NCBI RefSeq assembly: GCF_017313265.1
Contig: NZ_JAFLQZ010000020.1
Location: forward strand, 1 to 64,000
Reading direction: 5' to 3'
Length of the DNA stretch: 64,000 nt
Source: Hymenobacter telluris
GTDB lineage: Bacteria; Bacteroidota; Bacteroidia; Cytophagales; Hymenobacteraceae
Position numbers and translations under genes: made by a program. Below, one piece after another: positions 1-64,000 of the stretch; the stretch's first letter is position 1; each line of letters starts with the position of its first letter. The notes beneath the pieces are model-generated. The model ran no database searches. It was not told the origin of the DNA and worked only from the letters and a program-made list of their open reading frames with translations.

Positions 1-80
1 GGCGCTAACCGCGCCCACTGCGCGTCCGTCAACATCTGTTCCATGCCGCAAAATAACCACTGTTAACACTTCCTAGTAAT

Positions 81-126
81 CCAGCATCAGCACGCGAGAT
101 GCTTCGGCCAGCTCAGCATGACGTTC
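81..126. repeat. Intergenic repeat-like element with short palindrome
   Basis: On the minus strand this segment reads as a compact element built around CATGCTGAGC and GAAGCATCTCGCG, with the short self-complementary ends ATGCT and AGCAT. It lies in a non-coding stretch upstream of rimO. From memory, closely similar segments recur between genes in Hymenobacter genomes, but only one copy was noticed in this window, so repeat status is not shown here. Positions 1-80 and 127-200 hold nothing else recognisable. Confidence 0.4.
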
Positions 127-201
127 TTTGGTACAGACCCAGCCGTAAGCTTCCTTTCGTGAAAGGAACGTTCAGCCTAGGAAAAGGCGTTGCCGGGTTC
201 G

Positions 202-209
202 TACCTTTG
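202..209 (+). promoter_or_regulatory. Putative -7 element of rimO promoter
   Basis: TACCTTTG matches the Bacteroidota -7 consensus TAnnTTTG and lies about 80 bases upstream of the rimO start. No convincing -33 TTTG was seen at the usual 19-23 base spacing, so the call rests on one box and on position. Confidence 0.4.
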
Positions 210-291
210 CGGTCCGATTTTCGCCGCGGGCCGTAGCGGGCAACTTTCTCAGGTAGAAAGCCTTGCCCGGCCGCCTGCCTATCCAATCAGC

Positions 292-1605
292 ATGAAAGTA
301 AGAAGCCAACTGGCCAATAAAGTCAACGTCATTACCCTCGGGTGCTCCAAGAACATTGTGGATTCGGAGGTGCTGATGGGGCAGCTCCGGGCCAACCAGT
401 TCGACGTGACGCACGAAGCCGAAACCAGCGACGCCAACATCGTCATTATCAACACCTGCGGCTTTATTGATAACGCCAAGCAGGAAAGTATCGACACGAT
501 TTTGCGCTACGCCGACGAGAAGGAAGCTGGCAAGCTGCAAAAGCTGTACGTGACGGGCTGCCTCTCGCAGCGCTACAAAGACGACCTGGAAGCGGAAATT
601 CCGCAGGTGGATGCCTATTTCGGGACGCTGGAGCTGCCGCAACTGATGAAGACGCTGGAAGCCGACTACAAGCACGAGCTGGTGGGGGAGCGGCTGCTGA
701 CCACGCCCCAGCACTATGCTTACTTCAAAATTGCGGAAGGCTGCAACCGGCCCTGCTCGTTCTGCGCCATCCCGCTGATGCGCGGCAAGCACGTAGACCG
801 GCCGATTGAAGACCTGGTGCGCGACGCCAAGCGCCTCGCTTCGCAAGGCACCAAAGAGCTGATTCTGATTGCCCAGGACCTCACGTACTACGGGCTGCAA
901 GCCTACGGGGAGCGGAAACTGGCCGACTTGCTGCGCCACCTCTCCGACGTGGAAGGCATCGACTGGATTCGGATGCAGTACGCTTATCCGTCGCAGTTCC
1001 CGATGGATGCCTTGGACGTGATGAACGAGCGGAGCAACATCTGCAAGTACCTGGATATGCCCTTGCAGCACGTTTCCGATAACATGCTGAAAACCATGCG
1101 GCGCGGCATCAGTCGGCGGCGGACGGTGGAGCTGGTGGATAGCATCCGGCAGCGCGTACCGGGCATTGCGTTGCGCACCACGCTCATTGCCGGTCACCCC
1201 GGCGAAACGCAGCAGGATTTCGAGGACCTCTACAACTTTGTGGAGGAAACCCGCTTCGACCGGCTGGGCATCTTCACCTACTCGCACGAAGACAACACGC
1301 ATTCCTACACGATGCCCGACGACGTGCCGGCCGAGGTGAAACAGGACCGCGCCGACCAGATTATGGAGTTGCAGCAGGGCATTTCGATGGACCTGAACGA
1401 GCAGAAAGTGGGGCAGACCTATAAAGTGCTGTTCGACCGGAAGGAAAGCGGCTACTTCGTGGGCCGCACCGAGTTCGACTCGCCGGAAGTGGACAATGAA
1501 GTGCTGGTGCCCGCCACCAAAGACACGTTCGTACGCCTCGGCGACTTTGCCCAGGTGAAGATTCACGAAGCCTCCGACTTCGATTTGTACGGCACGCTGG
1601 TATAG
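292..1605 (+). CDS. rimO: Ribosomal protein S12 methylthiotransferase RimO
   Basis: Radical-SAM methylthiotransferase that adds a methylthio group to the conserved aspartate of ribosomal protein S12. The N-terminal UPF0004 domain carries cluster cysteines C18, C56 and C90. The radical-SAM motif CNRPCSFC gives C151, C155 and C158 for the second 4Fe-4S cluster. A C-terminal TRAM-like domain ends the protein. Starting at the ATG at 292 gives 437 residues, the normal family length. An in-frame upstream extension to 190 would add about 34 low-quality residues and overlap the putative promoter, so it was rejected. The S12-specific assignment over MiaB rests on the overall N-terminal pattern (LGCSKNIVDSE). 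The gene stands alone and ends before a strong terminator. Confidence 0.95.
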   Translation: MKVRSQLANKVNVITLGCSKNIVDSEVLMGQLRANQFDVTHEAETSDANIVIINTCGFIDNAKQESIDTILRYADEKEAGKLQKLYVTGCLSQRYKDDLEAEIPQVDAYFGTLELPQLMKTLEADYKHELVGERLLTTPQHYAYFKIAEGCNRPCSFCAIPLMRGKHVDRPIEDLVRDAKRLASQGTKELILIAQDLTYYGLQAYGERKLADLLRHLSDVEGIDWIRMQYAYPSQFPMDALDVMNERSNICKYLDMPLQHVSDNMLKTMRRGISRRRTVELVDSIRQRVPGIALRTTLIAGHPGETQQDFEDLYNFVEETRFDRLGIFTYSHEDNTHSYTMPDDVPAEVKQDRADQIMELQQGISMDLNEQKVGQTYKVLFDRKESGYFVGRTEFDSPEVDNEVLVPATKDTFVRLGDFAQVKIHEASDFDLYGTLV

Positions 1606-1611
1606 AGTTCA

Positions 1612-1782
1612 GTTGCCGGTTATCAGTTGTGGGTTGCCAAGTAGGGATGCAGCGCTGGCAGTAAATAGCTCTCGAAATTAATATGACTTCAAACAACGAC
1701 TCCCGTAGTGATTCACTGCGGGAGTCGTTGTATTTCAATAGGTTGGGCGGTTGATGAATACTGGTAACTGGTAACCGGCAAC
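1612..1782. repeat. Imperfect inverted repeat flanking a terminator
   Basis: The arms at 1612-1628 and 1766-1782 are reverse complements over 17 bases with one mismatch. The core is GTTGCCGGTTA. They enclose the rimO terminator and about 140 bases of non-coding DNA. The flanks contain further degenerate copies of the same GGTAAC/CCGGCAAC words. Confidence 0.45.
1694..1730. terminator. Strong hairpin terminator after rimO
   Basis: Positions 1694-1710 pair with 1714-1730 to give a 17-bp stem with one T-G wobble and a 3-base loop. It is followed by TATTT. It lies about 90 bases after the rimO stop and before bshC. Confidence 0.8.
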
Positions 1783-1849
1783 CGGCAACAGAAAATACCC
1801 AGTTACTTTGTGGCGGCTGGCCGGTTATAGCCGAATTATTCTCCTCTGT

Positions 1850-3442
1850 ATGTCCGTCACGACCCTGCGCTACGCCGACACCGGCGCGTTTTCCCCGCTG
1901 CTTACCGCCTACCTGGACCGGCACGAAGCCCTGACCCCGTTTTATCACCGCTTCCCGGCCCTCGAAGAATTTCAGGCGCAGATAGAGGAAAAGAAAGCGC
2001 ACTACACGCCCGAAGCCCGGCAACGGCTGGTGGCGGCCCTGCGCGAGCAATACGCCACGTTGCCCGAAGTACACCCACAGGTGCAAGCCAACCTGGCGCT
2101 GCTGGAAAAGGAAACCACCTTCACCATCACTACGGGGCACCAGCTCAATTTACTGACCGGGCCGCTATATTTCATCTACAAGATTGTAACGGCCATCAAG
2201 CTCAGCCGCCAGTTGAAAGCGCAGTACCCGCAGTACGATTTCGTGCCGTTGTACTGGATGGCCACCGAAGACCACGACTTCGCCGAAATCAACCATTTGC
2301 AGCTGTTCGGTAAGAAATACGAATGGAACGCCGCCGACCAGGGTGGGCCGGTGGGCCGGTTGAAGCTAGATGGTTTGCAGGAGGAATTACTCGACCAACT
2401 GCCCGCCGATGTGCCCGCCGCTTTCCGGGAGGCCTACCAGGAAGCTGGCACGCTGGCCGAGGCCACCCGCCGCCTTACGCACAGTTTGTTTGGCGAGTAT
2501 GGCTTGGTGAGTCTGGATGGTGATGCGCCGGCGTTGAAGCAGGCTTTGGTGCCCGTGTTGGAGCGCGAAATTCTGGAGCAGGCCTCCAACAACGCCGTGC
2601 AGGCGTCGAATGCGCAGCTGGAAGCAGCCGGTTTCAAGCCGCAGGTGTATTCGCGCCCGCTCAACCTGTTTTTTCTGACTGATACCGGCAAGCGGGAGCG
2701 GCTGGAATACGATGCCGCCGCCGACTGCGTGCAGATAACCGTACGCAACACCAACCGATGTCATAGCCAGGAAGAGTTACTCGATTTGGCGCGCCAGCAC
2801 CCCGAGCAGTTCAGCCCCAACGTGGTACTGCGGCCGCTGTACCAGGAAATTTTGCTGCCCAACCTGTGCTACATTGGCGGCGGCGCGGAAGTAGCGTACT
2901 GGTTTCAGCTCAAGCAGGTATTCGCCGACAACCAGGTACCCTACCCGATTCTGTTGCTTCGCAACTCGGCGCAGTACATTGGCAAGGCCAACCTGGGCAA
3001 GCTGCGCAAACTGGGGCTGACCTCAACGGATATTTTCCGGCCGCTGCCGGAGCTGAAAAAGCAAGTAGGCGCCGCACTGGGGCAGGAAGAAATCAGCCTT
3101 AGTGCGCAGCAGCAGGCGCTGGCGGCGGTGTTCAAGGAAGTATCCGACCTAGCGCAGCGCCTCGACCCCACGCTGGTACGCACCGTAGCCGCCGAGCAGC
3201 AAAAAGCTGCCAGTAGCCTAGCTGGGTTGGAAAAGCGCCTCAGCAAAGCTGCCGAAGCCAAGCACGAAACGGCGTACAGCCAGCTCACGGCCCTCAAAGA
3301 CAAGCTGATGCCCAACGGCCACTTGCAGGAGCGCGAAGACAACGTACTCAGCATCCTCATCAACAACCCGCAGTTTATCAAGCAACTCCTCGACGCCTTC
3401 GACCCGCTGGCGCTGGAATTCACGGTATTGGAAGAGGAGTAG
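1850..3442 (+). CDS. bshC: Bacillithiol biosynthesis cysteine-adding enzyme BshC
   Basis: Proposed to add cysteine to glucosaminyl-malate in the last step of bacillithiol synthesis, a low-molecular-weight thiol of many Bacteroidota and Firmicutes. The 530-residue product matches the family length. It carries the typical segments TGHQLNLLTGPLYFIYK and YWMATEDHDFAEI in the N-terminal Rossmann-like part, and LLRNSAQYI before a C-terminal coiled coil rich in Lys, Glu and Gln. The ATG at 1850 begins MSVTTLRY. The longer reading from 1808 adds residues unlike the family. No bshA or bshB is in this window. A weak -7-like TTACTTTG lies at 1803-1810. Confidence 0.93.
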   Translation: MSVTTLRYADTGAFSPLLTAYLDRHEALTPFYHRFPALEEFQAQIEEKKAHYTPEARQRLVAALREQYATLPEVHPQVQANLALLEKETTFTITTGHQLNLLTGPLYFIYKIVTAIKLSRQLKAQYPQYDFVPLYWMATEDHDFAEINHLQLFGKKYEWNAADQGGPVGRLKLDGLQEELLDQLPADVPAAFREAYQEAGTLAEATRRLTHSLFGEYGLVSLDGDAPALKQALVPVLEREILEQASNNAVQASNAQLEAAGFKPQVYSRPLNLFFLTDTGKRERLEYDAAADCVQITVRNTNRCHSQEELLDLARQHPEQFSPNVVLRPLYQEILLPNLCYIGGGAEVAYWFQLKQVFADNQVPYPILLLRNSAQYIGKANLGKLRKLGLTSTDIFRPLPELKKQVGAALGQEEISLSAQQQALAAVFKEVSDLAQRLDPTLVRTVAAEQQKAASSLAGLEKRLSKAAEAKHETAYSQLTALKDKLMPNGHLQEREDNVLSILINNPQFIKQLLDAFDPLALEFTVLEEE

Positions 3443-3479
3443 ACCTCGTTTTTCGTTGCTTAAAGAAACAGCTAGTACA

Positions 3480-4058
3480 ATGCTGAAAGCCGAACTGCGC
3501 CGCACTGCCTTGTCCCGGCGACAAGCCTTGCCGGAAAGCGAAGTAGCGCAGCGTAGCCGCCAATTGCGGGAGCAGCTATTCTCGCATTTCGAGGTAGCCA
3601 GATGGAAGTGGCTGCACGTGTTTCTACCGATTCCGCAGCAGCACGAGCCGGACACCTGGCAGATTATCCGGTGGGTTTGGGAGCGTGAATTGCCGGTGCA
3701 ACTAGCCGTGCCCGTGGTGCAAGCGGATGGCGTGAGCTTACGGCATTATCACCTTACTCCTGGCACTGCATTAGTCAACAACCGCTGGGGCATTCCGGAG
3801 CCGGTGGGGGCCGGTGAGGTTGAGCCAGCGCAACTGGATGCGGTGTTGATTCCGCTGTTGGCTTTCGATGAAAATGGGCACCGGGTTGGCTACGGCAAAG
3901 GCTTCTATGATCGGTTTCTACTGGAATGCCGGCCCGATGTACTGCGGATTGGGTTGAGCCTGGAACCGCCAGTACCTAAAATTACAGATGCCTGGTCTGG
4001 CGATGTGCCTTTAAGCGCATGTGTTACGCCCAGCGGCGTATGGCAGTTTGGGCGGTAG
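3480..4058 (+). CDS. 5-formyltetrahydrofolate cyclo-ligase
   Basis: Converts 5-formyl-THF to 5,10-methenyl-THF with ATP, recycling a storage or inhibitory folate. The 192-residue protein has the family's basic N-terminus (LRRTALSRRQAL) and the signature GYGKGFYDRFL used for ATP and folate binding. The ATG at 3480 was chosen. An upstream TTG at 3456 would add eight residues with no support. It lies 37 bases after bshC on the same strand and may be co-transcribed with it. Confidence 0.92.
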   Translation: MLKAELRRTALSRRQALPESEVAQRSRQLREQLFSHFEVARWKWLHVFLPIPQQHEPDTWQIIRWVWERELPVQLAVPVVQADGVSLRHYHLTPGTALVNNRWGIPEPVGAGEVEPAQLDAVLIPLLAFDENGHRVGYGKGFYDRFLLECRPDVLRIGLSLEPPVPKITDAWSGDVPLSACVTPSGVWQFGR

Positions 4059-4161
4059 CGGAAAAGCTTGGCATATAGGCTATAGTAAGCTACGGAGTAA
4101 ACAATAAGCTTATTAAGCGAGCCGTTGGATGGGTATCCATTCACTATATAGGAATCCGCTC

Positions 4162-4674
4162 ATGGCTGAAATTGCATCGTCCGCCCCCGCTGGCCGCGGC
4201 CCCAAGCCCCGCCGCAAAAAGCTCTCCACCCGCATCGACATGACGCCCATGGTCGATTTGGCATTTCTGCTGTTGACTTTCTTTATCCTGACGGCTTCGT
4301 TCAACAAACCCACGGTCATGGCGCTAACAATGCCTGACAAGAAAGGAGAGCCATCTGACTTGGGTGCTAAGCAAGCCTTAACGCTGATACTAGGCAAAGA
4401 CAGCCAGGTGCATTACTTCTTCGGCTTAAATAGCGCAGAAAATCCAGCCAAGCTATACACTACCACTTTCGGTTCCGATGGCTTGCGGAAGGTATTGCTG
4501 GAACGGCAGCGCCAGTTGCCGGCTCCTACCGTACTCATCAAGGCCGGCCAAGATGCCAAGTACCGCGACCTGGTAGATGCGCTGGACGAAATGACCATCA
4601 CCGACCAGCAGAAATACGCCCTGGTCGATTTGACGGCCGCCGACCGGGAATTGCTGGAAAAGAACTCGTTGTAA
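4162..4674 (+). CDS. ExbD/TolR-type biopolymer transport protein
   Basis: Inner-membrane component of the proton-driven ExbBD/TolQR motors that energise TonB-dependent transport. The 170-residue product has a short basic cytoplasmic tail, one transmembrane helix around residues 31-47 with the conserved aspartate at about D32 (motif DMTPMVDLAFLLLTFF), and a periplasmic domain. No ExbB or TonB gene is adjacent, so it is an orphan that must work with partners encoded elsewhere. The ATG at 4162 begins MAEIASS. An in-frame ATG at 4129 would add eleven residues. Confidence 0.88.
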   Translation: MAEIASSAPAGRGPKPRRKKLSTRIDMTPMVDLAFLLLTFFILTASFNKPTVMALTMPDKKGEPSDLGAKQALTLILGKDSQVHYFFGLNSAENPAKLYTTTFGSDGLRKVLLERQRQLPAPTVLIKAGQDAKYRDLVDALDEMTITDQQKYALVDLTAADRELLEKNSL

Positions 4675-4684
4675 CTAGCTGAAT

Positions 4685-4728
4685 ACTACGCGCCGCGGGC
4701 ATTTGCAAGTTTGCGGGCGGCGCGTAGT
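4685..4728. terminator. Hairpin terminator overlapping a convergent gene end
   Basis: A perfect 12-bp stem, 4685-4696 with 4717-4728, has the core CTACGCGCCGC. It starts ten bases after the exbD stop and lies inside the 3' end of the convergent membrane-protein gene. No T-run of note follows. Confidence 0.6.
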
Positions 4729-5165
4729 TTGCCTGCCTGGTAACAGTTGTAGCCAAAGAAAAGCAGCGCCAGAAATTGCAGGCCGAAAGCGCTAAAAAGC
4801 AACGACAGGTATGGGTCGAATGGTGACGCAGACGGAGTTGGCTCAATGTATAATGGTGGATAAATTGTCGGACTGCTGGCTCTCAGAACGATAGTCAGAT
4901 AGTGACTCATGCACACCAACACTGCGCTGACTGTGGCCAGGAGCAGATGATTCAGGACGGAGCGCCGACGCAGGAGCAGCATAACAATACCCACAACCAA
5001 GGCTGTGGGTATAAACAGCCAGCTGATGAACGACGAGCGCGACAATACAAAATACGTATTGTGCATCTGAATATCGAGTGCTTGTTGTTGCAGCGCCTCG
5101 AAGCCGACCAGCATACCGGCTAGCAAAATCGTTATGCCTCCCGATACGAGTAGCCAACAGGCCAC
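4686..5165 (-). CDS. Small four-helix membrane protein with CoxI-like motif
   Basis: Not a recognised family. The product is hydrophobic with about four transmembrane segments. It contains DIQMHNTYFVLSRSSF, which resembles the HDTYFVVAHFH stretch of cytochrome c oxidase subunit I, although the haem-ligand histidines of that stretch are missing. It is the last gene of a minus-strand run after the GDYXXLXY and DUF2157 genes. The start is uncertain. A GTG at 5165 leaves a 16-base gap to the upstream gene. A TTG at 5258 would overlap that gene by 77 bases and add a Lys/Arg-rich tail. No function is claimed. Confidence 0.6.
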   Translation of the reverse strand: MACWLLVSGGITILLAGMLVGFEALQQQALDIQMHNTYFVLSRSSFISWLFIPTALVVGIVMLLLRRRSVLNHLLLATVSAVLVCMSHYLTIVLRASSPTIYPPLYIEPTPSASPFDPYLSLLFSAFGLQFLALLFFGYNCYQAGKLRAARKLANARGA

Positions 5166-5181
5166 AACCGCTTGGTTAGCA

Positions 5182-5790
5182 TTAAAGAGGGGCTTTAGCT
5201 TGCTTGGGAGACGGCAGAATATCCACCTGCTTGATGCGGGCTTGGCCCCAGGGCGCAATGCTAACCTGCACCCGCAGCAACTGCTTGGGCTTCAGCTTCC
5301 GGCCGACATCGGCGGGCACGTAGTACTTCTCGAAGCCGTAGCGCAGGCGCATGCTGCGGCGCCAAATATCCTGCACCCAACCGCGCAGCACCACTTGGCC
5401 GGCTGGTACCGTAGGCTCCAATGAGTAAACAGCCACGGCCTCGTATCGGTCTTGGCGGGGTTCCAGCACCACGTACACGGCCTGTTTGCGGCGGGGCATG
5501 GTGCCATCCTTCCATAAACTACCCGGAATCTGGCTGATGCTGTAGTTCAGGTTCAGATGGTCGCCGTAGTTCAGGTCGCGCGGGTCGATGGGGGTGGTGT
5601 GCAGCGTGACGGTTTCGCCGAGGGCGCCGGTAGCGTAGCCCGCCGCCGCTACGGCCAGCACAAACAGCACCTGCGCGGCCAGCAGCCACCACACGCCTAC
5701 TCGCCGCCGCGCTTCGGGCAATGCATGCAGCGGCGCTGATGCAGCCTGCGGAGCGGGTTCTACTGCCGGAGAAAGGGGAGCCGAAGACAT
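5182..5790 (-). CDS. GDYXXLXY domain protein
   Basis: A 202-residue protein with one transmembrane helix at about residues 32-52, followed by an extracytoplasmic domain. It carries the family motif in the variant form GDHLNLNY (usual form GDYxxLxY), plus YVVLEP and GWVQD segments. Such proteins are typically encoded next to DUF2157/DUF4401 membrane proteins, as here, where the DUF2157 gene ends 24 bases upstream. The biochemical role of the family is unknown. The N-terminus is rich in Ala and Pro and probably cytoplasmic. Confidence 0.8.
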   Translation of the reverse strand: MSSAPLSPAVEPAPQAASAPLHALPEARRRVGVWWLLAAQVLFVLAVAAAGYATGALGETVTLHTTPIDPRDLNYGDHLNLNYSISQIPGSLWKDGTMPRRKQAVYVVLEPRQDRYEAVAVYSLEPTVPAGQVVLRGWVQDIWRRSMRLRYGFEKYYVPADVGRKLKPKQLLRVQVSIAPWGQARIKQVDILPSPKQAKAPL

Positions 5791-5814
5791 TGGGAAAGCA
5801 TTTGAGAACGAAGC

Positions 5815-7038
5815 TTAGAAAGCCTGGTTGGCATTTTTGGCAGCGAAGGTCTGGGTGGCTCGGCGGCGTAACAGCCAACTCAGCCCAAACAGCAGAATAC
5901 CGCCGAGCAGGAAAAACAACGACTTGTCCATGAAGCCCCACGTCAGCTTGAAATAAGCCACGGCGGTAGTCAAAATGAACAGCACCGTGCCCAGCGTAAC
6001 CCGGTCCTGGTTTTGCTCCTGGTGGGCACGGGCCAGCACCGCCCCCGAATACGCATACAGCACTACCACCGTACCCACGGTCAGTGGCAGCCCGCCCGGC
6101 AAATAGAAGCCCGGCAATAGCAGCAGCCAATCGGTAGCACCGCTCAGGCGGCCCCGCAGCTTCTTGCCCCACAACGACAGCGCCAGCACTGCCCCCAGCG
6201 CCGCCAGATAGGCCAGCAACGGCGGCCGAAGCCGGTCGGCATACGCATCGGCCTCGCCGAATAGCGCCAGCCCCAGCGTGAACAGAAATGCGGCTACCAA
6301 CGGCGGCCCCTGCAACGCCCGCGCCGCCGGCCGGTCAGCCTGCCAGTCGCCGGCCGTATAAACGAGCATGGCAGGAATAAAAAACCAGGTGATTTTGACG
6401 TGCAAGTGGTTGATCAGCAAAGCAGTCTGCCAGAGCAAGCCAGTGGCTAGCACGCCCCCCAGCACCGAATCGGGGCGGCGCCACCAGTAGTAGCCCAGCC
6501 CGCCCGCCGTGAGAGCCGCCGTGAAGTAACTGAACACGCCCAATTGCCCGGTGTTGTAGCCCTGCACAATCCCGCCGATAATGACGGTGAGCAAGAACAG
6601 AAACCGGCTGCTATACAGCCACGTCAGCAGGATGCCCACCACCGCCCAGGCCAGCAGCCCGGTGAGGTCGTAGCCGATGAGCTGGTACATCTGGCTGGTG
6701 AGGATGATACTGGCCCCAAATAGCAGCAGCCCCAGCCCCACCAGCCCCAGCCCTAGCGACTCGTACTGCCGGCGCAGGAAATATTCGGCGGCCACGTAGG
6801 CACTGGTTAAGGAGCCCAGCAGCAGCCCCAGCCGCACCAGCTCCGGCAGGTCCTGCCAGTTGGCAGCCACCAGACTTAGGGCACTCAGGGCAATTAGCAG
6901 GCTGCCCAGCAAAGGCAGCAGCCCGATGGTAGGTTTTTCGGGCGGGTACAGCTCCAGCAACTGCGCCTGTTGCTCGGCGCTGATGATGCCCTTCCTCACC
7001 CACTCTGCCCCGTCCGTTTCCAGTAGTTTCCGACTCAT
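5815..7038 (-). CDS. DUF2157 multi-pass membrane protein
   Basis: A 407-residue integral membrane protein. The N-terminal about 45 residues are soluble (EWVRKGIISAEQQAQLLELY), typical of DUF2157, and are followed by roughly 11-12 hydrophobic helices. It is the first gene of a minus-strand run with the GDYXXLXY protein and the small membrane protein. The conserved pairing suggests a membrane complex, but its function is not known. The ATG at 7038 begins MSRKLLETDG. Confidence 0.82.
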   Translation of the reverse strand: MSRKLLETDGAEWVRKGIISAEQQAQLLELYPPEKPTIGLLPLLGSLLIALSALSLVAANWQDLPELVRLGLLLGSLTSAYVAAEYFLRRQYESLGLGLVGLGLLLFGASIILTSQMYQLIGYDLTGLLAWAVVGILLTWLYSSRFLFLLTVIIGGIVQGYNTGQLGVFSYFTAALTAGGLGYYWWRRPDSVLGGVLATGLLWQTALLINHLHVKITWFFIPAMLVYTAGDWQADRPAARALQGPPLVAAFLFTLGLALFGEADAYADRLRPPLLAYLAALGAVLALSLWGKKLRGRLSGATDWLLLLPGFYLPGGLPLTVGTVVVLYAYSGAVLARAHQEQNQDRVTLGTVLFILTTAVAYFKLTWGFMDKSLFFLLGGILLFGLSWLLRRRATQTFAAKNANQAF

Positions 7039-7089
7039 AGCTACCGCAACTTACACAGGATGATGGGAAGCGGCGTATGTATCCTCCCG

Positions 7090-7635
7090 CTAATCCTCTA
7101 TCGGTTCCCATTCGCCTTTCTTGAAAAATACATTGCCAAATTTGGGCGAGTGAAATACATAATAAAACTCGCTGGTATTTGTGTAGAGTGTTGGATTGTC
7201 GCTGATAATATGATGCGTTGGAATAGTAGGATAAAGAATAATATGTGGATTTCTGCTGGATGTTGTGAATGATACCTCACTAGAGTATGTTCTGGTTACA
7301 TTTATTCCTTCTGTTACATGAAAAAATAATTTATTGCGTTCTGTTATTTCAAATCTAAAATGATTGTATTGCCAGTCAGCTTGCTTACCTGGGAATTTCG
7401 TTCTGTCAATTACGTATTCACCGTATATATCATCTCGTTCAATATCTGTAGACAGTGATGCACGAGCAATCATACTTAGAATAACTAGACTCAATACGAA
7501 AAGCCACAATATCCCAAGAATTTTTCCAAATATTGTTTTTCCTGTAGAAAGCCAAGTAATAAAAAAGGCAACAACTAAAATAAGTGTTAATGGGAGTAAT
7601 ATGAAAATGAAGAATAAATTGAATCCAAATCCCAT
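7090..7635 (-). CDS. Hypothetical two-helix membrane protein, AT-rich
   Basis: Not recognised. The 181-residue product has two N-terminal transmembrane segments (about residues 5-28 and 38-58) and a hydrophilic, probably extracytoplasmic domain rich in Asn, Thr, Tyr and His. Base composition is strikingly AT-rich compared with the genes on both sides, and codon use is correspondingly different (AAA, AAT, TAT common). This suggests acquisition from a lower-GC donor. It lies about 50 bases upstream of the DUF2157 gene, same strand. Confidence 0.65.
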   Translation of the reverse strand: MGFGFNLFFIFILLPLTLILVVAFFITWLSTGKTIFGKILGILWLFVLSLVILSMIARASLSTDIERDDIYGEYVIDRTKFPGKQADWQYNHFRFEITERNKLFFHVTEGINVTRTYSSEVSFTTSSRNPHIILYPTIPTHHIISDNPTLYTNTSEFYYVFHSPKFGNVFFKKGEWEPIED

Positions 7636-7693
7636 ATAAAAAGATAGTTTAACTTAGTAAAACATCTTTCTGTTTTAAAGTCAGAATTCACGG

Positions 7694-8380
7694 TTATCCC
7701 GCCTTCCGGGCCCGTGTCATTTCGCGCTTACCGGCCGGACCCGGAATCTTCTCAACTAACCAGCCGGCGGCTTTCAGGCTGCGGCGGAAGCTGCCTTTGG
7801 CGCAGTAGCTCACCAGTACGCCGCCGGGGGCAGTGGCATCATAAAGCTGCTGGAACACCGCATCGGTCCACATTTCCGGTTGCTTTTCCGGGGCAAAGGC
7901 ATCGAAGTAGATAACGTGGTAGGTGTCTTCGGAAAGGAGCGTGGCTTGGAGGGTACCGGCAATTTTATAGAGCGCAAACTGCGGCGTGAGGGCCACAGGC
8001 GCACCCCAGCCGGCCGCGTGTAGCTGCTGATGGTAGTCAAGCAACTCCGGATTCAGCACGTAGCGCTCTACGCCCAGCGTATCAATGACTGCGGGCGGTA
8101 GCGGGTGTTTCTCAATAGTGTCGTAGAAGATAGGGTGCGGGCTAGTCAGGCTGTGCTGCAAGGTAAGCAATGCATTCAGGCCCGTCCCGAACCCGACTTC
8201 CAGCACCCACACCATACCCGTAGCGGCAGCCAGCACCGGTTCCAGCCCGGCACCCAGGTACACGTGCTGGGCTTCTTGTATGGCACCGTTGGTGCTGTGG
8301 TAATGCTCGTCAAGCTCAGGAACATACAGTGTGCTAGAGCCATCGGCGGTGGTGCGCACTTCTACTTTGGGGGTGGCCAT
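7694..8380 (-). CDS. mnmD: tRNA 5-methylaminomethyl-2-thiouridine methyltransferase MnmD
   Basis: SAM-dependent enzyme that completes the mnm5s2U modification at the wobble position of some tRNAs. The 228-residue protein shows the SAM-binding motif LEVGFGTGLNALL and the family signature YFDAFAPEKQPEMW. A C-terminal motif follows, GPAGKREMTRA. It is the stand-alone methyltransferase domain without the oxidoreductase half found in bifunctional MnmC. The ATG at 8378-8380 gives MATPKVEV. An upstream in-frame extension to 8485 would run into the shared promoter region and was rejected. It is divergent from the thioesterase gene. Confidence 0.9.
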   Translation of the reverse strand: MATPKVEVRTTADGSSTLYVPELDEHYHSTNGAIQEAQHVYLGAGLEPVLAAATGMVWVLEVGFGTGLNALLTLQHSLTSPHPIFYDTIEKHPLPPAVIDTLGVERYVLNPELLDYHQQLHAAGWGAPVALTPQFALYKIAGTLQATLLSEDTYHVIYFDAFAPEKQPEMWTDAVFQQLYDATAPGGVLVSYCAKGSFRRSLKAAGWLVEKIPGPAGKREMTRARKAG

Positions 8381-8508
8381 GAAATGTGGGAATGGTAGGG
8401 TGGGAAAGTGATGCAAGCAGCGTAAAACCGAGCACGGATAGCCTATTTGCCGAAGGGCGCGTACGCTGTTTCGAGTCTCAATCAATCCGCTGCAACTAAG
8501 CTTCCGCT

Positions 8509-8937
8509 ATGCCTCGCATCAAGGTAAATCTACCCGAAAATTTTCTGTTCTCTACGGAAATTCATCTGCGCATCACCGACCTTAATTATGGGGCCCACCT
8601 TGGCAATGACTCGCTGCTTGGTATTCTGCACGAAGCGCGGGTGCAGTTCCTGCAACATATTGGTAGCATGGAAGTTGACCGGGCTACGGGCAGAGGGCAT
8701 ATCATGGCTGATGTGGCTATTGAGTACAAGAGTGAAGCCTTTTACGGCGACGTATTGCACATCGACATGGCGGCCAACGACCTGTCCAAGTACGGCTTCG
8801 ACCTGGTGTATCGGGTGCGCAACCAGGAGGGCCGCGACATTGCCCGCGCCAAAACCGGCATGCTTACCTTCGACTACAACACACGCAAGCTGCTGCCGCT
8901 TGCTGAAGAGTACGCCCGGCGGCTGCGCGGCGAATAG
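8509..8937 (+). CDS. Hotdog-fold acyl-CoA thioesterase
   Basis: A 142-residue single-domain protein of the 4-hydroxybenzoyl-CoA thioesterase/FadM-YbgC superfamily, which hydrolyses acyl-CoA thioesters in the cytoplasm. The motif RITDLNYGAHLGND matches the catalytic loop; its more usual form is DxDxxGHxNN. ILHEARVQFL is the core helix. The substrate cannot be told from sequence. The product starts MPRIKVNLPE and is divergent from mnmD with a 128-base shared upstream region. Confidence 0.85.
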   Translation: MPRIKVNLPENFLFSTEIHLRITDLNYGAHLGNDSLLGILHEARVQFLQHIGSMEVDRATGRGHIMADVAIEYKSEAFYGDVLHIDMAANDLSKYGFDLVYRVRNQEGRDIARAKTGMLTFDYNTRKLLPLAEEYARRLRGE

Positions 8938-8949
8938 CTTCTTCTGAAC

Positions 8950-9125
8950 CGCGGATTTTGCAGATTAGTCGGATTGGTCGGATTTTGGTGACGGCTCAAC
9001 GAGTTGAATCATAGTGCATTATACTGCTGGTGAGAAGTTGCTAATCAACGAGGCGTTCTGTTTTTTCTGCAAAAACAAAATCGTCACCGAAATCCGACCA
9101 ATCCGATTAATCTGCAAAATCCGCG
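8950..9125. repeat. Long 44-bp inverted repeat upstream of rlmN
   Basis: The arms at 8950-8993 and 9082-9125 are reverse complements over 44 bases with two mismatches. They contain CGCGGATTTTGCAGATTA and GGATTGGTCGGATTT. The 88-base spacer is AT-richer and non-coding. The right arm ends directly before the -33 box of the rlmN promoter. No transposase is nearby, and it could be a MITE-like or extended-hairpin element. Confidence 0.75.
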
Positions 9126-9126
9126 T

Positions 9127-9161
9127 TTTGGAACCCAACTGCCTCACTCGTTGTATCTTTG
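9127..9161 (+). promoter_or_regulatory. Bacteroidota promoter of rlmN, possibly leaderless
   Basis: TTTG at 9127-9130 and TATCTTTG at 9154-9161 match the -33 and -7 consensus, with a 23-base spacer. The start codon begins five bases after the -7 box, so transcription should begin at or very near the ATG. Confidence 0.65.
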
Positions 9162-9166
9162 CGGCT

Positions 9167-10237
9167 ATGATGATTGACCTGCCCGTAGTTTCCAAGCGCG
9201 ACATCCGCAAACTCACCCCCGACGAGCTGAAAACCTTTATGGTGGAGCACGGCGAAAAGCCGTTCCGGGCCAAGCAGGTAAGCGAGTGGCTGTGGAAAAA
9301 TACGGCCTCTTCGTTCGAGGAGATGAACAATATCTCGCTGGCTACCCGGCAGCTCCTGGCGCAGCACTTCGTGATAAACGGCGTGACGGTGCAGAACAAG
9401 CAGCTCTCCAACGACGGTACCATCAAGTCGGCGTTCAAGCTCTACGACGGCAACGTGGTGGAGGGCGTACTCATCCCGCACGATACGCGCATGACAGCCT
9501 GCATCAGCTCACAGGTGGGCTGCTCGCTCACGTGCAAGTTCTGCGCCACCGGCTACATGGACCGCAAGCGCAACCTCGATGCCGCCGAAATCTACGACCA
9601 GGTAGTGCGCATCAAGGAGCAGTGCGAAGCCGAGTATGGCACGCCGCTCACCAACATCGTGTACATGGGCATGGGCGAGCCGCTGCTCAACTACGCCAAC
9701 GTGGTGAAAAGTATTGAGCGTATTACGGCGCCCGATGGCCTGAACATGGCCCCGCGCCGCATTACGGTGAGCACCGCCGGCATTGCCAAAATGATTAAGA
9801 AACTGGCCGACGACGAAGTGAAGGCCAACCTGGCCCTGAGCCTGCACGCGCCCAACGATGCCAAGCGCAACGAAATCATGCCCATCAACGAAGCCAACTC
9901 CCTGGCCGCGCTGAAGGAAGCCCTGCAATACTACCACCAGAAAACCGGCCGCAAAGTCACCTACGAGTACATCGTATTCGAGAACTTCAACGACACGCTC
10001 CAGGACGCCGAAGAATTGCTCCAGATTTCCAAGTGGCTGCCCTGTAAGGTGAACCTCATCGAGTACAACCCCATCGAAAACGCCGACTACCGCAACACCG
10101 GCGAAGAAAAGCTGCTGGCGTTTCTGAAGTACCTCGCCGACCGGGGTGTGCAAACTAACCTGCGCCGCAGCCGCGGCAAAGACATTGACGCCGCCTGCGG
10201 GCAGCTAGCCGTGAAGGAAAAGCCGCAAGCGGCATAG
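9167..10237 (+). CDS. rlmN: 23S rRNA (adenine-C2) methyltransferase RlmN
   Basis: Radical-SAM enzyme methylating C2 of A2503 in 23S rRNA and A37 in some tRNAs. The 356-residue protein has the cluster motif CSLTCKFC (C119, C123, C126), the GEPL motif (MGMGEPLLN), and the C-terminal catalytic cysteine at about C344 in DIDAACGQL. Both ATGs at 9167 and 9170 are possible starts. The much longer reading from 9014 runs through the inverted repeat and promoter and was rejected. Confidence 0.95.
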   Translation: MMIDLPVVSKRDIRKLTPDELKTFMVEHGEKPFRAKQVSEWLWKNTASSFEEMNNISLATRQLLAQHFVINGVTVQNKQLSNDGTIKSAFKLYDGNVVEGVLIPHDTRMTACISSQVGCSLTCKFCATGYMDRKRNLDAAEIYDQVVRIKEQCEAEYGTPLTNIVYMGMGEPLLNYANVVKSIERITAPDGLNMAPRRITVSTAGIAKMIKKLADDEVKANLALSLHAPNDAKRNEIMPINEANSLAALKEALQYYHQKTGRKVTYEYIVFENFNDTLQDAEELLQISKWLPCKVNLIEYNPIENADYRNTGEEKLLAFLKYLADRGVQTNLRRSRGKDIDAACGQLAVKEKPQAA

Positions 10238-10282
10238 GCGGTGGGCGCGTAGGCCACCAGATACACTATTCGGTTTACGTGC

Positions 10283-10329
10283 GCAGCGCCGCCAACAGCC
10301 TCTGTGCATGAGGTAGTTGGCGGCGCTGC
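10283..10329. terminator. Hairpin terminator between convergent genes
   Basis: A perfect 14-bp stem, GCAGCGCCGCCAAC at 10283-10296 with its complement at 10316-10329, is followed by TTGTTT. It lies between rlmN and the convergent secreted-protein gene and can serve rlmN. Confidence 0.75.
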
Positions 10330-10353
10330 TTGTTTCAGGCAACCCCCATTAAC

Positions 10354-11043
10354 TTATTCGGCTCCGACGGCGGATATTTCCTGTAGGCATTCGCTGGCCA
10401 TCAGCAGACCTACTTTCATGCCGAAACCCCGCAAACGGTCTGCATCAAAGAAGATTTCGGAGCCGTATTGGTTGGTGATTTCAGTGGCGTGTGCCTTCAT
10501 CGTCTGCTGCATGGCTTGTTGCATGAGGGCCTGGCGCTCGGCTTTGGGAATCTGGGCTAGTGGTTTCTGGCTATTGCTCTTTGTTAGCTCGGTGCAGGTT
10601 TCCGACGCAATTTTGGTGAGCAGCGGCTTTTCTGCTTCTGTAATTTTAGTATCGGTCATGCTGGCATTGGCCGGCTGATTGGCCATGCGCATGAAAAGCT
10701 TCACTGCCACGGGGCATTCGCCGGCCAGGCGGCCAGCTACGCGCTGCCCAACACTACGCATCACCTGCGAATAATCAATAGAATTGCTTTTGTAGAGCTT
10801 TTCGGCCTCTTTCTGGCGGGGCTCAAACGCGCGAGTTACAACCTGCTGAAATACAGTTTGGGCGGCGGCCTTATCTAGCTGAGCAAAAGGAGTTTTCTGG
10901 TCCTCCTTTTCCATTTCCCGGCAGACAGTAGCGGTTATTTCATTTTCAAACTTAGCGGCGGCTGGGTTGTCAGGCGTAGTTTGAGCAAAAGAGCAATGCA
11001 GTGGCAACGCCAAGGCAGCGGCAAAAAAGATAGAACGAAGCAT
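10354..11043 (-). CDS. Secreted protein with two Cys-bounded repeats
   Basis: Not a recognised family. A signal peptide (MLRSIFFAAALALPLHCSFA) is followed by two tandem copies of a roughly 85-residue unit. Each copy begins with a cysteine (C41, C150) and ends with a cysteine (C110, C219), exactly 69 residues apart in both. Shared positions include AQLDKA/AQIPKA, FQQVV/MQQAM and the final AGEC/ASEC. The even Cys spacing suggests one disulphide per repeat in the periplasm. The ATG at 11043 is used, because the codon at 11052 is TTG. It is monocistronic and convergent with rlmN. Confidence 0.75.
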   Translation of the reverse strand: MLRSIFFAAALALPLHCSFAQTTPDNPAAAKFENEITATVCREMEKEDQKTPFAQLDKAAAQTVFQQVVTRAFEPRQKEAEKLYKSNSIDYSQVMRSVGQRVAGRLAGECPVAVKLFMRMANQPANASMTDTKITEAEKPLLTKIASETCTELTKSNSQKPLAQIPKAERQALMQQAMQQTMKAHATEITNQYGSEIFFDADRLRGFGMKVGLLMASECLQEISAVGAE

Positions 11044-11247
11044 AAAGCTCAAAACTATATGAAGTACACAGATACCGCTAAAGGTACAGAATGTAACGCA
11101 GCCGCCAAGCCTCTCTTACTGTCTTGTTTTAATTGTGTTATTTATTGATAATCAAGGCTTTATTTAATAGTGGGTTTTGCGCTTTGTTAATGGCTTACCA
11201 GGCAACTTATCGGTTTTGCAGGGAAAGCAATAAGAAGCGCATTGCGC

Positions 11248-12441
11248 TTATCGGCTACCCTTACCGAAACGGTAAACCACGTCTACGTAGATAGGGAAGC
11301 CCACGAAAGCATCTTCTTTAAAGTTGGTGAATGGCAATAAGTAAATACCACCCAAGCCCAAACTGAAACGGCGGCCCGCGTGCCGGGCACCGAACAAGCC
11401 TAAGGTGCCGGGCTCGTCATTGATGAGCAGGAAATTCTCGCTCACCACCGACCAGCCCCGACTGATGCGCCTCTGACCGCCGTAGTGCAGCACGGGCGTC
11501 TTATCGATACCGGTTTTATTGATGGCGTAGCCCAGGCCCACACTCACATTGTTGTCGGCCGAGCCGTACGTGACTATGCCGTAGCCAATACCCGTGCGAA
11601 CAGGCTTAAACTCGGGGTCTAGCTTGGGGAGGCGCGTGTACAGCACGCCCCCACCAACGTGCCATTTCTCGCTCAGCTTAGTCGACAACTTAGGCGTGAC
11701 CAACAGCACTTGGTTGCGGAGCGGCAAAAAAGGCAGGACGGAAACCAGCACGCCCACCGAAAAATTGTTGGTGAAGCCGTAGCTGGCACCATAGAGTCCC
11801 CCGTCGGTCTGTTGGAAATAGCCTTCCCCACGGCGCAGGTTGCGGGCGGTGGGTAGCAGAAACAGGCGGTGACCATTGCCAACATCGAAATGAGTGGTAG
11901 CACGGTGTTGCGGCCGGGGGGCGGGTTCAAGGCGTACAATATCGGCGCGTTCCACCACCACTAAGCCCGAATCGAGGGGGAGTAGCTCTAGTTGAGTACG
12001 GTAGCGGGCCAGCAACTCGCCTTCCACAATGACACCAGAGCGGAGTTCCGCCCGCAGCCAGCGCGAAGTAAGAAACGGCGGCATTCGGGTTTTGGGTGCG
12101 GGCGGTGGCGGCAAGCCAGCCAGCTCCTGCTGCCGGGCTTCAATGGTGGTGCGCACCGTGGCAAACGCCGCCGGCGTAAAAGTGCGCTCCACCGTGCGGC
12201 CGTCGCGGAGCAACGCCCGGAGCTGGATGGTGCTATCCGGCGACAGGTGCTGCTCGAAGCGGGCCTCCACAAAATTATCGGCAGAGTAATACGGAAACAG
12301 GCCGTACGTCGCCTTCTCCTTTTGATCGATAACTGGCCCTACTATCGGGCTAACAGTAAGCAAGCGAACTGCCGGCTGCTGGGCGTGTAGTTGGCTAGCC
12401 GTCAGGCATGAAAACAGCCAAATTGCTATAAGGCGCTGCAT
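11248..12441 (-). CDS. Putative outer-membrane protein, tandem paralog A
   Basis: Not assigned to a named family. A signal peptide precedes a soluble N-terminal half that contains VIDQKEKATYGLFPYYSA and LLRDGRTVERTF. The C-terminal half from about residue 190 has alternating hydrophobic strands and ends YVDVVYRFGKGSR, which resembles an outer-membrane beta-barrel. The neighbouring gene at 12694 encodes a clear paralog of nearly equal length (397 versus 399 residues). A more upstream start at 12537 would place about 32 unrelated residues before the signal peptide, so the ATG at 12441 is used. Function is unknown. Confidence 0.78.
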   Translation of the reverse strand: MQRLIAIWLFSCLTASQLHAQQPAVRLLTVSPIVGPVIDQKEKATYGLFPYYSADNFVEARFEQHLSPDSTIQLRALLRDGRTVERTFTPAAFATVRTTIEARQQELAGLPPPPAPKTRMPPFLTSRWLRAELRSGVIVEGELLARYRTQLELLPLDSGLVVVERADIVRLEPAPRPQHRATTHFDVGNGHRLFLLPTARNLRRGEGYFQQTDGGLYGASYGFTNNFSVGVLVSVLPFLPLRNQVLLVTPKLSTKLSEKWHVGGGVLYTRLPKLDPEFKPVRTGIGYGIVTYGSADNNVSVGLGYAINKTGIDKTPVLHYGGQRRISRGWSVVSENFLLINDEPGTLGLFGARHAGRRFSLGLGGIYLLPFTNFKEDAFVGFPIYVDVVYRFGKGSR

Positions 12442-12693
12442 ATAAACAACATAGTAGAGTAGCTTCCTGTCGGTTATAGCATCTGCCGGCAGGAAATAGA
12501 AGCGGAAAATCAAATCACTAACGTTGGCTTCCCACAAATTATGCGGGCGGTGCTCTGATGCAGAACAGTAGGTTTCGGAGGCGGATGCCGAACCTTAGAA
12601 GTATAGAGAATAACGAATTGCCCGCCTTAAACTGTGTGGTGTGTGGTAAGCCGTTTACTGGCCACAGCGCCTAATGAAATTTGGTTGTAAAGG

Positions 12694-13893
12694 CTAGCGG
12701 CTACCCTTGCCAAACCGGAACGTGAAGTCGATGTACAGCGGGAAAATATAGGAGCTGTACACCCTTGAGCGGGTGTCGAAAAAATCGTCTTCTTCCCTGT
12801 ATAAGAATAGATAGAAAGCGCCCAACCCCAATGAGGTACGCTCCCAGTTGATTTTGGCACCATACAAACCAAAGGCCCCGGAATTGCGGTTGGTTAGGAT
12901 GTAGTTTTCGCTGATGAGCGACACCCGGCGGGAAATGCGAGTTTGCCCGCCCAGCTGAATAACAGGCGAGCGGTTTACGTCGCCGTCGCTAAAGCCGTAG
13001 CCCAGGCCAGCGGTGAAGTTGTTGTCGGCCGAGCCGAATGTGGTATTGCCGTAGAAGACGCCGGCACTCCCCCCAAACCCCCGCAGGTACAGCAGGCCCC
13101 CGCCCGCGTAGAATTTATCGGAAACCTTGGCCGATACTTTGGGCGTGAGGGCAAAAAGCTGCTCATCTAGGCCCAAGCCAGGAATTAGGGAGGCATAGGC
13201 ACCCATCGACAGGTTGTTGGTGAGGCCGTAGTTCAGCCCTACCACAAACACGCTGATATACTGCACCGAGCCTTCGTTGCGGCGTAGGTTGCGGGCGGTA
13301 GGCTGAAAGAACATGCGGTTGCCGTTGCCAATATCAAACCGGTCGGGCTGCCGCCATGACGTTTGAGAAGTTAGCTCTTCGAGGCGAATGATGTTGCGGC
13401 GGCTTACCTGCACCACGCCCAGGTCGGAGGTCAGGAATTCCAGGAGGGTTGGTTGGGTGGCGGTTAGCTCGCCATCGAAAACGGTGCCGGTACGCAGAAA
13501 AACCCGGAAGCGGCGGCCCACCGAATCGGCGGCGGGAGTGCTGGAAGACAGTCGCGCCAGTTCTTGTTGCCGAGTGCTAATGCTGGTGCGTACTGCGGCC
13601 AACTCGGCGGCGGTAAATGGCCGCAGCACCGTGCGGCCGTCGCGGAGCAGAGTGCGTAGCTGCACGGTGCTGTCGGGCGTCAGAAGCCGCACAAAGCGGG
13701 CCTCCACAAAGTTGTTGGCCGAATAATACGGAAACAGGCTATACGTCGCTTTTTCCTGCTGGTCGATGACGTCGCCCACCACTGGGCTTACGATGAACGG
13801 CTTAGTAGCAGGAGTGGTTTGCTGAGCGCTTATGTGGTTGGATACTAAAGTGATAAGCAGCACCAAGCCGCTGGTAACTAGGATTCGGAACAT
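12694..13893 (-). CDS. Putative outer-membrane protein, tandem paralog B
   Basis: The 399-residue paralog of the next gene downstream. It shares PVVGDVIDQQEKATYSLFPY, a FVEARF segment, LLRDGRTV, ARNLRRNEG and the C-terminal RFGKGSR. A signal peptide ends near SAQQ. The N-terminal half may be a periplasmic domain and the C-terminal half a beta-barrel of about 8-10 strands, both inferred from the hydrophobicity pattern. The two genes are separated by 252 bases, so they may have separate promoters. Positions 12442-12693 hold no other recognisable feature. The pair arose by gene duplication. Confidence 0.78.
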   Translation of the reverse strand: MFRILVTSGLVLLITLVSNHISAQQTTPATKPFIVSPVVGDVIDQQEKATYSLFPYYSANNFVEARFVRLLTPDSTVQLRTLLRDGRTVLRPFTAAELAAVRTSISTRQQELARLSSSTPAADSVGRRFRVFLRTGTVFDGELTATQPTLLEFLTSDLGVVQVSRRNIIRLEELTSQTSWRQPDRFDIGNGNRMFFQPTARNLRRNEGSVQYISVFVVGLNYGLTNNLSMGAYASLIPGLGLDEQLFALTPKVSAKVSDKFYAGGGLLYLRGFGGSAGVFYGNTTFGSADNNFTAGLGYGFSDGDVNRSPVIQLGGQTRISRRVSLISENYILTNRNSGAFGLYGAKINWERTSLGLGAFYLFLYREEDDFFDTRSRVYSSYIFPLYIDFTFRFGKGSR

Positions 13894-14044
13894 GGTAGCA
13901 GCAACAATAGGAAGGGTTGTTCAAACCTAGCATTTCGTTGCTCAATACTATATAGCGCCCAGAGAAATTCTTGGTTCAAGCAGGCCTTCTCAACAACATG
14001 TGGTCACCCAAGCCGGACCGTTCCTATCCAGCCGTTTAAGGCTA

Positions 14045-14087
14045 TAAAAATCCCCCCTGCCTCAGCCTTTGCTGAAGCAGGGGGGAT
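14045..14087 (-). terminator. Rho-independent terminator of the YihY gene
   Basis: On the minus strand an 11-bp GC-rich stem extended by five more pairs after one mismatch (14050-14066 with 14071-14087) is followed by a run of five T. It lies 27 bases after the stop of the YihY gene, a canonical position. Confidence 0.88.
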
Positions 14088-14113
14088 GCGGCAACAACTA
14101 CCCGAAACGGAGC

Positions 14114-15082
14114 TTAGCCTTTCCAGCGGCCCTCCGAGCGGGGCCGGCCAGTGGTAATTTCCTCTTTCGACTCTCCCTCGGGCACTTCGCGGGTTTCAAT
14201 GCGTACGGCGTGGGCTTTGGGCTGCACTTTCTGCCCGAAAGCATCGGCAAATTCCTGCGTGAATTCGGCCCCGAAGAAGATAATCAGCGACGAGTAGTTC
14301 ACCCACAGCAGCAGCACAATGGCCGAACCTGCTGCCCCAAAGGCTGAGCCGGGGTTGGACTGCGCGATGTAGAAGGAAATCAGGTACTTGCCTAGCAGAA
14401 ACAGCAAAGCCGTAATAAACGCCCCCACGCCCACGTCGCGCCACCGGATGATGGCGTCGGGCAGGAACCGGTAGATGAGGGCAAACAGCAACGACGTGAT
14501 AAAGAGCGACAAGCTGAAATCAACCAAGCGAATCAGAATCAGCGTGACTTCCGGCAGTAGCCGTTGCAAGTAATCGGTGAATACGCTCAGTACCGTGCTG
14601 ATGACAAAGGAAATAAGCAGCAACAGCGCCACGCTCAGAATCAGGCCAAACGACAAGAGCCGGTCGCGCACAAACTGCCAGATGCCGTTGCGCGGCTTCA
14701 CTTTCAGGTTCCAGATGTCGTTGATGCTTTCCTGAAGCGTGACGAAAAACGTGGTGGCCGCAAAAATCAGCGTGCCTACCCCAATCACAGCTGCCAAGCC
14801 GCTCTTTTGCTGCTTGGTGAATTCGGCAATGGAGTCCTGCAAGAATTTGGCGGAGTCGGCGCCTAGAAAGCCTTTCATCTGCCCATATACTTGTCCGGTT
14901 ACGGCTTCGGCCCCATAGATGGAGCTGGCGGCCGTAATGACGATGATGAGCAGCGGCGGCAGCGAGAAAATAGTGTAGTACGACAAGGCCGCCGAGTGGC
15001 GCAACGAGTTGTTGGACATAAACTCGGTGGCCGTGGTTTTCAACGTGTTAAGGACGTCGGAGAAGCGGTAATGCGTAGCCAT
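14114..15082 (-). CDS. YihY/BrkB family inner-membrane protein
   Basis: A 322-residue integral membrane protein of the YihY/BrkB (formerly 'RNase BN') family with six predicted helices. Family segments include SLRHSAALSYYTIFSLPP near the N-terminus, and QSNPGSAFGAAGSAIVLLLW followed by FFGAEFTQ near the C-terminus. The tail is hydrophilic and charged. The physiological role of the family is unsettled. The start at 15082 begins MATHYRFSD. An extension to 15190 lacks similarity. Confidence 0.9.
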   Translation of the reverse strand: MATHYRFSDVLNTLKTTATEFMSNNSLRHSAALSYYTIFSLPPLLIIVITAASSIYGAEAVTGQVYGQMKGFLGADSAKFLQDSIAEFTKQQKSGLAAVIGVGTLIFAATTFFVTLQESINDIWNLKVKPRNGIWQFVRDRLLSFGLILSVALLLLISFVISTVLSVFTDYLQRLLPEVTLILIRLVDFSLSLFITSLLFALIYRFLPDAIIRWRDVGVGAFITALLFLLGKYLISFYIAQSNPGSAFGAAGSAIVLLLWVNYSSLIIFFGAEFTQEFADAFGQKVQPKAHAVRIETREVPEGESKEEITTGRPRSEGRWKG

Positions 15083-15229
15083 AGTTCGGAGAAAATCAAG
15101 GAAATGCGTTATAGGTAATACGGCCTTATAGCCTATGCGTTGGAAATGAATGGCCAAAACCCGCTCGGCCGCGTAGAGCAAGCCCGACACTTGTTAGGAT
15201 TGGAGCACATTTTTTCTTTGTTTAGCTAT

Positions 15230-16072
15230 ATGCAAATTCCCCCTCTTATGCGCCAGTTCACCGGACTCTGGCCTGCTCTGCTACTGAGTGGCTTGGTCGC
15301 GTGCACCTCTACCACCGATAAGCCCGCCGCCGGCATCGGAACCACCCCGCGGGCCGACAGTATTTCGTCGTATCCGCCAGCGGAAGGCTTCGACAAAGCC
15401 GGCTCCGACGCCCGTGCCCAAGAACTAGCCGACCAAGTGATGCGCCAGATGGGCGGCTACCAAGCGTGGCAGCAGGCCCGGCTACTGGGGTGGGATTTTC
15501 TGGATAACTCGTACCAACTCTGGGACAAGCAAACCGGCGACTTTCACTGGCAGAAAGACAGTCTGGTGGCCAACTACAACCTCACCACCAAGCAGGGCCA
15601 CGCCTACCGCGGCGGCAAGGATATTTCCGAAACCGAAGAAGGCAAGAAGCTCCTCACCCGCATGTACCCTATTTGGGTGAACAACTCGTGGTGGCTGCTC
15701 ATGCCGTTTAAGCTAAAGGATTCGGGCGTGACGCTCACCTACAAAGGCGCGGGCACCCTCATGGACGGCAGCACCCCGGCCGAGGTGCTGAACATGACCT
15801 TCAAGAACGTGGGCGTGACACCCGACAACAAGTACGAAGTGCTGGTCAACCCCAAAACCAACCTGGTGGAGGAGTGGGCCTACTTCCCGAAAGCCACCGA
15901 CGAAAAGCCCGCTTTCCGCCGCCGCTGGGCCGAGTACAAGCAGTACGGCCCGCTCAAGCTCGCCACCGACCGCACCGACGGCAAAGACGGCCGCCGCCTC
16001 GACCACGTGAGCGTGAGTACCACCGTGCCTGCGGGCATCATGGACAGCAAAGTGCCCGTGCAGAAACTGTAG
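15230..16072 (+). CDS. Lipoprotein, DUF6503-like
   Basis: A 280-residue protein with a lipoprotein signal whose lipobox LVAC gives C25, so it should be anchored in the envelope. The mature part has conserved-looking MRQMGGYQAWQQARLLGWDF and WKDS-type segments. From memory this resembles DUF6503 proteins of Bacteroidota, but the assignment is not certain. Starts at 15230 and 15248 are both compatible with the signal peptide. A weak -7-like TTTCTTTG lies at 15213-15220. It is convergent with the DUF3891 gene across a perfect inverted repeat. Confidence 0.72.
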   Translation: MQIPPLMRQFTGLWPALLLSGLVACTSTTDKPAAGIGTTPRADSISSYPPAEGFDKAGSDARAQELADQVMRQMGGYQAWQQARLLGWDFLDNSYQLWDKQTGDFHWQKDSLVANYNLTTKQGHAYRGGKDISETEEGKKLLTRMYPIWVNNSWWLLMPFKLKDSGVTLTYKGAGTLMDGSTPAEVLNMTFKNVGVTPDNKYEVLVNPKTNLVEEWAYFPKATDEKPAFRRRWAEYKQYGPLKLATDRTDGKDGRRLDHVSVSTTVPAGIMDSKVPVQKL

Positions 16073-16073
16073 T

Positions 16074-16168
16074 ATTGTCATTGCGAGTGAAGCGAGGAAT
16101 CTGAGTGTTTGGGTTGAATAGATTACAACCAGAACACTCAGATTCCTCGCTTCACTCGCAATGACAAT
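16074..16168. repeat. Perfect 36-bp inverted repeat between convergent genes
   Basis: The arms at 16074-16109 and 16133-16168 are perfectly complementary over 36 bases with a 23-base spacer. The core is TCATTGCGAGTGAAGCGAGG. It begins two bases after the lipoprotein stop and ends at the last base of the DUF3891 stop codon. It could act as a bidirectional terminator. From memory, TCATTGCGAG-type repeats are widespread intergenic elements in bacteria, including Bacteroidota. Confidence 0.85.
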
Positions 16169-16896
16169 TACTTCTGAAAGTTCCAGGTCAGCGTTTCGAT
16201 GGGGGCTTCGCGCAGGGCGGTGGCTAGCTCGGTATCGTCCCGGAATTGCAACTGGCGCAGCATGCTGGCCTCCACGCTCACCATGAAGCTGGCATCCCGG
16301 AACGGCCACGGCGTGACGGTTACGGGGCCATCTTCGGAGGGGCGCACCACGTCGTAGCGCTGGCTGTCCTGGCCGGTATAGATTTCGAGGGCGCGGCTCA
16401 TTTCGGGCAGCTCGTGACGGCACAAAATCAAGCTGAGCCGGTCGCACCAGTGCATCAGGTCGTAGGCTTGCTGTGCTTCCTGCTTGTTGACTTTCAGTTG
16501 CTTGCGCCACTGGGTTTGGTGGGTTTGCTGCTCGTTGAGGAAGGCGTCGGTGGTTTTGCTGGTGCCGCGCAGGCTTTCGTAGAGCGTACTCAGGTGCATA
16601 CTGGTGAGCAGGCTGCGCCAGCGACCCTGGAACCGCGCCGCGCGCATCAGACTTTCTGCCTGCTCCAACGAAAACTCCTTCATGGTGAAGTTGGCCGGCG
16701 CCCCGGCGGGCGTAAGGCCGTAGTGCCCGTCCCAGCTGCGCTGCTCGTCGTCGTGCTGCGCAATAGCCGACAGCAGCCCCACCCACCGGTCGGAAGGCCC
16801 GAACGGCTGCCAGTGCCACGCCAACTGCGCGGCCAACTGCCCGTGGGCTTGCTGGTAGATGATTTGCCAGCCGTCGGCGGTGTAGTTTACTATCAT
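16168..16896 (-). CDS. DUF3891 family protein
   Basis: A 242-residue cytoplasmic protein with the DUF3891 hallmarks: N-terminal MIVNYTADGWQIIYQQAHG, then a histidine-rich AIAQHDDEQRSWD segment and LMHWCDRLSLILC. The HDD motif and the later His/Asp residues suggest an HD-like all-helical metal-binding fold, which is inference. Its function is unknown. Its stop codon overlaps the outer end of the inverted repeat. Confidence 0.85.
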   Translation of the reverse strand: MIVNYTADGWQIIYQQAHGQLAAQLAWHWQPFGPSDRWVGLLSAIAQHDDEQRSWDGHYGLTPAGAPANFTMKEFSLEQAESLMRAARFQGRWRSLLTSMHLSTLYESLRGTSKTTDAFLNEQQTHQTQWRKQLKVNKQEAQQAYDLMHWCDRLSLILCRHELPEMSRALEIYTGQDSQRYDVVRPSEDGPVTVTPWPFRDASFMVSVEASMLRQLQFRDDTELATALREAPIETLTWNFQK

Positions 16897-16965
16897 GCGG
16901 TGCGTAATAACAAAGGTTTTTTAGAGGAACGCGCCAATGTCACGCAGGTTTTCCGGTAGCTGTAA

Positions 16966-16996
16966 ACAAAAACGCCCCTCCGGACTGGTGGGGCGT
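16966..16996 (-). terminator. Terminator of the threonine dehydrogenase operon
   Basis: On the minus strand ACGCCCC and GGGGCGT (16972-16978 with 16990-16996) form a 7-bp stem with an 11-base loop. It is followed by a T-rich tail, 25 bases past the stop of the small membrane protein. Confidence 0.75.
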
Positions 16997-17020
16997 GCGA
17001 CTACCTATACTACTTGTATA

Positions 17021-17503
17021 TCAGGAAGTAATAGGAGGGGGAGCAGCGGCCATATGTTGCAGCAATTGGTCGGCCCAATAGGCAGGCAGCTCAATTCTTA
17101 CATCACCTACCTGGAATTTTCCAGGAGAGTATTCTCGTTCGCTCAATTTTGAAACCTGAAAGGTGGTTGGAGCTTCTACCACTTCTATGGCATCATAAGG
17201 AATCCGAACTAGCACCTTAGAGCTTGCCAGATTACGGATAAGAATGTCTTGACTATCAAATCTGATTTTCAACTCGTGGTTTCCACCACCTATCCAGCCT
17301 GACACCGACTCAACAGCATGTATGTTCTCCATACTACCATATTCTTCATATAGATGCTTCCAGCCCGGTTGAAGGGGATTTGGTAGACGTATGCTTCCTC
17401 GGCGTAATGCAACTCGGACAGCTAAGAAAAGCAGGTACACTATTCCTGCCTGCACCAGTAAGCCAACTATGGCTAATAATGTACTGCCTACACTTAGAAC
17501 CAT
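17021..17503 (-). CDS. Hypothetical membrane-anchored protein
   Basis: Not recognised. The 160-residue product has one or two N-terminal hydrophobic segments (residues 3-32) and a soluble domain that looks rich in beta structure (ELKIRFDSQDILIRNL, VLVRIPYDAIEVVE), somewhat like PH-type or bacterial photosystem-II-stability folds. It starts five bases after the threonine dehydrogenase stop, so the two are co-transcribed. A longer same-frame reading up to 18010 lies antisense-like inside that gene and is not credible, so the ATG at 17503 is used. Confidence 0.7.
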   Translation of the reverse strand: MVLSVGSTLLAIVGLLVQAGIVYLLFLAVRVALRRGSIRLPNPLQPGWKHLYEEYGSMENIHAVESVSGWIGGGNHELKIRFDSQDILIRNLASSKVLVRIPYDAIEVVEAPTTFQVSKLSEREYSPGKFQVGDVRIELPAYWADQLLQHMAAAPPPITS

Positions 17504-17508
17504 TGCTA

Positions 17509-18492
17509 CTACTGGAATACCACGGCTTCTTTCAGGTGCAGCAGCATGTCGTCGGTCATTGTATCCAGGGTGAACTGCGGCTGCCAGCCCCAATCCTGGC
17601 GGGCTTGGCTGTCGTCGATGCTGGCGGGCCAGGAGTCGGCAATCTGCTGGCGCGAATCGGGCTGGTAGGTGGTCTGGAACTCGGGGTAGTGGCGCTGAAT
17701 GCTGGCGGTAATTTCGGCCGGCGAGAAGCTCATGGCACCCAGGTTGTAGCTGCTGCGCACCGAAATGGTGTCGGCGGGGGCGTGCATCAAATCCAGCGTG
17801 GCCTTCAGGGCGTCGGGCATGTACATCATGGGCAGGTAGGTATCCTCTTGCAGGAAGCACTCGTAGGGCTGGCCGGCCACGGCTTTGTGGTAGATGTCCA
17901 CAGCGTAGTCGGTGGTGCCGCCGCCGGGCAGGCTCTTGTAGCCGATGAGGCCAGGGTAGCGTAGGCTGCGCACATCCAGGCCGTGCTTGCGGAAGTACCA
18001 CTCGCACCACTGCTCCCCGGCCAGCTTGCTGATGCCGTACACCGTGTTGGGGTTCATGATGGTGAGCTGGGGCGTGTTTTGGCGCGGGGTATCGGGCCCG
18101 AATACGGCAATGCTGCTGGGCCAGTACACCTGCTGCACGCCCAAATCCACGGCGGCATCCAGCACGTTGAACAGGCCGTCCATATTCAGCTGCCAGCCAA
18201 ACTTCGGGTTCTTCTCGGCCGTAGCCGACAGCAAAGCCGCCAGATGGTACACCTGTTTAGGTTTGTACTGGCGCATCACGTCTTCCAGCCGAGCCTTGTC
18301 GAGCACGTCCAGCAGCTCGAAGGGGCCCGCCTGCTGCACTTCCACATCTTTGGGGGCCCGCACGTCGGCGGCTACCACGTTGCTGGCACCGTACAGCTGC
18401 CGCAGCTCCTGGGTTAGCTCTAGGCCCAATTGGCCCCCGGCCCCGATAACAAGAACAGTGTCAGAGGTGGCTGCGGTGGGGCTGGTTTCCAT
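17509..18492 (-). CDS. L-threonine 3-dehydrogenase, SDR type
   Basis: NAD-dependent oxidation of threonine to 2-amino-3-ketobutyrate. This is the epimerase-like SDR form known in Bacteroidota, not the zinc-dependent Tdh. The 327-residue protein has the nucleotide-binding motif GAGGQLG (residues 17-23), the catalytic Tyr and Lys in YGISK (Y152, K156), and the signature RYPGLIGYKSLPGGGTTDYA. A UDP-sugar epimerase is the alternative, but the PGGGTTDYAVDIYH stretch favours threonine dehydrogenase. It is the first gene of a two-gene operon. Confidence 0.88.
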   Translation of the reverse strand: METSPTAATSDTVLVIGAGGQLGLELTQELRQLYGASNVVAADVRAPKDVEVQQAGPFELLDVLDKARLEDVMRQYKPKQVYHLAALLSATAEKNPKFGWQLNMDGLFNVLDAAVDLGVQQVYWPSSIAVFGPDTPRQNTPQLTIMNPNTVYGISKLAGEQWCEWYFRKHGLDVRSLRYPGLIGYKSLPGGGTTDYAVDIYHKAVAGQPYECFLQEDTYLPMMYMPDALKATLDLMHAPADTISVRSSYNLGAMSFSPAEITASIQRHYPEFQTTYQPDSRQQIADSWPASIDDSQARQDWGWQPQFTLDTMTDDMLLHLKEAVVFQ

Positions 18493-18621
18493 AGGAACGG
18501 GGGTTGGGTGAAGATGGGGGCCGCAAAGATAACGGGACCAAACGGTTTCGTAGTGGGGTAGGCTGCAACCTCTTCTACGGAAATAGTACCTTCCCTGTGT
18601 CTTGCTATTCTTTCTGCGCTT

Positions 18622-19719
18622 ATGCCTATTTCACTGCTTCGGCACCTTGCAGTGTGCCTGATGTTCTGTCTGTTGCCCCTAGGTTTACCGGCGCAGGTTG
18701 CTTCTCCTAAACCGGCAGTGGTGTACCGCAACCTGGTGATGGAAGGCGGCGGCATCCGGGGTATTGCCTACGGCGGGGCGCTGGCCGAGCTGGAAAAGCA
18801 GGGGGTGCTGGCGGGCATCCGGCGGGTGGGGGGCACGTCGGCGGGGGCCATTCAGGCAGCCCTGCTGGCGGTGGGCTACTCGCCGCAGGAGATTATCGAC
18901 GTGGTGAACCACACGCCCGTGCAGCGCCTTAACGATGGCCGCCTGATTTTCTTTGGGGGCAGTACCCGGCTGGTGAAGCAGTACGGCTGGTACCGCGGCG
19001 ACCAGTTCACGAAGTACCTCGGCGAGCTGGTGCAGCGCAAAACCCAGAACCCCAACCTCACGCTCGGCCAGCTGCACGCCCTAACTGAAACCCAGCCCAC
19101 CCGCTACCGCGACCTGTACACCACCGGCACCAACCTCACCACCCAGCGCGTGCAGGTGTTCAGCTACGAAACCCACCCCGACATGCGCGTGGCCGACGCC
19201 GTGCGCATCAGCATGAGTATTCCGCTGTATTTCCGGGCCGTGCTGCTCGATAGGCAGGGCCACGTAGTGCGCCAACCCGCCAAAGGCCAGGAAGTGGAGG
19301 TGCTGGTAGATGGCGGCCTACTGGCCAATTACCCCATCAACCTGTTCGATGATGTCCGCTACCTGAGTGCAACAGCCGCTGGTATGCGGCCAGCGGCTGG
19401 CCCCGTACTCAACCCCGAAACCCTGGGCTTGCGCCTGGATAGGGCCGAGCAGATTGCCTACGACACCCAGCCCGGCGGCCGGCGGCAGCTGGCACCCTAC
19501 CAGATTCAGGATTTTGGCTCCTACATGGGCGCGCTCTACACCGTGGCCATCGAAACCCTGAACGCCCCGCACCCCGAAGATTGGGCCCGCACGGTGAGCA
19601 TCAGCACACTGGGCTTCAATCCTAAAATTAAGCGCGTTTCCGATGCCCAAAAGCAGCAGCTCATGGACAGCGGCCGGAGCGGCGTGCAGGCGTTCTTCGC
19701 GGCGGCCCGCCGAAAGTAA
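18622..19719 (+). CDS. Patatin-like phospholipase, secreted
   Basis: A 365-residue lipid acyl hydrolase with a signal peptide ending near LPAQ. It carries the oxyanion loop GGGIRG (42-47), the nucleophile elbow GTSAG with S73, and the catalytic aspartate in DGG (D230), so the Ser-Asp dyad is complete. The mature protein is likely periplasmic or outer-membrane associated. The downstream part has no barrel resembling PlpD-type autotransporters. It stands alone, divergent from threonine dehydrogenase with a 129-base intergenic region. Confidence 0.9.
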   Translation: MPISLLRHLAVCLMFCLLPLGLPAQVASPKPAVVYRNLVMEGGGIRGIAYGGALAELEKQGVLAGIRRVGGTSAGAIQAALLAVGYSPQEIIDVVNHTPVQRLNDGRLIFFGGSTRLVKQYGWYRGDQFTKYLGELVQRKTQNPNLTLGQLHALTETQPTRYRDLYTTGTNLTTQRVQVFSYETHPDMRVADAVRISMSIPLYFRAVLLDRQGHVVRQPAKGQEVEVLVDGGLLANYPINLFDDVRYLSATAAGMRPAAGPVLNPETLGLRLDRAEQIAYDTQPGGRRQLAPYQIQDFGSYMGALYTVAIETLNAPHPEDWARTVSISTLGFNPKIKRVSDAQKQQLMDSGRSGVQAFFAAARRK

Positions 19720-19920
19720 CAGGGTTGTAGTGACAAGGTTGCGTCGGTTGCGTGGCTGTGTTCTGTTAGTGGCAGTTGGGCAGTACGGCAGTAGAGGGCG
19801 TGCTGGTAAAATCAGATGCAGGCGCTAGCTGAACAGGAATAGGTTATAATTATATATTTTCTATGTTTGAGGCAAGTTATATCTTAGCAAAGCTTACGGG
19901 CTTACTGCTTCGAACAACGC

Positions 19921-20871
19921 ATGGACATCAACTACATCATATTGGCGCACAAAAATCCTGCGCAGGTAGAGCGGCTGGTACATACCTTGAGTACGGAAGG
20001 CACTACCTTCTACATTCACATAGATAAGAACACCGAGCAGGAACCCTTCGAAAGGCGGTTGCAGGCTGTTAAGAATTGCCGGTTTATAGAAACCCGGGAA
20101 AAAGGCACCTGGGGCGACGTTGGGATTGTGCAAGCTACCATTCACGCGTTGCGGCAAATTGTAGCAGACCAGCGCAGTGGCTATTGCGTTCTGCTGAGCG
20201 GTCAGGACTACCCTCTGAAATCCAACCAGCACATAGCGCAGTACCTGACCCAGAACCAAGGTGCCAGCTTTATGGATGCCTCTGCCTTGCCCAATCTGCA
20301 CTGGGACCATGGCGGCTTGGATAGGATAGAACACTACAAGTTCAATCTTTCGGAAGGCCGGCAGGATTACGTAGTGGTGCCTCCTGTTTTATCGAAGGAT
20401 TTCTCGCGCAACTGGATTTATCATGTTTACAACATTAAAAAGCTCCTGCAACGTAGGATCAACATTAAAGTACTGCTGAAGAAAAGGAGTTTCCCCCACT
20501 ACATCCGGCCAGTTGGAGGCAGTCAGTGGTGGGCAATTCCGGTGGAAACGGCAGCACAGGTTTTGACTTTTCTGGAACAGCATACCGACTATTTGCTCTA
20601 TCATCGGTACACACTCTTGCCAGACGAAATTGCGCTGCAAAGCATCATCCGGCAGTTGCTTCATGCAGACGGTAACGAACTGGTGCAGCCTACTGTGACG
20701 TACATCAACTGGGAAAGGCCCGGCGTGACGCTGCCCGTTACTTTCGATAGGAACGACCTCAAGGAACTGCTGAACCAGCCGGAGGACAAGCTATTTGCCC
20801 GAAAGTTTGACGCCGAAACGGACGCTACCATTCTGGATCTGCTGGATAGAAGAATAGTAACAACTGCCTGA
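19921..20871 (+). CDS. GT14-type beta-1,6-N-acetylglucosaminyltransferase
   Basis: A 316-residue cytoplasmic glycosyltransferase resembling the core-2/I-branching family (GT14). Family segments are IILAHKNPAQVERLV at the N-terminus, TWGDVGIVQATIHAL, VLLSGQDYPLK and GGSQWWAIP. Bacterial members act on surface polysaccharides, but the substrate here is unknown. It lies alone. The upstream region 19720-19920 becomes AT-rich near 19845-19890 and probably holds its promoter. It converges on the molybdenum hydroxylase operon with only 24 bases between the stops. Confidence 0.85.
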   Translation: MDINYIILAHKNPAQVERLVHTLSTEGTTFYIHIDKNTEQEPFERRLQAVKNCRFIETREKGTWGDVGIVQATIHALRQIVADQRSGYCVLLSGQDYPLKSNQHIAQYLTQNQGASFMDASALPNLHWDHGGLDRIEHYKFNLSEGRQDYVVVPPVLSKDFSRNWIYHVYNIKKLLQRRINIKVLLKKRSFPHYIRPVGGSQWWAIPVETAAQVLTFLEQHTDYLLYHRYTLLPDEIALQSIIRQLLHADGNELVQPTVTYINWERPGVTLPVTFDRNDLKELLNQPEDKLFARKFDAETDATILDLLDRRIVTTA

Positions 20872-20895
20872 CGTATAACCCTACCAGCCTTGCAA

Positions 20896-23148
20896 TTAGG
20901 TTGGTAGCACTTTGTCGGGGGTGAGGGGCAAGGAGCGGAAACGCCGGCCAGTGGCGTGATACACCGCATTGGTAATGGCCGCCGGCGTACCCACGCAGCC
21001 TATTTCGCCGATGCCACGCGCACCCAGTTCACTGATGTGCGGGTCGGGGATGTTGAGCCACTCCACCTGAATATTGGGGGTGTCGGCCATGCTGGGCACG
21101 TGGTAGTCGGCGAGGTTGCGCACCACGGCGCGGCCGTTCTGCTGGTCGTAGTGGGTTTCCTCCATCAGGGTAGCACCCAGGCCCATAGACACGCCCCCGA
21201 TGATTTGCGAGTGCGCCGTTTTGGGGTTCATCAGCCGGCCCACGTCGTACACCGCGCATAGTTGGGCCAGTCGGATGGTGCCAGTCAGCTCATCTACGCG
21301 CACCTTCACAAACACCGCCCCGAACGAGTAAAACGAATATTTTTCTCGCTCGTCGCCGGGCTTGGCTTCGCCACTGGCTTCCAGCGAAGGCAATTTGGCG
21401 CGGCGCAGAATCGTGCCGTACTCTTCGCCCTGCGTAGGAGCTGCTTTGCGGACCAGCCGCCCGTCGCGGGCCTCCAGCGCATCCTCCGTGGCCCCATACA
21501 GCGGCGACTGCGCATCCCGAATGGCGAGGCGCTTGAGGGCGCCCAGCACGTTGCGGCAAGCGGCCAGGGCGGCCGGCCCGATGGTGGCAGTAGTGGCCGA
21601 GCCGCCGCTGGTGGGCGCGTTTGGTAAGGCCGAGTCGCCCAGCTCGAAGCGCACCCGCTCCACCGGTAGGGCCAACCCGTCGGCACTGATTTGGCGGAAG
21701 ATGGTGTAGGCGCCGTTGCCCAGCTCGTGGGTGGCACTCTGCACCAAGGCGCGGCCGTCGGCAAACAGGGTGGCTTTGGCTTCGGCGGGGCGGCGGGCGG
21801 CGGGGTACATAGTAGTAGCCATGCCATAGCCAATGAGGGTGTTGCCCTCGCGCATGGAGCGCGGCTTGGGGTTGCGCTTGCTCCAGCCAATTAGCTCCTG
21901 GCCGCGGGCGTAGCACTCGCGCAGGTGCTTGCTGCTCCAGGGCTTACCGGTTTCCGGGTTTGTCTCGGCGTAGTTGCGCAGGCGCAGCTCTACGGGGTCC
22001 AGGTTCAGCTCAGCGGCCAGCTCGTCCATGGCGCATTCCAGGGCCCAGCCGCCCACGGTTTCGCCGGGGCCACGCATGGGGCAGGGCGAGGGCAAGTGCA
22101 AGTGGCTGAGCTGGTGCGCGAAGCCAAGGTTGGGCACCGCATACATCATCCGCGAAACCCGGGCACAGGGCTCGGTGTAACCACTCGACTGCGAAGAATG
22201 CGTTTGCGTGTCGTGTTGCAAAGCCGTGAGCTTTCCGTCGCGGGTGGCCCCCAGGCTGAGGGTCTGGCGGGTGGCAGCGCGCTGGCCGGCCACGGCAAAC
22301 ATATCCTGCCGCCGCCACTCGATTTTCACGGGGCGTTTGGCTACCCGTGCTGCCATAGCCGTGAGCAGGGGTGGGGCAAACAACCAGCCTTTCGAGCCAA
22401 ATGCTCCCCCAATAAACGGGCAGATAACGTGCACGTTCTCCTTGGGCACGCTCAACGAATTCGACACCACTTCCTGCATGTTCTCCACGCCGCGGGTGGT
22501 GTCGTAAAGGGTCAGAAACTCGCTTCCGTTGCGCGTTTCCCAGCGGGCAATGCTGGCTAGCTGCTCGATGGGGTTGTGGTGGGTAATGGCCGACTCGTAG
22601 ACTTGCTCTAGCTTCACGGGGGCCGCGGCCAGGGCTACTTTAGGGTCGCCTACGGTTACTTGTAGCTTCTCTTCCTTGTTGCCGGTGAAGGTTTCGGGGA
22701 GTGTGCGGCGGCTGGAAGCGGTTATATTCAGTTCGGGGGGGCGTTGCTCGTAGGTAACGCGCACTAAGCTGGCGGCGTGGCGGGCTCGTTCCAAGGTGTC
22801 GGCTACCACTACGGCCAGGGGCTGCCCGGCGTATTCCACGTTGGCATCCTGCAAGGGTTGGCGGGTTTCCGTTATGCCGCCTTCCCCCCGAAACAGGGAG
22901 CCGTTCACTTTTTCGGGGAAAGGTTGGAGACGCGGGGCGTTTTCGTGGGTGAGTACAGTTAGCACGCCCGGTGCGCGCAAGGCCGCCGTGCTATCAATAG
23001 CGCGCACGGTACCGTGGGCTACGGTGCTAGTCACGATGGCGCCGTAGGTGAGCCCTGGCACGTCCCACTCGGCACTGTAGCGCGCCGCGCCGGTTACTTT
23101 CAAGCGACCATCTACTCGGTCGAGGGGGGTTCCGGTTGCTTCTACCAT
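20896..23148 (-). CDS. Molybdenum hydroxylase large subunit, YagR type
   Basis: The molybdopterin-binding subunit of a three-subunit xanthine dehydrogenase/aldehyde oxidoreductase family enzyme. The 750-residue protein begins with the aldehyde oxidase a/b hammerhead domain (GTPLDRVDGRLKVTGAARYSAEW) and carries the cofactor-loop motif GGAFGSKG. It ends with ARGIGEIGCVGTPA, whose Glu is the expected active-site base. It follows the FAD and Fe-S genes in the order TSR. The substrate is probably an aldehyde, by analogy with E. coli PaoABC. A 115-base intergenic gap with an inverted repeat separates it from the FAD subunit. Confidence 0.92.
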   Translation of the reverse strand: MVEATGTPLDRVDGRLKVTGAARYSAEWDVPGLTYGAIVTSTVAHGTVRAIDSTAALRAPGVLTVLTHENAPRLQPFPEKVNGSLFRGEGGITETRQPLQDANVEYAGQPLAVVVADTLERARHAASLVRVTYEQRPPELNITASSRRTLPETFTGNKEEKLQVTVGDPKVALAAAPVKLEQVYESAITHHNPIEQLASIARWETRNGSEFLTLYDTTRGVENMQEVVSNSLSVPKENVHVICPFIGGAFGSKGWLFAPPLLTAMAARVAKRPVKIEWRRQDMFAVAGQRAATRQTLSLGATRDGKLTALQHDTQTHSSQSSGYTEPCARVSRMMYAVPNLGFAHQLSHLHLPSPCPMRGPGETVGGWALECAMDELAAELNLDPVELRLRNYAETNPETGKPWSSKHLRECYARGQELIGWSKRNPKPRSMREGNTLIGYGMATTMYPAARRPAEAKATLFADGRALVQSATHELGNGAYTIFRQISADGLALPVERVRFELGDSALPNAPTSGGSATTATIGPAALAACRNVLGALKRLAIRDAQSPLYGATEDALEARDGRLVRKAAPTQGEEYGTILRRAKLPSLEASGEAKPGDEREKYSFYSFGAVFVKVRVDELTGTIRLAQLCAVYDVGRLMNPKTAHSQIIGGVSMGLGATLMEETHYDQQNGRAVVRNLADYHVPSMADTPNIQVEWLNIPDPHISELGARGIGEIGCVGTPAAITNAVYHATGRRFRSLPLTPDKVLPT

Positions 23149-23164
23149 TTTTTATAAGCTGTTC

Positions 23165-23257
23165 GCTAGTAGCAGTTGGCTGTTAGCTTTTCGTTCAGGT
23201 CTATTTTCTGGCTGCTTGTGCATAAAAGCCAACAGCCGACAGCCATCAGCTACTAGC
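23165..23257. repeat. Imperfect inverted repeat inside the hydroxylase operon
   Basis: The arms at 23165-23191 and 23224-23257 share GCTAGTAGC with GCTACTAGC and TTGGCTGTT with AACAGCC, with one arm carrying a few extra bases. The spacer is 32 bases. It occupies nearly all of the gap between the FAD subunit and the large subunit. Confidence 0.6.
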
Positions 23258-23263
23258 CACCAA

Positions 23264-24301
23264 TTATTCGCCGCCTACTCCGCCCACGCTGGCGGCGAAG
23301 GCCGTGCCCGCGGGGCCTTGCAAAGGCTGTAAGCCGCTGGTTTCCAGTAGAGCCCGCAGCATGAGGTTGCGGCCCATCGTCAGTTTATAAGCGTTGTGCT
23401 CGAGTGGTTTGGCATCGGCAAAAGCCACTTCAGTAGCGGCCCGAAAGAGCTTCTCGGAGGGCTTTTTGCCGGCCAACAGGGCTTCGGCGGCTGGCACGCG
23501 CCAGGGCTTGTGCGCCACACCACCCAGCGCCACCCGTGCCCGCCTGATTTTCTTGCCATCCATTTCCAGCGCCACCGCGCACGACACCAGGGCAAAGGCA
23601 TAACTCGCCCGCTCGCGCACTTTCAGGTAGTGCGAGCGGCCCGTGAATGACGGTAAATCGATGCTGGTAATTAGCTCACCGGGAACCAGAGTGGTATCCT
23701 GCTGCGGCGTGTCACCGGGCAGGCGGTGCAGGTCGGGGAAGGCAATAGTGCGGGTGCCACCGGGGCCGGTTACCTGCACTTGGGCATCCAGCGCGGCAAG
23801 AGCTACGGCCAGGTCGCTGGGGTGGGTGGCTACGCAGGCAGTGGAAGCCCCGAAGATGGCGTGCACGCGGTTGAGACCTTTGAGCGCCGCGCAGCCGGTG
23901 CCGGGCTCCCGCTTGTTGCAGGGTTGGGCCGGGTCGCGGAAGTAGGGGCAGCGGGTGCGTTGTAAGGGGTTGCCGCCCATGCTGGCCATGTTACGGATCT
24001 GGGTGGAAGCGCCGGCCAACAGTGCCTCACTCACGGCGGGGTAGCGGGCCTGCACCTCGGGGTGAATAGCCGCCGCGGTATTCGATACGCCCGCACCCAG
24101 CCGCAGCCCGCCTTCGAAGGCACTGATGGTTTTCAGCGGCAGCGGCGACACATCTACCAGTAAGCTAGGGCGCAGCACGTCTTCCTTCATCAAATCGAGT
24201 TGGGAAGTGCCGCCGGCCACAAAAGCGGCGCCCGAAACCTTGGCTACGGCCGCAACAGCCTGCTCAGGGGTGGTAGCACGTTGGTATTGGAAAGGGTACA
24301 T
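23264..24301 (-). CDS. Molybdenum hydroxylase FAD subunit, YagS type
   Basis: FAD-binding middle subunit passing electrons from the molybdenum site via Fe-S clusters to an acceptor. The 345-residue protein has the FAD loops FVAGGTSQLDLMK and ASTQIRNMASMGGNPLQRTRCPYFRD. The latter is followed by a cysteine-containing segment (PCNKREPGTGC) typical of the PaoB group, which binds an extra 4Fe-4S cluster. The C-terminal CO dehydrogenase flavoprotein domain is complete. It begins nine bases after the Fe-S gene. Confidence 0.92.
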   Translation of the reverse strand: MYPFQYQRATTPEQAVAAVAKVSGAAFVAGGTSQLDLMKEDVLRPSLLVDVSPLPLKTISAFEGGLRLGAGVSNTAAAIHPEVQARYPAVSEALLAGASTQIRNMASMGGNPLQRTRCPYFRDPAQPCNKREPGTGCAALKGLNRVHAIFGASTACVATHPSDLAVALAALDAQVQVTGPGGTRTIAFPDLHRLPGDTPQQDTTLVPGELITSIDLPSFTGRSHYLKVRERASYAFALVSCAVALEMDGKKIRRARVALGGVAHKPWRVPAAEALLAGKKPSEKLFRAATEVAFADAKPLEHNAYKLTMGRNLMLRALLETSGLQPLQGPAGTAFAASVGGVGGE

Positions 24302-24310
24302 GGGCGGGCG

Positions 24311-25339
24311 CTAGGCGGTTTGGGTTTCCTGAATGGCGGCAATAATATTGGGGTAGGCCGCGCATCGGCAGAGGTTGCCGCTCATGGCCTCCCGGATTTC
24401 GGCGGCCGAGCGTTTCTGTTTGTCTTGCACCAGCGCGGCGGCGGCCATAATCTGGCCCGGCGTGCAGTAGCCGCACTGGAACGCATCGTGCTTCACAAAC
24501 GCAGCCTGCACCGGGTGGAGGTCGTCGCCCTGGGCCAGCCCTTCGATGGTAGTAATTTGCCGGCCTTCACCCATCACCGCCAGCGTCAGGCACGACAAGG
24601 CACTTTGCCCATCAAGATGCACGGTGCAGGCTCCGCACTGGCCATGGTCGCAGCCTTTTTTGGTGCCGGTCAGGTGGAGGTTTTCGCGCAGGGCATCCAG
24701 CAACGCCACGCGCGGCTCCACTTCCAGGCGGTGCGTTTTGCCGTTGATGGTCAGGGTAATCGGTACGGTATCGGCGGGCGGGGTCGGCAGCATGGGCGGG
24801 TGGTTTTTGGTGGCCGCAACCGGCTCGGCCGCGGTGCTGGCTCCCACCAGCAATAGCAAAGCCGATGCCGCCAGCGTGGCCGTTAGGAAGGTGCGGCGCG
24901 ATACGCCACCGGCAGCTGCCGGGGCCTCACCTGTTACTGACATGGGCGGGCGCAAGGCTTCCAGGGCCGCCAATACCTGGCCGGGGCGTATTTCCTGGCC
25001 TGGAGTTACCGTTGTTTGCCAGCGCAGTACCCCTTGTTCATCAAGCAGCAACAATGCCCGCTGGCCCGTTACTCCGAGCTGCGTGGCTGCTTCACTGTGC
25101 CAGTCGAGGGAGTGCCACGTGGTAGTGCGGGCTTCGAGGGAAGAAATGCCGGCATCAAATTCTTGCAGCAGGCGCGTGAAAATTTCGCTCTGGTACACCT
25201 GGGCCGGGTTCCAGTCAATGGAAGCAAAAGCCAGCACAACCGGCTGGCCGCGCAACTCATGCAGGCGCGTGCCATCGGGTAGTTCACAGTTGGGCACAGT
25301 TGCTCCCGTGGGGAGCAGCGGCTGTAATTCATCGGGCAT
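24311..25339 (-). CDS. 2Fe-2S subunit with redoxin-like N-terminal extension
   Basis: A 342-residue protein. Residues 1-128 resemble the AhpC/TSA-redoxin fold (GQPVVLAFASIDWNPAQVYQSEI), but the peroxidatic cysteine position is replaced, so it is probably not an active peroxidase. A twin-arginine motif SRRTFL at 147-152 and a hydrophobic stretch follow. Next come a plant-type 2Fe-2S domain (C230, C235, C238, C250) and the helical 2Fe-2S domain (C289, C292, C324, C326). All eight ligands are present. An in-frame ATG at 24943 (M133) would give a normal YagT with an N-terminal Tat signal, so one or two products are possible. The codon at 25351 is TTG, so the ATG at 25339 is used. Confidence 0.88.
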   Translation of the reverse strand: MPDELQPLLPTGATVPNCELPDGTRLHELRGQPVVLAFASIDWNPAQVYQSEIFTRLLQEFDAGISSLEARTTTWHSLDWHSEAATQLGVTGQRALLLLDEQGVLRWQTTVTPGQEIRPGQVLAALEALRPPMSVTGEAPAAAGGVSRRTFLTATLAASALLLLVGASTAAEPVAATKNHPPMLPTPPADTVPITLTINGKTHRLEVEPRVALLDALRENLHLTGTKKGCDHGQCGACTVHLDGQSALSCLTLAVMGEGRQITTIEGLAQGDDLHPVQAAFVKHDAFQCGYCTPGQIMAAAALVQDKQKRSAAEIREAMSGNLCRCAAYPNIIAAIQETQTA

Positions 25340-25548
25340 AACAGGAGGCAAAAGCAGGTGCTACCTAGTCATACGGGAACTGTTGGGCAATGTGTCGTGC
25401 CCGCCGCAAGAGTAGCAGATTTAGGGTATTTTAAGGCTAAACGGGCGCATCAGCAGCGCCTAAGGCAGGGTGAGCTGCCTGGTGCTTTAGGCCGGATAGT
25501 CAGCTTTTGCCTACGAACTGACGCCAAGTAGTGGCCGCCGTAAACCAG

Positions 25549-25583
25549 CAAGGCCCAGCCGGAAATGCTCCGGCCGGGCCTTG
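25549..25583. terminator. Hairpin after the GNAT gene
   Basis: A 14-bp stem with one mismatch (25549-25562 with 25570-25583), core AAGGCCC/GGGCCTT, lies about 95 bases past the GNAT gene stop. T-run support is weak. The rest of 25340-25677 shows no gene; it should contain the promoter of the hydroxylase operon near 25350-25450. Confidence 0.6.
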
Positions 25584-25677
25584 TTGTCGGTTGGCTGAAA
25601 TTTATCTGCTACACAAGCCCAGCAGGTGCTGTACGCGCCCCGGCCTGTTTCGGCACAAAGCCGCACAAGCCAGGTAC

Positions 25678-26109
25678 TTATTGCAAATCATTGAGGGGAT
25701 GATAATAATGAAAAGCCAGTGGCCGAAACCCCTTGCGCAGATACAGCCGCTGGGCCACTGCCTGAGAAAACCCCGAGGCAAGGGCCACGCCTTCCAGCCG
25801 GAGCGTCCGGGCTAGTTCGGTGGCGTAGTCGAGCAGGTGGCTGGCGTAGCCGTTGTTCTGTGCCGCTGGCAGCGTTGCCAGGTCGTCGATATAGAGGGTG
25901 CTGGCGTTCAGTTGCTCGAGGTAGCGGAAGCCCATGGTGGCTACCACTACGCCATCGGACTCGATGTAGGCCAGGTGGTAGCCGCTCTGCTGCATCCGCT
26001 GGATTTGGGCCAGGAAAGTATGGTGTTGTAATTGTGGCCGCAATAGGTGCAGCACGGGCCAGCAGGCCAAAATCTGGGGCGCGTCGGTGGCCAGCAAAAC
26101 AGGCGGCAT
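25678..26109 (-). CDS. GNAT family N-acetyltransferase
   Basis: A 143-residue single-domain acetyltransferase using acetyl-CoA. Motif A is DDLATLPAAQNNGYASHLL, where QNNGYA takes the place of the pyrophosphate-binding Q/RxxGxG/A loop. The C-terminal YLRKGFRPLAFHYY is the usual last strand. The substrate is unknown. It lies 57 bases upstream of the end of the SusD gene, on the same strand but probably separate. Confidence 0.85.
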   Translation of the reverse strand: MPPVLLATDAPQILACWPVLHLLRPQLQHHTFLAQIQRMQQSGYHLAYIESDGVVVATMGFRYLEQLNASTLYIDDLATLPAAQNNGYASHLLDYATELARTLRLEGVALASGFSQAVAQRLYLRKGFRPLAFHYYHPLNDLQ

Positions 26110-26166
26110 AAAGGAAAAAGTAAAACGGCAATTCTGTGCAATGCCTTGCGCTTTGCAGGCAACAAA

Positions 26167-27906
26167 TTAATAGCCTGGGTTCTGCCCAAACTCGGTTCCG
26201 TTCAGCAAGGAGTTCAACTCTTCCTGCCGGATGGGCCGCAACCGGTGGAAGTCCTGCACCTGCGTAATGTCGGGGTTGCGCTGCTTGATGTAGCTCACGA
26301 AGCTCGGGCCGTCTTTCATGCGCTTCACATCAAACCAGCGGATGTTTTCGCCCGCAAACTCGCGGGCCCGCTCGTTGAGAATGAAGTCCGGCGTAATGTC
26401 GGCGGCCGTTACTTGGAGGGCGGCGGTGTAGTTTACGGGCGTTTTCTTGGCGGCGCGGGTGCGCAGCACGTTCACCATGGCGGCCGCGGCGGCGTTATTT
26501 CCCAGCCGGTTTTCAGCCTCCGCCGAAATCAGGTACATCTCGGCCAGGCGCATCACCACCACGTCTTTGGTGCCGGCCTGCACGTTGGCAGCGGCGCGGT
26601 CGGGGTCCTGAAACTTGCGGAGCGTCACGAAGTTCATGCCGTTGCGGATGGTGCGGTTCGGCAGGTACACATCGTCCCGGTCGTACACCACGTAGTTTTT
26701 GGTGCGCTTGCCGGGAATGGCGCGCTTGGTAATGACCATGGCCGTGTCGCCCACCCGAATCTGGCGGCCCACCACCGAGGGGTCTTTGGAATAGGTGTTG
26801 GCGTCGGCGGCAGTCCAGGTGTAAGCCCGGGTGGCCAGCCACACCTCCTGAAACGAGCCGTCGTAGCGGCTGTCGCGCACTTCGTCGTAGAGGTCGAGCA
26901 GCGTGAGCGTGGGCATCAGGCGGCGGTTGTTTTCGTAGCCGTAGTTCAGGGTAGCTTCCAGGCCGGGCTTGTTGCTGTACTGGGTCTGGAAGACGTGGAA
27001 CAGGCGGTTGCCGTTGTCGTCGTAGTTCAGCCCGATGTTCACCGAATTGCTGACCACGTACAGCGCCTCGCCCCCGTCGCGGCCCAGCGTTTTGTTGTTG
27101 GCCGGGTTCCAGAGGTCGGCATAGTTGGGGCGCAGGTCCACGCGCAGCTCGCTCTTGCGGTTAATCACGTCGTTGGCCGCGTCGCGCGCCCTCGTGAAAT
27201 ACTGCTGCGCCTCGTTGCCGGTGCTGTAGTACGCCCGTGACAGGCAGGCCCGGGCCAGAAAACCCAGCGCCGATTTGCGCGAGGCCCGGCTGTACTCGTT
27301 GCCCCAACTCACGGGCAGGTTGGCCGCCGCAAATTCCAGGTCACTGATTATCAGGTTGTAAAACTCCGGTACCGAGCTGCGCGTGGCCGTTAGTACGGGC
27401 TCTTTGGTTTCCTCGGTGCGCAGCATTACTCCGCCGTAGGTTTCCACCAGGTGCCAGTAGTAAAAGGCCCGCAGAAAGCGCAGTTCGCCTTCGCGGCGGT
27501 TGCGCTCCTCGGTGTTGGTGAAGCCAGCCTCCCCAATGCGGTTGATGCCCGCGTTGCACAGGTTAATGGATTTCCAGAGCAGCACCCAGGCGGCGCGGTT
27601 GGGGTTGCCTTGCAAGGGCGTCAGGCCGGCATACTGGGTGAGCTGGCCGGCGTAGGTGTTTTTGTCGCGGTTGAACCACAAATCGGTGCCCGATTCGGCC
27701 ATGAACTCGCCGTCTTCCTTGCCGTACCAGGAGCGCTGCTCCGAGTAGGCCCCGTTCACCACCGTAACAAAGCCTTCCGGCGTACTCCACACGGTGTCGG
27801 CGGTGGCATTGGAGGGGTTGTATTCTTCCAGGTCGTTGCAGGCGGTCAGGCCTAGGGTACCGGCGGCTATTACCAGCCCGATGCGCTTTGTTAGTGAAAA
27901 TTTCAT
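26167..27906 (-). CDS. SusD/RagB-type nutrient-binding lipoprotein (PUL)
   Basis: The surface lipoprotein lid of a SusCD transporter. The 579-residue protein has a lipobox LTAC (C23), followed by NDLEEYNPSN as in many SusD proteins. It has a TPR-like helical core and a C-terminal RagB domain containing LILNERAREFAGENIRWFDVKR-like sequence. It begins 21 bases after the SusC gene and is the last gene of the locus. The ligand is presumably a galactose-containing glycan because of the GH35/GH2 genes upstream, which is inference. Confidence 0.93.
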   Translation of the reverse strand: MKFSLTKRIGLVIAAGTLGLTACNDLEEYNPSNATADTVWSTPEGFVTVVNGAYSEQRSWYGKEDGEFMAESGTDLWFNRDKNTYAGQLTQYAGLTPLQGNPNRAAWVLLWKSINLCNAGINRIGEAGFTNTEERNRREGELRFLRAFYYWHLVETYGGVMLRTEETKEPVLTATRSSVPEFYNLIISDLEFAAANLPVSWGNEYSRASRKSALGFLARACLSRAYYSTGNEAQQYFTRARDAANDVINRKSELRVDLRPNYADLWNPANNKTLGRDGGEALYVVSNSVNIGLNYDDNGNRLFHVFQTQYSNKPGLEATLNYGYENNRRLMPTLTLLDLYDEVRDSRYDGSFQEVWLATRAYTWTAADANTYSKDPSVVGRQIRVGDTAMVITKRAIPGKRTKNYVVYDRDDVYLPNRTIRNGMNFVTLRKFQDPDRAAANVQAGTKDVVVMRLAEMYLISAEAENRLGNNAAAAAMVNVLRTRAAKKTPVNYTAALQVTAADITPDFILNERAREFAGENIRWFDVKRMKDGPSFVSYIKQRNPDITQVQDFHRLRPIRQEELNSLLNGTEFGQNPGY

Positions 27907-27927
27907 CGTCGGATTGGAAAGAAGTCG

Positions 27928-30900
27928 TTAAAAACCCAGATTCAGGCCCACCACAATCTGTCGGCTCAGCGGCGTCGATTCGTCGCCGCCGCGCTCGGGG
28001 TCGTAGTCTTTTATCAAGTCGCTCTTGGTGATAAGCAGCAGGTTGGACCCCGTGACATACACGCGGGCATTCGCCAGTAGGGCCTTGTTGGCAATGGTTT
28101 TGGGTAGGTTATAGCCCAGCGTCAGCGTCCGGATTTTGAAGAATGAGCCATCCACAAAGTTCAGCGCCTGGTAGCCCGTGTAGCCCTGGTACGAGCTGAG
28201 GGTGGTACCCCGGCGCGGGCGCGGAAAGTCGTTGGTGGGGTTTTCGGGCGTCCAGTAGTTGATAATAGACGGGCCGTTGCCGCTGCCCGAAGGGTTGTAG
28301 CGCCCCAGAAACTGCGCGTTGATGAACTGCCCGTAGCGGGCCAAAGCCAGCATGCTCAGGTCGAAGCCGCGGTAGCTGATGGTGTTTTGCAGGCCGGCCA
28401 CCCACTTGGGCACCGTCGAGCCGATGTAGGCCTGGTCGCTGGCGTTGAAGGTCAGGTCGCCGTTCAGGTCCGCGAGCTTGATGTCGCCGGGCTGAAAGGT
28501 GTAGTTGCCAATCTTGTATTGCGCTGCCACATCGGCCTCGTTGGTTTGCCAGATGCCCAGCTTCTGGTACGAATAAAACGAGTTGATGGGCCGGCCCAGC
28601 AGCAGCGAAGTGACTTCCGGGTTGCTGGTACCGATAATGTCGCGGCCGTCGATGAGCTTGGTGATTTTCTCGCGGTTGCGACTGAAGGTGAGCGTGCTAG
28701 ACCATTTCAGCTTTTCAGTAACAATGTTCTGCGAGGTAATGGCCAGCTCGATGCCCCGGTTTTGGGTGGCCCCAATGTTCTGGTACACCTGCGTTACACC
28801 CGAAGAAATAGGCAGTGGCCGCAGCAGCAGAATATCCGAGGTGTTGGTGTTGTAGCCGTCTATCGTGGCCGTCAGGCGGTTATCAAACAAGCCCAGGTCG
28901 AGGCCCAGGTTCAGGTTTGCCGATTTTTCCCAGCCCAAATCAGGGTTGCCCACGGTGGGCTGAAACTGGTAGAACTGCGCGGGTACCTCGCCAAAGCTCA
29001 TGCGCGAGCTGGCCGCCAGCACGCTCTGGGTGCCGTAGGGCGAAATGGAGTAGTTGCCCGACACCCCGTAGCTGGCCCGCAGCTTCAGTTGGGAAAGCCA
29101 GCTGGCATCGTGCAGAAACGCCTCATCCGACACATTCCAGCCTACGGCCACCGAGGGAAAAAAGTCCCACTTGTTGCCGGGCGCGAGGCGCGAGGCCCCA
29201 TCGTAGCGGCCACTCACCGTAAACAGGTATTTGCCGGCAAAGCTGTAGTTGAGGCGTGCCGCGTACGCCATGTTTTCCGAGCCCGTGTACGGCGCGCCGT
29301 TGGGTGAGCGAAGGGTACGCGTAACGGCCGTGCTGGTCGAGTTCAGGTCGTAGAACAGCTGGGAGGCCAGCAGCTGGTTGGTGCCGCTGGCGTAGGAGTT
29401 GTCCACGTCGCTGCGGATGTAGCTGGTAATGCCGGTCAGCGCCACCGAATGCTTGCCTATTTCGCGGCTGTAAGTCAGGATATTATCCCAGTTCATGAAC
29501 CGACTGAAAACGTTTTCCGTCGAGGCCACGGCTGTGCGGTTGTTGGCCGAAAACAGCGAAGTACGGTCGTTGTAAATGCCGCGCCGCCGGAAGTCGAGGT
29601 TGGTACCAAAGTTCGAGCGGAAGCTCAAGCCTTTAAGCGGCGTTACTTCGAGGTAGCCGTTGGCAATAACATTGGTGCGAATGGTGTTGTCGCGGGCCAC
29701 GTACGGCCCCCGCTCGTCGGCTAGTGGGCTCACCCGCGTTTGGTCGGCGGCAATAGGGTACTGGTTGATTTCGCCGGCCTCGTTGTAGGCCAAGCCCAGC
29801 GGGCTAAGCTGCGTGGCTTGCCCCAGCGGATTCTGCCGGTTGTCTTGCTTGTAGTAATTCACCTGGCTCATCAGCCCCACCTTCACTATTTTGCTGATGG
29901 TCTGGTCGACGTTCAGGCGGGCGTTGTAGCGGTTGTAGTCGTTGTTGCGCAGCATGCCCTCCTCCCGAAAGTAGCCCAACGAGCTGAACACCTTGGTTTT
30001 GTCGGAGCCGCCGCGCAACGATACGGCGTGGCTTTGCTGGCTGCCGCGGCGCTTCACCAGGTCCACCCAGTCCACAAACTGCCCGTTCTGCACGGCATCG
30101 TACTCGCCGGGGTCAGGAAAAATGCGGGCGTCATCGGCCGGGCTGTTCCAGTCACCGGTGGTGCGCCAAGCTTCGCGGCGCAGGGCCACGTAGTCGGCCC
30201 CGATGCGCGAGGCCGGAAACTGGTAGTCGTTCACGCCGTAGTAGCCGCTGTAGTCCACTTGCACCTTGCCGGCGGCGCCGCGCTTAGTGGTTACAATAAG
30301 CACCCCGTTGGCGCCCAGCGCCCCGTAAATAGCCGTTGAGGAGGCATCTTTCAGCACCTCTATACTCTCAATGTCGTTGGGGTTCAGGTCACTGATGTCG
30401 CCGCCCTGGTACCCATCAATCACCACCAGCGGTCCGTTCTTATTGAGGCCCACCTGGCCGGTGCCCTGGTTGTCAATCGACCGGTTGCCGCGAATCACGA
30501 TGTTGGTACCCGACCCCGCGGCCCCCGACGTGCGGGTGATGTCGGCGCCCGGCACGCGGCCCTGCAATGCTTCCACCGCGTTGTGCGTCGGCGTTTTCAC
30601 AATGTCGTCGGACTTCACCGAGTACACCGCGCCGGTCAGGTCGCGCTTTTTCACGGTGCCGTACCCGATGACCACTACCTCGTCGAGGGCTTTTGTGTTT
30701 TCCACCAGCACCACGTTCAGCGTGGCCCCCGTCACGGGTACTTCCTGGGCTACAAACCCAATCGAGCTGAAAATCAAGGTGCTGCCGCTGGGTACTGCCA
30801 GCGTGAAATTGCCGTTGCCATCCGTAGAAGTGCCTTGCGTAGTGCCTTTCACTACCACCGTCACGCCCGGCAGGCCCGCTCCTTTTTCATCCACTACCCG

Positions 30901-31317
30901 CCCGGTTACGCTCACGTCGGCAGAAGTGCCGGCCCCCGGCGTGGTGGCTCCCGTTGCGGCAGCGCGGCTGATAACCACCTGCCCTTTCAGAACTTCATAC
31001 GCCAGGTTGAGCGGGGCAAATAGCTGCGTAAGCACCGTGGCCAGCTGCTGCTGCTGCACTTGCAGGGTCACTTTTCGGTGCGCGTCCACTATCCGGGAGC
31101 TGTACACAAACTTCACATCGGCCTGCTGGCTGATGCGCGCCAGTGCGGTTTTCAGCTCCAGGTTGTTGATTTCTAGGCTGATAGTTCGGGAAAGAATTTC
31201 CTGCTGCTGCGGAAGCAAGCTGGCACCACCTGCCTGAAGTGGCAGCAACGACCAAGTCAGGCATAAGAATGGGGCGGATAGCCCCAGCCGAACCCGGGAG
31301 GGTAAAGTATTAGCCAT
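27928..31317 (-). CDS. SusC/RagA TonB-dependent transporter with STN domain
   Basis: Outer-membrane TonB-dependent importer of the SusC family, 1129 residues. Order of parts: signal peptide; STN (secretin/TonB N-terminal) domain at about 40-115; carboxypeptidase-regulatory-like domain (VTGRVVDEKGAGLPGVTVVVKG); plug with the SusC signature ALDEVVVIGYGTVKKRDLTGA and DGYQGGDISDLNPNDI; then the beta-barrel ending in LSRQIVVGLNLGF. The STN domain is the module that contacts a FecR anti-sigma factor, which fits the neighbouring fecR and sigma genes. The ATG at 31317 begins MANTLPSR, a normal signal peptide. An extension to 31404 was rejected. Confidence 0.94.
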   Translation of the reverse strand: MANTLPSRVRLGLSAPFLCLTWSLLPLQAGGASLLPQQQEILSRTISLEINNLELKTALARISQQADVKFVYSSRIVDAHRKVTLQVQQQQLATVLTQLFAPLNLAYEVLKGQVVISRAAATGATTPGAGTSADVSVTGRVVDEKGAGLPGVTVVVKGTTQGTSTDGNGNFTLAVPSGSTLIFSSIGFVAQEVPVTGATLNVVLVENTKALDEVVVIGYGTVKKRDLTGAVYSVKSDDIVKTPTHNAVEALQGRVPGADITRTSGAAGSGTNIVIRGNRSIDNQGTGQVGLNKNGPLVVIDGYQGGDISDLNPNDIESIEVLKDASSTAIYGALGANGVLIVTTKRGAAGKVQVDYSGYYGVNDYQFPASRIGADYVALRREAWRTTGDWNSPADDARIFPDPGEYDAVQNGQFVDWVDLVKRRGSQQSHAVSLRGGSDKTKVFSSLGYFREEGMLRNNDYNRYNARLNVDQTISKIVKVGLMSQVNYYKQDNRQNPLGQATQLSPLGLAYNEAGEINQYPIAADQTRVSPLADERGPYVARDNTIRTNVIANGYLEVTPLKGLSFRSNFGTNLDFRRRGIYNDRTSLFSANNRTAVASTENVFSRFMNWDNILTYSREIGKHSVALTGITSYIRSDVDNSYASGTNQLLASQLFYDLNSTSTAVTRTLRSPNGAPYTGSENMAYAARLNYSFAGKYLFTVSGRYDGASRLAPGNKWDFFPSVAVGWNVSDEAFLHDASWLSQLKLRASYGVSGNYSISPYGTQSVLAASSRMSFGEVPAQFYQFQPTVGNPDLGWEKSANLNLGLDLGLFDNRLTATIDGYNTNTSDILLLRPLPISSGVTQVYQNIGATQNRGIELAITSQNIVTEKLKWSSTLTFSRNREKITKLIDGRDIIGTSNPEVTSLLLGRPINSFYSYQKLGIWQTNEADVAAQYKIGNYTFQPGDIKLADLNGDLTFNASDQAYIGSTVPKWVAGLQNTISYRGFDLSMLALARYGQFINAQFLGRYNPSGSGNGPSIINYWTPENPTNDFPRPRRGTTLSSYQGYTGYQALNFVDGSFFKIRTLTLGYNLPKTIANKALLANARVYVTGSNLLLITKSDLIKDYDPERGGDESTPLSRQIVVGLNLGF

Positions 31318-31464
31318 ATTTTTGGGGGATTTTTGGGGAGAATAGGCGTCGCCATCTGGCCGGATGCGGCGGCGTGCAGAGGCCGAGGGAGGTACGAACT
31401 TCACCGGCCTTTTTTGCGCGAAAACGAGGAGAGTCAGGTCATAGCAACACAGAGAAAAAAGGGG

Positions 31465-32586
31465 TTACTGGCAGCCGGAGCCAGTCACAACAATTTGCGT
31501 GTCCAGCACTTCGTAGTTGGCCCGCACTGCCTTGCACAGCAGGTTCAGTTTCTCGAACAGCGGTTCATCGTTGAGGGAAGCCGTAATCGGGCAGTTGCTC
31601 AGCGTGGCTTCATCGTACACAATGTCCACGTTGTAAGCCTGTTCGATGTCCGCAAACACCTTGCGGATGGGAGTGTCCACGTAGTCGAAGGCTACTGCCC
31701 GCGGAGTGCCCGGCTGCAAAGCGGGCTGCGGTACCAGGGAGCGGAGAAGCTTTTGGTCTTTGAGGCGATAAGTAGCTTGCTGGTTGGGTGCCAGCACAAA
31801 GCCTTCCAGCTTGCGCGTCTGGGTTGCTAGTTGCGCCTGCTCACTTTCGCGGGGGTACACCGATACGCGGCCGGTTTTCACGGTTACTACCACGTTGGGC
31901 GCCTCAGGTTGGGCCTGCACCTCGAAGCTGGTCCCGAGGACTTTGGTTACCACGTGCGCCGTAGTGACAAAGAAGGGGCGTTCCGGATTTTTGGCCACTT
32001 CAAAAAACGCGTCGCCTTTCAAATACACCGTCCGGTTGCGCCCCGTAAACTGGGCCGGAAACGCCAGCCGGCTGTGCGGGCGCAACAGCACCGAGCTGCC
32101 ATCGGGTAAGTTCACTAGGTGCAGGGTGGCGCTGGTATTGGTTACTTCCTTCAGGGCCTGCACCTGCTGCGCCGCCGCCAGCAGGCTTTCGTACGAGGCA
32201 GCCCCGGCCTGCCGCGTCTGCCACAGCTGCCAGCCCCCCAGCAGCGCAAAAACAAGTGCGGCCGCCGCACCCCAATACCAGAGGCCACGGCGGCGCTGCT
32301 GAGTTACTGGAAGGGCAGGAAGCTGTTGCGCCTCAATTTCAGTGAAGATGCGCTGCTTCAGGTCCTGCTTTTCGTCGGTTGTCAGCCGCACCTGAGGTAG
32401 CTGGTGCAAAGCCAGCAGCATGTGGCGGGCCAGCTCCACCTCGTCGCGCTGAAATGGATACGTGGTGAGCCACTGCTGCCAAAAGGCTTCGGTGGCTGCA
32501 TCGGGCGTGAGCACCCACCGAACAAAGTGCTCGTCTTGGGCAAATTCTTCAGCAGAAAAATGTAGGTAATCGTCGGGGCCGGGCAT
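31465..32586 (-). CDS. FecR-type anti-sigma factor
   Basis: Inner-membrane regulator relaying occupancy of the SusC transporter to the ECF sigma factor. The 373-residue protein has an N-terminal cytoplasmic anti-sigma region, one transmembrane helix at about 104-121 (WYWGAAAALVFALLGGW), a periplasmic FecR domain (VNLPDGSSVLLRPHSRLAFP, GDAFFEVAKNPERPF) and a C-terminal DUF4974-like secretin/STN-binding domain. It lies between the sigma gene (237 bases upstream) and the SusC gene (147 bases downstream). Confidence 0.93.
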   Translation of the reverse strand: MPGPDDYLHFSAEEFAQDEHFVRWVLTPDAATEAFWQQWLTTYPFQRDEVELARHMLLALHQLPQVRLTTDEKQDLKQRIFTEIEAQQLPALPVTQQRRRGLWYWGAAAALVFALLGGWQLWQTRQAGAASYESLLAAAQQVQALKEVTNTSATLHLVNLPDGSSVLLRPHSRLAFPAQFTGRNRTVYLKGDAFFEVAKNPERPFFVTTAHVVTKVLGTSFEVQAQPEAPNVVVTVKTGRVSVYPRESEQAQLATQTRKLEGFVLAPNQQATYRLKDQKLLRSLVPQPALQPGTPRAVAFDYVDTPIRKVFADIEQAYNVDIVYDEATLSNCPITASLNDEPLFEKLNLLCKAVRANYEVLDTQIVVTGSGCQ

Positions 32587-32822
32587 CAGGTAGCGGCCAT
32601 CATCCGGAAGAAGTAATGCCGGACTAGAGGCCTTTGCTAGCTAAGAGCGGGGCACCTGGTTTTTCTACCACGCGCCACCCATATTTTTTTCACTTTTTTC
32701 CATGAATCGGCTTTTCCGCCAAGGCAGCCCTCTTTTCGGGCCACGTAGCCGCCCTGCGCAATAAGTTAATCGGGTGTTGTGCGGCTCACTGTGCGGGTTG
32801 CAAAGCAGCGGCCGGGCGCTGC

Positions 32823-33422
32823 TCAAACGCCCGGCAGCAAAAGCAGCAGGGCCAAACTGATAGTGAAGGAGCGGCGCAGCTTTTGGAGGGCGCGGTACAG
32901 CAAGTTGGACACGGTTTGCTCATTGAGCTGCAATAAGCCGGCTATTTCCCTGATTTTGAAGTTGTTGAAGTACTTCAGGTTGATGATTTCCTTTTCTCGG
33001 CCCGACAGTAAGCCCAGCGAAGCACTCAGCTTGATAATCCGCTGGTGCTCATCCTCGGAAGCTACCAGCTGCTGCTCTATCGAGGGCTCATTCTCGTGGT
33101 GCGCCGGACCATGCACCCACATGCGCGTTTCCTTGCGCGACTTAAGCAGTTCCCGCCGTAAGCTGCCGTAGAGGTAGAACTTCACCGATACTTCCAGCGC
33201 CAGGTTTTCTCGCCTGGCCCACAGGTTCACAAATACCGTCTGGATGCCGTCTTTCACCACTTCCTCGTCGCCGATAATGTGGTGACCGTAGGAGTAGAGC
33301 TGCTGCGCGTAACGGTCGAAAAGGGTGGCCAATGCCTGCTGCTGCCCCGCCCGAAAGGCCTGCCACAGCGCCAGGTCTTCGTTGTAGCGCTGTTCGTTGT
33401 AGGAAGGGGCGGGAGTATACAC
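32823..33422 (-). CDS. ECF RNA polymerase sigma factor of the PUL
   Basis: A 199-residue sigma-70 family protein with region 2 (ALATLFDRYAQQLYSYG, GIQTVFVNLW) and region 4 (LSGREKEIINLKYFNNFKIREIAGLL). It is of the Bacteroidetes type paired with FecR. Start is a GTG at 33422, and no in-frame ATG is suitable. A possible -7-like element TATCTTTA (minus strand, 33468-33475) lies upstream. It should direct transcription of the SusCD genes when FecR is triggered by substrate. Confidence 0.93.
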   Translation of the reverse strand: MYTPAPSYNEQRYNEDLALWQAFRAGQQQALATLFDRYAQQLYSYGHHIIGDEEVVKDGIQTVFVNLWARRENLALEVSVKFYLYGSLRRELLKSRKETRMWVHGPAHHENEPSIEQQLVASEDEHQRIIKLSASLGLLSGREKEIINLKYFNNFKIREIAGLLQLNEQTVSNLLYRALQKLRRSFTISLALLLLLPGV

Positions 33423-33554
33423 GCTGAAAAGGGCAGATTCAGATGGTACAGAAGCAAGGTTAGTTGTTAAAGATATTGGAATGACAGCTATTTAGCTAGC
33501 GCGAGAAGCGGACTGTTTGACCCTGCCTGCCGCTGTGCCGCCCCACCAAGGGTA

Positions 33555-33574
33555 AGGCTGCTAGCCCGCAGCCT
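33555..33574 (-). terminator. Weak hairpin after the GH2 gene
   Basis: AGGCTGC at 33555-33561 pairs with GCAGCCT at 33568-33574, three bases beyond the GH2 stop. There is no T-run. It may separate the GH/MFS operon from the sigma-FecR-SusCD block. Confidence 0.3.
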
Positions 33575-33577
33575 GGG

Positions 33578-36484
33578 TTACTTATTATTGATTTGCTTGG
33601 GCTTCAGCTCATCCGGACTGTTCTTAGTATAGGTGCTGAACTGCTCCCGGGAAGGCGTTTCAAACAGGTCCTTCACTACGTTGAAATCAACGGCATCTTT
33701 GGGCTGGAACTGCGCCGATTGGGCGTAGCGCAACAAGCTGTAGTAAAGCTGCCGGGCGGCCGGGCGCTGGGCGTCTTCCGTTGGCGAGAGGTTGGCGCTG
33801 GACACCAGCAGGCGGCCCGGCCCCACGCGCGCTTCCAGCACCAAAGCCAGGCGGCGGTTCAGAAACCAGGTGTCGATGGGCTGCACAATGGGGCGGAAGC
33901 CGGCCGGAAAGTCCTCCAGGTGCATCACTTGTGCCCGGTTTACGATTTCCCACCATTGCAGGTCGCTGTGGGCATCGGTGGGGAAATCGGTAAGGGCCGG
34001 GTGCGCAGGGTCAACAACGAAGCCCGTGACGTGCGGCGGCCGCATCTTAAACCACGACGTGTTCCAGAACACCGGCGTGAACGTCATGGCTACTTCCTTG
34101 CCTTTCACCACCTGCCCGGCGGCATTCAGGAAAACGCGGCCGCCCCGCGCCAGCACCTGCCGGGCCTGCGCATCCAGGCGGGTGCACACGTACACGTCTG
34201 ACTTGGGCAGGGCGGGCAGTTGGGCCGGATACACCCAGAAACTCCAGTCGTTGGCAATGGCCGTGCCGGGCACGGCAATTTCCAGCGTCAGGTGCGTGGC
34301 TTGCGTGAGGGAGGCCAGCGGCAGGCGCACCGTGCCCAGGGGGGTGTTGGTACCGGTTGGAATAGCAGTAGGAGCAAAGCTGCCTTGCGCTACCAAGGTG
34401 CCCGCGGTGGTCTTGATGGTCCAGGTGAGGGCCGTTGAAGGCAAGGCCGCGGCGCCGTAGTGATACAGCTCGGCCGCCGCCTCCAAGGTTTCGTTGTTGG
34501 TGAATACAAACTTCGGCAGGCGCGCCAGCGGCACCGTGGGCTGGCAAAAGCGCCGGTACTGCGCCGCCGTCACGTAGTCTTTGGCGCGGAAAAACGGGTT
34601 CAGCACCCCCACCAGCGCCGTCCCCTGGCCCGGAAAATCCTGCAACCCCAGCAACTGAAACCCGGCCAGGCCGGGCGTGCGCAGCGTGGCCTCAATTTCG
34701 TTTTTGTAGCACAGCAGTTGCAGCTTGCCCGAAGCCTGGAGAAATGCTTCCGCCTGGTCAGCCATGCCGTGGTCGGCCAGGTCCTCACGGAACAGCTCCA
34801 GGTTACGGGCCTTATACACGCCGGTGTACTGGTCGATTTCCTTGAAATCGGGGAATACGCACCACTGGCCCATTTCGTGCGTCACGTAGGGCATGGGAAA
34901 TTTCTCGATGGCCGCCCGATAATCGAAGGTGCTGGTGGGCCGCTCTTTCGCCCAGGGCAGGCCCCGCGCCCCCGATTTTATCATGTACTCATTTTCCGGC
35001 ACCAGCGGCCAGCTCATGGCCACTGAGGCGCCCGTGTAGAGGCGGCGCGGGTCGCGGGTTTGCCAGAACTTAACGAAGTCGGCCAGGTACTTGGCCTGGT
35101 TGCGGCCCGCTGGCTCGTTGCCGGCCGCCAGCAGGCAGTACGAAGCGTGGTTGCCGTAGGCGGTGGCCATGCGGGTGGTTTCGTCGTAGATGAACTGGTC
35201 GATGGGTTTGCCGTCGCCCAGCGAGGTGCCGTGGTTGGGCCAGCTCGGGCCTTCGGGTTGCAGGTAGAAACCGAGCTGGTCGGCTGCCACGAAGGCTGCC
35301 TCGGGCGGACACCACGAATGGAAGCGCACATGGTTGAAACCATACTCCTTGAGCACGGTCAGCACCCGCGTCCAGGCGGGTACGTCGGTGGCGGGGTAGC
35401 CCGTCAGCGGGAACTCGCCGTTGTGCAGGTTGCCACGCAGAAACACCGGCCGCCCATTAACCAGCAGCCGGTTGCCCTGCACTTTCATTTCGCGCATCCC
35501 GAACGTCACTTGCTGCTGGTCGGCCACGCCTTTCTTGGGTTGCAGCATGGCCGAGAGGCGGTAAAGCGCCGGATGAAATTCGTCCCAGAGCTGCACAGCC
35601 GCGCTCATCGGTAGCGTTAGCTCAACCGTGGTTTCGCCGGGTTTGGCGGTGAATGGTGCAGTAGCCGGCGCTACCTGGTGCGGCGTGTCGGTATTGAACG
35701 CCTGCGCTTGGAGCTGCACGTTGCCCGCTACCGTTTTCGCGGACGTGTTCTTCACCACCAGTTTCACCTGCGCCAGCTGGCGCGTCACATCGGGGTACAC
35801 CTGCACGCTTTGCAGGAAAACGGGTGGCCCGGCCTGTAGCTCCAAACGGCCAATCAGCCCGTTCCAGTTGCCCTGAATGTGGTCGGACACGCTGTGCGAG
35901 TCGGGGCCCACGTTCATCGTTTCCAGCCGGTTATCCACGCGCACCGTGAGCGTATGCGGGCCAGGCGTAAGCGCAGCAGTTAAGTTGTATTCGTGCGGGG
36001 CTACCAAAGAAATCTGCTGCCCAATCTCCTGGTTGTCAACCCACAAGCGGGTGGTGAAGTGGGCCCGCTCCAGAAACAGCACCAGCCGCCGGCCGCGCCA
36101 GGCCGCGGGAATGTCCACCGTTTTCTGGTACCAGGCCGGGCCCACGTAGTAGGTGGCCGGCGTCAGCCAGAACGGAATCTTGAAGTTGTTGGGCTGGCGA
36201 TACTTGGCCAGGCGCGGGTTGAAAAACCACGAGCTGTCGTAGATGGTGGCCGTCCACTTGGTTTGCAAGGAAATCGGGGCGCCTAAGTTACTTTCGGCCA
36301 GAGAGCCGGGCAGGCGCACTTTATCAGGCAGGGGGGCGCCAAACCAACGCGCGGCCACTCCCGCGTCGTGCGGGTCGAGCCGGCAGCGCCACTCCCCGGC
36401 CAGCGGCAGGACGTCCGCGGCCCGTAGCGGGCTGGCCAGCAGAACGAGCCAGAAAAAGAAACGAAGTCGAACGACAAGACGCAT
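33578..36484 (-). CDS. Glycoside hydrolase family 2 protein, secreted
   Basis: A 968-residue retaining exo-glycosidase candidate. A signal peptide ends near LRAAD. A sugar-binding jelly-roll domain follows (GPAWYQKTVDIP, WVDNQEIGQ), then an immunoglobulin-like domain and a TIM barrel with acid/base motif AAGNEP (E457). HEMGQW (E537) is the likely nucleophile. The long C-terminal region after about residue 700 resembles no domain I can name with certainty. GH2 includes beta-galactosidases, mannosidases and glucuronidases, and the exact activity is not readable. It begins 17 bases after GH35 and ends the four-gene operon. Confidence 0.88.
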   Translation of the reverse strand: MRLVVRLRFFFWLVLLASPLRAADVLPLAGEWRCRLDPHDAGVAARWFGAPLPDKVRLPGSLAESNLGAPISLQTKWTATIYDSSWFFNPRLAKYRQPNNFKIPFWLTPATYYVGPAWYQKTVDIPAAWRGRRLVLFLERAHFTTRLWVDNQEIGQQISLVAPHEYNLTAALTPGPHTLTVRVDNRLETMNVGPDSHSVSDHIQGNWNGLIGRLELQAGPPVFLQSVQVYPDVTRQLAQVKLVVKNTSAKTVAGNVQLQAQAFNTDTPHQVAPATAPFTAKPGETTVELTLPMSAAVQLWDEFHPALYRLSAMLQPKKGVADQQQVTFGMREMKVQGNRLLVNGRPVFLRGNLHNGEFPLTGYPATDVPAWTRVLTVLKEYGFNHVRFHSWCPPEAAFVAADQLGFYLQPEGPSWPNHGTSLGDGKPIDQFIYDETTRMATAYGNHASYCLLAAGNEPAGRNQAKYLADFVKFWQTRDPRRLYTGASVAMSWPLVPENEYMIKSGARGLPWAKERPTSTFDYRAAIEKFPMPYVTHEMGQWCVFPDFKEIDQYTGVYKARNLELFREDLADHGMADQAEAFLQASGKLQLLCYKNEIEATLRTPGLAGFQLLGLQDFPGQGTALVGVLNPFFRAKDYVTAAQYRRFCQPTVPLARLPKFVFTNNETLEAAAELYHYGAAALPSTALTWTIKTTAGTLVAQGSFAPTAIPTGTNTPLGTVRLPLASLTQATHLTLEIAVPGTAIANDWSFWVYPAQLPALPKSDVYVCTRLDAQARQVLARGGRVFLNAAGQVVKGKEVAMTFTPVFWNTSWFKMRPPHVTGFVVDPAHPALTDFPTDAHSDLQWWEIVNRAQVMHLEDFPAGFRPIVQPIDTWFLNRRLALVLEARVGPGRLLVSSANLSPTEDAQRPAARQLYYSLLRYAQSAQFQPKDAVDFNVVKDLFETPSREQFSTYTKNSPDELKPKQINNK

Positions 36485-36501
36485 GGGGGGGAGGGAAAGA
36501 G

Positions 36502-38982
36502 CTAGTTGATGGTTTTTACCGCGAGGCGGTAGCGCGGAATGGCTTCTACTTGCTGTAGCGCGCTTACCTGGCCACTAGCCGGAAACGTGGGCCGCCGGCC
36601 ATCTTCGAGGTAGATAGGAGTATCCTGGCGCAGCGGCAACACGCTTATCGTCAAGGGGTTGTGCAGGTTGTCGGCCACCAGGTTGCGGTAGCTGACGCGC
36701 CACGGGGCCCCGTTGTAGAAATCATCGGTGAGGAGCCGGGAGCCGGCGGCCAGGCGAATGGCATCCCCGGCATACGTGAAGCGCAGAATAATATCGTCCA
36801 GGCCGTTGAGCTTGGCGTTGGAGAGCGTGAGTTGCCAGCGGGCCGCCTGCTGGTAGGTGGAGTCGCTGGGTTCCACAGCACCCTTGGCCGGCCCGCCGAA
36901 CCGGATGGGCGGCACCGTACCGGCCGGCTTGAGCAAGGCCGTTTTAGCGCTGATGGTACGGGTAGGAGCGGTAGCCGTGTACGTCTGGAACAAGCCATTG
37001 ACGGAGCCTTTTTTGAGGGTCAGGCTACCCGTAGGCGCGGCGGGCAGGGCCGGGAACAGGCCGAGTTGAAACGCGGGCTGCCCCTCCGCCTGTAAGTGAA
37101 TTTGGTTGCCCTGGAAGTAGATTTCCTGGGGTGTCATCACCAGGCGCTCGGCCCCGGCCAGCGGCGCTTTCCACGTTTGGCGGGCTTGTTCTTCGCTGAG
37201 GAGCAGTACCTGCACGGGCGGGCCGGTACGCGGCTGCACCGTGAGGGCCACGCCGGGGCCGGGCTGCACATCCGCTACGCGCACTTGGCCGTTGGTGGCC
37301 GCCACGGGCCCGGCCGGAGTGCTTACGGCTTGCACCGTGGCCGCATCGAACACCAGCTCAGCCGGAATGCCGGGCTGCGCGAAAAAAACGTAGTAGGGCT
37401 CGGGGCCGACGGTGAGCTTGGTAAATAGCTGGGCAGTAGCGTATTTCAGCTTTGCTCCGCCAAGGTCGAGGTTGAAGGGCCAGATAAAGTAGCTGCCCGC
37501 TGGGACCGTAACGGGCGTTTGGGGGAACGTGAGCGTTTCGCCGGGTAGTTGCACCGCGAACTGCACGCCGGGCCGGGCGGGCATCGGGTAGTTGCGCACG
37601 TAGTTGTTCAGGAACAGGAAGCCGCTTTGGCCCTGCGTACGAACCGACCAGCGCGGCACGGCTAGGTCGCTGGCGTTGGTGGGCTGCACGGCAGGCGCGT
37701 GCGGCGCCATCGGGGCCAACTGGGGGCCAAACTCGTTCAGAAAATAATGCACCAGCTTGAGCTGGGCGAAGAGGGGGCTTTCGGCCCCGGTTTCGCCGAG
37801 TGGGGCCTGAAAATCGTAGCCGATGCGGGGCAAATCGTTGTAGCTGCTGGTGCGGCTCGATTCCTGTAACCAGGACAGCTTGCCCGGCGGGTTGCGGCCC
37901 CCGTGAAACATGTAGTAGCCGTACAGATTCACCCCCGAGCCCAATTGCACGGGCAGCATGGCGGCCACATCGGCGGGGGCGAGCAGTGGCCGGCGGCGGT
38001 ACATCACCGGTACGCCGCCCCCAAACTCGGCCCCCAGAAAAGGATAGTGCGCCAGCTGCGCGGGGTTGTTGCGCGGGGCCGTTTCGCCGCCCTGGATGCC
38101 CAAGTTGCCGCCCTCGCGGCTTTTGAAGCGGAAGTTGTACACCTCCACCGGCGCCATCTTGGCGGGGCCGCGCCCCCAGGGCTCGTCGGGGTAGCCGCCG
38201 AATACCGGCAGCACCTCCTGCTCGGGGTAGCGCGCCCCCTGCCAGCCGGTTACGGTGTAGAAGGGCACGTCGAAGCCTTCGGCCAAGGCCATTTCTTTGA
38301 GCTGCTGAATGTGCACCGCGCCCTGGCCGGTTTTGCCGCGGTTGTACTCGTTTTCGAGCTGAATGCCGATGATGGGGCCGCCGTCTTTCCACAGCAAGCC
38401 GTTGCTTTGCGCGCGTAACTGCTGCCAATAGGGGCGCACGGCGGCCAGGTAGGCGGGGGCATTGCTGCGCAGTGCCTCCGCTGGCACCTGCTTCACCAGC
38501 CAATCAGGAAACCCGCCATTGCGCAACTCCGCGTGGTTCCAAGGGCCAATGCGGGCCAGCACCAATAGGTGGTGCTTGGCGCAGAGCTGCACAAAGGCGC
38601 GGAAGTCCCGGTCGCCAGAGAAGTTGAATTTGCCTTGCTCTTCCTCGTGAAAAATCCAGAACAGGTAGGACGCCACGATTTGCACGCCGTTGGCTTTCAT
38701 CTTCAGCAGCTGCTCTTCCCAGCGGGCTTTGGGAAAGCGGGAGAAGTGAAATTCGCCCATGACGGGTAGCCAGGGCTGCCCGTCGCGGGTGAGGTACTGG
38801 CTGTTCACGCCCAGCGTGTGGCCATTGGGCGCGGTGCTGGTGCCCAGGCGCAGGTAGCCGGTTTCGGGGGGTGGGGCAGGTACGGTAGCATCCACCACCA
38901 ACGGGCCCGCCGCTGGTTGGGCAAGCCCCTGGTGGCTGCCTGCTAAGGCCAGTATAACTACAAGGAAAGAGGATAGCTTCAC
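36502..38982 (-). CDS. Glycoside hydrolase family 35 beta-galactosidase-like
   Basis: An 826-residue secreted enzyme expected to release terminal beta-galactose. A GTG at 38982 directly begins a signal peptide (MKLSSFLVVILALAGSHQGL) and sits four bases past the stop of the upstream gene. An ATG at 39051 would overlap that gene and bury the signal peptide. The TIM barrel shows GEFHFSRFP, the acid/base motif IQLENEY (E212) and nucleophile motif LGAEFGGG (E319). The downstream beta-rich domains are typical of GH35. Exo-acting on a galactan or arabinogalactan-type side chain is plausible but inferred. Confidence 0.9.
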   Translation of the reverse strand: MKLSSFLVVILALAGSHQGLAQPAAGPLVVDATVPAPPPETGYLRLGTSTAPNGHTLGVNSQYLTRDGQPWLPVMGEFHFSRFPKARWEEQLLKMKANGVQIVASYLFWIFHEEEQGKFNFSGDRDFRAFVQLCAKHHLLVLARIGPWNHAELRNGGFPDWLVKQVPAEALRSNAPAYLAAVRPYWQQLRAQSNGLLWKDGGPIIGIQLENEYNRGKTGQGAVHIQQLKEMALAEGFDVPFYTVTGWQGARYPEQEVLPVFGGYPDEPWGRGPAKMAPVEVYNFRFKSREGGNLGIQGGETAPRNNPAQLAHYPFLGAEFGGGVPVMYRRRPLLAPADVAAMLPVQLGSGVNLYGYYMFHGGRNPPGKLSWLQESSRTSSYNDLPRIGYDFQAPLGETGAESPLFAQLKLVHYFLNEFGPQLAPMAPHAPAVQPTNASDLAVPRWSVRTQGQSGFLFLNNYVRNYPMPARPGVQFAVQLPGETLTFPQTPVTVPAGSYFIWPFNLDLGGAKLKYATAQLFTKLTVGPEPYYVFFAQPGIPAELVFDAATVQAVSTPAGPVAATNGQVRVADVQPGPGVALTVQPRTGPPVQVLLLSEEQARQTWKAPLAGAERLVMTPQEIYFQGNQIHLQAEGQPAFQLGLFPALPAAPTGSLTLKKGSVNGLFQTYTATAPTRTISAKTALLKPAGTVPPIRFGGPAKGAVEPSDSTYQQAARWQLTLSNAKLNGLDDIILRFTYAGDAIRLAAGSRLLTDDFYNGAPWRVSYRNLVADNLHNPLTISVLPLRQDTPIYLEDGRRPTFPASGQVSALQQVEAIPRYRLAVKTIN

Positions 38983-38986
38983 GGCA

Positions 38987-41900
38987 TTACGTGGAAAGAA
39001 AGGCAGGGAAAGGCCGGCGCAGCAGCTGCAAATGCGTGTGGGCGCCGGCATGGCGTTGGTCCTGAGTTAGCACGGTGGTTAAGGCAGCTTCGGCCTCGGG
39101 CAAGTGGTGCAAACCCAGGTAACCCAGCCCAATGAGGTAACGGCAATGCAGGGCATTGCGCTGGCTTAGGTTGTCCTCGAATATCAATAAGTCAGGCAGC
39201 GACACGGCAAAGTAGTCGAGTTTCACGTCGTCCTCCAGATGTTGCTGGCCGTAGTGAAGCAAGCCGTTAAAAATGATTTGCCCTTGCTCCATGTTGCCTA
39301 ATTGCTCCCAAGCCAAGCCCTGGTAGAAAATCTGGTCGGGCTGGGCGTCGTTGTAGAACAGGGCGGCCGCGGGCTTGCTGTTGCCGGTGGTAGCGTGCTG
39401 CCAGGCGGCCCTGGCCGCCTCCGGCTGGCCCAACGCTTCGTAAGCGCAGCCAAGCCAGTAGTGCAGCTCGTTTTCGGGAGCACCGGGCAGCTTCCCTTCG
39501 CCCAGATTACGGGGGTAGCTAGGGGCCAGGGCCTGGGTGAGGCGGGCCACGGCATTGGCGGGCCGGCCCGCGTGCAGGTCGGCTTTAGCCAGTTCGGTCA
39601 GGCTCCGCAGGTACTCGCCCGATACCTTGCCCTCGCCGCCTTCCCAAGGGTGGAACTGACGACTCATCAGGAGCTGATACGCGCGCTCCGGCTGGTTGAG
39701 TTGGTTGTATAAAGCAACGCGCTCCAGGTACAGGTCGTCGCGGAATTCGACCTGGGGTAGGTGGGTTTCCAGTAAAGCCAGCTGCTCGGGTAGTGTTCGG
39801 TTCAGGCGGCGGTAGAGCTGGGCCAGCTCCATGAGCACGCGGGCGTCGGTTGGGTCCAGCGCAAAGGCTTTTTCAAAGCAGGCCAAGGCCTGCTCGGGCT
39901 GGTTGCGTTTGTTGAAATAGGCAATGCCCAAGTTGCGCCAGGCGGTAGGGAAAGCCGGGGCCCGGACAGTGGCCAGCTCCCAGGCGGCAATGGCCTCGTC
40001 GTACTGCCGCTTGTCGTACCAGAGGTTGCCGAGCAAATAAGGCGCTTGGGCATCGGTGGGGTTGAGGCTGGTGGCCAGCTGCAAGGCCGCAATATCTTCC
40101 AGCCGATTGGGGAAATACCGGCTGGCTGGCGTGGCGGCGCCTTGCCGAGCCGCTACCAGGGCCTGGCTGGCGTCGCCTTGCAGCTGCCGGAAACGGGCCA
40201 AATGGTAAGCTGCAAGTGGGTCAGAAGCCGCAAAATACCGGGCAATGGTGAGTAGCTGCACTGCCTCATCGTAGCGTCCCATGGCCCCGTGGTCGAGGGC
40301 GTATTCAATGAGTGTATGGGCATTGCCGCGGGCCAACGTTTGCACTTGGCTGATGCACGTTTGCGCCGCCGCATCGTTACTCAACCGATACGTTAGTGCC
40401 TGTTCCAGTAGTGCCCCCAGGTTGAACCCGTCCCGGCGCAGGGCTTCGGTACCGGTGGCCAAGGCTTCCGAGGTGCGGCCTAGCAAGCGCAGAGCGGCGG
40501 CCTTCACCACGTACGCCTTGCTGCTGCGGGCATTGCGGTCCAGGGCCCAATTGATGTGCTCCAGCGCCAGCGCGTAGTGGCCGCGGGCCATATCGAGTTG
40601 TGCCACGGCAAAGTAGGCCGCATCCTGCCAGGCGCTGCTCCAGGTGGCTTTGAAAAAGGCATTGTACGCTTCGTCAACCCGGTTTTGGTACTTCAGGCTA
40701 AGCCCCAGGTTGTAGTAGGCTTCTCCATCGTAGGGGTTGGGGTTGCGCTGGGTGAGGGTGGCAATGGCTTGCCGGAAGTACAACTCACTTTTCGCAAACT
40801 GACCCCGGCGTAAATACCACCCCCCCAGCGCGTTGTTGTTGCGCGCATCCTGCGGGTCGCGGCGCAAGGCTTCCTCGTAGTAGGGCACGGGGCTGTAGGT
40901 GGCGTGTCGGTATTGCTCCAGGTGCTGGCCGGTCAGGAAAAGCTGCTCGTTGTTTTCCACCGCCGCAGGCTCCAGAGCCGGCTTGGCGGGCTGAGGTACC
41001 TCGTTTTGCTTGTTGGCGGCCGGGGCGTAGCGCAGCAGCTCAACCCCGTGGGTGTCCTGAATCAGCAGTAGCCAGTCCTGCTCGGTGGTGCCCGCGGGTA
41101 AGGTTACACGGTGCGCAAAACTTTGCTCGGGTGCCAGGTCGTGGGTTTCGTCGAGTACTGCCTGGCCAGCTAGCAGCAGCTGCACCCGGCAGCCGGGCTG
41201 GGCCGACGTTACGAACACCTTCACCTCCACTTCGGTGGCGCCAACGGCTTCCACGTTCACCAGCACGTCTTTGGTGGCATTTTTCACCACGCCCAGCGCT
41301 TGGTAAGGCAAAAAGTACTGCGTAAACGACTTTTCCTCGTAGGGCATCAGCCAAGTGAAATCCGGCTGGTTATCCGTGAACATGCCCGTCATCAGCTCGA
41401 TGTAGGGGCCGTCCTCGTCGGTCAGGTTTCGGTCCCAGGCCTGCCCGAAGTCGCCGTGGCCCCAGGTCCACTGCTTTTTGCCCGGCGACACGTGGTGGTT
41501 GGCCACGTGCAGCAGCCCGGCTTGCGTGTCGTGCTCGTAGCCGCCCACAAAATCGTAGTCGGAGTGGATAGCCATGTACGAGGTGGGCACCGGAATATTG
41601 CGGTAGCGCGAAATGTCGGTGCCCGGTGCATAATCGACCTTGTAATAGGTGCCGGTGGCAATGGGGAAGGTCGATACGTCGCGCTTGCCGTGGTCGAATA
41701 CCGCGTTTACGTCGGGCGGAAACACCGATTGGTAGTCGTCGTTGACGCGCACGGCCGGATTGGCCCACCACAAAAACGTCTGGGGCAAGGGCGTGCGGTT
41801 GTAGAGCTGGGCCTTGATTTCCAGGTACGCCCGGTCGGGGTGCAGCGTGAAGCCGGTCAGGCCCTTGGTGCCAAACATGCGCTCCACCTCGTTCACCCAC

Positions 41901-42340
41901 ACCGTACAGCTGCCGTCGGCGTGTTCTTCCAACCGGAAATCCACGGGGTCAAACGTGCTGGGGCGGTGGTGCTGGGGCCAGTTGAACTCGATGCCGCCCG
42001 AAATCCAGGGCCCGGTCAGGCCGACCAGCGCGGGCTTAATCACCTGGTTGTAGTACACGAAATGGCGTTGCCTGAGCTTGTCGTAGGCCATCTGTACCCG
42101 CCCGCCCAGTTCGGGCAGAATCATGATTTTCAGGTACTTGTTTTCCAGAAACAGGCCGATGTAGTTACGGTCCTGCTTCTCGTCGTAAATCTTGTCGATG
42201 ACCGGGTGCGGGTACACGGCGCCGCTGCTGCCCTGGTACACCCGCTTCTCGAAGAACATCGGGTTTTTATCGGGCTTCCCTACTGCGTAGGTGGGAATGC
42301 TCACCGTTTCCTGCCACACAGATACCGTTGGAGTGCGCAT
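38987..42340 (-). CDS. DUF5107 and TPR-repeat protein
   Basis: A 1117-residue protein without a signal peptide, so probably cytoplasmic. The N-terminal about 400 residues match DUF5107 and look like a galactose-mutarotase-type beta-sandwich (ENKYLKIMILPELGGRVQ, SGGIEFNWPQHH). The rest is a long array of tetratricopeptide repeats (for example AYYNLGLSLKYQNRVDEAYN, AWRNLGIAYFNKR). Its catalytic role is not known to me. Position between the sugar porter (37 bases upstream) and GH35 (4 bases downstream) implies handling of the imported saccharide or scaffolding of the pathway. Confidence 0.85.
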   Translation of the reverse strand: MRTPTVSVWQETVSIPTYAVGKPDKNPMFFEKRVYQGSSGAVYPHPVIDKIYDEKQDRNYIGLFLENKYLKIMILPELGGRVQMAYDKLRQRHFVYYNQVIKPALVGLTGPWISGGIEFNWPQHHRPSTFDPVDFRLEEHADGSCTVWVNEVERMFGTKGLTGFTLHPDRAYLEIKAQLYNRTPLPQTFLWWANPAVRVNDDYQSVFPPDVNAVFDHGKRDVSTFPIATGTYYKVDYAPGTDISRYRNIPVPTSYMAIHSDYDFVGGYEHDTQAGLLHVANHHVSPGKKQWTWGHGDFGQAWDRNLTDEDGPYIELMTGMFTDNQPDFTWLMPYEEKSFTQYFLPYQALGVVKNATKDVLVNVEAVGATEVEVKVFVTSAQPGCRVQLLLAGQAVLDETHDLAPEQSFAHRVTLPAGTTEQDWLLLIQDTHGVELLRYAPAANKQNEVPQPAKPALEPAAVENNEQLFLTGQHLEQYRHATYSPVPYYEEALRRDPQDARNNNALGGWYLRRGQFAKSELYFRQAIATLTQRNPNPYDGEAYYNLGLSLKYQNRVDEAYNAFFKATWSSAWQDAAYFAVAQLDMARGHYALALEHINWALDRNARSSKAYVVKAAALRLLGRTSEALATGTEALRRDGFNLGALLEQALTYRLSNDAAAQTCISQVQTLARGNAHTLIEYALDHGAMGRYDEAVQLLTIARYFAASDPLAAYHLARFRQLQGDASQALVAARQGAATPASRYFPNRLEDIAALQLATSLNPTDAQAPYLLGNLWYDKRQYDEAIAAWELATVRAPAFPTAWRNLGIAYFNKRNQPEQALACFEKAFALDPTDARVLMELAQLYRRLNRTLPEQLALLETHLPQVEFRDDLYLERVALYNQLNQPERAYQLLMSRQFHPWEGGEGKVSGEYLRSLTELAKADLHAGRPANAVARLTQALAPSYPRNLGEGKLPGAPENELHYWLGCAYEALGQPEAARAAWQHATTGNSKPAAALFYNDAQPDQIFYQGLAWEQLGNMEQGQIIFNGLLHYGQQHLEDDVKLDYFAVSLPDLLIFEDNLSQRNALHCRYLIGLGYLGLHHLPEAEAALTTVLTQDQRHAGAHTHLQLLRRPFPAFLST

Positions 42341-42377
42341 AGAGGCTCGTTGCTGGTTAGCGGTTCAGAAGTAAGAA

Positions 42378-43745
42378 TTAGTGCCGGGCGAAGGAGCCTT
42401 CCAATTGTTCCAGGGTCTGGCCCTTGGTTTCCTGCACGTTGGCCCGCACGAAGAAGAAGCCCAGCAGGCAAATGCCCGCGTAGAGGTAAAAGGGCCCGTA
42501 GGTGCCAATGGCCTGAGCCAGCACAGGAAACGTGAACACCAGCACAAAATAGGCCCCCCACAAGGCCACCGTGGCTACTGAAGAGGCCACGCCCCGGATG
42601 CGGGTCGGGAAAATCTCGGAAATCACCACCCACGTCACCGGGGCCAACGACAGCCCGTAGGTGCCAATAGCGGCCAGCACCACCCCCGATACCAGCCCCG
42701 GCGCGGCGTGGCGTTGCAGCAAAAACGCCAACACCAGGTACAGCACCGCCAGCCCCAGAGAGCCAAACAGCAGCAACGGCCGCCGCCCCAGCCTATCCAC
42801 CAAAAACATGGCCACCAGCGTAAATCCCAGGTTGACCACCCCGATGCCAATGGTTTCGAGTAGCTGCCGGTTGAGGTCGGCGCCCACCGCCGCGAAGATG
42901 GTGGAGGTGTAATTGAACACCACGTTGATGCCGCAGAACTGCTGAAACACGGCCAGCGCCACGCCCACCACCACCGCCGGCCGCACATCCATGCTCAGCA
43001 CATCCCGAAACCGGGCCCGGGGCTCCTTGTCTACCGGGGCGCTCAAGCCCACCAGCGTCGTCTCAACAAAGGCTGCGTTGCCAATCTTGCGCAGTACGGC
43101 CTCTGCCTGGGGCAACCGCCCAGCTTGCGCCAGCCAGCGGGGGCTTTCGGGCAGCCACATCACCCCCAGCAGAAACAGCCCGGCCGGTACTGCCCCCAGC
43201 CCAAACATCCAGCGCCAAGCATCGGGGCCGGTATCAGCCAGGAAGTAGTTCACGAGGTTGGTTACCAGAATGCCGATGACGATGGTGAGCTGGTTGATGG
43301 CCACGTTGCGGCCCCGCACCGCCGCCGGCGATACTTCGGCAATGTAGAGCGGGCTCAGCATGGAAGCCATTCCGACCCCGATGCCGGCGGCAAAACGCGC
43401 CACCACAAACAACCCCAGGCCTGGCGCTACCGCCATGCCCACCGACGAAACCAGAAAGATGCCCGCCGCCAGCAGCAGCCCCGGCCGCCGCCCGTAGCGG
43501 TCTGCAAGCTGGCCGGCTACCAAGCAGCCCGCCATGCAGCCCAGCGCCAACGAGCCAGTAAGAAAGCCTTCCCACCACGCGGTAAGCCCGAATTGCTGGC
43601 GCAGAAAAGGCAAGGCCCCGGAAATTACCGCAAAATCGAACCCAAACAGGTAGCCTCCCAGCGCCGCAATGAAGGCAATACCAACGATGTAAGTGGATTG
43701 AACAACTACGGGGGAAGCGGCAAACTCAGGTGGGCGGGAAGCCAT
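42378..43745 (-). CDS. MFS sugar porter family transporter
   Basis: A 455-residue inner-membrane symporter with 12 predicted helices, carrying sugar-porter signatures: GYLFGFDFAVISGALPF in helix 1, ADRYGRRPG in loop 2-3, PESPRWL after helix 6, DRLGRRPLL in loop 8-9 and the C-terminal VQETKGQTLEQLE (PETKG-type). It probably imports the monosaccharide released by GH35/GH2. It is the first gene of the operon running MFS, DUF5107, GH35, GH2, and is divergent from the AraC regulator. Confidence 0.92.
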   Translation of the reverse strand: MASRPPEFAASPVVVQSTYIVGIAFIAALGGYLFGFDFAVISGALPFLRQQFGLTAWWEGFLTGSLALGCMAGCLVAGQLADRYGRRPGLLLAAGIFLVSSVGMAVAPGLGLFVVARFAAGIGVGMASMLSPLYIAEVSPAAVRGRNVAINQLTIVIGILVTNLVNYFLADTGPDAWRWMFGLGAVPAGLFLLGVMWLPESPRWLAQAGRLPQAEAVLRKIGNAAFVETTLVGLSAPVDKEPRARFRDVLSMDVRPAVVVGVALAVFQQFCGINVVFNYTSTIFAAVGADLNRQLLETIGIGVVNLGFTLVAMFLVDRLGRRPLLLFGSLGLAVLYLVLAFLLQRHAAPGLVSGVVLAAIGTYGLSLAPVTWVVISEIFPTRIRGVASSVATVALWGAYFVLVFTFPVLAQAIGTYGPFYLYAGICLLGFFFVRANVQETKGQTLEQLEGSFARH

Positions 43746-43960
43746 GGGCGCGGGTGGGAGTAGGTGGTGAAAGGGCTGCTAGCAGAAAGCAGGAGCGTTC
43801 CACCGCGGCCCGGCGCAGTACAGGAGGGGGGGGCGCAACCGACAAGCAATTGCAAAGCATCCTCTACAAAGATGAGCAGCTATCAATCGGTTGAAAATGG
43901 CTTTTCCAACGAAAAGATGGACGATACAACTTGTAAGCAGGCGCGCTACCTTTCGCACTT
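43746..43960. promoter_or_regulatory. Divergent control region of the PUL
   Basis: The 215-base gap between the MFS and AraC genes must hold both promoters. TACCTTTC at 43947-43954 is a one-mismatch -7 element for araC and lies only six bases before its ATG. An AraC-binding site is expected here but no clear direct repeat was identified. Confidence 0.45.
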
Positions 43961-44833
43961 ATGAAAGACGGATTCCACGGCCAGCGTAGCTACCGCCTGC
44001 CGGTACCCTTGCTGCACGAAGCGGCGGCTCACCCTCTGTGCCAGGGCCTGCACCTCACCGATATCGGCTTTTATCCGGTAGCCAAGGCTCATAAGCGCAC
44101 CCGGCGGACGGGCAGTGCACAATACATTCTGCTGTACTGCGTGCAAGGCAGCGGCTGGTACCAACTCAACCAAGCTGAAAAATACACCTTGCGGGCGGGC
44201 CAATGGATTATTCTGCCGGCGCACGTACCTCACAAGTATGCCGCCGACGAAACCACACCCTGGACTATCTACTGGCTGCACTTCACCGGTACCCAGGCCG
44301 CGGCCCTCTACACCTACCTAATGGAGCATACTCCCGCAGGGCCCGCCACTGTGCTACCCACCGACGAGCGGTTCCAACTGTTCGAGGAACTCTTTTCGCA
44401 GCTCACTTTATCGGCTACCCTGGCCGGCGTGGTGCAGGCCAGTGCCCGCTTGCCTCACTTTCTGCTGGCGCTATTGCCCTCGGCCACCCACCCGGCACAA
44501 CTTTCGCCCGCGGCGCATAGCATTGCCCACTCCATTCGGTTCATGCGTGAGCACCTGGCCCGCAGTTTCACCGTGGCGGAGCTGGCGGCGCAAGCGGGGT
44601 TGTCGGCCTCGTATTATTCGGCCGTGTTCAGGGCGCAGACGGGCCGTTCGCCCATCGTGTTTTTCAATTTCCTGAAAATGCAGGAAGCCTGTCAGCAGCT
44701 CGCCTACAGCAAGTTGCGCATCAAGGAAGTAGCCGGCCAACTAGGCTTCGACGACGTGTACTACTTTTCCCGCGTGTTCACGAAGCTGATGGGCTTATCG
44801 CCCCGGCAGTTCCGGCAGGCAGACCGGGGGTAA
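43961..44833 (+). CDS. AraC family transcriptional regulator of the PUL
   Basis: A 290-residue regulator with an N-terminal cupin sugar-sensing domain (residues about 25-140; QYILLYCVQGSGWYQLN, LRAGQWIILPAHVPH) and a C-terminal double helix-turn-helix (about 190-285; FTVAELAAQAGLSASYYSAVF, RIKEVAGQLGFDDVYYFSRVF). It is divergent from the MFS-GH operon and most simply activates it in response to an internal sugar. This regulation comes in addition to the sigma/FecR pair at the other end. Confidence 0.92.
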   Translation: MKDGFHGQRSYRLPVPLLHEAAAHPLCQGLHLTDIGFYPVAKAHKRTRRTGSAQYILLYCVQGSGWYQLNQAEKYTLRAGQWIILPAHVPHKYAADETTPWTIYWLHFTGTQAAALYTYLMEHTPAGPATVLPTDERFQLFEELFSQLTLSATLAGVVQASARLPHFLLALLPSATHPAQLSPAAHSIAHSIRFMREHLARSFTVAELAAQAGLSASYYSAVFRAQTGRSPIVFFNFLKMQEACQQLAYSKLRIKEVAGQLGFDDVYYFSRVFTKLMGLSPRQFRQADRG

Positions 44834-45165
44834 TGCAGCAACTGAGCGGCTGGTCGGCGGTAGTTGCAACGTGTGCCTGGGGGTGGGTGATGTTGCGCTC
44901 CGGGCGCGGGTGGTACCTCACAAGCTGGCCCCCCAATGGCATTGGGGGCTACAAGTGAGCGGGCCTACGATGCCGTGGCTGCGTTTACCACTGCCGCGAG
45001 TAGGAAGCAGCTGCTAAAGCCTGGGGAATGGAGCAGCCGTGAGTGGCCCTGAAGGAGGAATGATAGCAGTTTATAGCCCGCTTTCGTACAAGCAGGTAGA
45101 GTTGATGTAGCGCGGCAGCAGTCCGCTGTCCGTCTGCTGCCGCCATTCTTATTTTCCTCGTCTTG
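44834..45165. other. Intergenic region with terminator-like hairpin
   Basis: An 8-bp stem CCCCCAAT/ATTGGGGG (44930-44937 with 44941-44948) with a 3-base loop lies about 100 bases after araC and could end its transcript, though no T-run follows. No gene was found in the remainder. Confidence 0.45.
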
Positions 45166-45588
45166 ATGGTTACGTCCGTGGCAATTCCGGTGGGCTCCTT
45201 TAAAAACGAAGCGGCTCATCTTTCAATTCATCCTGCTGGCTTTCTTCACCTGACTTGGTTGCCAGGATCAGCCTCGGGTGCTGCTACGCGCGCAGTATTT
45301 GAGTACATCTTACACGCGCTGCACGCCCTCGGCTACAGCAAAGTGCTCAGCGACCAACGCCAGATGGTTCCTCCCTCCAACGAAGACACGGCGTGGTACG
45401 TGCTTGATTGGTTGCCCCGCGCCGCAGAGCAAGGCTACCGGTACGGAGCCTTGGTGAGTGCCAACCACTTATTTGCGCGCTTAGCCCTGCACAGCATCAG
45501 CCAGCAGGCCATGCGGCAATCCACTTTGGTGTACCAGCACTTCGACCGGGAGGACGTAGCCATCGATTGGTTGCTGGCTCAGCAATAG
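45166..45588 (+). CDS. Small protein, paralog of 58221-58637
   Basis: Not recognised by name. The 140-residue cytoplasmic protein has the pattern of a STAS/SpoIIAA-like fold: a strand-rich N-terminus (HLSIHPAGFLHLTWLPG), then a conserved-looking WYVLDWLPRAAEQGYRY segment and a C-terminal DWLLAQQ helix. The product of 58221-58637 has the same layout (EWIAKDWAPRASAQG, then EEAQEWLRQAQ), so the two are diverged paralogs. The ATG at 45166 is used. No partner kinase or phosphatase is adjacent. Confidence 0.65.
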   Translation: MVTSVAIPVGSFKNEAAHLSIHPAGFLHLTWLPGSASGAATRAVFEYILHALHALGYSKVLSDQRQMVPPSNEDTAWYVLDWLPRAAEQGYRYGALVSANHLFARLALHSISQQAMRQSTLVYQHFDREDVAIDWLLAQQ

Positions 45589-45755
45589 GCAACGCTCCGT
45601 CGATGAAGATGTTCTAGCAGCAGCGCCCACAGGTTGCGGCTGGTAGCAGCGCTGGTCAACGGGCACTGGCAGCTGAATGTGCGGCCTTACCACCTCTCAG
45701 ATGCAGTATTAGCGCTGCGGCTGAGGCATGTCTTATTTGCTAGAATGCTCAGCCA

Positions 45756-46385
45756 TTAACTGACAGCCTTGCCCTCGTGCTCGGTGATGCGGCCTTGCAT
45801 GGTGAGGATAGCCTGCGCGGCGGCCGTTTCCGACATGGTAGGTAGTGCGGCTAGGGCGGCTACCCGTTGTTTTTCGGTGAAGGCATCATGGGCCAGCAGG
45901 CGGGTTATTTCTGCTTGCTGGCTACCTGTTGCGGCGGCGGCAGCTTCGGGGCGGGCTGCAACTTGCGGTGCTACCTCACCTTCGGGCTTTGCAGCTTTAT
46001 TGCGTTCGGCGCGGCTTTCGGCTTTGCGTACTTCATCGGCGCTGGCAATACCCGACTCAATGCCGATGCCCGCCATTGCCAGCGCGCGCCCCACGGCGCT
46101 GGTTTCGGCGTTTTCCAAGGCACTGGTGTTGTTGACGGCTCCATATTTCTCACTCTCCAGCTCCTGCGCCAAGCCGGTATAGGTGTTGGTGGCACCGTTT
46201 TGGGTGAGCGTGAGCGTGGCCTTCACCACCCACATCTTGCGCGAGGCAAAGTAGCGGTAATCGGTTTCGATGCTGTATTCGCCTTCGAAATGGTGGGCCA
46301 GATAAAGGAGGCGGTCTTTCACCTCCACGTATTGTTTCCCGCCTTTGGTGGCAACTGTCTTAAACGTGTGCGTGGTGTGCTTCAT
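45756..46385 (-). CDS. Rad52/Erf-like single-strand annealing protein
   Basis: A 209-residue protein whose N-terminal 115 residues have the pattern of phage-type annealing proteins of the Rad52/Erf group. A beta-meander (VKDRLLYLAHHFEGEYSIET, KMWVVKATLTLTQ) is followed by NTSALENAETSAVGRALAMAG, the family's helix. A low-complexity Ala/Glu linker and a short helical C-terminus follow. No other phage genes surround it, so it may be a domesticated recombination function or the remnant of an element. The ATG at 46385 gives MKHTTHTF. Confidence 0.65.
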   Translation of the reverse strand: MKHTTHTFKTVATKGGKQYVEVKDRLLYLAHHFEGEYSIETDYRYFASRKMWVVKATLTLTQNGATNTYTGLAQELESEKYGAVNNTSALENAETSAVGRALAMAGIGIESGIASADEVRKAESRAERNKAAKPEGEVAPQVAARPEAAAAATGSQQAEITRLLAHDAFTEKQRVAALAALPTMSETAAAQAILTMQGRITEHEGKAVS

Positions 46386-46833
46386 AACGGCAAGTAAGCA
46401 AGCGGAAAGAGAATAGAACAGCCCGCGAACAGTGCTAAGGCCGGAACGAGAACAAACCCAGATTGTCCAGAGAAAATACTTGGGGCTTCTTATACGGCTT
46501 TGGCCTTTCAGGTGGCCTTCTATTGCATCAATCGGCCGCCCGCAATGCATGAAACAAGGGCCGTACAGCCGGCGCCGTGGGGAAACGCTTTATCAATAAA
46601 GGCAATAAGAAGGAGTAAGGTGAGCCAGATAGCCATCAGTGTTGCAGCAGCTAGCCTTTGTGCTAAACCTTGAGCGCCGGATAGGTTCTCTGGCCACCTG
46701 TTCGGGCCTTTTGTTGGCCGCTTGCACCAGCCCCGGAAAACAATGCCAATGGAACCTGCCAGCGGCTTATTACCCGTTGCAATAAAACAACTACTATTGC
46801 TTTTCTTGTCTTAGCACCCACTTTCCCTCAACG
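46386..46833. other. Intergenic region upstream of the M16 peptidase
   Basis: 448 bases with no supported gene between divergent genes. It must contain the promoters of both. No consensus box was convincing, although the 46790-46815 stretch before the M16 gene is AT-richer. Confidence 0.5.
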
Positions 46834-49686
46834 ATGCGTCAGACCACTAAGCTTGCAGCTTTGTTACTTGCAGCTGCTTCATTTACATCAGCTTACGGCC
46901 AAACCACCAAGAAGCCTGCTGCGGCAACCAAGGCCAACTCGTTTGCCTTGCCGTACGAAAAGTTTACGCTGGAAAATGGCTTGGAGGTGGTGCTGCACGA
47001 AGACCACTCCGACCCGATTGTGGCTTTTGCCACCGTCATGCACGTGGGTTCCAACCGCGAAAAACCAGGCAAAACCGGCTTTGCCCATTTCTTCGAGCAC
47101 ATGTCGTTCAACGACTCGGAGAATGCCCCGGTGGGCGCCAACCGCAAGCTCATTGAGGAGTGGGGCGGGCAGCGCAACGGCAGCACCTGGAACGATGGCA
47201 CGCAGTACTACGAAGTGGTACCCAAGGATGCCTTCGACAAAATCATGTGGATCGACTCCGACCGGCTCGGCTACATGATTAAAACCGTGACGGCCGAAGC
47301 CTTGGCCCGCGAGATTCAGGTGGTGAAAAACGAGAAGCGCCAGAACTACGACAACGTGGCCTACGGCTTCACTAACGAAGTGCTGCGCAAAAACCTCTAC
47401 CCCGCCGACCACCCCTACAACTGGACGGTAATTGGCTCGCTGCCGGATTTGCAGGCCGCTACCCTGGCCGACGTGCAGGAGTTCTACCACCAGTACTACG
47501 GCCCCAACAACGCCACGCTGGTAATTGCCGGCGACATCAACATTGCCGAAACCAAGGCCAAAGTGCAGCGTTGGTTCGGGGAGATTAAGAAAGGGCCGGC
47601 CGTTAAGCCGCTCGCGCCCCGGCCGGCCGGCCTCACCCAAACCAAGTCGCTGTACCTGGAAGACAACTTTGCCCGCCTGCCGCAGTTGCAGCTGGTGTTT
47701 CCCAGCATTCAGGAATACCACCGCGACACTTACGCCTTGGAGGTGCTGAGCCAGCTGCTGGCCGGCAACCGTACGTCGCCGCTGTACAAGGTGATTGTGG
47801 AAGAGCAAAAGCTGGCCCCCAACGTGGGGGCGTATCAATACAGCAGCGAGCTGGCGGGCGAGTTCATTCTTCAGGTGCGCGCCAACCCCAATACCAGTTT
47901 GCAGCAGGTGCACAGTGCCATCCAGGAAGGCCTCAAGCGGTTTGAAACCCAGGGCTTTTCCGATACCGAACTAGCCCGCATCCGGGCCAAAATTGAAACC
48001 GACTTGTACTCCGGCGTGGAATCGGTGCTGAGCAAAGCCCTACAAATGGGCCGCGACAACGAGTTTGGCAACGACCCGGCCTACATCACCAAAGCCGCAA
48101 AGCTGGCCCAGGCCGTGACGCGGGCCGACGTGATGCGGGTGTACAACCAGTACCTGAAAGGCAAACCCTATGTGATGACCAGCGTGGTGCCCAAGGGCCA
48201 GCAAAACCTGATAGTGCAGGGCGCGCAGTTGGCTTCGGTGTACCAGGAAAAAGTGGTTGCCGGGGTGCAGAACGAGGATGTAGGACAGGGCAAGGAGGCC
48301 GTGTTTGAAAAAACCGTCACCAAATACGACCGTTCCGAGCCGCCCTTCCTAGCAACGCCACTATTCAAGGTGCCGGCCATTTGGAATACCTCGCTGGCCA
48401 ACGGCCTGAAAGTGTACGGCATCGATAACCGCGAAATTCCGCTCGTCTCGTTTGATGTAACGATTCCGGGTGGTCATTACCTGGACCCACTGGCCAAGGC
48501 GGGTACCGCTTCTTTGATGGCGCAGATGCTTACGCAGGGTACCGCCAGTAAAACCCCCGCCCAGCTGGAAGAAGCCATTGACTTGCTGGGAGCTACCATT
48601 TCGGTGAACAGCACCAACGAAGAAATCCGGGTGCAGGCCCGCTGCCTGGCCCGCAATTTTGCGCCCACCCTGGCGCTGGTGCAGGAAATGCTGCTACAGC
48701 CCCGCTGGGACGCCGCTGAGTTTGCGCGCCTGAAAAGCTCGTTGGCCACCAACCTGAAAGGGCAGGAAGCCAACGCAGCGTACGTAGCCAACCAGAACTT
48801 TCTCAAGCTGCTGTACGGCCCCAACCACATCCTCGGCACCCCAGGTAGTGGCACGCTGGAAACCACGGCCGGCATCACGCTGGACGATTTGAAAACCTAC
48901 TACAACACCAACATCTCGCCTTCCGGGGCGGCCGTGCACGTGGTAGGCGCCATCGACCAGAACACGGTGGCGGCGGCGCTAAAGCCCTTGGAAACCAAGT
49001 GGGCCGCCAAAACCGTGGCTATGCCCAAGCAAACCATTCCAAGCCAAACCCTCGGCGGCAACGTGTATTTCATTGATGTGCCCGACGCCAAGCAGTCCGT
49101 GCTGTACATTGGCAAGCTGGCGCTGAGCGGCACCGACCCCGACCTGAGCAAAGCCACGTTTGCCAATACCTTGCTCGGGGCCGGCTCTAGCGGGCGCCTG
49201 ACCCAGCTGCTGCGCATCCAGAAAGGCTACACGTACGGGGCGTATTCAACGGTGCAGGAACAAAAGGAAATGGCCCCGTTTGTGGTTTCAACGAGCGTGC
49301 GGGCCAACGCCACCGGCGCCTCGTTGCAGCTCATTCGGGAGCTACTAACCAACTACGGCCCTACCTTCAGTGCAGTGGACGCAGAAACTGCCAAAAGCAA
49401 AATCATGAAGAGCAACACCTTGGTTTACGAAAGCCAGGGCGCCAAGCTGGGCATCCTGCGCCGCATCAGTAAGTTCAACAAGTCGCCGAAGTTTCTGGAG
49501 GACGACCAGCAGCAGCTGATGCAGATGAGCGTGGCCGATTTCCAAGCTACCATTGGCAAGTATATGCCGGAAAACGAGCTGGTGTACGTGGTAGTAGGCG
49601 ACAAAGCCACGCAGTACGAAGAGGTAAAGAAGTTTGCTCCCGGCAGAGTGACCTTGCTGGACGCTACGGGCAAGCCGATAAAGTAG
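46834..49686 (+). CDS. M16 family zinc metallopeptidase, secreted
   Basis: A 950-residue pitrilysin-type peptidase with a signal peptide ending near AYGQ. The inverted zinc motif HFFEH gives H85, E88 and H89, and the downstream NEKRQNYDN segment supplies the third-ligand glutamate region. A second M16 domain occupies roughly residues 500-940 without a HxxEH motif, as usual for the inactive half. It degrades peptides in the periplasm or at the surface. It is convergent with a SusCD pair and may work with it in peptide use, which is inference. Confidence 0.92.
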   Translation: MRQTTKLAALLLAAASFTSAYGQTTKKPAAATKANSFALPYEKFTLENGLEVVLHEDHSDPIVAFATVMHVGSNREKPGKTGFAHFFEHMSFNDSENAPVGANRKLIEEWGGQRNGSTWNDGTQYYEVVPKDAFDKIMWIDSDRLGYMIKTVTAEALAREIQVVKNEKRQNYDNVAYGFTNEVLRKNLYPADHPYNWTVIGSLPDLQAATLADVQEFYHQYYGPNNATLVIAGDINIAETKAKVQRWFGEIKKGPAVKPLAPRPAGLTQTKSLYLEDNFARLPQLQLVFPSIQEYHRDTYALEVLSQLLAGNRTSPLYKVIVEEQKLAPNVGAYQYSSELAGEFILQVRANPNTSLQQVHSAIQEGLKRFETQGFSDTELARIRAKIETDLYSGVESVLSKALQMGRDNEFGNDPAYITKAAKLAQAVTRADVMRVYNQYLKGKPYVMTSVVPKGQQNLIVQGAQLASVYQEKVVAGVQNEDVGQGKEAVFEKTVTKYDRSEPPFLATPLFKVPAIWNTSLANGLKVYGIDNREIPLVSFDVTIPGGHYLDPLAKAGTASLMAQMLTQGTASKTPAQLEEAIDLLGATISVNSTNEEIRVQARCLARNFAPTLALVQEMLLQPRWDAAEFARLKSSLATNLKGQEANAAYVANQNFLKLLYGPNHILGTPGSGTLETTAGITLDDLKTYYNTNISPSGAAVHVVGAIDQNTVAAALKPLETKWAAKTVAMPKQTIPSQTLGGNVYFIDVPDAKQSVLYIGKLALSGTDPDLSKATFANTLLGAGSSGRLTQLLRIQKGYTYGAYSTVQEQKEMAPFVVSTSVRANATGASLQLIRELLTNYGPTFSAVDAETAKSKIMKSNTLVYESQGAKLGILRRISKFNKSPKFLEDDQQQLMQMSVADFQATIGKYMPENELVYVVVGDKATQYEEVKKFAPGRVTLLDATGKPIK

Positions 49687-49699
49687 CGCTAGAAGTATC

Positions 49700-49749
49700 A
49701 GTGGACATGAAAAGAGCCGCTCCTTGGAGCGGCTCTTTTCATGTCCACT
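49700..49749. terminator. Perfect 24-bp bidirectional terminator
   Basis: Positions 49700-49723 are perfectly complementary to 49726-49749 with a 2-base centre. AAAAG and CTTTT lie inside the stem, giving T-runs in both directions. It separates the M16 gene from the convergent SusD gene. Confidence 0.9.
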
Positions 49750-49799
49750 GGGAGCGTGAATACACTACTTCAGGATATTCAGCCCCAGACAACGCATTG

Positions 49800-51290
49800 C
49801 TACAGCGGGTTCTGCACAATGGCTTTGTTGACATTGAGCTCCGCCTGCGGGAATACGAATTGCCACTCCTTGGCCCCAGGCTCAACCCGGAAGTTGCTGC
49901 CGGTAAGAATCCAGGCCCATTGCGTGATGTGGTTTTTGCCCGTTCTATCCAACGCGCTGTTGGTGCGCTTCAAGTCCAGGAACCGGAACCCTTCCCCCCA
50001 CAACTCTATGCGGCGCTGGAACAGGATTTCGTCTACCAAGGCCTGCCCGGTGAAGGTGGACCGCACATACTGCGGGTCGCGCGCACTCACCAACGTAAAC
50101 AGCGTGCCAGCAGCGGCAGCCAGCCCTTGCCGGGCTTGGGCTTCGGCCTGAATCAAATACAGCTCGGCTAAGCGCATGTGCGGCACGTCCCCGATGCTTA
50201 GGTTGGGGTCGGCCACCAGAAACTTCTTATGCCCGTACGGCGCCTTCACGCCCGTAGCCGGGGCCGGAATGCTGGCGCCGGTAGGGTCCCAAAGCGCCTT
50301 GCGGATGTCGGTGGCCGGAATTTGGTTGTAAAGTACCGAGTTGATCTTCTTCGGATTCTGCCGGATAACGGTCGAGCTAAAGTTGGCCGACATATAGGCG
50401 AAGAAGGAATAGAAGTAGCTGGTTTGGTCGGCTTGCATTTTGCTGCCCCATAGCCATTCCGGGTTGTCGATGCTGTTGAACCCACTCGTGTATTGCGTCC
50501 GGCTCATGAGGGTAGCGCCACTCTGCTGAATGGCTTCCTGCGCCAAGCGCGCGGCCACGGGCCAGTTTTGCATGGTGAGGGCCACCCGGGCTTTGATGCC
50601 CTTAGCTACGGCCGCATTGAAGTGGGATTTGGCCGGGCGGTTGGCCGCGCCGGTCAGCATGCCAATGGCCGCATCCAAATCCGTATTGATTTGGGTGTAC
50701 ACCTCCTCCACGGTAGCGCGCGGCTGGCCTACCGTCGTGTTGGTCGTCATTAGGGGTACGCCTAGCTGGCTGTTGGTTTTATTGGCGTCGTACCGCTCGC
50801 CAAATACTTGTACCAACTGAAAATGAGCCCAGGCGCGGTATACCAGCGCTTCGCCAATTATCATCTGCTTTTCCGCTTCCGGGCCGGTGGCGTTGCCTAA
50901 CCCATTGATGAGCACGTTGGCATTGGCGATAACGCGGTAGTAGAAATAATACCAGGCGTGGTTGTACGTGGTGGTGGAGGTGGCATTCCGGTGGGCAATC
51001 CAGTTGTGCTCCCCAGACCACCAGCTGGTTCCTATTGTCTGCACCCAGTCTTCTCCCAGGGCATCCATCATAATCTTGTTTGAGCCTTCGCCACCTTGGT
51101 TCTGGCTGCCGTTGTGCTGTAAGTATAGTATCCGGTGGATACCGTTCAGCGCGGCCATGCCGTTTTTGGTGCTGGATAGCACGTCGCCCTCCGTTACGGC
51201 CGTGGTGGGGGCGGTTTCCAGGTACTCCTTGTCGCAGGAGGAAAAAATCATGGCGCTGGCTAGCAACGCGCTGTATATCGTCTTTTTCAT
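49800..51290 (-). CDS. SusD/RagB-type lipoprotein, second pair
   Basis: A 496-residue surface lipoprotein with lipobox IFSSC (C19). It has SusD features: a helical core beginning ALNGIHRILYL and GEALVYRAWAHFQLVQVFGERY, and a C-terminal RagB region with HMRLAELYLIQAEAQARQG and EILFQRRIELWGEGFRFLDLKR. The start at 51290 (MKKTIYS) is an ATG; an upstream TTG at 51296 was rejected. It begins 22 bases after the SusC gene. No glycosidase is near, but two secreted peptidases are, so peptide ligands as for RagB are plausible. Confidence 0.93.
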   Translation of the reverse strand: MKKTIYSALLASAMIFSSCDKEYLETAPTTAVTEGDVLSSTKNGMAALNGIHRILYLQHNGSQNQGGEGSNKIMMDALGEDWVQTIGTSWWSGEHNWIAHRNATSTTTYNHAWYYFYYRVIANANVLINGLGNATGPEAEKQMIIGEALVYRAWAHFQLVQVFGERYDANKTNSQLGVPLMTTNTTVGQPRATVEEVYTQINTDLDAAIGMLTGAANRPAKSHFNAAVAKGIKARVALTMQNWPVAARLAQEAIQQSGATLMSRTQYTSGFNSIDNPEWLWGSKMQADQTSYFYSFFAYMSANFSSTVIRQNPKKINSVLYNQIPATDIRKALWDPTGASIPAPATGVKAPYGHKKFLVADPNLSIGDVPHMRLAELYLIQAEAQARQGLAAAAGTLFTLVSARDPQYVRSTFTGQALVDEILFQRRIELWGEGFRFLDLKRTNSALDRTGKNHITQWAWILTGSNFRVEPGAKEWQFVFPQAELNVNKAIVQNPL

Positions 51291-51312
51291 GACCAATCAG
51301 TCCAATCAGTTG

Positions 51313-54300
51313 CTACAAAGAAAGATTCAACCCCAGCGAAAGCACCCGGGCAGGCACATATACCGCCGACGTGGTACCCGAGAAAGTCTGGGCCACGTTC
51401 ATGCCTTTGCGCTTGGAAACCAGCGCCAGGTTTTCACCCGTAGCGAAGATGTTCACGTTGCGCAGCTTGAGGCGGGTGGTGAGAGGAGCCGGAATGTTGT
51501 AGCTCAAGCTCATCGAACGGAAGTTCAGGTACGAGGCGTCAATCAGCCACCGGTCGGAAGCGGCGGCTAAGTTGGCCGTATTGCCGGCTTGCATTTTCGG
51601 CACGTCGGTGATATCACCGGGGTTTTGCCACCGGTCCAGCATGTCTTTGTGCATGGCACCGCCGTAGGTGCCGTGGTTCATCAGGGTGGCATACTGGCTG
51701 TCGTAGAACTTGCCCCCTACCGAGTAGGTAAGCAGTGCCGACAGGGTGAAGCCCTTGTAAGAGAAGGTATTGGTAATGCCGCCCGAGAACTTCGGAATGG
51801 CCGTGCCGGCGTAATGGAACCGGGCGTTGTTGGCATTCGAAGTCACGGTATCGGCGCCGATGATCTTGCTGTTGGCCTCAATGTAGGTGTTGGCGCGGTA
51901 GAGGGCATTGCCGTTATCGGGGTCAACGCCGTAGTACTCGCGCAGCCAGAACGACTGCAAATCCTCGCCTACTTTCAGCTTCTTGGTGCCGGATACCAGC
52001 TCGGGGTAAGGCAGCTTGGTTATCTCGTTTTTGAAAGTGGTCCAGTTGACATCCAGGTTCCAGTTGAAGGCGTCGGTTTTGATGATGTCACCGGCCAGCC
52101 GCAGCTCGACCCCCTGGTTGTACATCGTGCCCACGTTTTCAATCCGGTTGGCTACCCCGCTCGACAGCGGCAGCTGCACCTCAAACAACAGGTCCTTGGA
52201 GGTCCGCTTGAAATACTCCGCCGAACCGTTCAGGCGGTTTTTGAACAAGGAGAATTCCAACCCCGCATCGAAGCTGTTGTTCTTTTCCCACACCAGGCCC
52301 CGGTTGCCTAAGCTTGCTTGCGAGAAGCCCGGCTCGGCGGCATTGTTCTGGCCCAGCGTGTAGAGCGCCTGCCACGCGTAGTATTGGTTGCCGTCGGCAT
52401 TTTCCAGGTTTTCGTTGCCCACCTGGCCGTACGACGACCGGAGCTTCACCATGTCAACCCAGTTGGGCTTGGTGAAGAAGGTTTCCTGATCCAAGCGCCA
52501 AGAGCCCCCCACCGACCAGAAGCTACCCCAGCGCACGTCCTTGTAGAACCGGGAAGACCCGTCGCGCCGATACGAGGCCGACACGGTGTACTTGTCGTTG
52601 TACGTGTAGTTTGCCCGCCCGAAGTACGACTCTATCCGGTGTTCCTGCAGGTAGGTGTTGAAGCTGTTGATGGTGCTGAAGTTCTGCAGCTCGGTGTTGT
52701 CGGCAATTACCTCTCCCGACTTGGTGCCGCTCAGGTAGTCCCGGCTCCGGTTGTAGTTCTCGTGGCCTACCAAGAAATCCACCGTGTGCACGTCCGCCAG
52801 CGTGCGGGTGTAGTTGAGCAGCTGGTTGGCGGTGTAGCTCGTCAGGTTGTAGAGCACGCGGCCCGCCCGGCCGGCCGGCGCCCCATCCCCTACCACGGTG
52901 TTCTCGTAGGTCTGCTCTTCGTAGTTGGTGATATCCGCCGCGAAGTTGGCCGTGAACTTGAAGTCTTTCAGGAAGGTGATTTCCCCGTAGGTTCGGCCAC
53001 CCAGCACATTGCGCCGGTAGAGGTAGTTGTTCCATTCGGTTTCGGCCACAATGTGCCGGCCGGGGTACACGGGGCGGGTCATAGTGGGCGAGGAGCCGCC
53101 CAAATCATATATCCGTTGGCCATTCGCATCGAGCACGTATTCTCCGGTAGTCGGGTCGTGCTGATAGATGGGGTAGATAGGCCCCACGCCGCGGCTGAAG
53201 AAGAAGGGGTTTACGAAGCCCGTGGAGCTGCCCGTATTGGCCTGGTTGGAGTTGGTGAGGGTGTAGTTCAGGTTCACGCCCGCCTTAAACCACTTGGTTA
53301 GGTTGCTGTTGACGTTCAGCCGGCCCGCGAACCGCTGGAAGTCCGACTTAATTACATACCCTTTCTCGTTCAGGTAGCCCAGCGAAACGTAGTAGTCGCT
53401 CTTCTCAGACCCGCCGTTGAAGCTCACGGTATAGTCGGAGCGGGAACCGTCCCGGGTCAGGGCTTTTTCCCAGTCCAGGTCGTCGCCCCACAGCAACTGC
53501 GCATCCGGGTTCAGGGTGCCGTCGGGCAGAACAATCTGGTTGTTCGGCACATTGAACGGGTTGTAGCCCAACAGGCCCTTGATGTCATTGGTGGCCCGCT
53601 GGCTGGCCTGCGCAATGGTAACGGTGTTGCTAACCAGGCTATTCCGGTAGGCTTCCCACATCAAGGGGTAATACTCCTGCGCGTTTACCCGCTCATACTC
53701 AGGCACCGCCCGCGAGGAAACGCCCTGCAACGCTCTCAGATTCACTTGTACCCGGTCTTTCTTGCCCTTCTTGGTGGTAATCATCACCACTCCGTTGGTG
53801 GCCCGGGAGCCGTAGAGGGCGGTGGAGGCGGCATCCTTCAGCACCGAGATGCTCGCAATATCCTCCGTGTTCAGGTTCGACAAACCGGCCGTGTACGGTA
53901 CGCCGTCCACTACGTACAGCGGGTCGTTGGCGTAGTTCACCGAGCTGAACCCGCGGATGCGGATATCCGGGCCGGCACCCGGCTGCCCGGAACCCGCCGA
54001 AACCTGCACCCCGGGAGCTTGGCCCGCAATGGCGTTGGTAATGTTGGTTACTGGCCGTTGCGCCAGCTTCTCGGCCCCAATCTGCGCCACGGAGCCGGTG
54101 TACGTAGCCGGGTCGGCGGTGCCATATGCTACTACCACTACCTCGTTGAGGCTTTTGGAGTCGCTGGCCAAACTCACGTTGATTGTGGACTGGCTGCCAA
54201 CGGTCACCTCTTTGTTGAGGTAGCCAATGAAGGTAAACACCAGCGTACCTCCGCCGGCCGGTACACTGATGCTGTAGTTGCCCTTTTCATCAGTTGGTGC

Positions 54301-54456
54301 CGCCGTGGAAGTCTCTTTCAAATGAACGGTTACCCCAGGCATTCCTTCGCCGGTAATGGCATCCGTTACTCGCCCTGTCACCGCCTTGCTTTGCGCCCAC
54401 GCCTGCATGGGGAGGGCCGACATCAAAACAAAGCTGGAAAGTAAAGCTTTCTTCAT
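51313..54456 (-). CDS. SusC/RagA TonB-dependent transporter, second pair
   Basis: A 1047-residue outer-membrane importer. A signal peptide ends at AWAQ, then a carboxypeptidase-regulatory-like domain (VTGRVTDAITGEGMPGVTVHLKE). The plug contains SLNEVVVVAYGTADPATYTGS and YVVDGVPYTAGLSNLNTEDI, and a 22-strand-type barrel follows. Unlike the SusC at 27928 it has no STN domain and no sigma/FecR genes nearby, so it is regulated differently. The partner SusD follows at 22 bases. Confidence 0.94.
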   Translation of the reverse strand: MKKALLSSFVLMSALPMQAWAQSKAVTGRVTDAITGEGMPGVTVHLKETSTAAPTDEKGNYSISVPAGGGTLVFTFIGYLNKEVTVGSQSTINVSLASDSKSLNEVVVVAYGTADPATYTGSVAQIGAEKLAQRPVTNITNAIAGQAPGVQVSAGSGQPGAGPDIRIRGFSSVNYANDPLYVVDGVPYTAGLSNLNTEDIASISVLKDAASTALYGSRATNGVVMITTKKGKKDRVQVNLRALQGVSSRAVPEYERVNAQEYYPLMWEAYRNSLVSNTVTIAQASQRATNDIKGLLGYNPFNVPNNQIVLPDGTLNPDAQLLWGDDLDWEKALTRDGSRSDYTVSFNGGSEKSDYYVSLGYLNEKGYVIKSDFQRFAGRLNVNSNLTKWFKAGVNLNYTLTNSNQANTGSSTGFVNPFFFSRGVGPIYPIYQHDPTTGEYVLDANGQRIYDLGGSSPTMTRPVYPGRHIVAETEWNNYLYRRNVLGGRTYGEITFLKDFKFTANFAADITNYEEQTYENTVVGDGAPAGRAGRVLYNLTSYTANQLLNYTRTLADVHTVDFLVGHENYNRSRDYLSGTKSGEVIADNTELQNFSTINSFNTYLQEHRIESYFGRANYTYNDKYTVSASYRRDGSSRFYKDVRWGSFWSVGGSWRLDQETFFTKPNWVDMVKLRSSYGQVGNENLENADGNQYYAWQALYTLGQNNAAEPGFSQASLGNRGLVWEKNNSFDAGLEFSLFKNRLNGSAEYFKRTSKDLLFEVQLPLSSGVANRIENVGTMYNQGVELRLAGDIIKTDAFNWNLDVNWTTFKNEITKLPYPELVSGTKKLKVGEDLQSFWLREYYGVDPDNGNALYRANTYIEANSKIIGADTVTSNANNARFHYAGTAIPKFSGGITNTFSYKGFTLSALLTYSVGGKFYDSQYATLMNHGTYGGAMHKDMLDRWQNPGDITDVPKMQAGNTANLAAASDRWLIDASYLNFRSMSLSYNIPAPLTTRLKLRNVNIFATGENLALVSKRKGMNVAQTFSGTTSAVYVPARVLSLGLNLSL

Positions 54457-55236
54457 ATGGATTATGATTTGTTGAATGAACGAGTGTTGATTGCCCTGTT
54501 CTACTGTTTCCCTGCCCCTTCCCGGTTTGCCGCTTGCCCTACACTTGCTATTCTATCTCAGGCAGTTGAAAGGCCTAGCTCTAACTACCTCAGTAGCTAC
54601 CCCACGAATGACCTGTATGCACGCTCCAAAAGCAGCAAGAAACGGTGCTAGGAGCACCTCAGTGGCGGGCAGTTTCCGGCAGCTATATTCCTGTTGCTAC
54701 TCCTGAGTGGAGCGCACCAACGTACTCACAATGATGGGTATAAGCCAGAAAAGGAGCCTGAACAATGGCTGGTGTACTTGAGCGTACCGACCCTGCTACA
54801 TTTACTATTTTACCGGTAACATTCTACTCTCTTGTCCACAAATGGCCCTTTTTTGATGTCGGCCTCGCAAACAGCAATGAGTGTAATGTCTTCCCATGCA
54901 AGTGGTGTTATAAGTTGAGCTACTTCCAGTTATAAGTGCTAATTAAAAACATAATATTAACAATTGCATAATCAGGGTAGCATTTTTATTTATAAATAAG
55001 CCCTGATATTACGAATATTGCAATCGATTTCTTAATAGGTTATCTTGTAGAAGTAATATAAATTGCAAGTTTAAAGGTGTATTTCTGTACTTTTTCAAGT
55101 AAACATTGTCTCTACATGTTTTTTAATGCAGACACTAGCAAAAAGGAAAGCATCGTTCACCTGATACAGGGTTAGAAAAACCTGAGTAGCGGCTGTTCCG
55201 GAAAAGAGAACCGGCCATAGGGATAGATGCACATGA
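54457..55236. other. Long AT-rich intergenic region upstream of SusC
   Basis: 780 bases with no supported gene. The part 54920-55100 is markedly AT-rich against the surrounding high-GC DNA. It should carry the SusC promoter near 54460-54560, but no confident TAnnTTTG box was seen on that strand. Confidence 0.5.
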
Positions 55237-55272
55237 AAAAGCCTGAATTACCAAGTGGTAGTTCAGGCTTTT
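55237..55272 (-). terminator. Rho-independent terminator of the S9 peptidase
   Basis: AAAAGCCTGAA at 55237-55247 pairs with TTCAGGCTTTT at 55262-55272, and the stem continues inward with TACC/GGTA to 16 pairs including one wobble. It ends in a T-run on the minus strand, 30 bases past the stop. Confidence 0.85.
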
Positions 55273-55301
55273 CGCTTTTAATGGACGCTTTTTTTAGTGC
55301 A

Positions 55302-57758
55302 CTAATTTGCTGGCTTAAGTGGCTTCACGTATTTCTCCAGCCACGCATTTGTCTCCCACAATACGTGGAGCATGTTTTCGCGGGCGGCATAGCCATGAGC
55401 CTCAGCCGGCAGCACTATGTAGCGCGCGGTAGCGCCTTGCCCTTTGAGAGCGGAAAAGTACCGCTCACTCTGAATGGGGAAAGTGCCCTGGTTGTTGTCG
55501 GCCTCGCCGTGAATCAGCAGGATGGGCGTTTTCATTTTGTCGGCGTAGTTGAACGGCGACATGGTGTTGTACACTTCGGGCACCTGCCAGTAGCTGCGCT
55601 CTTCGCCCTGGAAACCGTAAGGCGTGAGGGTGCGGTTGTAGGCGCCGCTACGGGCAATACCCGCTTTAAACAAGTTGGAGTGCGACAACAGATTGGCCGT
55701 CATGAAGGCGCCGTAGCTGTGGCCCATCACGCCCACCCGGTCGGCGTCCACTACGCCCAGGCGGGCTCCTTCATCAATGGCCGCCTTGGCGCTGCTCACC
55801 AGCTGCTCGATGTAGGTGTCGTTGGGGTCTTTGCTGCCCTCGCCCACTATCGGCACGCTGGCGTTTTCTAGCACGGCGTAGCCCTGCGTAACCCAGAATA
55901 CCGGCGAGCCGCCCCCCAGGCGCGTGAAGGTGTAGGGTGAGCCGCTAACCTGCCCGGCAGTGTTTTTGTCCTTGAATTCCAGAGGATAAGCCGACATAAG
56001 CGTGGGCAGCGGGCCGTCGCTTTTCTTGTAGTTCGGGGGCAGGTAGAGGTTGGCCGTCAAATCCACGCCATCAGCGCGCTTGTATTTCAGCACCTGCTTC
56101 GGGAAGCTGCCGCCAAACGCCGCATACGGATTCGGGAATTTGGTTACGGCCGTGAGCTTGTCCTTTTTAGTGGCGTCGCGCAGGTAGTAGTTCGGCGACT
56201 GAGTGAGCGACTCGCGGCGGGTGAGCAACTGCCGGTTCTTGCCGCTGGCATCCAGAATGGCCACTGGCACCTCGTACACGGGGGCTGCTGACCGCCACCA
56301 GCGGGTGGTTTTCTTGCTGGTTAAGTCCAGCTCATCCACGAAAGGCCGGTCGCCTTCGGGCGAAGCCCCCGCGCCTAGCAAGTACACGCTTTGGCCCGTA
56401 GGCCCACCCGTGAGCAGCACCGATTTGCCCTGAGCATTGCGGTGCTCGTACGGCGTGCCGGGGTCCTTGTACTTATCCTCCGACGACCCCTCGAACAACA
56501 CGGCAAGCGGTGCGCTGGGCTTGCTCGGGTTCAGTTGCCAGGTGGTTTCGTGGCGGTCGGCCCAACGGTAGCCACCCACCAAAGCCAGTTGGCTGGTGCC
56601 CCAGCTGAGGCCGCCAAAGCGCAAGGGCAAAGCAGCCAGCTCTTGCGGCGCACTCGTAAATGGCGCTTCCAGGGTGAATATTTTGTCGCGAATGTTGGCT
56701 TTCGTTTTGGGGTTGCCGCCGTCCTGGGCCTCCACGTAGTAGAGCGTGGCGGGCGCATCGGCACGCCAGCCATGGTTACGCGGGCCAGTGGGGGCTGCAT
56801 CGTTGCCAATGGGCACGGCGTCGGCCAAAGGCAAATCAACCACCGATTTCACCGAGGCTCCGGTAGCCAAATCCAGCACATCGATGCGCTGCGGGAACCG
56901 GCTGATGGGCAGCGTATAAGAATACGGCCGGTGGCGGGTGCGCAGCATTACGTATTTGCCATCGGGTGAGGGCGAGGCCGTTTGAATCAGGCCGGGCTGA
57001 CCCAGAGGCTGCGCCGTGCCATCGGCAACGTTCACCTTCACCAGCTGGGAAGTGGCGTAATAGTCAAACAGCCGCTCATCGGCGGGGTTTTTCAGCAGAT
57101 CCTGGTAAGTGCGGGCTGCCGTTTTGATGCCGCCACCGCTTTCCTGTACCGCCGGGCCGGTAGGCGCAGTGTCGGCCGAAGGCGCGGCACCCCGGCCAGC
57201 CGGCACGATGCAGGCCAAAATCGTTTTGCTATCGGAAACCCAATCAAAGGAATTGCCAAACGCATCGTTGAGGGGCGTGGACAGTAGGCGGCGGGCCGTG
57301 GCCCCGGCCACATCAGCCACCCAAAGTTCCACGCGGCCGTCGGTGCCGGAGCCGGGCGTGGTCAGGGCGAAGGCAATGGTTTTGTTGTCAGGCGACCAGC
57401 TCACGTCGCTGATACGGGCCTGAGCCGGTAGGCCTTTTACCTCGATTTCGGTACCGTTGGGCAAGGTTTTCAGCTTGATGCCCACCGCGTAGCTCACCCG
57501 GCTCTGGCCGTTGGTACGCGGGTTGATGCGCAAGCCCGCCAAGCGCAGCTCGGGTTGCGCCAGTTCGGCTACGGTCGGAAAGTCCTGCACTTGCAGCAAA
57601 GCCAGCGTGCGGCCATTTGAGGCAAGGCTGACGCGGGGCGTGGGCGGTGCCAGCAGCAGATCCTGAAGCGCTTTAGGCGGAGTTTGATACTTAAAATCCT
57701 GGCCCTCAGACACAACAGCAACAAGTAATAACGTGGCGGAAAGAAACAGTGTTTTCAT
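55302..57758 (-). CDS. S9 family prolyl-oligopeptidase-type peptidase
   Basis: An 818-residue secreted serine peptidase. A signal peptide ends near SEGQ, and an N-terminal beta-propeller region covers about 60-560 (for example ISDVSWSPDNKTIAFAL). The C-terminal alpha/beta hydrolase domain has GHSYGAF with nucleophile S681, HGEADNN with D754, and EAHGY with H788, so the triad is complete. It resembles the S9C-like glutamyl/acyl-aminoacyl peptidases of Bacteroidota. It is transcribed separately from SusC behind its own terminator. Confidence 0.92.
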   Translation of the reverse strand: MKTLFLSATLLLVAVVSEGQDFKYQTPPKALQDLLLAPPTPRVSLASNGRTLALLQVQDFPTVAELAQPELRLAGLRINPRTNGQSRVSYAVGIKLKTLPNGTEIEVKGLPAQARISDVSWSPDNKTIAFALTTPGSGTDGRVELWVADVAGATARRLLSTPLNDAFGNSFDWVSDSKTILACIVPAGRGAAPSADTAPTGPAVQESGGGIKTAARTYQDLLKNPADERLFDYYATSQLVKVNVADGTAQPLGQPGLIQTASPSPDGKYVMLRTRHRPYSYTLPISRFPQRIDVLDLATGASVKSVVDLPLADAVPIGNDAAPTGPRNHGWRADAPATLYYVEAQDGGNPKTKANIRDKIFTLEAPFTSAPQELAALPLRFGGLSWGTSQLALVGGYRWADRHETTWQLNPSKPSAPLAVLFEGSSEDKYKDPGTPYEHRNAQGKSVLLTGGPTGQSVYLLGAGASPEGDRPFVDELDLTSKKTTRWWRSAAPVYEVPVAILDASGKNRQLLTRRESLTQSPNYYLRDATKKDKLTAVTKFPNPYAAFGGSFPKQVLKYKRADGVDLTANLYLPPNYKKSDGPLPTLMSAYPLEFKDKNTAGQVSGSPYTFTRLGGGSPVFWVTQGYAVLENASVPIVGEGSKDPNDTYIEQLVSSAKAAIDEGARLGVVDADRVGVMGHSYGAFMTANLLSHSNLFKAGIARSGAYNRTLTPYGFQGEERSYWQVPEVYNTMSPFNYADKMKTPILLIHGEADNNQGTFPIQSERYFSALKGQGATARYIVLPAEAHGYAARENMLHVLWETNAWLEKYVKPLKPAN

Positions 57759-58220
57759 AGGCAGAAATGAGAAGAGAAGCTATTGTAGCACGCTGCCCCG
57801 AATGACAAGGTAACCCGGATGCGGGTTGCGGCTACTGCTCGGAAAGAAAACAAGTAATACAGGATATGGCGCTTTAGCAGCTGGCAGCCAAGTGCATAGC
57901 CTTTACCATCACCAAAAGCAAAGACGCCGAACAAACCCAACAAAACAGGTTTCACGCAGATGCCGCCAGGTAAGGCAATTGATGAAACCCGAACATAATA
58001 AAGTTTAATCTTTCTTTCGTCATAAAAGACAACTTTATCCAGCCGGATACTTTACAACTTCGGCTTGTTCTCAGAATGGGTTCCGGGTTTCGAGAGCAGG
58101 GGTGTAATCCAAATCGGTTGCTTTGCGTATTACTGCTTTTGTAACGCGCTTATAGTTCGGCTTTTCGCATTTCATTCTGCACCCGCCAGTGCCTCTTGTT
58201 TATCGATTCCTTTCTCACGC
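57759..58220. other. Intergenic region between divergent genes
   Basis: 462 bases with no supported gene. It contains the S9 promoter region on one side and that of the small paralog gene on the other. AT content rises around 57990-58050, and no repeat was recognised. Confidence 0.5.
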
Positions 58221-58637
58221 ATGCCCCTCGAATTAGTTAACGGATTCGGTCACGTATATCTCACCATTGAGTATGATGCGGCCAATCAGTGGGTGTATAA
58301 TAACTGGCTTGGTTACCAGACATATATTGGTATTATTGCCGGTGCCGATGCCTGCCTGCACCCGCTACGCGAGCATCAATGTGCCTACCTGCTCAACGAC
58401 AACCGCCATGTGCTGGGCCCCTGGGACCACGCCGTAGAATGGATTGCCAAGGACTGGGCCCCTAGAGCCAGCGCGCAAGGCCTGACGCATTTTGCGCAGG
58501 TTGTCAGCCCCGAAGCACTGGCCGCTCTTTCTGGCGAGGCGATGCACGTAGGCATCGGCGACCAACTACAGATGCGCTTGTTCTCGACTATTGAGGAGGC
58601 TCAGGAATGGCTACGCCAGGCACAAGGACGCGCCTGA
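58221..58637 (+). CDS. Small protein, paralog of 45166-45588
   Basis: Not recognised by name. The 138-residue cytoplasmic protein starts MPLELVNGFGHVYLTIEYD and shows the same strand-helix layout as the product of 45166-45588: a central conserved-looking EWIAKDWAPRASAQGL segment and a C-terminal EEAQEWLRQ helix. A STAS/SpoIIAA-like fold is possible but unproven. The ATG at 58221 was chosen because the upstream extension to 58065 is unlike any coding sequence and differs in composition. A GAF-domain gene follows after 101 bases on the same strand. Confidence 0.68.
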   Translation: MPLELVNGFGHVYLTIEYDAANQWVYNNWLGYQTYIGIIAGADACLHPLREHQCAYLLNDNRHVLGPWDHAVEWIAKDWAPRASAQGLTHFAQVVSPEALAALSGEAMHVGIGDQLQMRLFSTIEEAQEWLRQAQGRA

Positions 58638-58738
58638 TTGGTTTTTTGCTTGTGTAGCCTCTCTTGCAGCCGAGGAAGGCAGCTCCTATTAACCTCTACC
58701 ACCCAGCTAATTGCGGCGGGATTTCGCTACTTTTCTCT

Positions 58739-59230
58739 ATGAGTACATCTGCTTCAAGCGCTGATATTTCCATGCAGCCCGAGATTAATGCGTTTACGGC
58801 TTGCCTACAGCAGGGGACGCATCAGGCGCTGGAATACCTCAACAGCCGCACCCCGCACCGTTACACTGGCGTATTTCGCTTCGATGGGGAGATGCTACGC
58901 AATGAAGCACTCTTTGACCGTTATCAGCCCGCGGTTCGGCAGGGCGAGGATGTACCCCTTGCCGTAACGTATTGTGCACTGGTGGGCCGCCAGCAGGCCC
59001 CACTCCAGATTCTCGACGCGCTAACAGATCCGCAAGCGGCCGGGGTGGAAACGCCTGTTATTTCCTACTGCGGCGTGCTGATCCGCGACGCTCAGGGCAG
59101 AGCGTATGGTACGCTCTGCCACTACGATTTGCAGCGCTGCCAGGAGCGCACCACCGATTTGCCTTTGCTTGAGGAGGCTGCACGGCTATTACACCATAAG
59201 CTGCACCCGCAAAGCCAGTCCTCGAACTAA
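58739..59230 (+). CDS. Stand-alone GAF domain protein
   Basis: A 163-residue protein made of one GAF domain (about residues 15-155): AFTACLQQGTHQALEYLNSRTPHRYTG-type start region, TYCALVGRQQAPLQI in the middle, and YCGVLIRDAQGRAYGTLCHYD as the characteristic GAF strand pair. No output domain is attached, so it would sense a small ligand and act on a partner. A -7-like TACTTTTC at 58728-58735 ends three bases before the ATG. The gene lies downstream of the small paralog gene. Confidence 0.8.
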   Translation: MSTSASSADISMQPEINAFTACLQQGTHQALEYLNSRTPHRYTGVFRFDGEMLRNEALFDRYQPAVRQGEDVPLAVTYCALVGRQQAPLQILDALTDPQAAGVETPVISYCGVLIRDAQGRAYGTLCHYDLQRCQERTTDLPLLEEAARLLHHKLHPQSQSSN

Positions 59231-60547
<1,317 letters not shown>

Positions 60548-60688
60548 CCGCCAATCAGCTGAACCCAAGGTGCCAGCAGCTGCGCCCCGTACTTGCTAGC
60601 GCCTTGGACTAGTGAGGCGCATTGGGTGCAAAGAAGTATCTTTCCTGACGCAGCACCCGCAGAAGAGAGCTTTTACCGCTTAACCATT

Positions 60689-61381
60689 ATGGCCCTCGGA
60701 GTAGCCCTCACCACGCAGCCCATGACCAGCCACGACGACCTGAATCCTCAGGAGCTGAAGCTAAAGGGGGTTAAGGCGTATCAGGTTGATACGGCCGCCG
60801 GCCCGAGCCATGCGTACCGCCGCCGCGACTTTTACAAGGTGGCGCTTGTCACCAGTCCTTGCACCGTCCATTATGCAGACCGTAGCATTGGCATTAGTGG
60901 CCCCAGCCTCATGTTTGCCAACCCACACATTCCTTACTCCGTGGAGTTGCACGACCCGCGGCTGACAGGATACGCGTGCTTGTTCACGGAGGCATTTATG
61001 AAAGAAAACGACCGGTCGGAAAGTCTGCAACAGTCGCCGCTGTTCAAAGTCGGCGGTACGCCCATCTTTCATCTGAGCGCGGAGCAGGCTGCTTATGCCA
61101 AGAGTATCTTCCAGAAGATTCTGACCGAGCAGAATACCGAGTATCTCTACAAGGGCGACTTGATTCGTACGTACCTGCAATTGCTTATCCACGAGGCGCT
61201 TCGCATGCAGCCCACCGAGAGCTTCGTGCAGCACAAAAACGCTTCGTCGCGCATTACCGCCCTGTTTTTGGAGCTGCTGGAACGGCTGTTTCCGGTGGAG
61301 AGCCCCGACCAAGCCATGCTTTCCGCGACGCAGCCTTTGCCTGCAACAAGCGGGTCCCTGGCTCCGGCTGCCCTGCCTTGA
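60689..61381 (+). pseudogene. AraC family regulator lacking its DNA-binding domain
   Basis: The first about 200 residues match the ligand-binding part of a Bacteroidota AraC-type regulator (DLNPQELKLKGVKAYQVD, SIGISGPSLMFANPHIPYSV, SSRITALFLELLERLFPVESPDQ). In such proteins the helix-turn-helix domain follows directly. Here the sequence changes at about 61313-61320 into a FAD-subunit gene in another frame. The reading frame adds some 20 unrelated residues (ending PLPATSGSLAPAALP) and stops. The start may be 60689 or 60722. It cannot bind DNA as an AraC protein. A deletion is the simplest explanation. Confidence 0.8.
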
Positions 61382-61944
61382 AAGGCGACAATCACAACCT
61401 GGCTATTCTCGGGGTGAGCGACAGCTGCATTGCCAATTCCTACCCCGGCGACTTGTCGGTGGCTTTGGCTGCCTTTGATGCGGTGCTTACGCTTGAAAAG
61501 GGGAAGGGCAAGCAGCGGCAGGTACCTCTCACCGATTTCTACCTGCTCCCTGGCAGTACGCCCCACAGGGAAACGGTGCTCGAACCCGGTGAGTTGATTG
61601 TGGCCGTTACCATTCCCACTGCCGCGCACGCCCAGCGCTCCACTTACTTGAAAGTGTGTGAGCGTAGCAGCTACGCCTACGCCCTGGCCTCCGCTGCGGT
61701 GGGGCTGGACGTGCAGAGTGGCACCATCCGTTCGGCCCGGGTGGCGCTAGGTGGGGTAGGGGCCCAGCCTTGGCGCAGCAGGGAAGCAGAAAAGGCGCTG
61801 ACTGGCCAGCCGGCTACGGAAACTACTTTCCGGGTGGCCGCTGCTGCCGCCTTGCAGGGCGCGCAGCCCCGTGAGCACAACCGCTATAAAGTGGAGCTGG
61901 CACAAAACACCCTCGTGCGTGCCTTGCAGCAGGTCACGGCGTAA
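61318..61944 (+). pseudogene. 5'-truncated molybdenum hydroxylase FAD subunit (YagS)
   Basis: This is the C-terminal two thirds of a YagS-type subunit. It enters at FRDAAFACNKRVPGSGCPALKG, which matches residues from about 121 onward of the intact paralog at 23264-24301. It continues through LKVCERSSYAYALASAAVGL and ARVALGGVGAQPW to a normal end. The about 120-residue FAD-binding N-terminus and any start codon are absent. The open frame entering from upstream is the antisense-quality third frame of the AraC fragment. No Fe-S subunit gene precedes it, so the gap probably also removed that gene. Confidence 0.82.
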
Positions 61945-61978
61945 TTCTATCGTTCTTCTTCCAAGCACTACGCTCCCG

Positions 61979-64000
61979 ATGGATACTGAACCGCAATTTT
62001 TCGAAACCAACGCCGTGCCGGGCGTGGTAGGCCAGCCCATGAGCCGCGTGGACGGCTGGGCGAAAGTGACTGGCCAAGCCAACTACTCAGCCGAGTACAA
62101 CCGCCTGCCTGGCCTGGTGCACGCTGTGCTCAAAACCAGCGACGTGGCGAAAGGCCGGGTCACCGGCTTTGACACCAGCTTAGCCCAGAAGCAGCCGGGG
62201 GTACTGGCCATCCTGACGCATCAGAACCTGCCGCAACTCACTAAAACGCCAAACTCGCCCGAGGACCGAAAGGCTTTTGCCTCCTCGCCGATGAGCTTTT
62301 TCCCAATGGCTTCCGACCAGGTGCACTACGCCGGGCAGCCCGTAGCCGTGGTGGTGGCCGATACGCTGGAGCACGCCCAGTACGCCGCGGCTCTACTGAA
62401 AGTGACCATTGCTTCGGAAGCGCCCGTGGCTTCCTACCTGGACCCCAAAGCCGAACTCTACGTCCCGAAAACCATCCGGGGCTACCAGCCCGGTGTCACC
62501 AGGCGTGGCGACGCCCAGGCGGCGTTTGCTGGCGCTCCAGTGCAACTGACGGCCACTTACTCCCACGCCACCACCCATCACAACCCCATGGAGCCGGGCG
62601 CCACCATTGCCCATTGGGAGGCCCCAGACCGTCTGATCGTCTACGACACCACCCAGGGAGTATCTGAAACGCAAAAAACGCTGGCAGCCATGCTGGGCCT
62701 CTCAACCGAGCAAGTGCGGGTGGTCAACAAGTATCTGGGTGGGGGCTTCGGCTGCAAGGCCTGGGTATGGCCCCACGTGGTGTTGGCCCCGCTGGCCGCC
62801 AAAGCCGTAGGCCGGCCGGTGAAGCTGGTGCTCACGCGCCCGCAACAGTTCACCGGAATGGGGCTCCGCGAAGAGCAGGAGCAGACCCTGCGGGTTGGGG
62901 CCACCAAGGAAGGCAAACTGCTGGCCTTGGTGCACGAAAAAACATCAACTACTTCTCCTTGGGAGGACTGGGCCGAAACCAACGGCCGCATCATCAACAT
63001 GATTTACGCTTGCTCAACCTTCGAGGGTACGTACCGCCTGGGCCGGGCCAATGTGATGACGCCAACGTCAACCCGTGCCCCAGGCGACATGCCCGGCTCA
63101 TTTGCCATCGAGTGCGCCATGGTCGATCTGGCCTACCAGCTCAACCTCGACCCAATTCAGGTCCGGCTACTCAACTACGCCGAAAAAGACCCCACCAACG
63201 GGCACCCATGGAGCAGCAAGAGCCTAAAGGAATGTTACCAGCGCGGGGCTGAGCTGTTCGGCTGGAGCAAGCGCAACCCCAAAAATGGCCAAACCCGCGA
63301 CGGCAAGTACTTGGTGGGTTGGGGGATGGCCACGGCCAGCTACCCGGTGCACAGCTCCCAAGGCAACGCCCGCGTGCGTCTCTACAGCGACGGCCGCGCC
63401 GTAGTCCAGGCCGGGGCCACCGACCTGGGCACGGGTACCTACACTATCATCACCCAGGTGGCCGCCGATGCGCTGGGCTTATCACCAGAGCAAGTGCGCT
63501 TTGAGTTGGGCGACACGGTATTGCCAACCACGCAATGGTCGGGTGGTTCCACGGCCGCTGGTCGGGTATCGTCGTCGGTGTATCTGGCCGCGCAGGAGGT
63601 GTGGCAGAAGCTTATCAAAGTGGCGGCCATGGACAAACGTTCGCCGCTGTACGGAGCCAAGCCCGCCGACGTAGCGGTGGAGAAAGGCCATCTATACCTG
63701 AAAGCCGACCCAGGCAAAGGCGAGGCTTTCGGCGAGGTGATGAAGCGTGCCAACATGAGCGACGTGGAAGGGAGTGCGCTGGGTCGTTACGGCGCGGGCT
63801 ACGAGGCCCCGCAGGCTACAGTCAATGCCAACATGAACAAAAAGGAGGAAGCCGCCCCGCATTCGATGCACGCCTTCGGCACCCATTTCTGCGAAGTGCA
63901 AGTGGACCCCGAACTGGGTACCGTGCGGGTAACACGCTGGGTGAGCGTAATGGCAGCGGGCCGCATCCTCAACCCTAAAACAGCTCGTTCCCAGGTAATT
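61979..64000 (+). CDS. Molybdenum hydroxylase large subunit, YagR type (partial)
   Basis: 674 codons are open from the ATG at 61979 to the window edge, with no frameshift found on codon-by-codon reading. The protein begins MDTEPQFFETNAVPG and has the hammerhead domain start GQPMSRVDGWAKVTGQANYSAEYN. The cofactor loop is GGGFGCKAW, and AGRILNPKTARSQVI lies near the edge. The C-terminal catalytic Glu region is beyond the window. It lies 34 bases after the truncated FAD gene. If expressed, it would need Fe-S and FAD partners from another locus, such as 23264-25339. Confidence 0.9.
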   Translation, partial: MDTEPQFFETNAVPGVVGQPMSRVDGWAKVTGQANYSAEYNRLPGLVHAVLKTSDVAKGRVTGFDTSLAQKQPGVLAILTHQNLPQLTKTPNSPEDRKAFASSPMSFFPMASDQVHYAGQPVAVVVADTLEHAQYAAALLKVTIASEAPVASYLDPKAELYVPKTIRGYQPGVTRRGDAQAAFAGAPVQLTATYSHATTHHNPMEPGATIAHWEAPDRLIVYDTTQGVSETQKTLAAMLGLSTEQVRVVNKYLGGGFGCKAWVWPHVVLAPLAAKAVGRPVKLVLTRPQQFTGMGLREEQEQTLRVGATKEGKLLALVHEKTSTTSPWEDWAETNGRIINMIYACSTFEGTYRLGRANVMTPTSTRAPGDMPGSFAIECAMVDLAYQLNLDPIQVRLLNYAEKDPTNGHPWSSKSLKECYQRGAELFGWSKRNPKNGQTRDGKYLVGWGMATASYPVHSSQGNARVRLYSDGRAVVQAGATDLGTGTYTIITQVAADALGLSPEQVRFELGDTVLPTTQWSGGSTAAGRVSSSVYLAAQEVWQKLIKVAAMDKRSPLYGAKPADVAVEKGHLYLKADPGKGEAFGEVMKRANMSDVEGSALGRYGAGYEAPQATVNANMNKKEEAAPHSMHAFGTHFCEVQVDPELGTVRVTRWVSVMAAGRILNPKTARSQVI

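Follow-up and report, generated by a model that had tools for sequence, protein, structure and literature searches.

An AraC-family regulator gene fused to a partial FAD-subunit gene in a Hymenobacter genome is most likely a fresh deletion pseudogene

The window, a stretch of 64,000 nucleotides, is part of a 95-kb contig (C12) of the Hymenobacter genome G000, which comprises 6.02 Mb in 47 contigs and is 100% complete with 0.07% contamination. Near the end of the window, two truncated genes lie between two intact ones, all on the same strand (Table 1). The upstream intact gene encodes an aldo/keto reductase, for which DkgA was the best NCBIfam model, with a score under its cut-off. The downstream one encodes a molybdenum-binding large subunit, in which all three Pfam domains, Ald_Xan_dh_C, MoCoBD_1 and MoCoBD_2, are present and for which PaoC was the best NCBIfam model, also with a score under its cut-off. 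The original prediction, made from the letters of the window, had described this large subunit as intact, and so we found it.

Table 1. Genes, gene remnants and the junction between them at the end of the window.
Feature	Position	Strand	Details and evidence
Aldo/keto reductase gene (DkgA-like), intact	59696..60547	+	Pfam Aldo_ket_red 1.9e-51
AraC-family regulator gene, 5' part, ligand-binding half	60689..61319	+	210/~302 codons; Pfam AraC_binding
Out-of-frame AraC tail through YagS DNA	61320..61381	+	20 codons, stop TGA 61379-61381
Deletion junction	break between 61319 and 61321	.	both sides compared with 11 relatives; 0-1 bp shared
YagS/PaoB FAD-subunit gene, 3' part, codon 121 to stop	61321..61944	+	~84-91% protein identity to intact relatives
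YagR/PaoC molybdenum subunit gene, intact, 782 aa	61979..64327 (327 bp past window end)	+	Pfam, sequence

The open frame of the regulator (60689-61381) contains AraC_binding as its sole AraC Pfam domain. In tblastn and blastn comparisons, its homology to relatives ended at codon 210, although chance matches can shift this end by a few bases. The C-terminal helix-turn-helix DNA-binding domain is absent, with about 90 C-terminal codons gone, and the remnant would be unable to bind DNA. The loss of this domain had been predicted correctly, but its position, given as about 61313, has to be moved to 61319. The FAD-subunit piece is read in a different frame, in which an open frame spans 61315-61944 and ends with TAA at 61942-61944. 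As had been predicted, it begins at codon 121: the first residue kept in the alignments is F121, and position 61320 is ambiguous. It contains the CO_deh_flav_C domain and, of FAD_binding_5, just the final third (profile positions 113-169 of 170). The AGGT and TIGGN FAD-binding motifs, which belong to the deleted codons 1-120, and the conserved RTRC cysteine are missing, as judged partly by alignment to the solved PaoB-type subunit 5Y6Q, and the YagS remnant is thus predicted to be unable to bind FAD. The TGA stop of the AraC frame overlaps a TTG of the YagS frame (61378-61380), giving TTGA. This is a possible reinitiation point for a YagS fragment of about 188 aa, and probably a coincidence.

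The arrangement from which these pieces derive was recognizable in 11 related Hymenobacter loci, those of H. edaphi, H. polaris, H. sp. HSC-4F20, H. perfusus, H. sp. CA1UV-4, H. guriensis, H. jeongseonensis and four further species. Their gene order is AraC-YagT-YagS-YagR, and both stumps of the window are in register with it. The AraC and YagS sides are 1,367-1,748 bp apart in these loci, and the intervening segment holds the remaining ~88-112 AraC codons with the DNA-binding domain, a complete PaoA/YagT Fe-S subunit gene, whose product carries a twin-arginine motif (SRRSFMK or the like), and the first 120 codons of YagS. As this gap contains exactly the parts missing from the window, one deletion accounts for all of the losses, which bears out the original proposal of a single event behind the missing AraC C-terminus, YagS N-terminus and Fe-S subunit gene, and of the ancestral order. 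Moreover, over 10 species have a single syntenic locus whose two sides match the two halves at ~77-91% protein identity, which excludes chance. We also looked for a conserved YagT promoter that would have been lost with the deleted segment, but the 230 bp upstream of YagT could not be aligned among the relatives, and a search with a Bacteroidota-type promoter pattern gave no matches.

The locus of the relatives matches PaoABC (YagTSR) of E. coli (5G5G) and the aldehyde oxidase 5Y6Q in its three subunits and in their order. These two are its best structural relatives by sequence, and the Fe-S subunit of the Hymenobacter relatives likewise bears a Tat motif. In contrast to PaoABC, the window lacks PaoA and codons 1-120 of PaoB. 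Additionally, the PaoA- and PaoC-like subunits of the relatives score under the NCBIfam cut-offs, so that the exact substrate is not assured.

The aldo/keto reductase gene is the normal upstream neighbour of the AraC gene and was seen next to it in most relatives. In H. jeollabukensis (L031) and H. rubidus (L036), the reductase gene and a full-length AraC gene are kept, and YagTSR is not in the flank. As the pair persists without YagTSR in these two relatives, the regulator may belong with the reductase, and may act for it no less than for the oxidase. By analogy, an AraC-type regulator adjoining a DkgA-like aldo/keto reductase resembles the YqhC-DkgA pair of E. coli, which responds to aldehydes (PMC8262776). 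However, the regulator in the window lacks a DNA-binding domain, and the likeness is one of gene neighbourhood that does not imply orthology to YqhC.

At the base level, the relatives read ...CAGGCCATG/C(C)GCTGAAA on the AraC side, with the slash marking the break, and the window reads ...CAAGCCATGC/TTTCCGCGAC. Around the join itself, the window has GCCATGC/T/TTCCGCGAC, the AraC genes of relatives mostly have GCCATGCCGCTG, and their YagS genes have TGCGGCTACTTCCGCGAC. Thus, compared with the consensus of relatives, the two sides appear to have at most 1 bp in common at the join, with slightly more possible in the direct ancestor. Close to the two breaks there is an imperfect direct repeat (CGGCTGTTTCCG in AraC, CGGCTACTTCCG in YagS), which we considered as a route to the deletion. 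It was rejected, since its register is off by ~35 bp at the AraC break and recombination between such copies would yield a different product.

The sequence at the junction also bears on the alternative that the organism has the 1.5 kb and the assembly dropped it, as in a faulty join or a chimeric contig, which had been named from the start as the main competitor. The junction is known from a single genome, and the undecayed stumps are what a dropped segment would leave, although a very recent deletion would look alike. Graph assemblers, however, need shared k-mers, whereas no more than 1 bp is common to both sides here; there is no N run, and the contig end is more than 30 kb away. When the missing segment was searched for elsewhere in G000, both as protein and as DNA, only paralogues of at most 78-79% identity were found, and none of the other contigs carries it. 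The near-absence of shared sequence, together with the lack of the segment elsewhere in the assembly, makes a misassembly by repeat collapse unlikely. The completeness and low contamination of the assembly, and the comparable deletion and small lesions at the same locus in independently assembled genomes of relatives (see below), also speak against an artefact, which we consider improbable. A shared arrangement in relatives had been named as grounds for giving up the idea of a deletion, and the junction was found in no other genome among the 120 Hymenobacter genomes searched, G000 included.

The preferred explanation, which we hold to be very probable, is a single recent deletion that turned the locus into what is most likely a fresh pseudogene, with the loss buffered by paralogues. 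A deletion of about 1.5 kb, judged by the spacing in relatives, would have hit an AKR-AraC-PaoABC (YagTSR) aldehyde-detoxification locus in this lineage. The left break is in AraC codon 211 and the right break at YagS codon 120/121. The stumps would have been joined out of frame with nearly no shared sequence, in the manner of end-joining-type illegitimate recombination. Other deletion pseudogenes formed by illegitimate recombination likewise consist of truncated, frame-shifted stumps beside a clean deletion whose two sides have few bases or none in common, and no new mechanism is seen here. We regard the case as ordinary and well resolved, a deletion pseudogene with loss of function. A fresh deletion, rather than a new gene design, accounts for the odd fusion, and any short 'AraC regulator' or short 'FAD subunit' that automated annotation gives at this place should be treated as a remnant.

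The age of the deletion was judged from replacements unique to G000 at columns invariant among the other species. There were 2 in 107 such columns of the AraC stump (F9V and A127T of the aligned segment), 3 in 114 of the YagS stump (P7A, R113C and A168T), and 9 in 393 of YagR. Ten other species had on average 1.2 unique replacements in the AraC part and 1.2 in the YagS part, and from 0 to 19 in YagR; these averages were made by hand and leave out H. jeongseonensis and the divergent locus of G106. Over both stumps, the 221 invariant codons hold 5 such replacements, versus ~2.4 expected. Mean omega between G000 and relatives was 0.050 for AraC, 0.076 for YagS and 0.108 for YagR, below the values of the other species. 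Relaxed selection was thus not detected in the AraC and YagS stumps, either by omega or by unique replacements in comparison with intact relatives. By hand estimate, the upper limit is ~8 excess changes in ~500 nonsynonymous sites, or ~0.016 per site. The synonymous divergence of the lineage from G050, the closest species compared, is ~0.22, taken as half of the dS of 0.437 of a neighbouring gene; the dS of the locus itself is near saturation. From these values, also by hand, the deletion would have occurred within the final several per cent of the branch, if the stumps evolve neutrally. The lack of decay beyond that of intact relatives indicates that the deletion is young, in line with the suggestion of the original prediction that the event may be recent.

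The genome has other genes of this type. A complete paralogous PaoABC set lies on contig C11, with identities of 78% for YagT, 67% for YagS and 70% for YagR, and is followed by XdhC-like and nucleotidyltransferase-like genes, named from sequence alone. Three further sets, on C44, on C42 and on C12 at ~21-25 kb, match more weakly; the last of these, within the window, is more distant (YagS 50%). The likeliest substitute partners of the orphan YagR would therefore be those of the C11 set rather than of the set at ~21-25 kb, which amends the suggestion of the original prediction that partners might come from the other locus. Additionally, weak matches to Fe-S- and FAD-subunit-like sequences were found within one open frame of 1,567 aa (G000:C16:31513-33240, minus strand), possibly a single-chain xanthine dehydrogenase-like protein.

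What the deletion would mean for the enzyme can be judged from E. coli, in which the Tat signal is on PaoA only, PaoB and PaoC are exported along with PaoA, and the lack of any subunit blocks the export of the others (PMC4273604). In the window, the gene of the Tat-signalled 2x[2Fe-2S] subunit is deleted, and its nearest copy is the one on C11. With PaoA gone and PaoB stripped of its FAD-binding motifs, the local enzyme should not assemble or be exported alone. Without its own Tat-bearing Fe-S partner, YagR would be neither assembled nor exported unless PaoA and PaoB were borrowed from C11. By this analogy, the oxidase of this locus should either be dead or rely on the C11 paralogues.

Such reliance is the core of a different reading, in which the rearrangement is maintained: YagR, now in the AraC transcription unit, would work with PaoA and PaoB of C11, and the AraC or YagS remnants would keep a role, the YagS piece perhaps being translated by reinitiation at the TTGA. 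The completeness of YagR and its lack of excess change, the existence of a complete paralogous set and the low omega of the stumps are all consistent with it. However, recency fully explains the low omega, the YagR and YagS proteins of the two sets are only 70% and 67% identical, the YagS remnant has lost its FAD-binding motifs, and the junction is conserved in no relative. We regard this reading as very improbable.

The deletion in G000 is not the only lesion of the locus. In Hymenobacter sp. BT190 (G085:C8, L037 6001-7538), AraC codon 122 is joined to YagR codon 386 by a deletion of ~3.65 kb in G082 coordinates, with no more than ~1 bp shared at the join, and at sites that are otherwise invariant the YagR remnant is changed, for instance by G522R and G647I. 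As this deletion spans that of G000, it could in principle enlarge an older one, but the little diverged stumps of G000 argue against a shared old event. In H. jeongseonensis BT683 (L034 7828-11040), YagS has lost 162 bp in frame and a further 11 bp with a shift of the frame, and YagR has gained 1 bp in a run of A; this is a third, different inactivation of the locus. Finally, G050 is collinear with the window from 11.3 to 25.4 kb and resumes at 64.4 kb; comparison of G050:C10:86000-105000 (L113) with window positions 25359-64421 showed that ~39 kb, including the whole locus, is absent there. Since G085 and G000 have the adjacency of YagR and the 64.4-kb position in common, it is simpler to assume a loss in G050.

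At least one YagS-type gene was found at E <= 1e-60 in 117 of the 120 genomes, and nearly all copies listed were uninterrupted. Redundancy is a sufficient explanation for the repeated loss. That the separate losses within one clade come about because paralogous sets can lend Fe-S/Tat and FAD subunits to the orphan YagR, with a chimeric enzyme outliving the deletion, seems very improbable to us. At the genus level, the locus offers a small natural series of separate losses of one aldehyde oxidase with paralogous back-up, and this series could be used to test subunit sharing between PaoABC-type enzymes. A literature search for aldehyde-oxidase pseudogenes in Hymenobacter found no matching paper. 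A milder change was seen in G084 (L052 4971-5492), where the YagS homologue has a 93-bp in-frame deletion and its frame is still open, encoding 296 aa.
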